From positions 1,614,283-1,678,282 of the forward strand of contig FN649729.1 in the NCBI GenBank assembly GCA_000310025.1: a DNA stretch of 64,000 nucleotides, written 5' to 3'. This document shows positions 1 through 64,000 of the stretch, one piece after another. Both the position numbers and the translations under genes were made by a program. The stretch is from Ectocarpus siliculosus. Its lineage: Eukaryota > Sar > Phaeophyceae > Ectocarpales > Ectocarpaceae. Under the pieces are notes generated by a model, which ran no database searches, was not told the DNA's origin, and was given only the letters and a program-made list of their open reading frames with translations. How positions within the stretch are numbered: the stretch's first letter is position 1; every line of letters starts with the position of its first letter.

Positions 1-15
1 GGGGGGGGGGGGGGG
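1..15. repeat. Homopolymer G run at window edge
   Basis: Fifteen G residues open the window directly after the stop codon of the minus-strand LINE. It may be a tail-like tract or a low-quality assembly edge. Confidence 0.7.
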
Positions 16-20
16 TACTC

Positions 21-1358
21 TTACGTTTTGCATGCCTTAGCGGTTAGACCATTGACCACGCGTCCTCGAGAGGACGGAGCATTGTTCCCACAGGACCAAT
101 CACCGATGGCCAATCGTTCCTTCCTACTTTGCCAAAGGTGGCTCAAAAATGTCTTACCTAGTCTGTCTATCCTAACGATATCCCTTCCCGCCATTTCAAA
201 CCACTTCCTACTCCCCAGTACAGCTACCGTCCTCTCCTCTCTATTCCATGCCTCAAACATCTCCCTGTACGTCCCTTGTATTTTTCCCAGCTCAGTCATG
301 TACACTTCCCTCTCCTCTTCGTACCACGGACATTCCGCGACTACATGAACACGGTCTTCGCATTCGAAGCCGCAATCACATTTGAACGTGTCGTCTTCGT
401 CGTCTACCGTCCTATGTCTTCGTCGACGTTCTCGAAGGCCTATGTCCCCGGTCCTGAATTTTACCTTAAGCTTTGTCCCTGCATCCATTGGTCCATGTAG
501 GTAGTCCTTGAACCCTATTCCTTCTTTCAACATTCCGTACACTTCTAGACCCTCCTTATCCTCGGTTTCTTTCCTTAGATTCTGTTCTTCTCTCTCGGCA
601 CAAGCAACAGATATCTTCTCCTTGAACCCCTGTAGACCCTCCGTTTCCAGCGTTTCATCTTCGTAGATGTCGAACCCCTTCCATACGTCCTCTACAACCT
701 TGACCCATTCCGTGGGTTGTCTACCCCTCTTTCTGTTTGCCCACTTCGCCTCCCATACTATTCTCGGCAACCTCTCCTCTCCCATCCCGCACATGCGGTA
801 CTGCCATGTCAGCTTCCTTGCGCCTCTTCCCGACCGTAGGGATTGGATCCCCAATTCTGCCCTGACGGCTGCATTACTTGTGCGCTTGGAGCATCCTAGG
901 ATGATTTTCGCTGCGTTCATCTGCGCCGCCTCGAGTTCTTTCACTACCTTCTTATTTCCTTCCCATACTTCTCCGGCGTACTCTAGCGGCGGTACGATTA
1001 CGCTCTTCAAAACCGTCAATTTGATGCGTGTATCGAGGTGTCGGTTTGCGAGTATTGGGTGCAGCTTCCCTGCTCGTGCTTTGCCCTTTTCCGCTACCTT
1101 TGACATGTGTGCATTCCACGAGCAGTCGTTTGCGATCTCTACTCCGAGGTATGTGTACTGGTCCACTACTGCAATCTCCTCGATCCCCCACTTCCATCTA
1201 TGTTCTACTGGGTCCTCCCTGATCTCGTTGCATACCATGACGGCACTCTTCTTGACGTTGGCAGACAATCTGCACTTATCAGTAAACTTCTTCGCCGCGT
1301 CAATTTGTAGTTGCAGTCCCTCAGGGGTGTCCGACATACCCAACAAAATCATCCGCAA
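21..1358 (-). pseudogene. LINE fragment: RT thumb and C-terminal zinc knuckle
   Basis: A 445-codon open frame continues the polymerase after the FADD box (SDTPEGLQLQIDAAKKF; KKSAVMV; the YTYLGVEI segment common after the RT palm). It ends with a Cys/His knuckle, CDCGFECEDRVHVVAECPWY, usual at LINE C-termini. The first codons read a shifted version of the FADD region, so the apparent start is an artefact of the frameshift. The TAA stop lies at 21-23, beside the G run. Confidence 0.82.
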
Positions 1359-1854
1359 ACTGCATTCCTGACACCGAAGTTTCCGTGTCCCCTACTTTTA
1401 CTCTCTTCCGGACTGCCTCTACGACTTCCAACAGATCATTGATGAACACCTGGAACAATGTTGGGGACAGCGTGCAACCTTGTGGGACCTCCTGCTCAAT
1501 GTCGAAGAACTTAGACAGTTCTCCGTCTAGCATGACCGCGCTTTTCGTACACTCTGTCATGTTCTTCAGCACTCTCCACATTTTCCCCTCGATCTCGTAC
1601 TTGGACAATTGTTTCCACAGCCCATTTCTCCATACGGTATCATATGCCTTTTTCACGTCCAGGAAGAAGCAGTACGTCGGCCTTCCCGCCCTCTTTCTAC
1701 CTTGGATAATTCTCCCTACCGTGAATGCGTGGTCTACGCACCCCCTCTTCTGTCGGAAACCTGCCTGGCCCCCACTAATGCTACGTTCCTTCTCCAATAC
1801 TCCCACTACCCTATCCTTCAGCAGCTTACAAAACACTTTTCCTACTGTGTTCAA
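1321..1854 (-). pseudogene. LINE fragment: reverse transcriptase core
   Basis: This frame encodes the RT fingers and palm: GQAGFRQKRGCVDHAF, FLDVKKAYDTVWRNGLW with its catalytic aspartate, PQGCTLSPTLFQVFINDL, and FADD with the paired catalytic aspartates. The frame is lost just after FADDFVG, about 1335-1345, where homology jumps to the frame of the next fragment. Upstream it joins the preceding fragment through another frame change near 1855. Confidence 0.85.
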
Positions 1855-3107
1855 CAGTGTGATACTCCCCTATAGTTTCCTGGGCCAGTCTTGTTTCCTT
1901 TCTTAAACAAGTTCACAACCACTCTTCCCCTCCATCTACTTGGCGCATACTCGTTTTTCCACACCCAGTTGTACAGCAGTACCATCAGCTGGATCATCCC
2001 CTTCCCCCCAAACTTCATGAACTCGTTGACTATCCCATCCGCCCCTGCTGCTTTGTGGCACTGCAGCTTGTTCACACACGCCTCAACCTCGTCCTCAGTG
2101 AACTCCTTTTCTAGTTCTACGTTCCCAACGTTTGCCTTCGATGTCTCTTCTTCTTTCTGGGCCCATGCGTCCACCTCCTTCTTAAACACTTGGTCAAAAT
2201 CTTTATTCTCCGAAGGCACTCCAAGTCTCTTGTAGTGTCCTGCTAGAACTTCCCTTTTTCCCTTCCCACTGCTGACTAGTCCACCGTTCACACCTCGCAA
2301 AGTTGCTACCCCTGTATCCCCCCCTTGCGCGGTCTTTTTTACCATCCCACTAATCCCTTCCCACATCTGCGTGGTGTTCCCCTCCAGGCCTCCGTTGGCC
2401 TTCTGCACTACTTCGTCCCAAATGCACTTTTTCTTCTTTTTCACTAGTCCCTTCACCTGTTTCCTCTTGGCCCTGTATTTTTCCCAACTCTCCTCAGACC
2501 CCTCACTCAGATACTGCTTGAAGACTTCTCTAGGTTCCCCCATTTCTTCTTTCAGCTCGTCATCCCACCACTTAACCGATACCCCACATCGTACCACCTT
2601 CTTTCCCACTACTCTCTCTGCCGTTGTGTTCACTATGGACTCCCATCCTTCAATCACCCTGTCCCCTGCTGCTTGTACGTCTCCCTGTCCGTCTTCGACG
2701 CTTCTCAGCAGTTTCCTGAAGGGTTCTACACTACCAGCCAGTCCCTTCTGGAATTCATCCCGTGTCCCCTCGTCTCCCAAACGCTCTACTTTCCACCGGA
2801 ACACTTTCCTCTGTTTCTTACTCTCCGTCTTTCTAGATCGGTCGATGTTTGCCCGTATGAGGAAGTGGTCGGTCGAACCTATATCTATTGCACTAACGTG
2901 CAGCTCTGGGATCTGTGTGCTCCCCCTATCTACCAGGATGTAGTCGAGGATCGAGTATTCATTGCAAACTGCCCTTTGCCTGGTGAACTCCGGCTTTTCG
3001 CATTCCCTCCTACCGTTCAACACCATCAGCTCGTTGCTTCCCAAGAATTCAAGCATCCTCTCGCGGGGGGGGGGGGGAGGGGAGGGTTCAAGCTCGATGC
3101 AGTCCAA
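1851..3107 (-). pseudogene. LINE fragment: endonuclease C-terminus and RT N-terminus
   Basis: An open stretch of 418 codons. Residues about 20-90 match the end of an EEP-type endonuclease (NEYSILDYILVDRG; STDHFL). A long charged linker follows, then the start of the reverse transcriptase, with the YAPSRWRGRVVVNLFKKG and GPGNYRGV segments typical of LINE RTs. The frame then ends abruptly after NYRGVSHC, and homology continues in another frame. It is one piece of the broken element, not a gene. Confidence 0.8.
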
Positions 3108-3903
3108 GGGCCCCCTCCTCTATATATGTCTACAACTCCGTACTTGCGAAGAAACGGTACCTTCTTTCAAATCCATTCCAAGGTTGTTGCCTACGCGCTC
3201 CGTAACGGAGGGTGGTGACCATCACCTTCAGTATTGCCAACCATTGCATCGTGACCCACAGCCATTGCATCGATAAAAGTTCAAGAAATTGATAACGGCA
3301 AAACCAGCAGTACTGCTTTCAAAAGTCGAGCCCCTTGTTATTGAAGGCAGGCAAAAAAAAAGTTGATACTGGTCGTGCCCGCAGCTGTTACAGAAACCCG
3401 CAGTCGTTTGAAGTGGGCACGAAACGAATCTCCTTCCTACGGGGATTTCGCCGAAAGCTTGGATATTCGGGAAAACGTGACCGTCGCTGCAGGACGGACC
3501 TACCGGGAAGAGACTGCTGCATTCCGCTTCTCTCTACACCGCCCTAATGTCAATACCTCATTGTTGCCGTTCAAGGTCTAGGACGTCGTGATGGTCCGCA
3601 GAAACTATGAGGGAAAGGCCGTGTCCATTACCATATATGAGTATTGCGTTTTGAGCCCGCCTCAATGACGCGTTTCATCGTCGGCACCCTCGACCAAACG
3701 CAAAACCCTTCTGCACCCGTGACCACGTCAAGGCAGCGCCGTCAAAACCACTAAAAAAAAAAAAACGTGTCTGCTACTACAACCCACTCGGTATAAGCGG
3801 CGACAAAATGCAAGAGATACAAGGAGACTTGAGAAGCAATCGTCGTGCCAATGGTCGTGCCACCCAGAGGCGCGGCAGAGTGATATAATAGGTAGGCACT
3901 CAC

Positions 3904-4034
3904 AGAAAGAAGCGCGTGGTCGTGCAGGGGCCGCTGTTCGCGCCACACCGGGCATGACGAAGGCCGAGGCGCCGCTAAGGAATGTCGCCGTGGTTGACAC
4001 CGCCACTACGGCAGCGTATGCCGCCCCCCGAACC
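3904..4034 (-). CDS. Orphan exon, possible plastid-targeting presequence
   Basis: On the minus strand an open stretch between a CCGCAG acceptor (exon starts 4034) and a GTGAGT donor (exon ends 3904) encodes a hydrophobic run (AAYAAVVAVSTTATFLSG), then ASAFVMPGVAR, then an Ala/Pro/Arg-rich stretch. In algae with secondary red plastids the signal-peptide/transit-peptide junction carries an ASAFAP-like motif with Phe after the cleavage site, and ASAF followed by a hydroxylated or basic transit peptide fits. No first exon with a Met and no mature-protein exons could be linked, so this may be the remnant of a gene broken by repeats, or chance. Confidence 0.35.
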
Positions 4035-4321
4035 CTGCGGCGTTAATATATTGTTCACATGCGAGTGTTAGAGTTCACAGGACGAGTCGCAAAACACTGG
4101 AGTGCGTGCGCACGTTTGATATAGCGGCGCGGCTGTTCCCCGAACGGATTCTTTGCAGAACGGGTGGGTTGGCACGGCGTGGTACTGCTCGACGCGGGCA
4201 TTTACCGCTTCGGTGCGGTCAAACTTACGTGCGGCGGAAACTCTCGGGCGCGAGGGTGTGTACACGCGCGTTATACCAACGGTGGTGGGGTTGAGTATTG
4301 AGGTGGAGTATTGTCAAAGTA

Positions 4322-4412
4322 TTTTTTTTTTGTTCTTCACTTCAAATCAGCGCTCACAGCACTTGAGCCGTTTACTTCAACCCGAGGTCACACAGTCGGG
4401 CTTCTCTCCCTG
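4322..4412 (-). mobile_element. 3' fragment of a tRNA-derived SINE
   Basis: This stretch shares about 70 aligned bases (for example CTTCACTTCAAATCAGCG, then a GCCGTTTACT-like and a GGTCACACAG segment) with 54545-54640. There the sequence is the 3' part of an element that has a tRNA-like head and ends in an A tail on the minus strand. Here only the 3' body and the A-rich tail (T run at 4322-4331 on the plus strand) remain, as expected for 5' truncation. A long C run follows at about 4421-4437. Confidence 0.6.
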
Positions 4413-5928
4413 AGGCCCACTACCCCCCCCCCCCCCCGGGAATTTTTTCCCTCCAATTTTAAAGGGAAAAAAAATGCAGCACTCTCTTGCGTAAGTATAC
4501 CCGTAACAGGAAGGCTCGTCTGTCGTGGAGACATGCATGCCTCCTTTACTTTTTTCTCGCATCGTTACCTACGTCCCAGATCTGCAGTGTGCAACTGTCT
4601 ACCATCGCGAGCGCAGTCATTCACCATCCTGCCTCTAACGCTGTGCACACTCGGCGTGCTATCCTACGGTAAGCATACTTGTATAGACTGAGCAGGAGCA
4701 GATCCTTTCACGCAGCATTGCGCTGTGCGCACGATTCAGCAGTGGGCGTAAATGTCTTCCGACATTCGGCAAAACAGCGGTGGCGCTACATCGACCTCGC
4801 GGTTGTGCATCAGGGTAGAATGGTAACAGTAGGTGACGAGCGAATCACGCCAGGCACCAACGTCGGCAGGTGGGAGACATGGTCACATCCCGTGCATGCT
4901 GTAGGTCTACAGCAGTATCACACACCTACCTCTGATGTAACTGCTCTCCAGCAGCAGTTGAGGTTGCGCCAAAGTACACAATTGAGCATGGTTGCCAACA
5001 ACCAGTGGACTCCAAAACCTACTGCATACTCCGCCCAACGCAAACCCGTACGTCAAACCCTCCCCGACACATAGGAGAGGGTCGTACGGCGAAGCCACCA
5101 CCGGTTAAACAGACTAACGCTTTTTGATGCACGTGTAACAAAAGCGGCTGTTGCTTGTGGGCCGCACGACACGTGCATGATGATGACCCGCGGATCGGGT
5201 AGGAAACAAAACTTACATGGTTTCGCTTTCCAGGCTCGGTCCTCTCCCTCCTTCGCTTGCAAAAGCACAGAGATAAACGGAGCTCGACCTACACAGGTGT
5301 GCTTGTCTATGTCCGTGTGTGTGTTGTTGGGTTGGTCAACTGCTGGTGCAGTTGAGTACCAGTACAGCAGAGGGGCCCGACGGGCAGTCATCATCGACTT
5401 TCGGGTAGGTACCCCGCGGGGCTCCGCACGTGCGGTGTCCAACGCCAGATCGCCAGATCGCATATAATATCGCTGAGACAGCAGATCCAGTCATCTCAGG
5501 CCTTCGTCCTTGTGGACTCTCATACTGCTGTACAAAAAGAAGACTTGAAATCTAAGCCACTCTCTCCTATGTCCATAAAGTGCGAAGTCTGTTGTCGCTG
5601 TGTCTCTCCCCCGTGTCTCTCTGTCCCCCCACACACCCTAGAATACCGCCGTATGCGTATGAGGCTGGAAGAAAACGAAAGAATCCAGACGCCCGCGAGG
5701 TCTTTGAATTACCCGCGAGGTCGCTCAACCAGACGTCAATCAGGTTGGTCAGATTGCAGTGGATGCAAGCACACGGTGCTATGTAGCCACATTGAATGCC
5801 GTCCCGGTCAGAAGAAGGCCAAGGGAAAGAAAAATACATTGTATCTCAGCTCAATCAAGTCGGCGGAGGAGCCGGTGTTCATTACAAAAAAACAAAAAAA
5901 CGGACCCCGGACATGAGAAACGTCAATT

Positions 5929-5985
5929 TAGGGTGGAGGCTCAGTTTTTTCGTCATTTCGTCGTCACTGCTGTCGAGCACAGGTT
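5929..5985 (+). repeat. Dispersed repeat, copy 1
   Basis: The segment with GGGTGGAGGCTCAGT, then a CATTTCGTCG block and a GTCGAGCAC block, recurs in the same order at 21892-21950 inside the D-LDH gene. It is short and non-coding; the family is unknown. Confidence 0.55.
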
Positions 5986-6802
5986 GTTGTATACCAGAGT
6001 TTAGTAGCGTAGGATCCACCGCTGATGTGTGGTTCATATTTTTCGTGAAAGAGCCTCTGTTCCCTTTCTCAGCGGCCCCGGTCTTATTTGAATTATCTCC
6101 GCGGTTATCAGCGGATTTTCGACATGCGTTTGTCTGCCTCAGAAGAAACGTCGAGATCAAGTGAAGGCAGCACAAATTCCAACCATACTTCAAATAACCT
6201 TTTCTGCACATCAATTTCTCGATCTTTCGCGAACAATAATTCCATTACACTCAATAGATCAAGATGGCTACGTAGTCTTTGGACAAAGCACCAGGAGCAC
6301 CGCCAAGTCGCAACAATACCCCCTCTTCCTAAGCACTTCTACCTGAAGCACAAATAAATAACACTACTCTCGCTGACAAAAGGCAAACCACCAATAGCAC
6401 GCATGGCTAGGTAAAAATGATATTGTAACGAAGACGTTACACGTTTCGCGGTACTCTCGGGTAGAAGCTATGTATACCTGGTCTTGACATTCTTAGCGAA
6501 CAACCGCAAGAAGCAGGCAAGTCCCAAAGACAAAATCTTGCCTTGTCCACATTAACACAAGCCCCGCAGCTCAAACCGTCAATACATGTTATACCCTGAA
6601 AACCTGCTGCTCCAAAGACCCTGATCCTTTCGCACAACGCGGCGATTCAAAGGCAGCAGCATCTACCCCTCCGGTTTCCGGAATTCTCTCGCATACAAAC
6701 TGCGTGCCAGTAATGTTTTTTGGAAGGTTCTCTCAGGGCCATCGCGAGCATGAGATGAGGCAGCATAAAAACACTCTCCGCCAAGTCTTAATGTGAAGAT
6801 AC

Positions 6803-6803
6803 C

Positions 6804-6841
<38 letters not shown>
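6803..6841 (+). repeat. (CAA)n microsatellite
   Basis: Thirteen perfect CAA units lie just downstream of the stop codon of the unknown gene on the opposite strand. Confidence 0.95.
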
Positions 6842-6842
<1 letters not shown>

Positions 6843-6962
6843 AAGCCTACAGATAGATCGACCAGAAAAACACATCTTCCATCCATCATTCCCCAACAAG
6901 ACGACACGCGCGCGGATATCGGTCGGTCGGCGGATCCATCTCCACCCCTGTTCCTATAATAG

Positions 6963-9900
6963 TCAGCCAAGGTGACAACAACAGGTCATCAGAAGACAGA
7001 CACGGTTTTTCGCAAGATTCCGGCTTTTCAACCGTGGATGACGCTGCCCGTCGTCCAAGGATCTTGGGTCGTGCCCATTTTTTGAGATTCTGTTCCACGT
7101 TTCTTGACCAATCAGCGAATTGCGTGCCACAAAACCTTTTCTCTCAGGCCGTAGCTCGTAGTCCTGGAAGCAACTCAAGGCCTGTGCAGTTATCGGTAGG
7201 CGCCGCGCATCACGCGAGAAGCCGTTCCCAGGCACGCGACCGCCGCCGCTAAGTAGGGGACCACAAGTATTGCCAGGGACGGAGCATACAGGGTAGGCCG
7301 CGGTGCCATGACACTACATATGTGCCATTCGCAAAGGAAACATACAGAAACAGCACAACCGAGGGTGGCGGGGGAGGATGTGAGTTGGAGGGGGCGCGTG
7401 CGACACGGTCAAACGGAGGAACGCACCGCAAAGGAGAAAAAAAATCCAGCGCAAAAACAACACCTAGTCAGGCCCTTGCTCATGTTGGTTAAAACAGAAG
7501 GACGCTGCTTACTGGCGCGGCACACCCGTCCAAGTTTAGCTTTTGGGAGTGGTGGGCAGTGGGCCATGGACTGACCAACTCGGCCAAACCTCCAGACGAA
7601 CCACGCTTACCTCCAAAATGCTGACCCTGCGTCTGCCATAGCCACGAGTACACAGCAGAATACCGTTGGCAAGCCAACAGGAACGTTTCGTCGATCAGCA
7701 GCGAAGAGCCACGCCGAGACAAGCAACCCTGCGGAGCAGGTAGCCCAGTGGGCCCGTGCCCAATTCTGCACGGAATAGTCGTGCCCTGTATAGTAGCAGC
7801 CGACGGGTGCATGGGGTGAGGATCGAGATGGCCTATGACCCATGCTATCGAAAATTGCATCTCCATAGTAGTCAGTTTTTATGCCATGGTACATTGTACA
7901 GCGCTGCCGGACTTGGAGGGGCAGTCGCCCCGACCGGTACACGCTGCAGTGATGTCCCTTTATCCACAGGGCCAAGGCAGAGGCATGCAACAGGGCCGAC
8001 GGTGGAGCCGGTACATTGTCGGCGGGCATGAACAACCTAAATAGGACTCACAGAATCTTGCTGACGGGAAGAAAACGAAACAGCCGTGCGTCAGCAGCAT
8101 CTCGTAGGCGGCCGTCTGCAGCATCAAGGAGGTAACGTGAGAGGGAGTGGGGCGAGAGCAAGGGATACCACGGGGGTGACGGCAGACGCAAAAAGGCTGG
8201 GATAAGAGCAGAGGACCCGTTCGGAACAAGCTGTTAGGTGTGTGAGCATATGTGTGTGATGCCAACGTACCGTGATTCATGCACAAAATTATCACCCAAG
8301 CCGATGCTAAAAGCTAAGTTCTCTTGCAAGGGACACATCGCTTTACGGGGTGTACGTGAACAGGCGATAAGCTCTGCTGGTACGGTACCGCGACGAGGCT
8401 TCACGACTACAGAGGTTGATGAAGTCTGCCTCGCCTCGTGGAGTGTCGTGTCAAACCCGAAGATCGGCCGTGTATCTTGCCAACAGTCTGGCGGGCGAAC
8501 CTCCACCCGCTGTCAGATCGAAAAAAAAAACGTACCGCTAAGAACACGATACGAAACATTGCCAACAATGCCGTCCACTGACGCTTTCCTTTCAGCGTAA
8601 CCAGAACCTGACGGTTGTAGGACCTCAGCCCCAAACGCCAGGCCGGGGCCTTTGCCGAACGCCCACCCCCCCGAGGAAAAAACAGCCGGTTGTGCTCGTT
8701 GCAGCGTCATGTGCGGACCCACTCACTTTTTTCGGATCTTGCCGCAAGTTGGAGGGAACGTTCCTCCTCGCCGTGACGATGCTGGTGATCCCAGCAATCA
8801 AGAAGGGCACGCTCAAGAATGCGAGGCTCGGAACGGGCCCGCTCCCCGGCGAGGAGAAACTGAAGGTTACAAACGCGCGAAGGGGGGGGGGTGACGCTGT
8901 CACGGAACAGACAGTACACATGTTCCATGAAAGAGGCAGCGGTGAGGGAAATGTACGTCGTCTGTGGAACCGATCGAGAGGGTACATACATGTTAAAGCG
9001 CGTTCGCACGGTGGCGTGGTTGTTTTGGATTTTTGAAGCGGCGGAGAGAGCTCGGATGGATGGATGCGGGCGAGTATGCCTACGACGGAGAATGTTTGCC
9101 AGTCAAAGGGGGTGACGATTTCGCCAACAAACCTATCAAGTTGTTGCTGTTGCTGTTGCTGTTGCTGTTGTTGTTGTTGTCTTGACATTAAAAACCGTTT
9201 CGGTCTCCGCTCAGTACCTTCAAATGTCCGTCGGTACTGGTCCAACTAACGCGGACGCCTTCCGTGGTCACAAGCCAACTACCCCAAACGGGAGTACACC
9301 TCTCTAGAAATAAAAGAAAAACATAAAACGGGCGCCAGAAAAACCTTACTACAAGTGTTTCCAACAAAGTAAAAGCGAAATAAAACTTACAAGAACCACG
9401 CCTCCCACAGGTCGCTAGCAGACAACATGACGAAGAACACCAACACGAGCGCTTGAGCAGTGGAGTTCTCCTCCTCATCCTTCGCCATGAGTCTTGGGGA
9501 AAGAAGAAGACCTCCCACCGTCAAGGCCACGTGCGCTGGCACATCTGAGCAAGTCGCGTGTGGAGAGGAAGGATAGGCGACAACCGTCACCCTGTGTTGA
9601 CCGCTACACTCGTTGGTTTCACGCGGAGGAAGAATAACAAGCGGGCGATGGTTTTGGCAAGGGGGTGAGGCACTCAAAGATTGATTCGCAAGGAGTAGAA
9701 TAGGCTAGCAACGGACGAAGAAATGAGGCCGCAAAACGACTACCAAGCAAGCGGAGGGGTGGTTCCGGCGTGTGCCAACGGAGGTAGTCCCGCAATCGCC
9801 TTTCGGGACAACGCGTATTCTCGGACAAACCGTAACGCCACCGTTGACGGGAAAATCGTAAAGCAAAAGGGCGTTGATATAATTTGCTAGAAGGTCGTCG

Positions 9901-11289
9901 GTTATCTGTACGGTGCACTGACCGGTGTGTACTTCCTTTCAAGCGGACGACACGCCAAGGTGTCTCACCTCCTTTTCTGGCGCCCTCAAAAGCTTCCCTA
10001 AATGCCTAGTCTCTCGTTCTACAGGGAAACCGGGCTCTAACAAGTTTCCACACTCATCCACAGCGTTATATCCATGCACACCGGGTCGCGCCATATATCT
10101 TCCTTGTCCAAAGAATTGTTCTGTCACTCACCGAGCCGTTCTACTTGCAGTCAGTGGAAAAGTCATTACAATACGAATCACGAGCACAGGGTGCTATCAT
10201 ATCGCAACGAGACTGACAAGCGAATGCAACACCCAGGGTGAAACGGGGCCACCGTCACTGGTGAACAACAGGGATGGAATACCTCCATGCCTGCAATTAT
10301 CATGATACTATGTGAGTAAACGTGATACAACAATACCTTCCATGCGGTGAAGCAGCGGGCCCTGGATTAGCAAGCACAGGGTGTGACTCAACACTAGGAA
10401 CAGCACGTTGACCTTAAGTGGCGGAGAGAACGTGCACGACGAGCGAAAAGAGAAGAGGGAACATATTGGTCGATTTACGCTAGTACGAGGCGGGCATGTC
10501 TAGCGTGTCCAGCTTTAGCAGAACTTCCGCAAACGTCGTCTACTACAGGTGTGGGAGGGTTTATTGCTCACGCTACTCCCACTGTTTGACACCGTACGTG
10601 GACGAGCAGAAGGTGAGGTGCACTTTCTGGCATTGATCGATACAACAGCAGTGCCGGTTGTTTTTTCGACTCCAAATAATTCTAACCTTGACAACATTCT
10701 GCGGAGCCGAGTCTGGCACCTACAGTGTGTAGCAACACTGCAACAGCAGTAGCTTCCTCGGCATCCGTGCGCGTCTTTCGCCCCTAAACACAACCTCTCC
10801 GTCTTGTTTCCACCAGCCGGGTCAGAAAGTTGCGGTCTCGAGTGAACGACCCGCCCAGTGATCGGCACCCATCGAAAAACGCCCCAAACCCAAGCACAAT
10901 TCCCGCTCATCGACCTTGTGTGTCGCATACGCATACACTGACAGAAAATCCCACCTAGAACACCGACAACAAGCCAACCCAAACCATTAGCAGTATACGT
11001 CGCCCAAGTACGGGTTATATTGCACTGGTAGCTGTACGACTCTCATACTCGTATCAACCTCTCCCTCAAATTCGAAAGAAAAGGGCTGGGAGGCGGGATC
11101 AACGTACGATTCAGCGGGTCTTTGTTCCACGTGGCTTCCCAGGTGTGCTAAATCTCTTCTTCCTGTACTTGGCCTGAGGATACGCGTCTGGCCTCCTCTT
11201 GTCTCCCTACGCACCAAGGCAATAACCGTGAGGGTCATCATGGTCCCGTAGTACTTTTCCGTTACGGGACCCCTAGAAACCCGAACCAA
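6963..11289 (-). CDS. Eight-exon gene of unknown function, possible membrane protein
   Basis: I do not recognise the family. Eight exons chain with matching phases: 11289-11049 (5' end unresolved), 10120-9969, 9608-9391, 9299-9218, 8859-8727, 8607-8536, 7728-7611 and 7248-6963 (TAG/TGA/TAA-terminated frame), giving about 433 codons without an internal stop. The best coding signal is exon 2 (GRYMARPGVHGYNAVDECGN, then ETRHLGKLLRAPEKE), flanked by ACAG and GTGAGA. Exon 3 has two hydrophobic runs (VPAHVALTVGGLLL; ALVLVFFVMLSAS), and exon 7 a third (LLVSAWLF; VGLPTVFCCVLVAMA). Donors include a perfect GTAAGT after exon 3 and a GTAAGC after exon 7. The first exon shown begins with a non-ATG codon, so an upstream exon is expected. 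Weak points are the absence of any known domain and the poor composition of the last exon. Some exons may be wrong even if the gene is real. Confidence 0.42.
9141..9180 (+). repeat. GTT/GCT trinucleotide repeat
   Basis: Imperfect TTG/CTG trinucleotide array of about 13 units, located in an intron of the unknown gene on the opposite strand. Confidence 0.9.
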
Positions 11290-11853
11290 GACCTAACCTA
11301 CCACCATATGCAGCGGTATATAGTTACAACTCTCAGAAGATGTAAATCTTAGGCAGCAGGTTGTTCTGTCTACGACGAACAAAACTTCCCCCTTGTGACA
11401 GAGTACTCACCCCGCGTAGTGAACACATCACGTCTCCCCCGGGATGCTTGGCAAATTCGGCTCCTACGTGTTGTCAGCCCTAAGATATTCGCGCAATGTG
11501 AGAGGGACAGGGAGGAGGAGCTGACAGAACCGGGGCAGGATTGGGGGCTCTCATGACACCGATGTCGCAATCCCCAAGGCTTTGTGTCCCTACTATGCCC
11601 GGGCAGGGCGGCATGCCTCGTGCTCCCCGGTCCCGGCTGCTGTTCACCGAGCTTCGTGCTTGCTCCAACGATCGTGATTTGCGATGCGGGACGTCAGACA
11701 CCTTGGGGGTACCCACGAACCCCAACTCATTCGGAACAGACCATCCATATAGCAGCGTACAGTATACTCCGCATGCATTAGGGTCTTCAGGACTGCCACG
11801 CGTGTAGACTCTCTGTCCTACTCTACCGGTGTCAACGTGCTTGATATTGTATT

Positions 11854-11920
11854 TTAGACTACTACGTACAGCAGTAGGCGCCAGCACTTCTAGTTTTGGC
11901 CGAGGCTGGGGTTCTTAACT
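11854..11920 (+). repeat. Dispersed inverted repeat, copy A (contains TACAGCAGTA)
   Basis: About 60 bases, starting ACTACTACGTACAGCAGTAG and running through TTTTGGCCGAGGCTGGGG, are nearly identical to the reverse complement of 16687-16745 in an LDH intron. A diverged relative sharing the CCGAGG-TGGGGTTCTT part lies at 22359-22432. Confidence 0.8.
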
Positions 11921-12766
11921 CCTACAGAGTAGGGTTTGGATCGGGTGACCGCTCGCTATGTTGGTTTTAGTATAAGGGAGCTCACTTACGGCGGTGTCCA
12001 AGTTCGTTCTTAGATTGAGTTTTCGAGGCAAATTAAGGAATAATAAAATACACACACAGAAAGACTACCCATTCAAGATATACCCACAGCAGTCGAACGG
12101 GTTGTTCTTGGAACTGCTAAAGTTGTTTACGGCACTCACTTTGGCCGACAGTTCGCTTACTGTCTACAGTAGACTATGGGGTATCCCCACGGTGACGATA
12201 TAGATAAGTTTTAGTGTAGGCTTCTCGACTGAGCACCTGTTCTTTTCTTAAGAGTGCGGGTCGGTTCTGTAAGTGCTCAAGGGCGGGCGCTAACTGTACC
12301 CACAGCACCTGTATTTTGGAGATCCACTGTTTGGACAACGCAAACAATCGGACGTGGGCGAACTTGCTGGGCTGTGTAGACATGTACAGACAACAGCCAT
12401 CCATGGGTTCGACTATTTACACCCACCGCCTCTCCAGGCTAATGTGGGTCCAATAGATGAACCGCCTCGCAGCGACCGCCTGTGAACGACTCGAACCACT
12501 CCAAGAGTATCCAGATCCCGTTCAGGGTAAGGCATGGCCCGTGCCCCGGCCAGCAAGCCCGCAAGCACATCAAATCCATCAACGTGTACAACTTTCTTGC
12601 CACCGTCCTCTCTCATTACTAGAACCAACAATGAACTTGCAGCATCACAACGCGTTGACAACGCCTGCCGCGGTCGATTGCTACCTGGAACAAATATAGT
12701 GTGACCTTATCTCCTCGGGGGCTAGGGGGAGAACACTGGATTCTACAAGATAAAGTTACACCTTTA

Positions 12767-12814
12767 GACCAGTCAGTTTAAGGATACACGCACGGGTTCG
12801 AATCCCGGCTGGTC
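12767..12814 (+). other. tRNA-like remnant without anticodon arm
   Basis: A GACCAG/CTGGTC stem pairs the ends of a 48-base stretch that contains a perfect T-arm (ACGGG, TTCGAAT, CCCGG; B-box consensus). The space between the 5' stem half and the T-arm is too short for D and anticodon arms, so it cannot be a normal tRNA. It may be a truncated tRNA or SINE head. Confidence 0.45.
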
Positions 12815-14701
12815 ACTTTCCCAAGCACCATTATGTCTTTTTCCGGCAGCGTCTGGCGAGGGGTCCGTCCCCGGAGATCCCTACTCTCAATCCCAGTGAT
12901 TAAAAGCCGTAAACCCAAGTGATCCAGCCGGGTGCCAATGATCTGAGCGCATATCTTTTATCTAAAAGGTGTTTATCTTATAGATTCACCCTCAGCCTTC
13001 GGAACAAACAGCCCCGTCTTGCAGATCACCAGCGCTGCAAAGTTGGAAACAGGAGCACCAGCACACAGCCATCGGCTAGAGAGCGAATCAGTCTAACCAA
13101 ACACACACTCACCCGTTGTGGTCCGTCTTTACCAGGCAGACGAGCTGCTGTGTTGCTGCCAAATCAGATGGAGTAGAGATTTTGCTGCAACAATCAGATG
13201 ACGTGGCGGGCACGAAACTCAAACTCGAAACCGGGCATCTCTCGATCTCTCGGCTCGACGCCGAGAACGTTCCTGACAGTCCCGGCTGACTGCGGCGAAG
13301 ATCTGCCGCAAAATGTACACACCCTGGGCACACACAACCTGCACACAACCCTTCGCTACGCTGCAACATTTTCTCTAGTCTCTAGTCTAGATGCATAGCC
13401 CTACCGCATGCCACCACCGGACGCACATGGTTAGCGGCAGCTATGCGCAAATAATCTCTATAAAGGAGCTGAGAGGGAGCGGTTAGACAACGTGGGCCCC
13501 GGTGTGATGTACATTCTAAGAATGATCCCGGCGGTTTCACGATGCGTTGAATGTGAGCAATGTCAAGCTGCAGATACCGTTTCAACGATCAACACCTGAA
13601 CGACCCCTTCTCTGCGGCTCCATGTGCAACCATTAATATGAGATACAAGGCGCGTTTTTGGGAGCAACTTGGCGCATCATCCGTGTATCGAGACTACAAC
13701 AGCAGTACCCAGCAGGAGTCTACAGCAGCGTATCTGCTGAACGGAAAAAAGTGTTTTCTTTGCATCGGTATCATCGGGTAAGAGTGAGGTTGAAACGACA
13801 GCAGTATCCGGCGCTAGAGAAGGTGCATATATATACACCCGAACTTGAAATCACCCCGGCAGGGTGTCGCGGACATCCATGGGCTGCGCCGGTGATGAAG
13901 AAACGGAACAGACGAAAGTCGATGATCGCGCCACGTCCAACCGCGTGTGCCAATAAAGGAGCAACGAGAAAAAGTTGGCTTCGGCGCGTGAAACGAGTAG
14001 GCGCGCTTGTCCAAGCCCAGGACCCACAACCCAGTTTTCGTCCGTAACGTATGATGAGCAACCTTTCACGATCACGCAGGGGAAATTATATCTCTCCAAC
14101 AAACCACACCATGCACCGTTCGCTGCTATCCACCTTCGGAACAACAAGCACCGAAAGATTCTGCGTTGACAAGTCACAAAAAACCGGGACGTTCACAATT
14201 AGCCAAGCAACGAAGAGTTGACCTTTTGAAGCCCTTTCACAAGTTAGCAGTGCTGTTCTTGGCGAAACTACGGTACTTCCCCATCAGGGATTTCTCCATC
14301 GGTTTCCAAGAACGGCCGGCAGAAGCTCCAGACTCCTATCCACTTACTATGGTTGGAGAGGGCGGCACAAAAAAAACGACCCTCCGTGGTGCACCAAAAA
14401 CACGCGAATAAAACATGACAAATTTGGAGAACCAGCACCAATCGATCAGGGTTTCGGAGTGGTCTCCAGACACCAAAACTTCGTGAACCAAGCAATAGAC
14501 ATGAAACGATCAACACGATACGCAATACAAATCATCATCGTTCGAGGCAATGGCATCACGTCTTCTGCCATTTCGCCTGTAGCATTCTAATGTAGATCTT
14601 CAGATCTTCAGCCGTTGTGCGTCCCTCGCCATGCCGCTTGGGGGTTAGGAGACTCATGCGCGATAAGGCGGACGTCGCCTGGGCATCGCATGTGATGCTG
14701 C

Positions 14702-17700
14702 TTAGAAGATTGAGTTCTTGTGAGCCTTGCCCTTGCTACCGCTGCGCCAGTCCGATATGTTATCTGCGATATTCAACACGATAACAGAGTGCATACCACA
14801 GTCGGAAATGCCGCCTTATGAGATTGGTCGTTGTTCGTTAAGACGTTCTGGACTAGTCAGGGGGAATGGAACTGCGAAACAAACCATGTTGCATAGATCA
14901 CAGTTCCAGTTGGCCGGAGACGGCGTTAAACTCTTCCTACATCGCAGCGACGACTGTCCAGGAGTGGGCGTCTCGATGGCATGGCAGGGCTTAAAAAAAG
15001 CACGTGATTGCGCGCGTGATTGGGCCGTCAACTAACGATTTTTCTCACCGAAGGTGGTGTTGACAATGCCGTCGATCGCCTCCTGTGTGAAGAACGCCTG
15101 CGAGGAACGACGAGACACCGGAGAGCACGCGCCGAACAGATGACGTCGTGTTACGAAGCGAAGAAGCAAACCATGCCACCCTGCACACAAACCACCTCTT
15201 TCGATTCCAGCACGAGAAACAAGTCGAGCTCCATCCGGCGAAGCAGGTATGACACCAGAGGCGTCAGCAAAACACCCGTGCACGGATTATGTGCGTTGTT
15301 CTGCTCAAAAGCTGGACTTGCCATACCACGAAGTTACGCACCTGGTGGCCCGTCAGAAGCACGTTGTTGAAGCTCAGTAGCTCCGAGAGAAGGGGGTCCT
15401 GCGTAGTCGGCGCACAAGCAGCTCGTAAGGACGGGGCGGTACGCGCACGAGCCCATTGGCGAAGACGCGCCGCAACCGTGTGGAGGCATCTCACATCGTA
15501 AGGAGAGATGTACGACAGACGGTGGCAACCTCGCAGTGTCGTCGACTGGACCCAACGCACCACCGATACGAGTCTCACCTGCGACACCCTTGCGATGTCG
15601 TCGTTGATTGGACAACACACCAACGATAACCGAGTGGCGGCATAGCTCACCTGAACCGGGGTATCGCTGCAGTCCTTGAAGAAGTAAGGCGCCTCGTTCT
15701 CGTACACGTCCAGACCAGCCTGGCGGATGACCCCTGATCTGAGGCCCTTGATGAGAGTTTCGGTGTCCACCAGACCTTCGATGTGAACACGACGAAGACG
15801 GCCAAAGTAACGCCCGCGAAAATCAAGAGAGGGAAGGAGACGTACTCAAAGAAAGCGTGGGACTCAAGAACAACTGTACCCGCTGGTCGACCCTCGAATC
15901 CGTGATTCGACTAGGCGCAAGGTCGGGGGGTTGTGACCAGAAGGGGATGGGGGGTGGTGATTGGGGCCGAGATCAAGTCTCGAAAACCAATCAAGGACCA
16001 CCAAACCAACGCTCTGCTGCTAGATCACACGCAAGTACAAGGTCCTCGGTCCTTGGGGTTGTCGGGGGGCAAGGAAGGTGCTTACCTCCTCTGGAAGTGT
16101 TGATGAGGGTCATTCCCTTCTTGAGCTTGGGCAAGACGTCGTCGTTGATCATGTGACGAGTCGACGGAAGCAGTGGCACCTGCAAGAACACCACGTCGGC
16201 TTCCGGCCATACCTACAGTAGAGAAACGAAAAAACGGTGACGAGAAAGTTGGCATTGGGTCCTCCGAAGGGGGAAAGTCCAGTCGTCGCCAGAAAAAGAG
16301 AAAAGTGCGCGCGGCGACCTGCCGTGCCCGGTATCTACCATTTTGATCCCGACTGCAACCAACGAATCCCTGTACCGCTGATCCGTAGAAATCGAGCCTG
16401 ATCCCTTTCTTTTGGCTGCTCTCGTTGCGAAGCACGTGAGGGAGGCGGGGGGGCGTACTTGGCGGGCCTGATGCCTTGGTTTGAGACAAGCGAGTCGGGG
16501 CTTACGATACCATGAATGAAGGGGATTAGACTACCATGCGCTGAGTTACCCAGCTCCCATCCGACATGGAGGCTTGGCAACCCCTACCCAGCAAGTGTTT
16601 GTTTGATCTGTACCGAGCAAAGTAGAGATGTGGGCTTCCAGTTGGGCCCTGACTGTTTGGCTCTTCTACAAACATCTAAATGCGCTGACCCCCAGCCTCG
16701 GCCAAAACTAGAAGTGCTGGCGCCTACTGCTGTACGTAGTAGTTCCCTCACAACTGTGACCCGAATACAAGCACGCCAAGAACTTAAATGGATGGCACAC
16801 TAAGAAAACACGATTTTGATATGTCAATGGAAGTGCGACATACGTTACCTCTTCCAACGCGACGAACGTGGCCCCCCGCTTCACTAGGTCCGGGACCTCC
16901 CCAAACGCGTCGACGCACAAGAGCTTCACCCCGAACCCGAGCAAGATGTTGCTCAAGCATTGGCCGATCTGTTTCGTCAAAAGACCAATGATCGGGTCCG
17001 GACGGGTCGCGGACGCACGTGCTCAATCGTCGAGCTCTACAAAACGTGGATGCAGACATAGTACCCGGAGGGAGCACAACGTTGTTCCAGTTTTCGATTC
17101 GATACAAGGCAGCAACATAGTTTCATATGTCACTCCCACTGCCCGAGCCCTGCGGTGCTATTGCTGTTGGTCTCAGTTTTCGGTTGTGATACAGCCAGCC
17201 GCTCTCACCCTCCCGCAGCCGATTACGGCAACGGTCTTGCCGTGAACGTCGAAGCCGCACAGGCCGTCGAGCGAAAAGTTGGCGTCGTGGGTGCGAGCGG
17301 AAGCCCGGGACGTCTGCCGGTTGAGCGCCATCAGCAGGGCGACGGCGTGTTCCGCCACGGCGTAGGGGCTTCACCACAGCGTGGTGGTGGTCGTCGCCGC
17401 CAGGAGTTTTTCCAGTGGGCAACGGCGAGACGTTGGGCAGATCAGTAAGGGGGACCGCCGAACAGGACGGAGAAATGGCGAGTAAAAATTGGTGAACGTC
17501 GAACGGGGGAAATTTATTTCTCGTCTGGGGTTGCAAGTATTCCCTTTGAAACGCCAACGTTGGCTGTGTTGCTGCTCCACTGTGCGTAGCGATACACCTG
17601 CTCCTCTGGCTGGCGAGACCGAACAACGAGCTGCCCTAACTGAAGAAGAAGTGTGACGGATAACTGTTGAAACTGAACCGGTCAATAGGGAGTTGTCACC

Positions 17701-20700
17701 GAACCTCCCGCCAGCAAGGTTCCAAAGCTAACGCATTGACCAGGTTCGTGCAACCTCACGAGACGCAGCCACAGCTGTATTGGCGCCGTTCCAAGCCCAG
17801 GCACGAAGCTTGATTGAGAACCAGGAAAAGAGGCTTGTGGTCTTACCTGTAGGCCGGCACCCTCGCAACAGTCAAACCAAGGGCCTGAGCGGCGTCCACG
17901 TCCACCCTATCGAACCCGGCGCATCTGTTCGGGAAACACGCGGCATCAGAACATCGAGTGCGCTGGGTTTGCAAAGGAGGATGTTCTCGAGGGTGACGTT
18001 GGCAAAAAAACTGTCAGTGCTAGATAACGTTTTCATGGGCATCAAGACAGAAGACAGAACGTGGGACGAAATGGCAGCAGGGCACACCGGGAGGAAGTGG
18101 TGTCTAGCAAGGAAAAACAAGCGGTTTCCACGACATCGACAAAAAAAAGAAAGAAAATCGAGCTCTCGGATCGACTCGCAAAATACTGAGGTTCTACACG
18201 TGAACCGAAATGTAGGTGGGCTGCGAGGGACACGTCAACTGATCATTCAGCAAATGACGACGCATATACTCGCTGTACTAAGATACAAAAACAGATCCAA
18301 AAACCGGTGAACGAAAACTGCCAGGCCTGTCTGGTGTCACATAGCTCACCGTAGAGCCACCATGCCGACGCCCAGCATGCCGAGAGTCTGGAGAACTTTC
18401 CCGTCCGCCACGTCGTTGACGAACAGGCAAACCACATCGTAACTACGAGCAAGACCGAGGGTGCGGCAAGGAGGAAATCGAGGCGGTGAAAAAGTACTCG
18501 TATTTATGATGCTCTTTCCGAGAATGCTGCATGAAGCACTGGCGACAATCAAATCAGACGGTACACATACTCCCTGGACTTGAACAGGAGGAGGGATAGC
18601 TCCTGCAGGAATACTACACGGTACGGCGATCAGGCCTGGGCGCTTCACCCGAAGCCGCCAAGCACGCTTTGTTTTTGACTCGGCTGCCGGGTTGGAGCCC
18701 GGGAACTTGCTTCATTTACCAGCGCATTGCACCCAACGTTGCGTTTATCTTTCGGATATACTTGTAGAGGAACTTGCATTTGTTTTGCGAGGTTGTCGGG
18801 GTTGCGTCTAGAAGTGATAAATTCGGAGTGTAACCACCGCTGAACTCGTTTCTTTGCCGCGCAAGGAGCAGGAAAGGAGGTGCTCGTGCAGAGGTCAGAC
18901 CGGCCTTTTAATGCGGAGACAACAACAGCGACAGCAACAACGACAACAAGAATACCCCAACACCACCACCACCAACAACAACAATTAAGCAATCCTCGAG
19001 GTCCCGACGGGGCGTTGTCTGCCCTTACCCGACGGCGGCAGAAGCTGAAGAGGAGCTAAGGGTGTCCGACGTGAAATCGACCAAGATCCTCTCGCTCGGG
19101 CTCGCTGCCTGAAGGTTTCGAGGGGGCGAAAATCAAGCCGAGAGCGGCCAGAGGTGGTCAGCGCCGAAAGGTCAAGCCTCAAACCCGACGACGAGACAGC
19201 ATCATGGAACCTCTTTTTCGCGCATGTCAATGGAGACCTTGCCATGCAAGTCTTCTCCTCGGCACCACTTGTCACGTGTTGATTTCGACCCTGACCTGGT
19301 GTGTCGGGGTGCCCCGCGGCACATCAACAATGGAGATCACGGGACACTCAAGGGTTCAAGTCCCACTCCACTACCCACCCATCACGGCAACCTCTCGACA
19401 CTCCAAACGTCACTCCGTCCAGGGTAAGAACAAAAACCGTAAAGGGTTTAGGTACACGTCCAGACGGGCATCACCAACACCGCCTGTATGAACCACGTTG
19501 TACCGCGCCAAGGCAGCGCGGAGGCTGGCTGGCGCACCTCGTTGTGCTTGTCGACCTTGGCTTGGAAGTTCTTCCTCACCCACCCCGACGAGTCGTAGCA
19601 CATCACCCTCACACCTTCGAACCGCTCTCCTCCGCTGCCGGTCGCCCCGGCTTTGCTCTTCAGGTGGGCTACTACCTGCCGCCCGAAATTGGGGGGAAAG
19701 TGCCATACATATCACTGCAGAGTAGAGGATGCATCGAGAACGGGAACAAAGCGGCGTGTTTGGTGTCGTTCGCCTTGTCGCACGGCGGCCGTTTGCGTGA
19801 AACACAGATCAACTTCCTTGTGCACCTGGAGTCAAAAACTACGTTTCCAGCACACGTAGAACGTGAAAAAAGAACAGCATATCAATGTATCACTCTTCAT
19901 GCTCCCGCCGAACCACCCCAAACAAGTCAGCAATGCTTACACTTTTATCACGTTTATGTGTGACCATGCCCAAACCCCGGGGCCGCGAACACAATCCGAG
20001 AACCAGCCGAACCATCACATTCCTTTTTCGAACGTGCCACTCCTTCCCGTCCATGACACCGCCACTACCACTCTTGCCTTTGATTGCCCGCGCATTTGTT
20101 CAGCCAGCTTCCCCAGGAGACCCATGGCGAAGTCCGGTCTACCCCTGAGTTCGGTCTCAAGGTCGTCTCTGCTCAGGCACCACACCTTACGGGAAAACAG
20201 GCGCGCCAAGCGTGGGTGGGGGTCACGACGACTTGAACGAATTGTGAGCAGCGTCGGCCATCAATTGCGAAGCGACAGGGAAACATGGTACCAAGTTTCC
20301 GCATATCATCATGGTGGAGATTTGTCCCGGCTGCTGAAGGTTGCAGGCAGTTCTGGGAGAATGGCCACACGGCAGCATCTAGACGACCGTACCTGTGGTC
20401 CACCCCCCCTTGCTTCCCGAAAGGCAACATGGCTTGATGGTACTGCTCTGTTGTGAACACACCGAAAGGAAGATTCGAGATGAGGCGGCGTTTTCAGCGC
20501 AGCTCGGAACCCGCCAAACGATCGGTTCCGCAGCTATCCCAGACCACTGCAATCGCCCTCGCCATAGGCAAAGCCGGTCATGATTCGCCAGCAAAAGAAC
20601 TCGGCGTATCCTTTTCAACAGCGTGCGCTTAAGCGCGTTTCCCCCCCCTCACCGTGGACTCGCCGCGAGCCTTGATCGTGGCAAAGGCCGGATCCGCTTT

Positions 20701-23176
20701 TCCGGACTTGAGGACATGCAGGAGCCCCGTTACAGATCCCGCCTCCTTGGTGTCCAACAAGAACTCCTCGCCGGCGGCGGTGCCGGAGTGACTTTTCACG
20801 CGCTCGAGCATCCCGGTTTCGATGCTTCGAAGCGTGCGGGCAACGATGTTGCGTTTCGCCACAACGCATGGTAACGGGGCAGGGTTCGAGAACGGCGGGA
20901 GCGCAAGGACAATGGGGTGGGTGCTGGCGCGCTGCCGTCAAGGGCGGGGGGGGGTCGACGCGATAGAAGAGCACGGATTGACATTCTTCCCTTGATGCAT
21001 CCAGGAACCAAAGCGGAATTGGTAACAGGGGCGCCAGGTCTTCGCAAACATGATGCATGCATCCATGCCTACCCCGATCTTACCGAGGGACGGCAGCCGC
21101 CAATGAATGTCTAGACGGCCGTACACAGTTATCTGATGTCCAAAGGTGTAGCACATGTCTTCTTCTTGTGTCTGCGTCTCACCAGAATAAGCCCGGCATC
21201 GGTTGTCCCTCCTTCACCAGGACGTCGCCAGCCTTGAGCTCCATCTTCTGCATCCTGGGCAACGAACGCCCAGCAGAGGCAAGAGGTCAAATACTACCGA
21301 AAAAAATTTCGCCGAGTCAGCCCCGATGCTCCCCTATAATGTTTATCTTACCCGTTTAGCCACCCAAGCGCTCTGTGACGTCCACGGTGCGAAACATGTA
21401 ACAATCGTCCTGATCCTCTTCTTCCCCACTCGTCAAAAAACAGTGCAGTGATGTCAACACTCGCCGAGGAACACTCGCCGAGGAATTGTTCCCTAGATTA
21501 GCAGAAAATAGGTGCTACTGCTGTAGAACACATTGCCCCGTATCGCTCGAAAGCTGCACTAGAAAAAAAAACAGAGGTACAGCAGACTTGAGAACAAACA
21601 AAGGCAGACCTGAAGAGGTTATATACCCTCGCACATCGGTGAAGCCAGGGTGTGTTCGCATACACCAGGTACATTGTTTTCCGCTGACATGCTAACCACA
21701 TTCCACGCCCTGGAGGCGTGAGCAACAATACTACTGAATTTACGTAAGCCGATGTTAACCAAATAATAATGTTCATACAGCAGTAAACGGTCTGTCTGAC
21801 TCTCTTGATTGTGGGTTCGATTTTCTCTTGGATCGAATCATCGCCTTTTACAGTAGTAGAGAGGTGGAGAGCGCATAGACGTAACTGCTATTGGGTGGAG
21901 GCTCAGTGTCTCATTTCGTCGCCAAAAAACCGTCGAGCACGGGACCGCCTTCTTCGTGGGAAATTCAGCATTATCAGGAGATAGAACAGGGAGGGGGCAC
22001 GCAGCCCCTATTCCCTAACCCTAACCATAACCCTAACCCAACTTAAGGCCTTCGCAGGTTTTTCGTATGCAGGAAACATGTTGGATAAAATCATACAATC
22101 GGGGAAGTTGGGTTAGGGTTAGGTATTACCCTCTTGAGATGATGTCAATTGATCGGGTGCTGCTGTGCTGACAGCAGTATGTTGTCCGATAAATTGTCCA
22201 ATAATCATTGCGAAGTCGTACGCAGTAGTTAGCGCCCGCACGGCAGAACTTGACAGCCAAGAAAATAAATCGAGCCCTTCTGGAAAACTCAAAATCTGAG
22301 AACGACCATTTGTGAGCTACCCGTACACTAAAACGAAGTATACATGAGCGGCCATTCGTACTGCTGTAGGTTGTATATAGGAGACCTCTGCGGAACGAAG
22401 AACCCCAACCTCGGCAAAAAACAGAGGTACGCGCGGGCGCTTTTACTGCACACCGCTTACTGCACACTTCGGAGACTTTGTGTCGTAGGACAAGCTTCTT
22501 CTACATGTTTTGCACAAGCTTTTCATGTGGGAGTCAGGAAGCTGTAGTGTGGGGAGAGCAGTACCCAGTACCCAGCCATGGGGGGAACGTGTGATGTACA
22601 TGAATACGACAGAGTTGGAATGAGTGCGGGTCAATTCGAAGAACAAATGAGCAATCCCTCCATGCCTCATCAACGCTTACCTCTCTCCCACCTTGTCCAA
22701 AACATCGTCCGACACTCCAATCGCGATCTGGGCAAGCCGAAGACGAGGGAAAGGGTCATGGCGCTGTTACGTTAGATTGAATCGTCATCAAGCTGTGTTG
22801 TTGACTGTCGACGGAGGTAACTCAGAAAAACTGCGAAATGGTGATACTGTTGCGTTGCGTGAGCTGCAAAGCCGGACGTGATTGCTGCTAGCACAGTGCA
22901 CCTTAATCACCTTAATACCACGTTCATGCACCTTGTTGTTAGCGATCAACAAGTTCCCGTTGCCCTTCCCTCTTCACAGCATGCAGCCCATTGCCATCTA
23001 CACGGTACAAGCACACACAAGCGGCGTAAACAATCGATATCGCGCAGCACAGCAAGAGCACCAAGCACCTTGCTATCCTTCAGCAGCCTCCCTCCTCCTC
23101 CTCCACGTGCCATGTGCTTTGCCAGCGACGAGGATAATGTCCCACCTCCTCGGCGAATCACATGCCGGAGAGCCAT
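14702..23176 (-). CDS. D-lactate dehydrogenase with N-terminal cyclic-nucleotide-binding-like domain
   Basis: NAD-dependent D-isomer 2-hydroxyacid dehydrogenase, expected to interconvert pyruvate and D-lactate. Sixteen exons join in phase into 534 residues: 23176-23069, 22727-22681, 21254-21183, 20824-20653, 20185-20069, 19675-19538, 19108-19029, 18442-18350, 17924-17847, 17368-17209, 16968-16849, 16212-16086, 15775-15651, 15398-15342, 15097-15049, 14763-14702 (TAA). The ATG sits in ACCATGG. Residues 1-36 are Arg/Gly-rich without acids until the end, like a mitochondrial presequence. Residues about 40-165 resemble a CNBD ([20 protein letters not shown]; then [20 protein letters not shown]). 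Residues about 190-534 are the dehydrogenase: [48 protein letters not shown], dinucleotide fold VIGCGRIGQ with LLCVDAF (Asp favours NAD), and the catalytic triad Arg436 (NTSRGG), Glu463 (LDVYENE), His497 (LTGHQ). The catalytic part is of normal family length; the N-terminal third is extra. Both halves lie in one phase-consistent chain, so the fusion looks genuine; the exact presequence function is inferred. Confidence 0.93.
16687..16745 (-). repeat. Dispersed inverted repeat, copy B
   Basis: Reverse-complement copy of 11854-11920, nearly identical over about 60 bases. It lies in the LDH intron between exons at 16212 and 16849 and includes TACTGCTGTA at 16725-16734. Confidence 0.8.
18920..18986 (+). 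repeat. Degenerate CAA/CCA-rich repeat
   Basis: Imperfect array of CAA, CAG and CCA triplets in an intron of the D-LDH gene. Confidence 0.75.
21892..21950 (+). repeat. Dispersed repeat, copy 2
   Basis: Shares GGGTGGAGGCTCAGT, CATTTCGTCG and GTCGAGCACGG blocks with 5929-5985. It lies in the D-LDH intron between exons at 21254 and 22681. Confidence 0.55.
22013..22123. repeat. Inverted pair of interstitial telomere-like repeats
   Basis: CCCTAACC units at 22013-22044 face GGGTTAGGGTTAGG at 22105-22123. The arms 22026-22044 and 22105-22123 pair at 18 of 19 positions across a 60-base spacer. They lie in an intron of the D-LDH gene. Confidence 0.85.
22359..22432 (+). repeat. Diverged relative of the TACAGCAGTA repeat
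   Basis: Begins with TACTGCTGTA and contains GAACCCCAACCTCGGC, the reverse complement of a block in the 11854-11920 repeat, then AAAAAACAGAGGTAC, which also occurs at about 21556-21572 downstream of another TACTGCTGTA (21516). Confidence 0.5.
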
Positions 23177-25016
23177 GGTAACACACGTCTCGCAGAGGTG
23201 AGATACCCAGGATCGGTCGGATGGTGAGAGACGGATGGAATCTCCTTCACGGAGCCTCTCTGTTTCAGCAGCCCATGCTGGCTACATGTTCCGTCAACCA
23301 ACTGGCTCTACACTACCGCAGTACATGTTTGCAAAGATCCTTGTGCCTGCCTGCCTGCGTGCCCGCTACCCTTGAGGGGATACGCCCCTCTACGAGTATC
23401 AGGTTCATGATCCTATGTAGAGATCACTCTATACGATGGTACGTCGGGCGACTCTCCTTATTGCACTACAACTGGGCCAGCGGGATGATCGCCATGTGGA
23501 AATTGATTGTTGATAATCTGCTCGCCACGCTCTGCTTTTGGACACTACGCCGCCGTACTACACCCCGACAAGAGTGCGAGAGCGTTGCCAACGTCGCTAG
23601 TGATGCGCTCCAGAACAACGAAGGAAACGGATTATGTTGTGTGTGTGGTTTTGAGATGAACGAACGTTATTTACCACTGCTGTTACACCTCATTCAGAAA
23701 CTGACGAACTTCTGTTGTTCTCTGCCGGTCCGCGGATATTTACGACGGCGCCCAGATCAAGCCCCTTTCTTGGCTACCACTCACAGTGCTTCCAGTCTTC
23801 CAGCTGATGTCAACCCAACTCAGGAGCTGTATGCCGTTGGAGCTTAGCTCGATCCAGCGCAGAGGGGGAGTGGTCACCGAGGCCGGCGGGTTGTGTGTTG
23901 GCTGCGTACGGGGGGCGGGGCCACCAGCAGTGCAACCCCGCCTGAAACATGCGCGAAGGTCACACATCTCGAAATATCTACCAGATACCTTTGCGTTCTG
24001 AACCACGGGCACGCCCGACAACTTCGGAAGCCAGTAGTAGTCAGAGTTGCATCACTTGAACAAATTTCTGCCACTGCCCCAGCGCGGAACCTGAAAGAAA
24101 GTGTAGACGAAGAAATGACTCTGCTCTGCCCTCCACGAACAACGCAACACTCCTGTTAATCAATTGATTCTGTCAACCGTCGCACACAGCAGTTCTACCA
24201 ACCCTACCGTCTTGACAAACTCGGATCAAATATTCTGCGTCCCACAAAAAAACAGATACGCCCGGAGAAGAACACCTCCGACAGTTCGGAGGCGGGCAAA
24301 GAGAGCAATGTTTTGGGCCGAAGTGCCGACCTCGAAACCATCGAGAAACAAGCTACAATAGTGAACGAATAGGGTCATTCCTAGGTTGATGGTTTCCTTC
24401 CCAGCAGATCGATGTCCCTCATCAGAGGCTCGGTATTACTCTTGATACTGCTGGAGCTGCCCGTGCGGAGCGACAACACCTCCAGCGTACTTACAATTAA
24501 ACACCGCGTATGTTCCCGAGTTACGCTAAGATCGAAGGCATCGGGACAGCACCGAATACACACCAGCGAATCACGAACACGATGAGATGTGCTTCCTTCA
24601 ACCGGCTGGTAGATCCAGCTCGCCGCCAGCTACCTACATATTTAAATATGTGATACACAACCTCAGTTACTTACGTCTATCAGGCGGCTTGATGCAAATC
24701 CGTACGCGTGGAAGACGCCAGCCTCGGGTGCTACACAACAATAAAAAATTTGCTGCGGTTACATGGAGTTTGGTACCTGAAAAAAGGTAAAAAAAAATAC
24801 TTGCGACCCGTCTTTGCCGCCCCCTCGTTCTGTACAAGTCCACCAAACCAAGCTCGCAACCTAGCGAAAAGCGTTTCTGTAATCAACACAACCCGGTGCC
24901 TCCTTTATGACAACGAAGCTCAAGAAGAAACACTCGTTCACCTACACATGTCGGCAACGCATCACGCAGCTGGCAAAACCGATAGGACGACTTTCCTCGG
25001 TCTTGCAAAACTCATT
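23177..25016. other. Intergenic stretch between PDCD5 and D-LDH
   Basis: Both neighbours are on the minus strand, so the right-hand part is downstream of PDCD5 and the left-hand part should carry the D-LDH promoter. Several open frames exist on both strands but none shows a domain or splice context. No TATA element convincing enough to report was seen. Confidence 0.5.
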
Positions 25017-27335
25017 TTACATCATATCGTCATCGTTGTCGTCCGAGTCTTGTTCGTCGAAGTAAGTTTTCCGCTTGATGGTCACCTTGGTCTTCTTTTC
25101 CATTTGCGAGCTCACCTACGTTGGCGCAAGCCACCAGACAAGCGGAAAGGAGGCGCAACAGCAAGATCGAAAACATCGTGCGAGCCGATCGTAGGTTACA
25201 ACACAGCTCCATCAAACGACGACAGGAAGCAACGGCCATATTTCATGGCAGCGAGAATACCAACCAAACCCTTCCGCAACGGCCTGATATGAAATCACTG
25301 TAACGTCTACCTTGGCACACGGCCTCATCTATATGCGGTATGTGCAACTACTTCACGGCTCGAGAGGACCCGATTTCCTTTCTACACATCACGAAGTTAC
25401 CAGCACGCAAGGCATGACGGGGCTTCGTGACGACATACAGCGGTCGAGCTCATATGTCGTACCTGCTCCAGCATCTGGATGAACTGGTCCTCCGTCACCT
25501 TGCCGCCGAGTTTCCCCGACGTCGCCGCGTGTATTAGCATTTCCTCCACGCGTCTCGCTTTGTCCGGCTTAACCATTGCTGTGTGTGCCAAGAGTGGCAA
25601 ATGTCAATATTTCTTCAGCTACGAGCACCGTGAGGGATGCGACATGAAGGCGGGTGATGCGTGATCGGTGTCATAGGATTCTAGGGCGTACACTTTCAAT
25701 TGCAAATATCCGTGTTGGGAGCCGAAACAAATGCATCACTACTGCTGGAACCGTTGACGGTTGAAGACTGGGGATGAAACACCAAAACGAACCAGAGATG
25801 CAGCTGCAAAACGAGCCAGAGGTGCAGTTGTCCTGCATCTCTCGTGAGTTACGGCGAAATTAACAAGGTACCTTAGGTGGCGCAAGGTAGAACACCCCTC
25901 TGGACCCGATTCTCAAAGCTTGACTACTCCACGACGGATGAGGATGTATAAATAGACGGATACATTATTCGGAAGTCGATAATCACACTCTTTCTGCTGT
26001 GGAGTAATTGGGCGTTGAAAAACGGGCCAGGGGGTGCGATATCTTCCGTCACCTACAACGGGTATCTAGGATCCGCCACAAACTTGATTCCTATCGCGCA
26101 TACTACAAAACCCGACCACGACATCCCCGTCGATGTGCGGGACGCACCGATGTTGCTCAAACGGAGGCGCGCCTCCACGGTCATGATTTGGTCCAGGATC
26201 TGCTTTCGTCGTTCCTGCTCCTGCTGCTCCTGCGGTGGTGTGCGCGAGACAGAGCGACGGCGAGTGAGGCGGTCGCGAGAGCGACCACTGCGAGTTGATG
26301 TTGCGTAAAATCTTCGTTTCCATGATTCTGCGTTGTCATGGGACAATATCCGAAGTGTAGCCAAGAGCTTCTCCTGTCGTCCCCAATCGGGTTCTGTGCT
26401 GACGACGCTGGATGGTATCATCAACATCGCTGCCCGTGAACGCTGAGCGGTCCCCAATTACCTGCGACAGCACGCACTGACAACATGCTGGTTAACATTG
26501 CAACGAATAGCGTCTCCGACGACTTTCACCGATTGTAGAGTCGGCATGTGCTTCATGTTTGTTGCTTTGTAGAGAATTCGTCCCTGGCAGCAGCCTCCCA
26601 AAGTGTGCACTGCGCAAGTGCTGTTGGTCGTTGTTGCGGGGCTGGGCGATAGCCCAACTACGCAACAAGGCACCAAGGTCGTCACATAGCAACGATCAAT
26701 CATATCTGTGTCATTCTAGCGTCCACAGATCTACACGGCTGTGAGCATTCACCTATTCCACAAGTCAAAATGTCTTGCTTGAGCCAGTTTGAGCCAGTTT
26801 CAAGCGCCCATATGCATACCACCTTTGGGGCGATTACAAATACTCTACGGTCTTGGCGATAGGAATGGCGCGCGTCTCCTGCACACTGCCTGCCAATCGC
26901 ACCATGTAGCGAGAGTATCCACTGCTGTGCTTCCTGTCGTTTCGGCCGCGCTTGCGCTACGAAGCGTCACCATATGCCAGGAAATTTGCACGTGGAGACA
27001 CATCGCCCACTCCTACGGCTGGCATGGTTTCCAACGTGGCAAACACCCCCACAACGACTCAAGAGGAGCCTTCGCTCAGTCCGACATGACAAGGGCAGAC
27101 GAGTTCAACCTACGACGAGCAGAGTAGCGGTACATTGGAACATAGCATTCAGACACTTGGATGCCAACAAATCTTACCCCGGACAGAAGGGTGTCGCCCA
27201 GCTTGCTCTGCACCTCTTCAGCAATTTACCCACCTGCTGCGCCTTGCGCTGTGCCGACTCTGGGTCGCCCGCGCCAGCCCCTCCCGATGACCACCCCGCC
27301 GGCAAGGCATCCGCTGGAAGTTGAGCAGCCTCCAT
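25017..27335 (-). CDS. PDCD5: PDCD5 / TFAR19-like DNA-binding protein
   Basis: Small helical protein of the PDCD5 (double-stranded DNA-binding, programmed cell death 5) family, conserved from archaea to eukaryotes. Four exons join in phase to 132 residues: 27335-27234, 26229-26148, 25578-25463, 25115-25017 (TAA). Exon 2 gives EQERRKQILDQIM and EARLRLSNI, exon 3 VKPDKARRVEEMLIHAA and KVTEDQFIQMLEQ, and exon 4 MEKKTKVTIKRKTYFDEQDS followed by an acidic tail. These match the family core and its basic-then-acidic C-terminus; about 125-135 residues is the normal length. The start is the first ATG of exon 1 (MEAAQLPADALPAGW). This N-terminus lacks the usual DPELEAIR/RMAELQ helix, so a further upstream exon may exist; an ACCCAG just before the ATG could be its acceptor. 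It is divergent from the M23 peptidase gene, with about 1 kb between them. Confidence 0.92.
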
Positions 27336-28369
27336 TACTGGGTTTCCACCAGCTGCTGTACGTAGATTCGGGTGTGAGTCGAACTCTCTAAATAACTACG
27401 CTAAGAGAGTTTGAATCTCTCACGCGCTCGCTCTCTTACACTGCTACTAGCTGTCGCCTGTACGCCCTCTTCTTTGCTCGTTTCTCCGTCGCTCCGTCGC
27501 TCCTAGGGCTGAGGAAGAACGCCTCCCGCTCGGGGACGGGGAAATGTGGAAACCCCGTTAATTGCGCCGCATTCCGGTCATCATCATCATGTGCCAGCTC
27601 TAGCTCCCAGCCGGCCTAGCTCCCTCCCGTACCACAAGCAATACTGCTACAGTAGTGAAGCAGTCATCATAACTGCGGGAGAGCGAAGGCGCCCACGCAA
27701 GGGATATATTCGTTTACGTGTTCACCCACCGGTGGGTTTGCTTGTACAGTAGAAATATGTGTAGCAAGAGTTCGCAGCAGAACGAAGCTCCTGTAGACTA
27801 CGTACTGCTGTGCTGCTGCCGTTTTACACCACATTACAGTATCGCGCTCGTTGACTGGTTGCCCTGGTGGTCTAGTGGATAACCTCTTAATCCTACCATG
27901 TACTAGTTCAATATTTTTCTGGAGTGCGCAAAGATTTCGCAACCGGCCCTGGAGTGCGGTTTGTTGATGAACGTTGTTGTGTCCTTCCTGTCGGAGGAAC
28001 GTGTAGTGTTGGCACACGACCATCCCGCGTCCCTACCGATAGTGTGAGGATATGGAAGCGACACATCTATAAGAGGGCCGCAATAAAGCGTGTTGGAATC
28101 GGATGTGAGGAGCACGCGTGACCTCTGTGCTGCTGGTGAGATCTGCCCAATATCACAGAGGTCAAGTGCTGTCGTAGCCACCACCTGGTGAGATTCGAAC
28201 CTCAGGGAGGGAACTTTTATTGGGAGTGCTGCTCAATCACATAGAAGAGGAGCGCGATACTGGTGTTGTTGGTTTTGGACGAACATGTGTCAATCATAGT
28301 AAGTAATTCGAATCCCCACCCCCCGCGCTGACCAACTCGTCAGTGCGTTTCATTTTGTGTGAAGCACAC
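27336..28369. other. Intergenic region between divergent genes
   Basis: It should contain the promoters of PDCD5 (leftward) and the M23 peptidase (rightward). It holds a hairpin with GAGTCGAACTCTCT and AGAGAGTTTGAATCTC arms at about 27378-27421 and tRNA-box-like segments (GGTGGTCTAGTGGATAACC at 27866; a GATTCGAACCTC B-box-like block at 28192), but no foldable tRNA. Confidence 0.5.
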
Positions 28370-30791
28370 ATGGCGGTGGATGCTTCGACAGCGAACGTAC
28401 GTGGCAACTACGTTGCCTCGAGCCAGCCAGGATGTCACATCGCGCATCACGACGCGGAGTGGATAATCGAAGCCACAGATTTCGACCTTGAAGACTACGG
28501 GCTGGAGCCTGGAGACGAGGAGGGGGTGCCAGACATGATCGTTGACCCAGACACCCGTTCCCTGAGGTGCCCAAAGCGCGGTAAATTACAATGCTGGGGG
28601 TTAGGAGTGTCTTGCCGTGCCATTCGTCAATGGCAGGGGTGCTCTCGTCTGTGTTTGTGCTATTTCCTGCTACGAATCGGCCAAGCTGCCACTGTTTTGG
28701 TGACCATGGTGGGCATTACTTCATGTGTTTTGTCGGAACGATCTTGCACCAAAGTCATTGCTTCCTTCAGCGGTAGATATCGATCTTGGACCGCCGCCGC
28801 CCCTCGCCGCCGCCCCTCGCCGCCGCCCCTCGCCCCCGCCCCCGCTCCCGCCCCCGCCGGCCGTGATGCAGCGTTATCAACACCGGATACGACACGGACA
28901 AATCGTTTTTCATCACCACTAAACACGCAGCCTTCGACGGTCAGCGCCGGCCGATGGCGGCGGGGCCAACCCGCAACAGCGAGGGCCAAGAGGACCTTGT
29001 AACGACGCTTGTTCTGATAGTGAAGCCCCGTGGGGTAATCGAGGCCTGCTACTTGGACGTCACCGAAGGGCAGGGGTGTGGAGAGGAAGCGATCGATTTG
29101 TTCTCGGACATCAAGAACGTCAAGCAACACCCTAACCCGGCCGCGTGGGAATCCTCACGCACGTACCCGTTTCCTCTTGGGGGAAACGCCCCCTTCCTCT
29201 GTTCTCAGGTACCATACCCTTCGTGTTCGAGCGTTCGGTTCATTTGATTGACTCGGTGATGTAATTGTGATCCTCTTATTTCTGATGCGCGAGCGACGCA
29301 AGTTAACAGTAGACCTCGGAACTTGGGGGCACAATTGGACCCTTCATCCCGTGTGGGAAGCGAAAAATTGTTTTCCCAAGTTAAACCTTACTAGCATCCC
29401 GTGGCCAGTTACGACACATCGGTAGTGATCACACGCTCGTTGGGGAACCTGTTCGTTCGCTCTACCGCAGGGAGTGGGCGGTAGCTTCACCCATTTCTTT
29501 CCCGGCACACACCACGCGCTGGATTTCGAATGCCCCGAGGGAACGCCAATTCTATCGCTTGCGAGTGGGACAGTCAAGGAAGTACGGCAGTCCGAAACTG
29601 CCGGCGGAGTACACGCAAGAGGGCTGTTTCACTGGAATTCGGTGCGTATTTTGACCAGTGCTGTTGTACTGCAATCGGCTTCCCGTTGTTGGGTGGCCTC
29701 TGTGATACTATTAGCCGTAAAAGTGCAGTCAAACCAGGTAGGGATTAGTACAAATGATTCTTCCCAGTTCCCTATTCGTGCGGATGCCTTGCGAACGAAT
29801 CGGACTGGCGCATGCACACACCACCCAATGCAAAATTGTGCGCAGAATTTGCGGTAGCTCTGAAGCAGAGCCCCGTTACCAAAACTGAAGGAGGACTTGT
29901 GGGCCTTCTGACGACGTGGCGGGCGTAGCGCACCCGTGGATACGCGCACATCAGATTGTGAAGAAGTGGGTCGCCTACTGCTGGTTGGGTTCTGGTTACC
30001 CTAGAAGACTTCTTCTTGTGTAGCAAACAAGAGATGGACTCATAGCAAGGGGAAGGTGAAGGTCGAGGACGATTCACTCTTGTTCACCCACGCATTTTCG
30101 TACGCCGGAAGACTTGTTTGCGTATGATGGCTCTCCAGAGGTTTTCGCCCTTCCCGAAAGGGTTGACAACGTGGGCGGAAATATTCATTCAACGGCGCAT
30201 GCCAATATGAGGAAAAAAGAAAAAAGCCACTTCGTCTCGGCTGAGTTGGTATGACTAATTTTGCGACGTTTTTGAATGATCTTAGATGACCCGACATATC
30301 TACATGGTTTTCGCGTCAATGACCTTTATGGACAGGTTACCGTCTTGCAAGAGGATGGTCTTCTAGCGGAGTACGTCCACATTCTGGCGGGGTCCGCGCT
30401 TGTCAATCCGGGCGATCGAGTTGAAGCGGGGCAACCACTTTGCTTATCAGGCGGGGCGGGGTTTTGCCCGACACCTCACCTGCATCTCCAGTTGCAGGAA
30501 GGCGAGGGTGACACTGCTCCTACGGTGCAGTTCGCTATGCTCGACTGCGAAGGCAACTCATATTTTCCAGTTGCCGGAAAGTGGTACGGCCCCCAGGGTG
30601 AGGTTACACCCCCGCCCTCGATTGTCCAACCACAAGGGGCGCTTGGAAGGGTGGGTGCCGTACAGGGAGAGCACAGCGAGCACCATGACGTTGGCGATGG
30701 AAAAGGGTCGGGCTTTGTCGAGGAGTGCGCTGAAGGTTGTGCGCAACGTCCTCAAAGAGAGACTTGTCCATTACCACGAGCTTCCCGATAG
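28370..30791 (+). CDS. M23-family metallopeptidase (LytM-type fold)
   Basis: Zinc endopeptidase of family M23, known mainly from bacteria, where members cut peptidoglycan cross-bridges; the substrate in an alga is unknown. Four exons join in phase to 363 codons: 28370-28580, 29021-29208, 29471-29657 and 30286-30791 (TAG). The ATG lies in ACACATGGCG. The region before the domain is acidic (DFDLEDYGLEPGDEEG). The M23 core has His147 and Asp151 (THHALDFECPEGTPI), a GTVKEV strand, His227 (LAEYVHI), VNPGDRVEAGQPLCLSG, and the HxH pair His260/His262 (PTPHLHLQLQ), so all zinc and catalytic residues are present. No signal peptide is visible. The donor at 29657 (ACCA|GTGCTG) is weak and was chosen because it restores phase; a neighbouring GTGCGT at 29642 would not. 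The last 65 residues, after WYGPQGEV, look unlike protein and may really be intron or UTR. Confidence 0.85.
28793..28860 (+). repeat. GC-rich minisatellite
   Basis: Tandem units of CGCCGCCCCTCGC followed by CCGCCCC variants, in the first intron of the M23 peptidase gene. Confidence 0.85.
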
Positions 30792-31069
30792 CGGCAACTT
30801 GATTTGGTCTCGGTCTGTGGGCGGTGGTTGACCAACTGTTTGTTACGCGCGGATCTTGGAATGTCCTTGACAAACTTCTTGCCGTACGTGCTTATCAACC
30901 GGTATATTTATGAAAATATTTATCCCCACGATTTTCGTCTTCAGCATACCAGCCTTTCCCATCTCCCAAGTGGAGCGAAGAAATCACACATGCAAAGTCG
31001 CACTCACCGATTTGTGGGGCATGCCGTAAAGGGTCACCACAACCACTACACTCGGGAACAATGCTGCTG

Positions 31070-32583
31070 TCATGTTAACCCTTCATTGCATGTTGCCTTG
31101 CTGAAGTGCCTGCACCGCAGTGGGCGCAGGGCCTGCCAGCTGTGATTCTCAAATAGTGCTCTCCCCTCTACCCCACACTCTGTGCGCCTGGGTACCCGCG
31201 ACCGATGGGGATTTACTTCCGGTTTCCACAACCACTCTAGTCCACCGACTGGGCTACTAGCAACGCCAGGTGATAGCTCCACGAAGTTTCCATCTTCCCC
31301 CAGCAACACCCTCTCGAGTGTTTCCATGTCATCGGAGGCTTCTTCTGAGCAGTAGCTTGTCACGACCACAGGCACCGCGTTTCTTGGCCCAGATTTTGTC
31401 GCGGGGATTGGTGGTGGTGAAGCCTGTCGATTGCCAACGTGATCGCTAGGACACGCGGCGCGGTCGCAGCCGAGAATGTGCTCTAAAGTAGGCTCCCAGT
31501 CATCGTAGCCCCATAGACCAGCGTTGAAGAGAAAAAGGGCGTCCGGTGTTGCGAACAAGCCAGATACGTCGTGGTAGAGCCCAGAGTTGTACCAAAGGCG
31601 GACCGTCAATGCCCCTGCTGTAGACGGTGGAGAATCACAGCACCGGGTGGTCATCATCCCTGGGGTTGCAGCTGGACTTTCTTGCCACACGCCATCCAGC
31701 CCACAAATGGTTTGGTCCTTTGTGGCAGCTGCTGGGGCGTGATGGTGGACTAAGGTATGCCGAGTGCCATGCAGATGCGGTGGAATATTGGGGCCGCAGA
31801 AGACGAAGTCCAGGTCTTGTACGTGTTCGTCGTGCCCGAGGCGTTGGAACAGGTCTACGAACATCGCCCGCGTCTGCTGCGGCGTTGTGCCTTCTCTGCG
31901 ATGATGCCGGAAAGAGCAAGGCGACAGGAATGCAACTGATCAGCCGACGAGGACATGCAGTGGGCGTAACAGCCCGTTGAGCGCCGTGGCGGACTCTGGA
32001 GGGTTGGAAGCGACCTTGGAAACATCCGACATCAGAACGGCAATTTGTTTTTCGTAGAGCAACGTGACATTTTCAAGGACGCAAGCGCTGGCGGAAAACA
32101 AGTGCTCACGAGCATCGTCAAAGCCTTGTGACCGCTGTCAAACTACCAGGTTAACAACGAAAAACGTTGCTCCTCAGCAGCCGTCAACTGCCGGCTGTGG
32201 CCATTTTGATTGTGCCTCTGGAGGGAGGGTCTCTGTCGAACGTTCCACGCATCTATCAATATTTTAAGTGCTTGCATAGTCATCTTTCCTCTTGCAACTA
32301 TGCACAACAGCCGAAGAGGGCTAATGAGAGTACGTAAAGTTCTTATTCATCCTGTTCGACGGTACCTATGATCTGCTCCCAAGATATGGAGCACAAGATG
32401 CGAAGGCAGGTTTCCGGAGCCGCATATTCTCATCAGCGCATGGAAGATAGTGAAGCTTCGCGTCAAGCGGAGGCTCTCATCTTCCCCAATACATTCCTCG
32501 GACATGGCAGCTGCTCCGGTTGCGGTTGGGCGAAGCTCCAGCAATGCGTCCATCCTCGAAAATTGTACGCCCCCCCCACCTGA
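31070..32583 (-). CDS. Protein with MSS51-type C-terminal domain (5' end missing)
   Basis: Two exons join in phase: about 32583-32366 (after a CTGTCAG acceptor) and 31895-31070. The first ends SHLVLHILGADHR and the second continues EGTTPQQTRAMFVDLFQRLG, followed by DLDFVFCGPNIP, YHDVSGLFATPDALFLFNAG, WEPTLEHIL and a late VPVVVTSYCSEEASDD. This order (hydrophobic VGA-like strand, GP-N-P, PDALFLFNAGL, T-Y--EE) matches the domain found at the C-terminus of MSS51 and many MYND-finger proteins in algae. A MYND zinc finger would be expected upstream, but none was found in the next 3 kb, which is rich in repeats. The phase of the first exon shows there must be at least one more exon. The gene is convergent with the M23 peptidase, 278 bases away. 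Function unknown. Confidence 0.72.
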
Positions 32584-32599
32584 CAGTTCAAATTTCAAG

Positions 32600-33720
32600 A
32601 AGTTATGGAGGTGTCACGAGTAGCAGCACACCTCTAGGAATACAGACGGAAGAAGAAGCTGCCACTGCTGTGGTTTGATTTGCCGCTATGTATTTGCAGG
32701 CTTGTTCGTAGGTGAGGAAGAACTTCCAGTGCTGCCGGAGTATATCTGTGTATGGGCAGGGCTGTTGCGAGTATGATCTCCCTTCTATTCATGGCGCCTT
32801 CGATGGACCAGGGATATCACTATAATGAGACGCGGAGCGCGAAGCGCGACCTTTCCTCTTCGTTCCAAAACGGAAAATAATATTCTAACTCTTGGCCTCT
32901 TCCAACGCGACGCGGCCCAGGCTTGATACATGGGCGACCAAAATTACCCTCCTTTTCGACCCAACCAAGACCTATTGGGCACCGATTGACGACCTGAGTT
33001 CCTTCTTGAGGAAGAAGAAAAATAGGGTACTCTTCGCCACATCCGTTTGGTCGTGCTTCGGCAATAGATGGCCGTGCTACATAGGCAGTTGTCCCGAATA
33101 GTCGTAGGAGACACATCACCCCAACCCCGAGAGTTGTGGAGGTAATGGAGGCACGTGAAAATCGGAGATCGCACACGCGTGGTTCAGACCCGTAGGAGAG
33201 AAACAGAGGCGCACCACCAGCAAAAGATGCATCACCGCTGGGGCGCAGGTCCGAGGCCAGCTATGAAAAACAGCAGGGGCCGAGCCTATACCACCTGCAC
33301 GCCGCTGGCCGTGGGTATGGTCATGCGCCAAGCGCAACCCGGCGGGGTTGTTTATTGATGTTGAGTGAGTCCAATTGACTGTTCAATAGGGAGAGTGACG
33401 AGATCTCTTAGACACAACATATACACAACCTCCCAAGCCGAGAGCACACCTACCGTTGGGCACACCTGCCATCGTAAGGGTCTACTGCTGTGCGTTTTCA
33501 GGATGGTTGCCCGGGATCGATACAGGTTGCGTACTTGCGTGGCGCCACTGAGTTCACAAAGCCGTCTGCCCTGACTACTGTGGCTGCTGCTGGGCCTCTT
33601 TCGTGAACTTCATGTCCATCAACGGCTTTGTGTGGTGCATTTCGGTAAATAGCAGTGTAGAGTCCTTGCTTTCATTCCGTGGGGAATGCGGCAGGCTTGA
33701 GGCGATTGAGTATGGCAGAT
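32600..33720. other. Intergenic stretch or unresolved 5' part of the MSS51-type gene
   Basis: Minus-strand open frames such as 33176-32820 (ending in a RFALRVSL-like tail) have no domain and no matching phase with the exon at 32583. Nothing firm can be called. Confidence 0.4.
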
Positions 33721-33722
33721 TA

Positions 33723-34491
33723 CCGTATATGACACAAGATAACACACCTACATCAGAAAGCACACCCCCCACAGAATACGACACCCCGGTGATAGTTTTG
33801 GGCGCTTCTGACAAACCATCGATTTATCACCGGGGGTACATAAGATAACACACCCCAGTGATATTTTTAGATACGCCGCATATAGTCACGAGCCCCCCCC
33901 TTCTTTATCACCGGGGTGACAGCATCTGCCCTGGGCAATCACACACACAACCACGTCAGCTATGTGCGGGGAAACACCCCGCATGGAGACCCCCAACAAC
34001 ATGAACGTGCAGGCAGAGGGTTGAGTTATCGCCGAGGTCATGTGCTCAGGAGTTTCGTCACCTCGGTTGAGCCCCTTTGTTTTTCCACGCCCCTTTAGGT
34101 AGGTCCCTACACTGCACGTGTACGTGCAGGCATGGCTTTCACCCCCCCTTTTATCACACCCCAAAGCACACGCTGTGGCTGCTCGGGCGTGCTATCACAC
34201 CCCCTTATTTATCACACCCCAAAGCACACGCTGTGGCTGTTCGGACGTGCTATCACACCCCCTTTTATGACCCCCCCTCATTTATCACACCCCCAAACAC
34301 ACGCTGTGGGTGTTCGGACGCGCTATCACACCCCCTGTTTTATCACACCCCCTTAGGGGCCCCTGCGAGCTGCACTTTATCACCCGGGGTACACAAGATA
34401 ACACACCCCCCACAGGATACCACACCCGATGATAATATTTTCAAACTCCAAAATGTTATCACCGGGGTGTGTTTTCTTGTGTCATATACGG
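33723..34491. mobile_element. Non-autonomous TIR element (MITE-like), 769 bp
   Basis: The ends are inverted repeats of about 26 bases with one mismatch, CCGTATATGACACAAGA continuing to AACACACC, and TA lies directly outside each end (33721-33722; 34492-34493), as expected for a TA target duplication. Subterminal ATCACCGGGGTGT blocks recur in both orientations near both ends. The middle is a tandem array rather than a transposase gene, so mobility would need a helper in trans. The ends and TA duplication suggest the Tc1/mariner group; the superfamily is an inference. Confidence 0.72.
34145..34350 (+). repeat. Tandem repeat inside the TIR element
   Basis: About three copies of a 60-70 base unit (TTTATCACACCCC, then ACACGCTGTGG, then a TTCGGACG-like block, then CTATCACACCCCC) form the centre of the element. 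Confidence 0.85.
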
Positions 34492-34499
34492 TAGTTGTG

Positions 34500-36340
34500 A
34501 GCCTGCCTCATTTTTCTGTCACGTACCTGTCTGTCACGATCTTATCCCTACCCTGCTGCTGGTGCTCTTCAGCAGTGTGATGTGTGATATGATCGCCACC
34601 AGGTAATAAACCACGCATGCCTTCCCGAAGTGCGTGTTTGCGGGCACTGGCATCGACGGAAAAGAAACTACCGCATGTTTAACGTGAAAATGTTTGAACA
34701 GGGACCGCACACGCAAGTCTCGTCGCGTCCGTCGCACGCCTGTCCCGGGTGCACGTGGCTAAACACTGCACATCAGCATGGCAGATCGATTACTGCATGG
34801 TATTTAGTCGGTTACCCGGCTGCCCATTACCCCGTCCTATCTGGACATGACAGCTGATGACAGCTGAACAAGGCTCGTTGGCGGTGCCTTCTATATTTAT
34901 TGCCGGAAGGACAATCACAACTGATCCATGTCGACAATAGTACACAAATAGATGCACAGTCCTGTGCTCGCTGCTGTAGTAGTTGCGTTCTTCGTGCAAA
35001 TCGTAAACAGTTGAGACACCCTTGCTTGAGATAGCCCTACATTTTTCACCCCCTCTCGTTGCCCTCAAGTGCGCAAGACGCTCTCAAAGTTCGCAAGACG
35101 CTTAGGGAGTCAATTTTCGCGACAGTAACGGTGATGGCCGACTCGAGAGTCCAGGTGGCGTGGTTCTTCGCTTGAGCCGCCAGAAAGAGGTTTTCGGTGG
35201 TGTAGGGCAAACAGCGTGGAGCTTTGGGGGTCGATTCCCGACTAAATTGCTTGTGTTGTACCGTTTTGTGTCACCCGAACCCGGTTGGTCTGCATTCCAG
35301 TGATTCCTCTGCGGCCCAGCTCACAGGGAAAACGCACACAAGTGCGCCCAACTGACGGACACGCTGACTCAATTACGCACCTTTCGTCTCACGGGATCAC
35401 GGGAGATGGTTACTGACGCTGGCTGAGTCGCCTTCTCCTGTTTGTTGCTGTCCGTAGTGCTGTTGCTCTCTCGATGTACCGCGCCCCCCCCGTGAGCAAA
35501 GAGATGGCGGTGGAACATCGTATATCTATCAGAACCTGTGCACAAGGTTTTGGCGGCGGGAAATGTGTCGTTTCGGGGGGCGTGCGATACAGCAAAACGC
35601 ACCGCTTACCGCGGTTTCGAGCTTCCGCTGGGGTCTGTCAGGTGGATTTAGCCGTACAGCCGTGGCCGCACATTCTCGAAGCTGCTTTTATTGAGACTCC
35701 ACCCCCAGAACTTTACGCGTGGGGCATCGAGGGGCGTCAAGGCGAGCAGGACATGGCGAAAACTCCACCTCGAGCGCGATCTCGTAGTCCTTCGCCAACG
35801 AGATGGCCCAATAACCCTCGGGCGGCGGGAGGGACGTCTGCGATCGATAGGACGATGGAAGGCCAAACCACTCCGGAGGTAGACGAGGTATATTTCCACG
35901 CTGCTGTAGAGGCCAGCGGTCATGTCTGTTTACAGTAGGGCCCGCCAACTCGTATTAATCATCTATTGTGAGCGAGGATCGATCCGAAACCTTTACATTG
36001 TCTACAGCAGTATCCTCGATGACTGAGCTGTATTGCTAAGCTACCACAGAGTCTACTTGCAGTAGGATTTACGTGTCGTGCCGGCGGCTGAGCAAAGTTA
36101 TTCCGCCAGAGTTCTGTCTTGTTCTTCCAACCATCTGAGTCTGGATTTCATGTGAGTGCGATTCTATTGTAGCAACCTGTCTGTGGTCGACAGCAGCAGT
36201 GCTGGCGATGAAGCGAAGTCAGTGAGCCTCGGATCCGATATTGACGTTTCTCATCTCCGCGCTTGTGCTGTCCTGTAGGGGGGCTGCCTACGCAAAGAAC
36301 GTAAGTTTATCTCGAAAGACAACCGGGCAGGGGGCACGCG
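34500..36340. other. Intergenic stretch, no gene recognised
   Basis: Open frames at 35474-35938 (plus) and 35948-35688 (minus) overlap antisense to each other. The minus frame has a protein-like stretch (PPEGYWAISLAKDYEIALE) bounded by a CGCAG acceptor and a GTGGAG donor and could be a stray exon; no partner was found. Confidence 0.4.
35976..36058 (-). other. tRNA-like sequence (SINE-type head)
   Basis: The minus strand reads GTGGTAGCTTAGC (A-box-like), then an inserted TACTGCTGTA, then AGGTTTCGGATCGATCC (weak B box). It does not fold as a complete tRNA; a SINE head or tRNA relic is likely. Confidence 0.35.
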
Positions 36341-36372
36341 CACGCTAACCCTAACCCTAAACATAGGCCCTT
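36325..36372 (+). repeat. Interstitial telomere-like repeat
   Basis: CTAACCCTAACCCTAAAC preceded by GGCAGGGGGCACGC. The same pre-sequence plus telomeric array plus AGGCC-TT-GCA order is seen at 21985-22060, so both belong to one repeat family. Confidence 0.65.
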
Positions 36373-36374
36373 GC

Positions 36375-38110
36375 AAAAACTAAGTTTGGGGGGGTACCGG
36401 GGGCCAAAGATGCTGATTGGTCAACAGAGAAAAACACGATGATGATGCGTTCTCTGCCCGGAAAAGCGGGACGACTCCGATAAATATTGGGGGCGATTTT
36501 TTAGTGGGAGAGCCTCACGGTCGGTACCGGGGCATCCATCCTTTTGTACTAGGCTTAAGGTGGTACTTTGGTTACCGTTCGTACCGGGACACGTTTGAAA
36601 AGGGGCACAGAGGCGCACACATCACCTGCGATCTTGGCAAAACGCACTGCAGACACAGCACACCCAGCAGCAGCAGCAGCTACTGCTGTAGCTAGCGGCA
36701 GGAACAAGAGCGGCGTGATGATCCTAGTAATGGTCAGACGCAAACATACCGACGCACAACGACAAAGACGATTGGCACACTGACGCAGTGGCACTATACT
36801 ACTCTCCAGCTGTTCTTGTGTATGGTGTGGCGCAGAACGACTGGGTGAGACAGAGATCAGACAGATCAGAGATGATGCTCTATTATAGGCAGCGGCGGCA
36901 GCAGCAGCAGAGTTGTAGGCGCGACCTTTCACTGCACACATAATCATCACAGCAGGCAGGCGCGGATCTCAAGGCGGCGGCACCACCTCTCTCCACACAT
37001 TTTTGTTGCTCGAATCACCGCTGGCTGCCGCACTGGCCTCCTTTTTGAGACAATGGCGCTGCTACTTGCTTGATTGTGTTGTCGATGATATGCCTGCAGA
37101 TATATTTGAGAAGCGCTCTGGTTTGTGCACTGCAAGGCAGCAGCGAGAGTGGACAACAGGGGGCTGTCATTCACAGCGTAGACAGATCTAGGTGATCTCT
37201 TGCTCACTCCGCATCTGCTGCAGCAACCTGCTTGCTTGTGAATCAACGTCGTGGTCATCGAGATATGTATACTGTACAGATATTTCGCGAGAGAGAGGCG
37301 TGGACTTTCTTCCTCTTTTTTTTCCTTTTTTTTCCAGGCGCCGCCGCCAGAAAAAAATCGTCATATTGGGTGCAGCAAAAAACAATTGCAAGGTGAATTG
37401 TATTGTACTCAACCGAAGTACATACCCGAGTTGGACTGCGCCCCTTTTGCACCCCTCCCCCATGATGAGCTGAACTACTGGTGTTCGCGTTACCCCTGAC
37501 TGGACCGACTGGCCGCGCGGCACCTACATGCATCGTCCACTGCCCGGTGCCGGGAAATAGCTGTGTTCCAATGATTCTGTGAGCCTGTCAACGTTTCGCG
37601 CTGGTTGGGCTGGTTGCTGTGGAGGTTGCTTTTCCAGAAGATGTGCGATATCAAAAGCCAAATGTCTGGATGAGTGCGTGCAGGGAGATACAGTAGTCCA
37701 AGTAGTAAGAAGCCTGAGGTACATTAAGGCTTGGACCACTCACTGGCAGCGCCTGCTGGTCCTTAGCTTCGTGTGTGTGTGTGCTGATACTCTTACAGCT
37801 CCTCCTGTGTGGTGCACTGACAATCTTTCGCTCTACTTACCTGTTTGGTGACCGCGTCACCTCGCGGCGGCGATTACAATACCTCGATTGATCGGCAATA
37901 TTTATTCGGGTGTGGCAGAATGATGTTGAGGCGGCGCAAGCCCTTTTTTTTTTTTGGCCCAAAAACCAATTTCAATACGTCCATCCAATCAATGTTGATC
38001 CTCAATTAATTTTGGAGCTGCAACTAATGTTTGCTGCGTGCATAAAAAACAAGCAGTGTAAGTAAGGTCGTGATAGGGGCTGCCCCGAAAGAAAGTGGCA
38101 AAAAAGAAGA
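36375..38110. other. Intergenic stretch, no gene recognised
   Basis: Only short overlapping open frames and CAG/CTG-rich tracts (36660-36690; 36890-36915). One perfect TACTGCTGTA at 36681. Confidence 0.5.
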
Positions 38111-38119
38111 AAAAATCAA

Positions 38120-38191
38120 TCCATGCCGGGGCTCGAACCCGGAATCTTCCGCTTCGTAGGCGGACGCCTTATCCATTGGGCCACACGGACT
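38120..38191 (-). tRNA. tRNA-Arg (ACG)
   Basis: A 72-base cloverleaf on the minus strand. The acceptor stem is GTCCGTG with CATGGAT (seven pairs including two G-U). A box TGGCCCAATGGATAAGG, anticodon stem TCCGC/GCGGA with loop CTACGAA, so anticodon ACG, and T-arm CCGGG-TTCGAGC-CCCGG with a consensus B box. No intron. CCA is not encoded, as usual for eukaryotic nuclear tRNAs. A T/A-rich stretch with an A run (TTTTTT terminator on the transcribed strand, 38111-38116) follows. Confidence 0.95.
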
Positions 38192-38202
38192 TATGTGTGT
38201 TG

Positions 38203-38515
38203 CTCATCACACAACCTTTACCATGGATGGCCGTAGCGTAAGATGAGTATATTTAACGTCTCGTACGTCCAGTACCTTGTTTGAATGCGAAAAGTGGCTT
38301 TAGGGGCCCTCACAACACTATTTTACCATGGTTGTTCCTTGAATCCGGACCTGGTATGCTTGGCTCATCACAACAACCTTTACCATGGATGGCCGTAGCG
38401 TAAGATGTGTATATTTTACGTCTCGTACGTCCAGTACCTTGTTGGAATGCGGCGAAAAGTTGCTTTAGGGGACCTCAAAACACAATTTTACCATGGTTAT
38501 TCCTTGAATTACCTT
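38203..38515 (+). repeat. Tandem duplication, about 160-bp unit
   Basis: Unit 1 at 38203-38362 and unit 2 at 38363-38515 both run from GCTCATCACA through ACCATGGATGGCCGTAGCG and TACGTCCAGTACCTTGTT to TTACCATGGTT. They lie just 5' of tRNA-Arg. Confidence 0.9.
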
Positions 38516-39101
38516 CGAACTTCAGAAATTAGGGGGCACAAAGAATGTAATAATGTGTGGGGTAAGAAATTATTCTACGGGGCTCCTTTAGAGTAAGAGG
38601 CAAGGGGGTTGACCATTTGCAATTCATGATGCACAGTTGTAAATACTAAATGCCCTCCCTCGCCCCGCCCGGCAAAGCTTTTGCTTTTTAGCATTGTGTC
38701 TTCCGATTATTATGTGGGGGTCCCGTCGGGGAGAAACGTCAGTTACCCCTCCCCGAGCAGTCCGGGGATGGAAACCAAACGTCCTGGCAGTATCAACTGC
38801 ATTGCATACGCAATGGTATTGCCAGGGTTGGATTGTATCCCCCCGGCCCCCCTTCCAAGTTTCACCCTCTGAAGCATATCGTTTCGGTCTACAGCTCCAG
38901 ACGGTTCATCGGGGGGTATGCACGAAAGACTTCCGAAGACGAGCCTGACGAGGGTCGCCGGTGTCCGCTCGTCATTTCTCGGCGGTCTCCAGACAGGCCC
39001 ACATGGCAGATGCAACAGAGTCAAAGAAGCATGCCTCAGCGAAACCACCTCAGCACAAGAACCCGGGAGGCTCTGGAAAAATTCTCGCCCCTCCCCCCCC
39101 T

Positions 39102-40000
39102 CGGTGTTTGCCATCGGGGGTGGGTTTTCGTCGCTTGGCAACGACGTTGTAAAACAAACCAATCCACTTCGTGAGCTCGGCAACCAGGTTACCGTGTTTT
39201 CTTCATTACCTCTGTTTTTTTATTTTTTGCGGTAACCGTGAATGGTGGTCGAGTAGATCATGTTGTGCGGGGTGGAGAACCCTCACTCCGCGCGAGGGGG
39301 GTGATCGCACCACGTTGTGTTTAAATGGTCAAGCATCCTCAAGGCAGGTTCAAAGTGCTTATAACTGTGTCTGGAAGTGAAAGCACCAGAAAATATATCA
39401 AGTCATACGCAGCTGTCATCCGTACGCAAGGAAGTAAGCACAAGATGCCGAACACCCTTAGCAGGATGCAGCGCACCCTTCATGCGACTCGCCGAATACC
39501 TCGCGGCGCTTCGCGCTTGGTGATGTGAGAGCCTGGCCCGGTGAGAACCCGGCGTGCTCCGTCCCGGCTTTGTAGGGATGCCCGTTGTTTGCCATATGGG
39601 TTGGGTTTTCGTCGCATGCCAACGACGTTGTAAAACAAGCCGGCGCCCCCGGTGTTTGCCATCGGGGTTGGGTTTTCGTGGCTTGGCAACGACGTTATAG
39701 AAAAACAAGCCGCCCCCCCCGGTGTTTGCCATCGGGGTTGAGTTTTCGTCGCTTGGCAACGACGTTTTAAAACAAGCCAATCCACTTCGCGAACTCGGCA
39801 ACCAGGTTATTTTTTTTTTCACTACCTCTGTTTTTTTTTTGCGGTAACCATATTGGTGGTCGAGTAGATCATGTTGTGCGGGGTCGAGAAACCTCACTCC
39901 GTGCAAGAGGGATGATCGCTCACGGCGCTTCGCGCTTGGTGATGTGAGAGCCTGGTCCGGTGAGAAACCGGCGTGCTCCGTCCCGACTGTGTAGGGATGC
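39102..40000 (+). repeat. Complex repeat cluster
   Basis: A 60-base unit (GTTTGCCATCGGGG, GGGTTTTCGTCG, GGCAACGACGTT) occurs four times, at about 39105, 39584, 39650 and 39720. The block after the first copy (39165-39306) recurs after the last (39778-39920). A third block (GCGCTTCGCGCTTGGTGATG to GTAGGGATGC) occurs at 39497-39581 and 39917-40001. Confidence 0.88.
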
Positions 40001-40041
40001 GAGGTCAATGGTCTAATACTACGGCATGCACGATTACTAGT

Positions 40042-40044
40042 ACA

Positions 40045-40075
<31 letters not shown>

Positions 40076-40076
40076 C
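40042..40076 (+). repeat. (CA)n microsatellite
   Basis: Nearly perfect ACACAC array with one TAC interruption. Confidence 0.95.
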
Positions 40077-40834
40077 GGCGGACCCACAATTAATTCCCGA
40101 GCACATGTATGTAACATTTCCTTTAAATAGTTTTCGCGCAAACCCTTGACGATACAACAGACAGAAAGGCAGATGGTAGTGAAAAGGGATTGACACGCGT
40201 ATGTAGCAAACACAAGGTTGAGCAATATCTCATCAGGTAAGATACGTCTCATCTGTACAAACTATGTCTGTCTGTGGAGCCGATATCCGTAAGGGCAATC
40301 AAGCAGCATGACAATCCTAGCAAGCAGCTTCCAACTTCCAAAGCGTCACATAGCATCCATAGCAACCTCGATAATCAGCATATCAGGTTCAGCACTCACA
40401 ATGGGCGGCAATGGCAAGGGTATGGCTCAATCGATATTTTCGTTTGACGACGGTGTTGAGTGAAACACCTGCGTTATTGTTTACGGGCACCCGCCGAGGA
40501 AGAGGCGTTTGCCCCCAGGTGTCGGGGGGCGTGTACCCTTGACCCCTCCAGCAGGATGGATCGGGAGACATATTGGTATGTCTGATTCCCGATCATGTCA
40601 GCCTCGTACGCTCACCGGATACTCGCGACTATTCGAAGTATCCATCATCGTATTTCGAGAATCGGTGGAGAAAACCTGCCATCGTGAACCAGAAGACGGC
40701 GATCTTGAATCTCATGGCTTCATTCTCTGTCGATCGGCCATCCACAGTACACCGCCCCACATTGCCAGAGAGACGGTCAGCAGGCTGACGGCAGAGGCAT
40801 TCGCATCGGTCGCTACTCGGGCAGATTTGGTGAA

Positions 40835-41115
40835 TGGGACTAGCTGAACCACTGGGTGCTTGCGCTTGTGCCGTTGGGTTTTCACTGATATAGTGTCGTG
40901 TATGTTTGGCCACATGGATTTTCCTGAACCACCCGCGTTGGTGCTGCTGGCAAGCTTGTGCCAGTGCCAGAGTGCCAGTTTGACTAAATGGATTAACTGA
41001 ACCACCGGGTGCTGTCGCTTGTGCCAGTTTGGGTTTTCACCGACATTGTGTGCCGTGTATGTTTGGCCAAATGGATTTTTCCTGAACCACCCGTGTTGCT
41101 GCTGCCGGCAATTCA
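40835..41115 (+). repeat. Tandem duplication, about 140-bp unit
   Basis: Two diverged copies (about 40845-40955 and 40990-41115) both contain CTGAACCAC, GGGTGCT, GGGTTTTCAC, CGTGTATGTTTGGCCA and TCCTGAACCACCCG. They lie just upstream of the first recognised kinase exon. Confidence 0.85.
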
Positions 41116-41283
41116 AAAATAGGCTTTGTAAGGTGTGGTTCTCTCGAAGAGCATCGGTCAGCGCACCGGCTTCGCTTCCACATCCTCCGTTTTCCTGTGG
41201 CCATTTCGATTGGTGTCGCATGGGTGGCGTCGCGTTTTGTCACATCAGTGTATTTCTTGCTCCTTCCGCCCGCGAGGACACAG

Positions 41284-44200
41284 GATTTCTTGGTTCGAGA
41301 ATGGGCTTTTACCACGTCAGAGGTTTCAATCCAACAGGGTGAAGAAGGAGTGCTGGGTCGCGGGTCGTACGGAGAGGTTAGAGTCGCTACATGGCGAGGG
41401 GTGAGGTGAGAGAGATGTAAAGGCACATTCTTTACTCGTTAAGAAAACCCTCAAGACAACGTGCAGTACGGGTATGAATGTATGATTGTATCCACCACCC
41501 AAAGTCGCAGGCGACAAGAACGCAAGATCTCCATGGTTCTCCAAAGCACGTCAGATATCATATGCCACACGGTTTAATTTGTACACCGCGCGCACCGTAC
41601 TCTGCGCAACCGAGCTTCTTCCAACAAACAATGTTTAGCTCCGCCAAAAATGTTGATGTGGTCTGCCAGTGTGCGTCTGTTTCCTAGAGCAGAATCGCTG
41701 CGCTAACCGATGATCAATGAATAGACGAAATTCGTCTAGAATAATCTGTGCGGCACCAGACACACGCATTTCCGCATATTTTGGAAGCAGAAGCCGGGAT
41801 TATTCAGGAGGAGGGAATCACAGATATTTATTTCTTCTCCACAATTCCTTCAACAACGAATGCTAGAGAGGGTTGATCATCCATATCGCATGTACTCACG
41901 GCCATGCAATTGCCACTTCTGTGCATAGTTTGAGAGTTATTCACTCCAGAGAGATTCGAACCTACAACCCAAAGACTATCCAGGAAGGTAGTGCGAGGAT
42001 AACAACCACTCATCCTCCGTTGTGTGACCAAGCTCGGTACTGCGTGAGAAACCACGAGTTGAACAAGCCCCTGATTAAATCATTGATGTGTCGACACCTC
42101 AACCTATACAGGGTGGCAGCAAAGCAACTGCATGCTCTTAGCGGGGCCGAAGCGGCGGCGAGTCTGTCCATTGAGCAGACAGCGGCAGTGCGCCGGGACC
42201 TGCTCAAAGAAATGAGCCTCCTAGCAAGCCTTCGACACCCAAACCTCCTTTTATTCCTGGGCGTGACGTACGACCCACACACCCACAACCCACGGAGCAT
42301 CATAACCGAGTGAGTGGAGGTGATGTTGACAATTTTTCAGCTGCCGCATGGCGTACGTTTCATAGCCCGCTGTGTATTATAAATTCACTGTGCTCGAAAT
42401 GTCTAACCCGATATATATGTATCTTTGGTCGAGGAAGCACAAATCAATGAAACACGAACGGCGTCTGATCCACAACATCCTTTCCATTAGGGCTTGCCCG
42501 ACCCATGGAAACCACTACCAAACTAGTTATTCGTCGATAATTCACACCAGAAGACGGTGTAGGTTGGACAGCTGACATATCTTTCGACCGTCAAGGGATA
42601 TCCTTTCACGGTCAGACCACAGCTAAAGCACCGTTCTCCTCTGAAAATAACCCTATGAAATATCGTTTTCGGGTTGGGTTTGGAGTATTGCTGGCATTGT
42701 CATGTGAACGTGCTTGCATCTTCGTATTGGCTGGCAAACTCTGCGAATTTGGCGATCGAAATCTGAACATTCGTGACGCTGGAACACGAACATCGTAGGC
42801 TCATGCCCTCAAGCGTCTACGACCTGCTCGAAACAAGAGGAGTGCGCTTGGAGCAACACGAAGTTTTGGACTTGGCCAGCGATATCGCTTCGGGTTTGGT
42901 GTACATCCACGGCCAGAGGTGAAGACGATGCATGAATAACTTCATCTTGATATGTTGCGACGCTACCCTCCAACAGAATCAAGCATGATGTGAGTGGGAC
43001 AATAAACTACCCCTGTGCATTCAGCTCCTGAGCTTCCGTGGCAGTGTCGTACATGCGCTCGGTGGGACCAGACGTGCGCGCTCTTGGTTAACTTATACCA
43101 ATGTTGTATTGGAGAAGGAGACTACCTTTCGCGCCGGCAAACCGATCTTCTAACAAAATCTGCTGGCCGGCCACCGCGAAACCTTGCACACATCCCACGG
43201 TGGATCCAAACGGGCTCCTTACACCGTCAGCCCTGCTATTGTACACCGAGATCTCTCCTCGAGAAACGTTTTGTACGACGGTCGAACAGCGAAGCTGGCA
43301 GATTTGGGACAAGCGAAAGCAATGGGCGTGGCATCGGCAGTGGGAGGCAGTCGGCAGACCGCCATGCCTGGAGCGATGGTGGGTCTAGGCAAATCGTCTC
43401 TCTGTGTGTGCAGCATGCCCACCCTTACTCCAATATAGCGATGCAGTAGTAGACGCGTGCGGCTCCCTGGCACGTGCCCGAGCGTTTCTCGAGACATCTG
43501 TATTCGCTTCAATTTTCGCGCTACTTCCACGTACTCCCGCAGCAATATACATGGTAAGTCTATGTGTTGGTGTTGTTCGGTGGCGTTCAGCTTCGAGACA
43601 AGTACCTGAAACTATCCTATGTTCAAAACGTTCTTGTGAGGAAACTCATGTACGTCCGGTCGTGCTGTTTTTCACCTGCGTTTGTTCTCTTCGCTGAAGG
43701 TGTACGCGGCACCGGAAGTGTTAACTGGTCGCTACAGCAGCAGCGTGAGTAGTTGAAACGGACGCGTCCCTGTACAGGATCTAGCACCTGTAAATGAGGG
43801 GCATAGGCTCGAGATCGGACTACTCCCCGACCCTTGTGGTAGCGTCGAAAACGATCGTGTAATACCAAAGGCAAATACTGTGACTTCGTGGGCTAAAAAA
43901 TAAATGCTGCTGCGAGTTTTACACCCGAAGACGTTTTCAAGACTACCATAAAAACCGCGTTCCGAGCATCCTCTTTGCTAACGAACGAGCGCTCGAGGTA
44001 TATGTATCCAGGCGCAAAAACTCACCACAGCAGAGCCTCACATTATACGTTAGTTGTGCTGGATTGTGGGTGTCGTTCCGTTCCAGATTGACGTCTTCAG
44101 CTTCGGGGTGCTGCTGGCCCAACTCATCACGGGAGAATACCCCCGACTAGACACAAGGAAAGAACAGGCAAGTCATTGAAGGTCTTCTTGTCCCCAAGCG

Positions 44201-46366
44201 AGGTATAGGTGATGTTTCGAGTAACTCAGTCAATGGATGCACCGGCAGAATGATTGTGAGGAAAAGTGGCATATGAACACGTGGTTGGTAAAAAAACAAC
44301 TACTGTGAAATTTTGACATCGCCGCGACCGAAGCTCCTTGGTTCGCTCGTCGATTCTACAAGTTCCAACACAGTTTTGATGCATTGTACTGCCGTAAAGA
44401 CGCCTAGTTTCCATGATGAAACACCCTTGAAAGACACGTGCATATGACCAACAATGGGATCTGACTACGCTTGTGACCCCGTTCCGATCACGCAAGGTGG
44501 CCGAGGCAGGAGACCGCTTCTCCCTGCTCAAACCACTGCTTGACCGCTGCCTTAGCTTGCACGCAGAGGATCGACCGGCTGCGGCCGAAGCCCTGCGTGC
44601 TCTGGAAGCCCTCCGTGCAGATCCCTGCGCATATCACCCAGCGGGGCATGGAGCAGGGATTTTAGCGGACAGGTGGTTTCAGGTATGTGCACTAACCAGC
44701 GGACCGAGCATATGGTATCAACTCACAGATTTCACCCCACGTATGTATGTGAGCGCGAGAAGAGCGGCTATATGCAAGGTATTCAAACGACGCCCAGCGG
44801 GCCTTAACAACGGTAAAAGCGTCAAAGCAAGAAACGTCCTGTAGTGACGGGGTTCGGCTCGGCAAAGGACTTAATTTTCCATCTGTTTCCATCGGGATGC
44901 ATCGACCAAAATGCCAAATAACCAAGATTCTTCCTCTTGGCAGGGACAGCACTTTCCAAGGGCATACAGGGCTTGTATGGCTTTTGTTACGGTGGACCCT
45001 TGGTCCAGACGAGCGATTATTGTGTTGCATTTGCGTCTCAGCCGAAACACATCAAACTTCCGGCGATTGCTTGCTGCGCACCTCAGCCTGCCAACTGCTT
45101 CATCAAACCAGCAGAGGTGCCAACCTTCACCTCGACCTCCTTGGGGCTTTGATCCCCCAAATCTGAGTCGGAATTGGCTCCTGTGTTGTAAACCCTCTAC
45201 ATTGACTGGCATGTTGCACGGAACAGGAGGAACAGAAAGAGAAAACTCGTGGCCTGGAGGCTCGGGTACGTGTGCACGAGAGACGACTGTCGGCTGAGGT
45301 GGGACGATGGAAGGAGGAGGCAGATAGAGCGGACGAAATGTCGGGGAAAATACGAGCAGCTGAGAGCGAACGAGACGCGGCGGTTACGAGGTAGGCGGGT
45401 GCGTAATACATACCGCTGCAGGGGCAAGCTGGGGGGAAGGCTGCTCAATCTAAGTGTCTCTGAGGCTGCTCTTTACCCTGCATGCCAAACGTGTCAAGTT
45501 GTGCAATCCCGCAGAAGGCATCGATGGCCACGGTTCTCACCTGTGTTTATCATGGACATCTTGCGGTGGTAGAACCGCCTTGATCTTCCTGCACCCCGAC
45601 AGAACACCAACACAGGAAGGGTTGACAGGGGTGCCTACACGACGACGTTTTCCTCCCCTTGCGCCACTGACGCCATAATTCCACCCCGGAACAGACAGGA
45701 AGAGCTCCAACACAGTCTTGCGGTTTCACTCGCCGCTCTCGAAGAGGAAAGGTCCGCCCGCCAAGAGATAGAAGACCAACTGAAAGAGGTAAATACCTGA
45801 GGACACAGCACTGTTTCACAACTTGCTGGAGGTGTCATGTAGCCTCCGTTCCCCCTGGTGACTAACGTTTTATTAACTGGTCGAGTTTACCGCGCTACAA
45901 TTGTGTTTATTCGTCATCATCGCACACTATGTTCTCGCCGTGATTTCGTCGAACAGGAGGGAGAAAAGCTTCGCTACCTCCAGGATGCCACTGAACGGTT
46001 GCAAGAGGACCTCCTCAGGGCCCAGAGGGCTGTTAAGTCTGCAGAGACCCTCCAGGTATGATTGCTCGGCGTGCGGCCAGGGATCGCATGTGTGGGTTGG
46101 CTTGACTGCGTTGTCTGAGCTCAATTATTCCATGGTATCTTCCATGGTATTGCGTGCAGGAGCAAAATACGATCGACCGCTCTTCATCGCTTTGTACTTG
46201 CATCGGCACTGTCGCAGCCGCTCGCACGGGAGGAATGAAGAAAGCTACGCGCCCTCAAAACAGGAATCGCTCTTTTCGGGGACTAAACGCCTCTCCGGTT
46301 CTCTACATAGGGTTCTTCTACATAGCCTCTCTGTCTCTCTCTCTCTGTCTCTGTGTGTGTGTGTGT

Positions 46367-46397
<31 letters not shown>

Positions 46398-49300
46398 CCC
46401 CCCCCCCCAANNNNNNNNNNNNNNNNNNNNNNNNNNNNNNNNNNNNNNNNNNNNNNNNNNNNNNNNNNNNNNNNNNNNNNNNNNNNNNNNNNNNNNNNCC
46501 CCCCCCCCCCCCCCCCCCTCTCTCTCTCTGCAAAGCAGCCCTCGACCGCTACCACAGGGCCAGGTGACCGCAAAAATACCATCACTCGGCGCCGAGACCT
46601 CCCGCTGAGACACCCAGACAGGAATGAGTCGAGAAGCGCTGTATGATCCAATAAAAATGTACACACATCTGTCTGAACCGCCGGCTTGCTCATGAACAAC
46701 ACAGGCATGCGCAAGACCGCTGGAGAAGGGAATATCCGACTTCGGGGTCAAATTGGTTACCTTTTCAATACCCCCGTGCTTTTTCTTAGGGGCAAGGGTC
46801 TGGTCGAATACTGGCAAACCTAAACTTGTGTTTTTTTTACTTTTTCTACTCGATGCAGGGTTTGGCCGAGGGCAATAACACCTTGGCCAACCGAGCAGCG
46901 CAGGAGGCCAAAGAAGCCAGGGTTACGGCGGGGCAGAGGGCAGAACAAGCTGAAGCACAGGTGACAAGCTCGGGTTCTGCATAGTACCGCCATCACCTGA
47001 TGTCCAATCCCTTCGGCGTTCCACCGTTTGGCTTCGGGCTAATTTCTCGCACTGTCGTTGACCGCAAGCCTGCTGCGTCAACCACGAGTACGTGCTCAAG
47101 CGAGCTTTTGGTGAATATCGGTGTATAGGTGTGTTTGAGGCGGGTTGTTTCTTTTTCTGATATACGAAGGTCAGGATTGATTTTTGAGTGCAGACCGCCT
47201 TCGGACTCTTTCGTTGAGGAGGGGAATGATGACCGCGAAATCTGCGCAGGGGGGCTCTACACCTGTCTCCGGTAAGGGCGAACGGAGACCGAGAGCCAGT
47301 CACCGACGTTAGGGGAGAATATGTCGTCTCATTGCCGAGAGACGAGGTGTAAAGTCCGGTACCCCAGCTTGGGACAGTGGCATGCAAACCATGAAACACA
47401 AGCATTCTAGTGTGAGGAGAAGGTGCACTCTGTGCGCACCAAGAGATCACGAGCATATCTGTTATGTGATTGAACGGGAAACCGTGATACAACCGCAGAT
47501 CACGCTGACGGCAACAAGTATCGGTCTACATTTACCGTGAATACATGTGAGAATATAGTATTTCCACGTTTTTCGTCGCTAAGATTGAGAAGCTGATTGT
47601 TGTTGATGTTGACTGCCATCGCCACCTTCAACTCCCCGTGATGAACATGTCCTGCGTGAACACGCAGCTGGCAGGGCAAGTGGCTGCCACTCGCGAGGCG
47701 GAAGCGAGGGTACAGCAAGCAATCTCCCGCTGGGAGGGGGAGAAGGTGGACCGACTCAGGTTCAGAAAGGAATATATTACCAAGTGCTCCGAGGCTCAGG
47801 TACTACTTGTTGTTTTCTCTGCGCTTGGTTGGATGCATGTCTACAGGAATAATATTCCTAGTATTTTATGGCCTATCTCTAAATCGGTTTACCCGAGAAT
47901 AGCACAACGATCGGTAATCTGCCTCTCTGTCCGAAACAAAACAGATCGTCGGCAATCAACCCCGCATCGTACGCTGTATTGACCACATGTGTGAATGTGA
48001 CGTGTATTCAGGACGTGGGCCAAAACCACACGGATGCTTTATATCCGGGTTCCTCCTCCACTTGCGGAATGCGTCGTTGAACCCACTATAATCTAGAAGC
48101 TTGGTGGTGTTCATATTTTCGCCAAAGGTTGCTAACCCTAAACCCTAACCCTAGCCCTGTGTGCCCCAATCGTTTTCGTGTACGATTGCTCGAAGGAGCG
48201 AGAACGGACCGTGAGAGACCTCCGGGCTCGCCTCAAAGAAGCTACCGACCGGTTGTCTAAGTACGACGGGCTGCCGGAATCTCAGCAAATTCGGCAGCGT
48301 ATGCTCGACCTTGAGGTAGGCGGCACCATGAGCAGAACGAGCAGAAGGCAGGAAAATTCGGGCAAACACAGAAGAGAAGTTACACTAGGGCCGTAGTACC
48401 AGCGACGAACTGCGACGCCCTGCCCACCTTGTCGGTTCCGACTCACACCCAGTGTTGAAATCATCGTCGGTTCTCGAATACCCTGCAATGGCGCTAGAAC
48501 TGGTTTTGTACAGAACCCGAGGGGCTCCCACTAGCACAGAGAGCGGGGGACGACCTCAAGCGGGTAATGGAGCGACGAAGAGCTCCACCATACGTTGTAT
48601 TGAATGTTCGTCTTCGTACGACGAAGAGAAAATGGACGTACCGTAATACGTGCTCATTTTCCAGCTGTGGTTTTGTCTCATGTACTGCAAAATCAACCGA
48701 ACCGGCGGCCTACGTGTGTGGGGTTTTCAGGGGGATCGGCAACGGGCCAACGACGAAACCTCCGAGAGGGAGAAGGAGCTCGAAGAGAGGCAACGAGACA
48801 TCGATGCTCTCAACGATAAGGTAGGATTCTATTCTGGGAAAGGGGTTTTGGGTGAGAAGCCGGACGTGCACTTTGCTTGCTGCCCCAGGAGCCTCCTTCG
48901 GATTGAAAATTATTGTTGCCGTTCGGCTTGGTCAGAACATCTAGGGGTTCAACCCGTGACAGATCTCAGTGCCCAAACGAATACTTGGTTTTCCCGAAAG
49001 ACTCGATTTCCCTCACGATACCTCCACCCCTTTAACGCACGCTGGCCATGTCGTGGTGATAGCTGAAAGCCGTTCAAGACGCGCGAGATGCGGCATTGAA
49101 GCAAAGCGAAGTACTGGAAACCACAGTGGACAGCGTTCTAAGGGACAGGTGACAGAAATTTCGGCAAGGTATCGTATGAACTACATCCAGCAGGTCCCGA
49201 AGCGAGAAGAAGGGCACTCTCAATACGGATAAGGGGAGCAGCAGGGGGCGGCTTTGCAGGCATGCCACGGCGAGAATTTTCACAATACCTTTCGACGCAC

Positions 49301-52300
49301 ACCACCGAAGTTTCTCCTTGAGACGGAGAGGCCTGTTTCAACAAGCGAAACAAAACCCACATGAATATTTTCCACCTGTCGGGGAGTTGCCTGGCCCTGC
49401 TCAGCGGAAGCACCGCCGAAAGCTACCCCCAGCCATGGGAAACAAGAGTGTGTCACGCCCTGCGTCTTTGACCCCGGATGAAACACGAGCGCATGGTCGA
49501 TCCTGTTTGCGATGGTTCTCCCGTGGATGCAATAGGGGTGACGCCGTCAAGCGGGCCGAGAAGGCAGGGAAGGCCTTGACCAAAGCTCGAAAGCAGGCAG
49601 ACGAGGACGGCATGCAGATCGAAACACTAAAGGTGCGGTGTGAGTGCAAGTCATCTGCGTAGCTTCGTTCGTCGATTTATGTTCGTGTAGAGTCAGCAGT
49701 TAATGTGACGAGGGGTTTGCAAGTTCTCGAAGATCAAACGCTGGCGGAGATGTTTTCTTCTGTCGCCGCATCTCTCTCACTCACTCTTTACCTCTCTCTT
49801 TTCGGCAGTTCAAAATGCGCCAATAAGTGTTGAAAACGAGACGTGATCGGACTAGGAGTTTTGAACGCTCATTACTCTCATGAATTTGGCAAATGTTTGT
49901 TGCCGCGCCGCGATGTAACCCAGAACGAGGTTCTCGGGGTGCGGAAAGAAATGAAGCGAGTGAAAAAGGATGCGCCCTGGGTGTTCAAAGGAGGAGGTAA
50001 AAGCCAAGGCAGCAGCAGCAACAACACAAATGCTGCGGATCGCATCCGTGAAAGCAGCAACTCGACAAGCGGCGACACCGGGGAGATCCACGAGCAGGGG
50101 TGAGCGCCGGCAACTCTTCTCTGCGCCTGTTTGGTTAGTGCTACGTTTGCTCTGGAATTATTATTACTATCTTGTGTGTTGTATCGCCCAGCATTTCCCG
50201 TGTGGGTCTGAAAACGGTAGTCTTCTTCCTGCACAATTTTGGGTTCAATAGAACAGCGTATTTTGACAAAATCTAGCACCACAACATGACCCATATCCAG
50301 CGCCAAATTGTATTGAACCAGTCGAACCACAGTCAGTGCCAGTTTACAGGTCGACGAATGGAAGAAAACCGATAGTGACGCGTTCTGCCTGGCCAAGGAG
50401 CCGGTCATCTCAACACAAGGTTGACCACGACAGTACTGTCCTGTTTTTTGTCGTGTCTGACTTGGAAAACCAAAGGGTTGTGTCTTACACATCAACTTGT
50501 CTACGAAAACAGTTCGCTGAAGAGTACGTTCCAGGTTCAACGTAGAGTACAGTCATTTCTAATGTCTAATTCGATGCAAAACCTCATGTGTGGGAATATG
50601 CAGAAACACGTTCGAGCGTCCTTTTTAATCCTCTTCTGAATCGTTCATCTCGCCTTTGACGCCCTGTGTATCAGGAACAATTGCCCCCAATACGGCAAGT
50701 TGGAAGCGATGACAACGACGGCGAAGCATGCTGTCCAGACTCTCCTTCGATACCGCGTTTTTATCTCCGTTCGCTTAAAAATCGGGATGTGTACTAATGT
50801 TGCCGCCCGAAGTTGGCGTTGATGTTTCGAAAAGCAGATTTCCACCAGCAGCAGCCCACACAGCGCTTCTTCCGCGTCCCCCTCCGCCCCCTCCCCCCCG
50901 CCGCCGCGTTCTGTTTTCACGCTTACTTCCCATGGGCATAAGGGATGGCGGCATCTTGGGCGCTCGGCGCCGCCCCGCATCGGCGGTTTCTTCGGGAAGC
51001 GGTAGCAGCGACGATGAAGAGGGCAGAAGTGAAAACGGAGCGGAAACGATGGTTGGCAAAGCCGCGGAGACAGGTAGTTGGAACGTGTGCAAGGGAGGTT
51101 GCGTACTTGAAGTGTGTCGCCCGTCGAAATTCACTCATTGATTTGTTGCGTTGTGGAATCATTGCTATTGCTTCGAAATCTCACAGAAACCGCTTCTAGC
51201 CAAAATGCCTGGTTAATGTATCGGTTATGTCTTCGATGACAGCTACAACCGTGGCCGTTGCGACGTCGTAAACTCTAACGATACATTTCAAATAATGCCG
51301 GCCATCACGCAGTATACTGCTGTCATTTCGCGAAATGCTTTTGAACAGGTCCGCGGGGCGTCGCGGAGCTTCTGCGTCGACATCCGAAGAGGCACGAGTT
51401 ACAGCGCCGAGGGCTTCGCGCCCTGAGAGACTTAGCCTACAAGGGTGAGAAGGCTGTTATACTCATGTCTAGCACTCTTAATTATACCCCCTCCCCCCGG
51501 CAATGCCTATGCTTGTTGCGGTCGCGTCCACTCAGCGCGTCGAAGATAGCTTCGATTGCGGGGCACACAACAAGATCACCCTCTCTCTCTCGCGTAAACC
51601 GGCCATACCGTGCTCGTGTAGGTGCAGCATTCAGAATAGTTTGAATCATACTCTTCACATCAGCTCGGAAGCGTTCATCATGGATATTCGAGCCGTACCA
51701 CCGTCCATTGCTCGTTTCCATCCTGAGGTACAGTCGTGGCTCCGGTGTACGAGGGTGGTGTGACAAAGGCCGTCGACCCTCATACATATATCGAGCCCCC
51801 TCTTGTACCGGAATAAGAATGTACTACAACTATTGTACAGCGGGTCGACTCTGTGACAACCGGTTTCGACCCTCTTATACCGGAGCCCGCTCATATACGG
51901 TACCGTCTGATATCGGAGCCACGACTGTCTGTTTGTCCGTGTTCCACAACACGGGCACATTTCTGTCGTTGAAATAACACGACCCGTTTGCTGAGCTAAC
52001 ACGACGACACCAGCAACCCAAATCACTAACATTCTTTGTTGCGGTTTTTTCATGTCTCAAAAGGCGACGAGGAAAGGGCGGCGGTGGCAGCAGCGGGGGG
52101 CGTAGCTGCCGCGGTCCATGCCATGAACCGCTTCCCGGCAGATTCCAGAGTACAGGTGAACGACGACGAACGCCCAAGGCCGAAAGAAAAAAAGTGGGTG
52201 TTCGTCCCGCCGACTTGAAAAATCATCGTTTGTCCGAACATTCGACCATCAGCAGATTCCCAGTAGCCCCGGACCAACGACTCAGAACAACCCTTGAATA

Positions 52301-55300
52301 GTATGCACTGAGAGCAGCACATGTTGCGACCGACACGAGTCGTGTGTTCAGGAACGCGCCCTCGAAACCTGTTTCGGATGGTAGTCTCTAACAGCTGCAA
52401 CAGCATGTCTGTGTCGCGTTCTCCCCGTGCCATGATTTGGAATGCCAGGGTGGGTCGTAAAACTTGCAGTAGTGGCATGTGATTGACATTCTAACCCTTA
52501 CGCTCGGTTTTAACTCGGACAAAGCTCGGGAAATACTTTGTCGTGGTTTCAAACCCAAGCTGTACACGGGATACAGACAAGCGAGGAGAGGAGTACTGAT
52601 GGTGCGCACAGGGCAGGCCAAAGAGCTGAGGATTCCATTCCGCACGGAATACGATGACGATGCAAGTGTGCAATCAAATTTATGCATACAGAAGTCCCGT
52701 TTTCACGGCTGGTGTCCGGTGCGCTATTTGCTGCGGTGCCAGAAGGTTGAGTGCGATTGGACGAGAAGGTCCTGTCTCTAACCGAATTTGTTCAATGTGT
52801 ATTTGTGCGCAGGTCGGCGGAGTGAAGACCCTTGCACATCTGGCCTTCGGAAACGACGTCAACAGAATAGAGGTGCGTGCTACAGCTTATGCTGCGAACC
52901 AACAGCGCTTCAATACACTCCAGAGTAGTATATAACACGATGTGGTATATTGTGCACGTTGCAACAACTTCGTGTGGACTGAGAGCCCACCCTCAGTGCC
53001 GTGGATGGGACCCATGACTTGGCGTGGCCTGGTCCACCATGCGCCGTGGTGTGAACGACCCCGTCGCAGTGTGGCTGAGCTTGTCCTCATTCCACCCTCG
53101 TGGTCGTGCGCGCAATGCTTTCAGGTCGGTTCTTCCGGGGGCACGGCCGCAATCCTTCGCACCATGGCCGCCAACCCAGCCGACCCGGAGTTACAAGGGG
53201 AGGCGTGCACGGCATTTACGAACCTTTCCCACAACTGCGACCGGAACAGGAAGCTCGTTGTCGAGGGTGGAGGTCTCATCCTCATCCTCAACGCCATGCA
53301 GGCGAGGAAAACCCCAACACCTAACGGCAGTCCCTCTGCCATTTATATCTGCCAATCATGTGCCCTGTCAAAATGCTGTCTGCTCCGGGCTTCGTAATAT
53401 CGCGATTTATGAGGCGTTATTGTTGGTTGTGGTGGCGGTGGATTTGTCTCAGACCTGCATCCTCGTCCGCACTCTTCGAAAACGTGGTCACCAACTGTCA
53501 ACACACAAACCATAAAACGACCCAGAGCATTTTCCACCAGACGAGAAGACGCTGTAAATTCGTACTTGGCACGACCAAATCTAGACGAAGAGCACACAGA
53601 GTCGGGAAATGAGTAGTAGACAAAAGCAAAGGTTGGAGCACCACCACGAAGTCAAGTACTCGTGAAAAGCGAGGAGTGGTGATCATCTCTTTTTGCCGCC
53701 GACCAGGCCAGTTTCGTGCGTGCCCTGAGTGTATGAAAGGATTGTCATACGAAAGTGCGCCTTTCCTACCAAAATCGAGCAGACTTTCCCTGGACATCCG
53801 AAGCTGCAGCGCCAAGCATGCTGGGCCCTCCTGACGCTCGCGGCGAACGACGAAATATCGAGGGTAATCGCAAGCGAGGGCGGGGTGGGTGCCATCATCG
53901 CAGCGATGATCAACAACGCCGAGTGAGATGCTTCGTGGAAGTCTTTACAAGCGTTAGAATGGAACTTCCGGCCGCCGTATGCGGCCATAGTTGCTGAGTG
54001 GAACGTGAATTACACCCGTACCCATGACAGCAAATGACAGACCGGTACACGAGTTCCACCTTGTCTCCGCGTTGTTGATTGGTGCAGTTGTGTTGTGAGA
54101 ATATGAGAATAAAATCTGTCGTTTCAACCAGAGGAAAGTTACGGACGATTGAATTGAATTTACCTTTGCAACGTTAGGTCGCACACCACACGACGGAAAG
54201 GCACTCACACAACGCCCTCGACAATGTACGAAGGACGATCCCCGAGCTCATGATGCCCCTATTGCAAAGACCATCGATTCCCTTTTCGTGCGATTTTCAC
54301 TATGCCTTACTCCCTTCCCGACCCCCCACCCTCTGCCCTTCCGCGTGTGTGAAGTGATACCTCCGTGCAACATTTTGGCTGCTGGGCTCTGGCCAACGTG
54401 GGGTGGGGGCAAGCCGACGTGCAGAGGTTTGCAAGGGAAGAGGGCGCGATAGAAGTCATCCAGGTAGCACAGTATTTAGCGTTGTTGGTATTTGTGTCAT
54501 TGTCGTCGTGGTTGATGATACTGTTGATATATATTTGTATATGTATTTTTTTCTTCACTTCAAATCAGCGCTTACAGCACTAAACTAGTGCCGTTTACTC
54601 CAACCCGTGGTCACACAGAAGGACCCCAGTCTAACCTCCCCTCCTGCGGTACGTTGCCTTCGATTTTTAATGCGAGAAGACTTCCGCCTCTTCCCTCTGT
54701 GTACACACGAACTAGCGCTATCCACTAGGCCAGGAGCGGAAGCGAGAGAGAAACTCACTTACGCCGGGATTCGAACCCCTGACCTGACCTCTAGAAGGTT
54801 TCGAGGATACCAAGTAGACCACCGGGGCGATGTTGATGGTACTGGCATATTGTTGCTGTTGTCGCTGTTGATGTTGTTGCTGTTGGTGATATCGGAGGCG
54901 CTTTTGTTGGTGCTGGTGGTTTTGTCTTTGCTGCAGATTTGACACATTTCGAGCCATTTCATCGTACGAAAGAGGCCTCGCAAGTGGACGTGGGTGTGGA
55001 TGTAGTGTCCCCAATACCATATACAGATGGTATTCTATCACGCCCTCTTCAGAATTAGTCCGCAGCCTTTGGAGGGCGATGCAATATAGGGCGGTGGTGT
55101 GAAAAAGGCTGTAGGGAGCGGTGAAAGGAATCAACACGAGATCTCGCTGTGGTTCACAATAACACGGGTATTCTTTCTTTTGACAGATAGGACCTTTTTA
55201 GGTGTCGTTTCCGGGAATCACTTTGGGTGAACAGATGGAATGGAACACCCAACAACGTCTGCCTCGAGGCATCATCTGTGAAGAACCATACTTGTCTGTC

Positions 55301-55739
55301 AGCACCTCGGTAGTGACCCAACTCGAAGAATCTAACGGGTTTTACGACTACGGGTAACGATGAGCGTTCCTCGAAATCGTAGTCTCATGGTTGTTCAGCC
55401 GACCGTACGGGCAGGGTACAAATTGAAAATAAGAACTGGTTTGCCTGCCACGACGGCGACGAGTCAGATTGCCATTCAAACCGCAACCTTCCATACAACA
55501 CCGGAAAGAAATTCATCGTGCAGATGCCAAAGTATATTTCCTCTCGTGCGCCACCAAAATCGATGGAATAGGCTGTTGTAGGTCGTCCTGTGCTAAGACA
55601 TGTCGCCCCTTTGCTGGTGGATTGTTTTTTTTCTGTCCAGACTGCGGTTCAGAGGTTTCCGGAACATCAGGCCCTTGTAGCGAAGGCGCGCCTGGCGTCG
55701 AGCATCATTCTCGAGGGGGTGGGGCTCGCGCCGGTGTAA
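41284..55739 (+). CDS. TKL-like protein kinase fused to coiled coil and armadillo repeats
   Basis: Twenty-five exons join in phase into at least 987 residues; the first exon(s) are missing. Exons: 41284-41405, 42112-42309, 42799-42918, 43231-43378, 43700-43744, 44087-44167, 44497-44682, 45227-45390, 45695-45788, 45957-46055, 46859-46960, 47668-47799, 48196-48315, 48731-48820, 49063-49148, 49536-49632, 49924-50099, 50943-51073, 51349-51444, 52064-52155, 52813-52872, 53125-53301, 53783-53922, 54355-54463, 55641-55739. Kinase (about residues 20-285): GRGSYGEV, Lys45 in VAAK, HRDLSSRN, DLG in place of DFG, YAAPEVLTG, IDVFSFGVLLAQL. About 300-690 is charged coiled coil (KELEERQRDIDALNDK). After a Ser/Asn linker, residues about 730-987 are armadillo repeats (QRQACWALLTLAANDE; HFGCWALANVGWG). 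A small exon 52352-52380 (ERALETCFG) would fit a gap in one repeat but breaks phase alone. Introns after 44167 and 53301 start GC. Likely a scaffolded signalling kinase; partners unknown. Confidence 0.88.
41951..42013 (-). other. tRNA-like sequence in a kinase intron
   Basis: The minus strand carries GTTGTAGGTTCGAATCTC (B-box-like) about 45 bases downstream of an A-box-like GAGTGGTTGTTATCC. It is probably another tRNA-derived SINE head; a complete cloverleaf is not convincing. Confidence 0.35.
46325..46510 (+). repeat. CT/GT microsatellite flanking an assembly gap
   Basis: (CT)n, (GT)n, (CT)n, then a C run border 88 unknown bases at 46411-46498; a C run resumes on the other side. The gap lies between kinase exons at 46055 and 46859 and could hide a small exon. 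Confidence 0.95.
48130..48156 (+). repeat. Interstitial telomere-like repeat
   Basis: GCTAACCCTAAACCCTAACC followed by CTAGCCCTG, in an intron of the kinase gene. Confidence 0.75.
51730..51928. mobile_element. Small MITE-like element, 199 bp
   Basis: The ends are perfect 15-base inverted repeats, ACAGTCGTGGCTCCG and CGGAGCCACGACTGT. Inside are further GACCCTC-TATACC blocks in both orientations. No target-site duplication is clear. It lies in the kinase-gene intron between exons at 51444 and 52064. Confidence 0.65.
54545..54832 (-). mobile_element. tRNA-derived SINE
   Basis: On the minus strand a tRNA-like head (54832-54760) has an A-box-like GGTGGTCTACTTGGTA and a consensus B box in GGGGTTCGAATCCCG. 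An unrelated body follows, and the element ends in an A run (T run 54545-54552 on the plus strand). The 3' body is shared with 4322-4412. It sits in the last intron of the kinase gene, in antisense orientation. Confidence 0.68.
54848..54898 (+). repeat. TTG/CTG-rich repeat
   Basis: Imperfect GTTGCTGTTGTCGCTGTTG-type array in the last intron of the kinase gene, next to the SINE head. Confidence 0.75.
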
Positions 55740-58700
55740 CCCAATATTGCGCGTCCAGCAGTACTGTGTGCTACTACGTGTTTTACGCGCGTTGACGGAC
55801 ACCTTTGTTGCGGACCCTTATGCATGATGGTGGTTTAGAAATATTGCCCGCTTCATATTGCCCGCTTCCCCCTTTGTATTTGTTTGAAAAAGGGATTGAC
55901 GTTTGAAATGTGAGTTTTGCTGCGGTCCCACCTAGCCAAATCATTAACAATCCATTTCCCCATGCACGAAAGAGAGTGATCCTCAACGTTTATGAACAAC
56001 GTGAAGCGAACAAGTTGGCAGCAAAGCAATGCGTTGGCGGGCGCGACAACAATGTTAAGTCCGTCACGGCGCTGTATCGGCCATCATAACACCAACGTTT
56101 CTGAACCTCTCAATAGGTAGTGGTGTGAAGCGCATCGCAAGAGTAGCAATGGCTGTTCGTCGTGTAACCGCGTGCTGAAGGTCGCCTGTCTGTGTGATGG
56201 TGGTGTAGGCCGGAACGTTTTGCTCGCTAGTGAATCAGACAACGCTTTGCGGAACATCTCGAATCGTAGGAGGTACCCACCCATCGTAGTATTTTCCCTC
56301 TAAACTCGGCGTGATAATAAACAGCATGTTTCCTCTTCTACTGTTCGCTCATGGTGTTGGTAGTCGGCACACAGCGAGCGTCGTTTTTCGATCGCAACTA
56401 AAGGCTTCACTGCTTCTTCCGAGTCCTTGTTCGTTGTACCCGGTACCGCAGATATGCTACTAGGGAGAGTGTTGTTGGGAATCATTTTAGTCGGGGTCGC
56501 GCAAACGCCTGCGTCCGGCGATGCCATGTGGAATCCTGTTGTGTGCTCGTAGTTGGCAGGCACGCGCACTCTTTCAGTCTAACGAGCACACGGAATATCC
56601 TAGAGAAACAATATGAGCAGCTTCCTGGACATTTCCGCAGTACGTTCCACGCGCCCACCCATGCATCGGCATCAAATAAGAGCATGCTATCGCGTTGCGT
56701 CTGGGTAAAGGACTACGGCACGGGAAAGTCGATTTTCATTGTGTCTCGCTTCAAAAACTAGCAGAAGAACGCGCACAACCACACGCAAAAGATATGTTTT
56801 TTAAGCTCAGCTTGGAAGGAAGTGTTGCGCACCATAATATTCCTTGTTGTCATAGAGCGCAGTGGTTGGGACTTGTCCCCACCAGCATATTTTGCAGGCT
56901 CTGCATACCTCCACACACCTTCGCTCAAGAACCAAGACAGCATATTCAGAACGCAGGACGAAACATGCAACACGGCTGGTGCGTATTAATAATAAACAAT
57001 GCTTCTTGTTGACAATTGCTACACCTGTAGCCCATTAGCTCAGATCTGTTGCTGAAGCCGTCCGGTCGAAGACGGCAGCTGCGATCCACAAAGTCCGTAA
57101 ACAGCAGCCACAACATCCATCTTCTACTGCCGCATCCGGGATGAAAGACCCCCGTCGGTGTACAGCAGTAAGCTCATGCCCTTTCATAGTTGTGTTGGAC
57201 ATCCCGCAGTTCGGGGGATTGGGGCTCGTGGCGGCGATTGCAGCATGATGAGCGTTTGGTTTTGGATCCTGAACTGTGGGGTTTTAGGACCCAGCAGCAG
57301 CTTGCCATATCTGAGCGTGCCAACGAGCATGTCGCTGCTCCATGGGCCCTCCAGTACTGATTTGGCACCTAAGGCCGGGAAAATTTGAGCCGGAATTTCG
57401 TTTTCGATTATGCAAGTCTACCATACAGAGCGTACATGGCCGGCCGTATTCCCGCCGCATCTGACCGATCTAATGTGCTGGAATACATGTATTTTTCCAG
57501 TAATACACTCCTACAAAGCACAGAAATGGCTTCCCGTTCGAGATACATACATATTGTAACCAAGTCGAAGGAGGGTGTAGACGTCTTTGCATGAAGTGTG
57601 GAGATGACTTTGCTCTGTCATATTGTAGACTATGTGGGTGTAAATTTATATATATATTTTTCTCAGGATCCTAGTCTACATTACTGAGCTCTTTATCAAA
57701 CGAGTCTAAGATACAAGGATTAGCAATGAATCCATAGCGTCAGCGAAAGCTCTGTATTTCCACGACTGCCCGAGCAGCACACAGTGATATATCTCCCCCG
57801 TGGGTAACAGGGTCAAAATTACAGTTTGGTAGCCGTCTTGAACACCAATCTGTATGTTATGCTGGGAAGGTGTTTCGACTATGTGTGCGGTGAAATTGCT
57901 GCCGGTTCAGCGCATCATCTTGGTTGGTTGCATCGATGTCGTCCGTTTGTGGGCGAGATCATTGTTGTCTAATCAGTGGTGTTTGTTAGTCGTTCTCATT
58001 CAATAGAAAGAGACTCGTTGTGTCGTTGCGTCATCATATTATGTAAGAAAACAGTGAAAAATATGCTGGGAATAGCCGAAACGGCACGAACACATGTACC
58101 GCTACAATAATTAAGAAAAAAAAAATAATAATAATATACGACGCATCCCGAGGCGAACCACCTGCGCATTTTACCGCAAGAACGTCGTCTACAATAAAGC
58201 TGCTGCTGTATATGGAACACCAGCCATCCTGTCCCTGGCCACACTGTTGTAGGTACAAAGGTTGCAACACCTCCGTGCGAAAGGAAAGGGACCCACATCA
58301 TCTTCACAGCACATTCGTGGCAAACATGTTGGGACATACTGAAAAAGAGTGCGTTCAGGTACGAATCTGAGTACAGCAGCAGTACGGGCTCCCCCTTCCA
58401 GCATGTGGAGTGGGATTTGGCTCTTGTGTAGTCGGTCAGAAACGAGGAACTCCGCAACGAACACTCCCCAGCTTCGTATCAGTCTCTACATTTCCAGGTT
58501 CCAGAACCGATGTAGTCGTGTAGGCTACAGCATGTAGAATTATAGACTCACTCACGATTGTTTGCATGTTACAGGAAAAACTGGAGACCCAGGGCCCGCA
58601 GAACCAGTCTACAACCACTCCTCTTATTGCACTTCTACTTAGTCCATGTACATTGTCGATGGTGGTTCTTGACCTCGCGTGTCAAAGGGGGATAAGATTA

Positions 58701-59543
58701 GCCCTACTTACTATTTATCTTGCTGTTCAGTTAAACAAAACGTTGTGTCGATGTTTACTTTCTCTCGCCTCTTTCTAGGTACGACATGCCACATCGTCTA
58801 CCGTGGTGTAGTCTAGTTCACGTTTGCCTGTGAGCACGGAAGGCGTCCGGGCCAACACGAATAATGTTAGAAGTTTCGGGCAGAGACCAGAAGGATATCC
58901 ATTTGTATTTTTCAACAGTAACACGCTTCTCTTGTTTCATGTTCACTAATTGAAGTAGGAAGTAAAATGTTACCAGTATGAGTTACCACAGTACCAGAGC
59001 GGGAACCCCCCGACTCACAAAGTCTCCCAAGCTCCGTTTGGACTCTTGTCCCCTCAACAAACGTTGAACCCACCGGCGACTAAGCTGCAAAATCGGTTTG
59101 AGAGGAATACCCTTCGTGCTACCTGATGACGACGCCATGGTACCAACAAACGAAGGGAGCATGCGATTGTTCAGGAGGATCCGATTCGCAGGGTATCCGT
59201 CGATTGACTTTTACTAGAATCGGACAATGTCCTTGTTGATCGTGCGTACTTAGCGGCTCTGTCTCTCAGGTTGTCACCGGTGGTTGCTTCTACCCCGTGG
59301 AAGTGTCGGCAACGATGTTGAAGGAAGCTTAAGCTTACACCCGTAACCACAGGAACAAAAAACGAGGCAATTTGGGCACTGGCGCTGCGACGAATGCATA
59401 GTATACGGTCTCATCTTTTGCCACGTCATTTTTCTGCTCTCTGACACCGAGAGTGCTGGAGCAAGGGTCACGATGCGGCAACTAAGACCTAACCCAGCCC
59501 ATACCACCGACGTATCCCTGTGCTCCACCATCATCCAATACAG
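55740..59543. other. Intergenic stretch, no gene recognised
   Basis: Open frames are short and mutually overlapping, without recognisable domains or linked splice sites. Upstream exons of the membrane protein at 59544 should lie in the right-hand part but could not be identified. One perfect TACAGCAGTA at 57161. Confidence 0.5.
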
Positions 59544-61584
59544 GCGTGCCGGTCGTTTCTTTGGGGCGGGGAGGGAGTGCCTTCATACGACGACATGGGA
59601 ACGTGCACTTGCTCCTGTGGTGGGGAGAACTGGAGATCATTCAACATCGTGGGGCGCGCCTCGTGTGTTCCTCGCGCAGCCTACGAGACTTTCGGCTATG
59701 TGGGGTTGGCCCTCGCTCTGATGCATCTCGCTCACGCGGTCTACAACTTGATACAACAGGTTTGTTGACCAGTAAAACTCTTGTCCAATCTCATATACTT
59801 CGTTCAGATATACGCAGCGAAGGCACTTATTGCCAGTGATATGCAACTCTTGAAAACGTGCCTATGGGAGTAGTGTAAGAAGGTCGGTAAGAGTAGAAAC
59901 CTCGAGGAGAACAATCTAACGAGCGTGTTGTCTCCTGCGCGTAGCACGAAGAGGCCAGCTCTCACGAACCACAAGCCGCGCTCAGTGTCACACTCCCCGC
60001 GAGTGTCATTTGGTTCTTTGCAGAGGTTCGATTGCCTGTGCGCAATTCCCTGTTCTAACTGGCCGAAGTCGAACACGCGCCGAAACAACGACACAGCGCC
60101 GCAGTGAGGCCTATTGGGGCGGACGGAGAATGGTGGTGAAGATGCTCGTCGACGTGTACCGCGAGCAGCTCAGCATGATTTCTATCCTCCACGCGCCCGT
60201 GATAGCCCTATTCTTCGCCCTCGTGCTCTGGCTTCCGGACGAGAGCGTGAGGTGGTCCGCCGTGGCCTTGGGAGCGTCCCAGAGCTTGTCCGGTATCGGA
60301 GCCGTGCGGACCGTGCAAGTACTGATTCGAAGGTGAGCGTGATGTGCAGCATCAGCTTCAATTGAGCAGGGTTTTTATGGAGTAGCCCCACAGAGGACGA
60401 TGCACTACAGAACCGACACATGTGCACCCTGCCGGGTGCTGAGGTGTGTGCAGAGCGAACGTCACCCCACGTTGTATGAAAACGACACGCATCCATGACG
60501 ATGACACCTGGCTGCGCTGGCGCCGTGGACAGCTGTTTTGGCGTATGCATAGAGTAGGCATGAAACATCTCTCGCTCTTTGCCGTCGTCGCGTTTTGCAC
60601 AAGCCCGCTGCGTGATTTATGCAAAATGTGTGTCCGAAGCCAATAGTCGCACGGTCTCATTTTCACCTCCGATGCTGTTGTTTATCGTTTGGCAGCGCCG
60701 ACCCGCGACTATTAAAGAAGGGCGCTACCGTCCTCAAGGTATCTGCCGCGCTGACGCACCCGGTGGGGCGGTACACTTCCTTCTCTGCCGTATCCATCGG
60801 AGCGGTGTGCTTGATCTGGCTTACGTTGATGGCGCGTACCGGGCAGGGCTACAAGGTTGCTGCGATCTCGTATGTTCTGGTTGAAGGGTTGCCCATTCTC
60901 GTCACGGTCATGTGCAGCCGATCCATGATTCGAATCATCGACTACTCGATTGCTCAAGACGCTGCCAAGCAAAGGGCGCTCGGCGATCAAACCACCAGCA
61001 GCGCCTGCAGCGCCGGAAGCGGCCACAACCGGACGATGACGGTTGACCCGAAGCTCGCGGGGGCAAAGAAAACAATAATATCGGCGATGTTCTTCTGCAT
61101 CACCCTTACGGGCATCGCTTCAACGGTGCTGATCTTTGCGCTCACGACCGAGTACGGGTACGACAACCCCATCGTGTTTCTGGCCACGCCGCTGGCCTTC
61201 GGCCCTCTGATCGCGCTGTCGTTTCACGTACAGCTGCACTCGAAGAGGAACAAGGCGCGCCGGAGGGGCCAGCAGTCACCCCCGCAATCGAACCTCAACT
61301 CCTTCTGCAGCAGCACCAGCGGCGACGCCAGAGGCCGGAGTGGCGGACGAAAAATCACCGCCGCATCCTTGATGGCAACGCTCACCGGTACATCGGACCG
61401 AAAAACCACGGCGGCGTCTGTGATGGCCACGCTCACCGGCACGTCAGGGTGGAAGAACGTGAGCAATCGCGTTGCGCCAACCGATTTTTCGGCACTAGAG
61501 CAGGCAAAAGGAGCTCAACTCGCTAGGCCGGCGGCCCCGGAAAGACGTGGCAACAGTGTGATCGCAGACACTGCCGTGGAATAG
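59544..61584 (+). CDS. Polytopic (about seven-TM) membrane protein, 5' end missing
   Basis: Three exons join in phase: 59544-59759, 60097-60332 and 60696-61584 (TAG), giving 446 residues after the missing start. The first exon has a Cys-rich stretch (MGTCTCSCGGENW) before the first hydrophobic helix (FGYVGLALALMHLAHAVYNL). Further hydrophobic segments are ILHAPVIALFFALVLWLP, WSAVALGASQSLSGIG, SAVSIGAVCLIWLTLMA, ISYVLVEGLPILVTVM, ISAMFFCITLTGIASTVLIF and FLATPLAFGPLIALSFHV, seven in all. The tail is basic and Ser/Gly-rich and contains two copies of TAAS-MATLTGTS. The layout of a Cys-containing outer part, seven helices and a Ser/Thr-rich cytoplasmic tail suggests a receptor-like protein, but no GPCR family signature is recognised. 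It could equally be a transporter or a lineage-specific protein. Confidence 0.75.
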
Positions 61585-62928
61585 GTAGGAGTGTGGTTCC
61601 TGAAATGGTGAGCGCGCCATTGATCGCCACCTGGTGGTACGTTTGGTTTAGTATAGAAGGGTATGCAACAGCTGTAAAGAAAGGGAGTTTGCTGATATTA
61701 ACGCACAACACCCCTGAAGAAACTACATGCAAAATGTAAACATTGTGGAGGGGGGGGAAGAGAACTAGTCTAGATATAGACGATTCGGTGGTGCAGCCGG
61801 GGTCCCTCAGCATGGCGGTATAGTGACAATCCAGCTCAACCGCTCTATTGACAGTCTCCGCCTTGTTCAGTTGGGGTCCCCGGAAAGAGCATCTAAGATA
61901 TCGCGGAAGCCGTTCTAAACGGAGAAAACGAACTTCTCGAGTTTCAGGAACCCCGCCATATTTTCGGGCACACCCCAGAACATCATCAATGCACGTGTAT
62001 CAATAAAAAAGGCATGTGGGAATGCTGGGAGATGGAGGAAGTGTGACGAAGATACACAATTTCCCGAAACCGCATGACTCTGTTTATATTCCATGAAAAA
62101 AGGGTGTAGACGTGGAGCGAGGGAAATGTCCCCAGGTAGCTAACCGTTAGAGTGGCCTGTTTTTTTTTTATGCCTCCCCGTCCGTAATTTTAGTCGTCGC
62201 CCCCCCCCCCCGCGTACAAGATGAAGAAACATGCGACAAAATGGTGATTTGTGCCTGGTTGGTGATAAACCCGAAGGCATGGTAGGGGCGTGTGAGGCAC
62301 TGAAATAGTCCAGGGCAAAGGTCACCATCGTACGTGCGTTTGGGTGGTTAGACTTTTGATATTCGAGGAAAGTCTTTTGTGGAAGACCGAATGTGCCATT
62401 TACTGTGTGAACGGAAGAATTCGGAACATCTCCTACAGTAGACGCACGTATGTACCATATTTGGGTTCTTGTTGTACCGACCTGGAGGCGTGCTCCTTCG
62501 GATGTCTTGGTTCAGTTTTCTGGGGTCCTAACATGAGAAACAATGTCTCAAAGAGTTCTCATTCTGCTGCCTCACTGCTACTGCGGCAAGAGGTTGATAA
62601 AACACAAGTCAACTAGACCCAAGGGCAACGTGCTGAGGAATTGATAGTGTGTTCCACGCGGCCCGCTTTGGAGGGTCACGCCGGCATGGAGGTCAGCAGC
62701 AAACGATGTCAAGTTCGGACCATAGTTAGAAAACAGAATCGTAGTCTTTCTCTCACCCACCCACATCTTTCTTTCGGAGGTGGGGGATGGGAGAATGCTA
62801 CGCGCAGGGGGAGGGGGGGCACTTAGGACAGGCCTCACCTTAGTATTTGTGTGACTTGGAGTTGGAGCCGGCATTGCTATATGGCGTAGAATGGGGAGTT
62901 TTCTGAAGGTTAGTGTATTGTATATTGT

Positions 62929-63023
62929 ACAAGGTTTTCGGCGCTGCGCGCCCCCGCTTTATTTGAAGCGATTCCAAGGCAATGTTTTCTCTGAAAGTGG
63001 GTTAGGATGTTGTTAAAATGAAG
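62929..63023 (+). repeat. Direct repeat, left copy (95 bp)
   Basis: ACAAGGTTTT, GGCGCTGCGCGCCCCCGC, TTTATTTGAAGCGATTCC, on to GATGTTGTTAAAATGAAG. It is about 97% identical to 63792-63887 by eye. Confidence 0.93.
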
Positions 63024-63223
63024 GGGGTGCTCGGCCGGGGGAGTCGTCGAAGAGATGGCGGCGAGACATGGAGTCGAAGACTACAGAAGGAGTGCGACGC
63101 AACAGAAGGAGTGGGAGGAGTGGGCCGGGGTAGCCATCGAGAGTGGAGGTAGAAAGGAGTGTATTTTTGTATTTTCTGGACCTTTAGAAGGGATTATCGG
63201 AACCGGAGCACGCAACACCGTTG

Positions 63224-63475
63224 CCGGAATCGGAACAAACAGCAGACCATTCCGACGCGAGAGCGGTGAAGAGAGAAACAAAAATTAAAGACAACGTGGA
63301 TACACACACACACACACCGAGAGGGGAGAGAGAGAGAGAATACGGTACCAAGGTGATAGGAGGTGAGTGCATACTGTGTGAAGGTGTTCGAAGAAAAAAA
63401 ACAATGTACAGCAGTAGCACACGGAATCGGAACAAACAACAGACCATTCCGACGCGAGAGCGGTCAAGAGAGAAG
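63224..63475 (+). repeat. Internal tandem repeat, about 197-bp period
   Basis: GAATCGGAACAAACA and ACCATTCCGACGCGAGAGCG, followed by GAGAGAA, occur at 63227-63278 and again at 63424-63475. Each is followed by an AC/GA-rich tract. Confidence 0.85.
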
Positions 63476-63791
63476 GCGAAAACGAAAAGAGAATGTGGAT
63501 ACACAAACCATCAGAGACATAGAAAGACGGAGGAACGGAGGAGAAGGAGGCACACACAGAGAGGGCCGTACTTCGAGTGGAATGCGTGGTTTGATGGTAC
63601 AGAGCGGGGTGACAGCAGCAGGCGAGAGAGATAAAAGCGGAAGATAAAAGTGGAAAGTCCACCAAAGTGCCAAATTTCCAGAGGAAATGCTGCTTTGTGA
63701 GAGCCCGAGAAGACCGGAACGGAGCGCTCACAGAAGCCGAAAGAAGCGAAATGAAGCGTTCTCAGAGAAAAACTTAAATTGTACGAAGACT

Positions 63792-63887
63792 ACAAGGTTT
63801 TGGGCGCTGCGCGCCCCCGCTTTATTTGAAGCGATTCCAAGGCAACGTTTTCTCTGAAAGTGGGTGTAGGATGTTGTTAAAATGAAG
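63792..63887 (+). repeat. Direct repeat, right copy (96 bp)
   Basis: Second copy of 62929-63023, in the same orientation 863 bases away, with one inserted base near its end. Confidence 0.93.
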
Positions 63888-64000
63888 TTAGGCACCGATG
63901 GCAGTTAAAGTTTCCGTGAAGGTGGAGTTCCCATGATGGAGGTTCGTGTGTGATTTAAGGAGATGTAAAGGTCCATGATTTGTTTTCCAGTGCCCATTAC

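Follow-up and report, generated by a model that had tools for sequence, protein, structure and literature searches.

The locus examined here, on contig C4 of Ectocarpus siliculosus, raises the question of whether a D-lactate dehydrogenase (D-LDH) and a cyclic-nucleotide-binding-like domain (CNBD) are encoded by one gene and, if so, what such a domain does for the enzyme and in which compartment the protein works. The window, i.e. the whole stretch of 64,000 nucleotides that was analysed, spans C4:1614283-1678282, and positions without a contig name are counted from its first letter; genome searches covered 189 Mb in 492 contigs. The reading that we propose, with a probability of roughly 65%, is one nuclear gene for a protein of about 531 amino acids, composed of a mitochondrial presequence, a CNBD/CRP-fold domain that lacks the Arg of its phosphate-binding cassette, and a D-LDH. 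The enzyme itself is of a known type, and what is unusual is the architecture in which it occurs.

The gene was rebuilt from the sequence as 16 exons on the minus strand (23176-14702), which upon in-frame splicing give 1605 nt and 534 amino acids, with GT..AG at 15 of 15 introns in this model (Table 1). The in-phase chain of the initial annotation was thereby reproduced, including its exon edges and its 534 residues. The start ATG at 23176 has an in-frame stop upstream (open stretch 22946-23281), and a TAA at 14702 forms the end of the gene. The CNBD is continuous even though it is split over exons 3-5, and the splice sites joining these exons are therefore supported. An acceptor for exon 4 at 20923, resulting in 567 amino acids, was rejected in favour of the one at 20824 because with it the CNBD drops from 44.4 bits to 30.2, which is still above the cut-off, and the protein grows by 33 residues. 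Only small repeats were found when intron 2 was examined for such elements; at 22009-22128 it holds inverted telomere-like repeats (TAACCCTAACCC / GGGTTAGGGTTA) with arms of 17-18 nt placed 60-84 nt apart.

Table 1. Predicted exons of the fusion gene and the intron at the junction of its two halves (positions in the window).
Feature	Position	Strand	Content and basis
Exon 1	23069..23176	-	Leader, probable mitochondrial presequence; 71% identity of residues 1-28 to an NDUFB8-like first exon
Exon 2	22681..22727	-	CNBD-like region begins; splice model
Exon 3	21183..21254	-	N-terminal strands of CNBD; Pfam cNMP_binding 56-144
Exon 4	20653..20824	-	CNBD core, degenerate phosphate-binding cassette; Pfam and PDB alignments, acceptor by CNBD score
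Exon 5	20078..20185 (preferred); end at 20069 in the initial annotation	-	CNBD end; GC donor AAG/GCAAGA versus weak GT donor
Intron 5	19676..20077	-	Junction of CNBD and D-LDH; GC-AG with the donor after 20078, GT-AG with the one after 20069
Exon 6	19538..19675	-	Linker and first strand of D-LDH
Exon 7	19029..19108	-	D-LDH; splice model
Exon 8	18350..18442	-	D-LDH; splice model
Exon 9	17847..17924	-	D-LDH, presumed catalytic Arg region; splice model and 5z20 alignment
Exon 10	17209..17368	-	D-LDH, NAD-binding domain begins; splice model and Pfam
Exon 11	16849..16968	-	D-LDH, end of GCGRIG motif and residues after it; splice model and 5z20 alignment
Exon 12	16086..16212	-	D-LDH; splice model
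Exon 13	15651..15775	-	D-LDH, presumed catalytic Glu region; splice model and 5z20 alignment
Exon 14	15342..15398	-	D-LDH, LLTGHQ, presumed catalytic His region; splice model and 5z20 alignment
Exon 15	15049..15097	-	D-LDH; splice model
Exon 16	14702..14763	-	D-LDH C-terminus and stop; splice model

The enzyme half appears to be an intact NAD-dependent D-LDH of the fermentative type, with predicted pyruvate/D-lactate activity. It matches Pfam 2-Hacid_dh (PF00389, E 4.6e-23) and, at residues 311-499, 2-Hacid_dh_C (PF02826, E 2.6e-46), both above cut-off. The nearest solved structure is a D-lactate dehydrogenase (Fermentative), 5z20 (E 2.2e-87), which we take to be the Pseudomonas aeruginosa enzyme. 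The stretches VALRCAG, DVYENE, TGHQAF and GCGRIG align with it, so that the GxGxxG motif and the stretches with the presumed catalytic Arg, Glu and His are kept. Both the catalytic and the NAD-binding domain, with the same key stretches, are thus shared with the 5z20-type enzyme, whereas here about 190 residues (leader, CNBD-like domain and linker) precede the first strand. The NCBIfam D-LDH models were matched below their curated cut-offs, and we therefore only infer the substrate specificity. In the search for prokaryotic relatives 80 of 283 loci were kept, with best-segment identities of 44-54%. At most 60 stop-to-stop residues precede the enzyme's first strand in 76 of these 80 bacterial frames, and the upstream regions of the four with more than 60 lack a CNBD when read by eye. 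A scan of viral contigs for relatives gave 16 stretches that fit the pattern, none of which encodes one. Within the Ectocarpus genome, the best candidates scored with the 534-residue query outside its own locus were the copy of the leader and three places at E of at least 0.14; other matches to the 2-hydroxyacid dehydrogenase family lie on C23, C40 and C26 and elsewhere on C4.

The two halves meet at intron 5, and its splice sites were scored against a matrix built, in leave-one-out fashion, on the 14 remaining introns. The GT donor used in the initial annotation (GTAGTG from 20068) scores 0.3, which is the lowest of the 15 and beats 70% of 716 GT sites. Nine nucleotides upstream of it and likewise in phase 0 lies the GC donor AAG/GCAAGA, which reaches 7.5 over the positions outside the dinucleotide, a score that only six of 4367 minus-strand GC sites in the window attain, this one counted among them; in the same matrix, the 14 other donors, from which it was built, range from 2.2 to 8.3 and the GT donor at 20068 obtains -3.4. 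Because the GC donor is strong and in phase while the GT donor is poor, we prefer a GC-AG intron, with which exon 5 would end at 20078 and the protein would count 531 amino acids. The notion that the CNBD exons run straight into those of the D-LDH is thus retained as an in-frame splice, but its donor at 20069 is replaced by the one at 20078. On the other side of the intron, exon 6 is preceded by a weak acceptor (0.6, beating 57% of 549 AG sites); introns 6 (0.6) and 9 (-4.7) end in acceptors that are equally weak or weaker. Neighbouring AGs of other phases score up to 3.2 and a phase-0 AG at 19714 outscores 19675 but leads into a stop; 19675 is the best-scoring acceptor that is both in phase 0 and stop-free.

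An in-phase join is expected by chance in about one of three cases, and a second in-frame donor-acceptor pair exists (20088 to 19634, with a lower donor score), so that phase alone is little proof of a fusion. More weight falls on three features: a near-consensus donor lies just where the CNBD ends, the open stretch of exon 6 offers no in-frame ATG ahead of residue four of the first enzyme strand, and the length of the intron in its GT form (393 nt) equals the median of the 15 introns. The CNBD and D-LDH halves are thus likely fused in one gene, presumably read as a single transcript across both, and the fusion suggested earlier stands as the best gene model, based on the splice model and the Pfam domains.

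The same exons could also belong to two neighbouring genes on one strand, namely one for a short CNBD-like protein of the mitochondrion (exons 1-5 and the open frame up to a stop ending at 20015) and one for a separate D-LDH, beginning either in exon 6 or in a first exon of its own inside intron 5. The frame past exon 5 is indeed open until this stop, the GT donor at 20068 and the acceptor of exon 6 are as poor as described, and no CNBD fusion was seen among the 80 bacterial D-LDH loci, but a near-consensus, in-phase GC donor right at the end of the CNBD and a gap of median intron length speak against separate genes. Moreover, the statement that there is no alternative start turned out not to be strictly true, given an in-frame ATG in exon 6 at 19603, three residues into the enzyme's first strand, and a conceivable first exon within intron 5. 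A D-LDH beginning at 19603 would, however, be deprived of the VRV of its first strand, a place where the four bacterial upstream regions that were read do have residues. As for intron 5, an ATG at 20054 is followed by phase-0 GT donors that score up to 4.2 (19940), similar to the donor of intron 1 (4.0), but the three ATGs of this intron that run into exon 6 are out of the exon 6 frame, and there is no Met in frame. Taken together, we consider an arrangement of two genes unlikely, the variant with a first exon inside intron 5 included, and continue with the single fusion gene.

The CNBD-like part of this gene matches Pfam cNMP_binding (PF00027) at residues 56-144 (E 3.6e-11, 43.3 bits versus a cut-off of 27.5), and phmmer searches against the PDB gave weak matches to a regulator from bacteria (2.6e-5), a channel gated by cGMP (0.004) and a chain of Protein Kinase A (0.0069). 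It shares the Pfam family and these weak PDB matches with the CNBD/CRP-fold domains of Crp/Fnr regulators, CNG channels and PKA-type chains, but differs from them by the absence of the cassette Arg and by its dehydrogenase partner. A match to the NCBIfam model of a family 2B encapsulin shell remained, with 30 bits, far under the cut-off of 400. In all three PDB alignments printed, the cassette Arg is replaced by Ala (PAFAT), and compared to the PKA-type chain (AFGELALLYNA...PRAATV) the Glu is replaced by Leu as well.

A genome-wide CNBD search yielded 19 matches at E 0.001, from which the fusion locus is absent, presumably because its domain spans three exons. Thirteen of these exons, chosen for a profile range that takes in the cassette wholly or for the most part (the other six end at profile position 58 or earlier), were read by eye, and they keep the Arg in 13 of 13 and the Gly-Glu pair in 12 of 13 cases. 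A profile made from the 13 exons matches 26 residues of our protein with 8.2 bits, starting from the AT of PAFAT and hence two residues past the Arg position, so that the Ala at this position is reached only by counting back. A MAFFT alignment of the exons retains Gly-Glu (AGEEFLL) at the cost of an 18-residue insertion, with the Arg absent there too; our preference is for the PDB alignments, whose spacing requires no more than small gaps. The loss within the cassette is thus robust for the Arg alone, the status of the Glu differing between alignments.

Canonical control of the enzyme by cAMP or cGMP seems unlikely, since the phosphate-binding Arg is missing. The allosteric regulation envisaged in the initial annotation, in the sense of its proposed cAMP/cGMP test, would mean a functional CNBD that gates the D-LDH via one of these nucleotides, and is not supported. 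The score above the Pfam cut-off, the weak phmmer reach to a regulator, a channel and a Protein Kinase A chain, and the Gly-Glu pair in one MAFFT alignment might be read this way, but an Arg that is Ala in three PDB alignments, missing in MAFFT and present in each of the 13 further CNBD exons that were read, together with a Glu that is also replaced in the PDB alignments, renders a nucleotide-gated enzyme very improbable. At the other extreme, the fusion might be real and its CNBD-like part a passive remnant or a linker without regulatory role. Such fusions can be neutral, and the pocket is degenerate; however, 43-44 bits versus Pfam across three open exons suggest a fold under maintenance, and a purely passive role is in our view most improbable. 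KCNH-type channels possess ligand-free CNBD homology domains that likewise retained the CRP fold and lost cyclic nucleotide binding, although in those proteins the domain belongs to a channel and not, as here, to a soluble enzyme. In the mitochondrial fusion protein that we favour, the CRP-fold domain would be a module that modulates or anchors the enzyme independently of cyclic nucleotides, by mediating oligomerisation, by binding a partner or by sensing another small ligand. A possible but tentative extension is that the CNBD-like module has been re-purposed to sense a signal other than cAMP/cGMP or to attach the D-LDH to some mitochondrial complex, offering stramenopile mitochondria a regulated D-lactate outlet of their own, with a leader copied from NDUFB8. 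PMC2567999 includes a Fucus EST for which a signal peptide is predicted and which weakly matches (2e-3) a cyclic nucleotide-binding protein from bacteria.

The leader (residues 1-28) bears on the localisation. When used alone as query against the genome, it has 71% identity to C4:2897300-2897383 (E 1.5e-6); at E up to 10 there are two leader matches in the genome, itself included, and the reverse search returned the same pair. At the DNA level 39 of 47 bases agree between the two copies, some of them located 5' of the ATG, and the leader contains eight K+R versus one D+E. The gene at C4:2897300 was read as two exons, the first joining the second in phase 0, and its product matches the mitochondrial complex I subunit NDUFB8 in 7aqw (E 1.6e-10, 134 of 145 residues with the acidic tail omitted), which is presumably a plant complex I entry; Pfam assigned no family to this NDUFB8-like protein. 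The frame of this gene, from C4:2897300 onwards, closes with a long glutamate run.

As the leader is common to this NDUFB8-like complex I gene, it probably is a mitochondrial presequence, and import of the protein is likely. The earlier guess of a specially localised enzyme gains support from exactly this sharing of exon 1 with the leader exon of a gene for a mitochondrial complex I subunit. Given the long mitochondrial history of NDUFB8, we regard the fusion gene as the recipient, which would have acquired its copy of the leader from the NDUFB8 side. Presequence gain by exon shuffling is known from plant mitochondrial genes. The locus resembles these cases in having its leader exon in common with the gene of another mitochondrial protein, and differs in that the partner is NDUFB8-like and that we infer the direction of copying.

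An imported enzyme would presumably be found in the mitochondrial matrix, where the pay-off half of stramenopile glycolysis can also run. There, it might reduce pyruvate to D-lactate and thereby re-oxidise NADH, or catalyse the reverse reaction. For stramenopiles, among them brown algae, PMC3527533 and PMC5715807 report that enzymes of lower glycolysis bear mitochondrial signals. As a counterpoint, the word lactate does not occur in PMC5715807. The available part of PMC3527533 further describes a TPI-GAPDH fusion across stramenopiles, with mitochondrial signals, and the Ectocarpus entries in its table include PGK, PGAM and enolase of mitochondrial type, none of three pyruvate kinases of this type, and a TPI-GAPDH without an obvious N-terminal extension. 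With zero of three pyruvate kinases being mitochondrial, pyruvate made in the matrix is not assured, and import or another source may be needed. On C49 we found TIM and Gp_dh_C matches on one strand and in TPI-then-GAPDH order, which fits the fusion in the portion of PMC3527533 at hand; additional TIM matches are located on C126, while C33, C32 and C118 carry more Gp_dh_C matches. Likewise, the gene described here would be a glycolysis-linked fusion with an N-terminal mitochondrial signal, but the TPI-GAPDH fusion, as presented in that portion, joins two enzymes, while here an enzyme is joined to a sensor-like domain.

No description of a CNBD-D-LDH fusion was found among the matches listed in a literature search, and none is contained in the accessible parts of PMC5715807, PMC3660698, PMC6198282, PMC3527533, PMC2567999, PMC11115451 and PMC2705460. 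If our reading is correct, Ectocarpus would possess a D-LDH bearing a regulatory-type domain, a fermentative step would be added to stramenopile mitochondrial glycolysis, turning the site and the control of D-lactate metabolism into testable questions, and a mitochondrial presequence would have moved between genes as an exon.

Several other features were observed in the window and the genome. Remains of a retroelement lie at 24-3119 of the window on the minus strand, with a reverse-transcriptase stretch at 1324-1869 (RVT_1, E 8.8e-22); the long open frames flanking this stretch matched no Pfam family, and we would guess a non-LTR type. An open frame on the plus strand (30276-30788) matches Peptidase_M23 (E 2.8e-7), a family common in bacteria, and another one on the minus strand (31073-31939) matches the MSS51 C-terminal domain (E 1.1e-23). 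The chlorophyll a/b-binding family is represented by 87 exon-level matches in the genome, which together with the TIM and Gp_dh_C matches on C49 fit a photosynthetic stramenopile, and it forms dense local arrays on C92, C232, C488 and C16. Many of those on C92, C232 and C488 score identically, for which tandem expansion and assembly redundancy are candidate causes.
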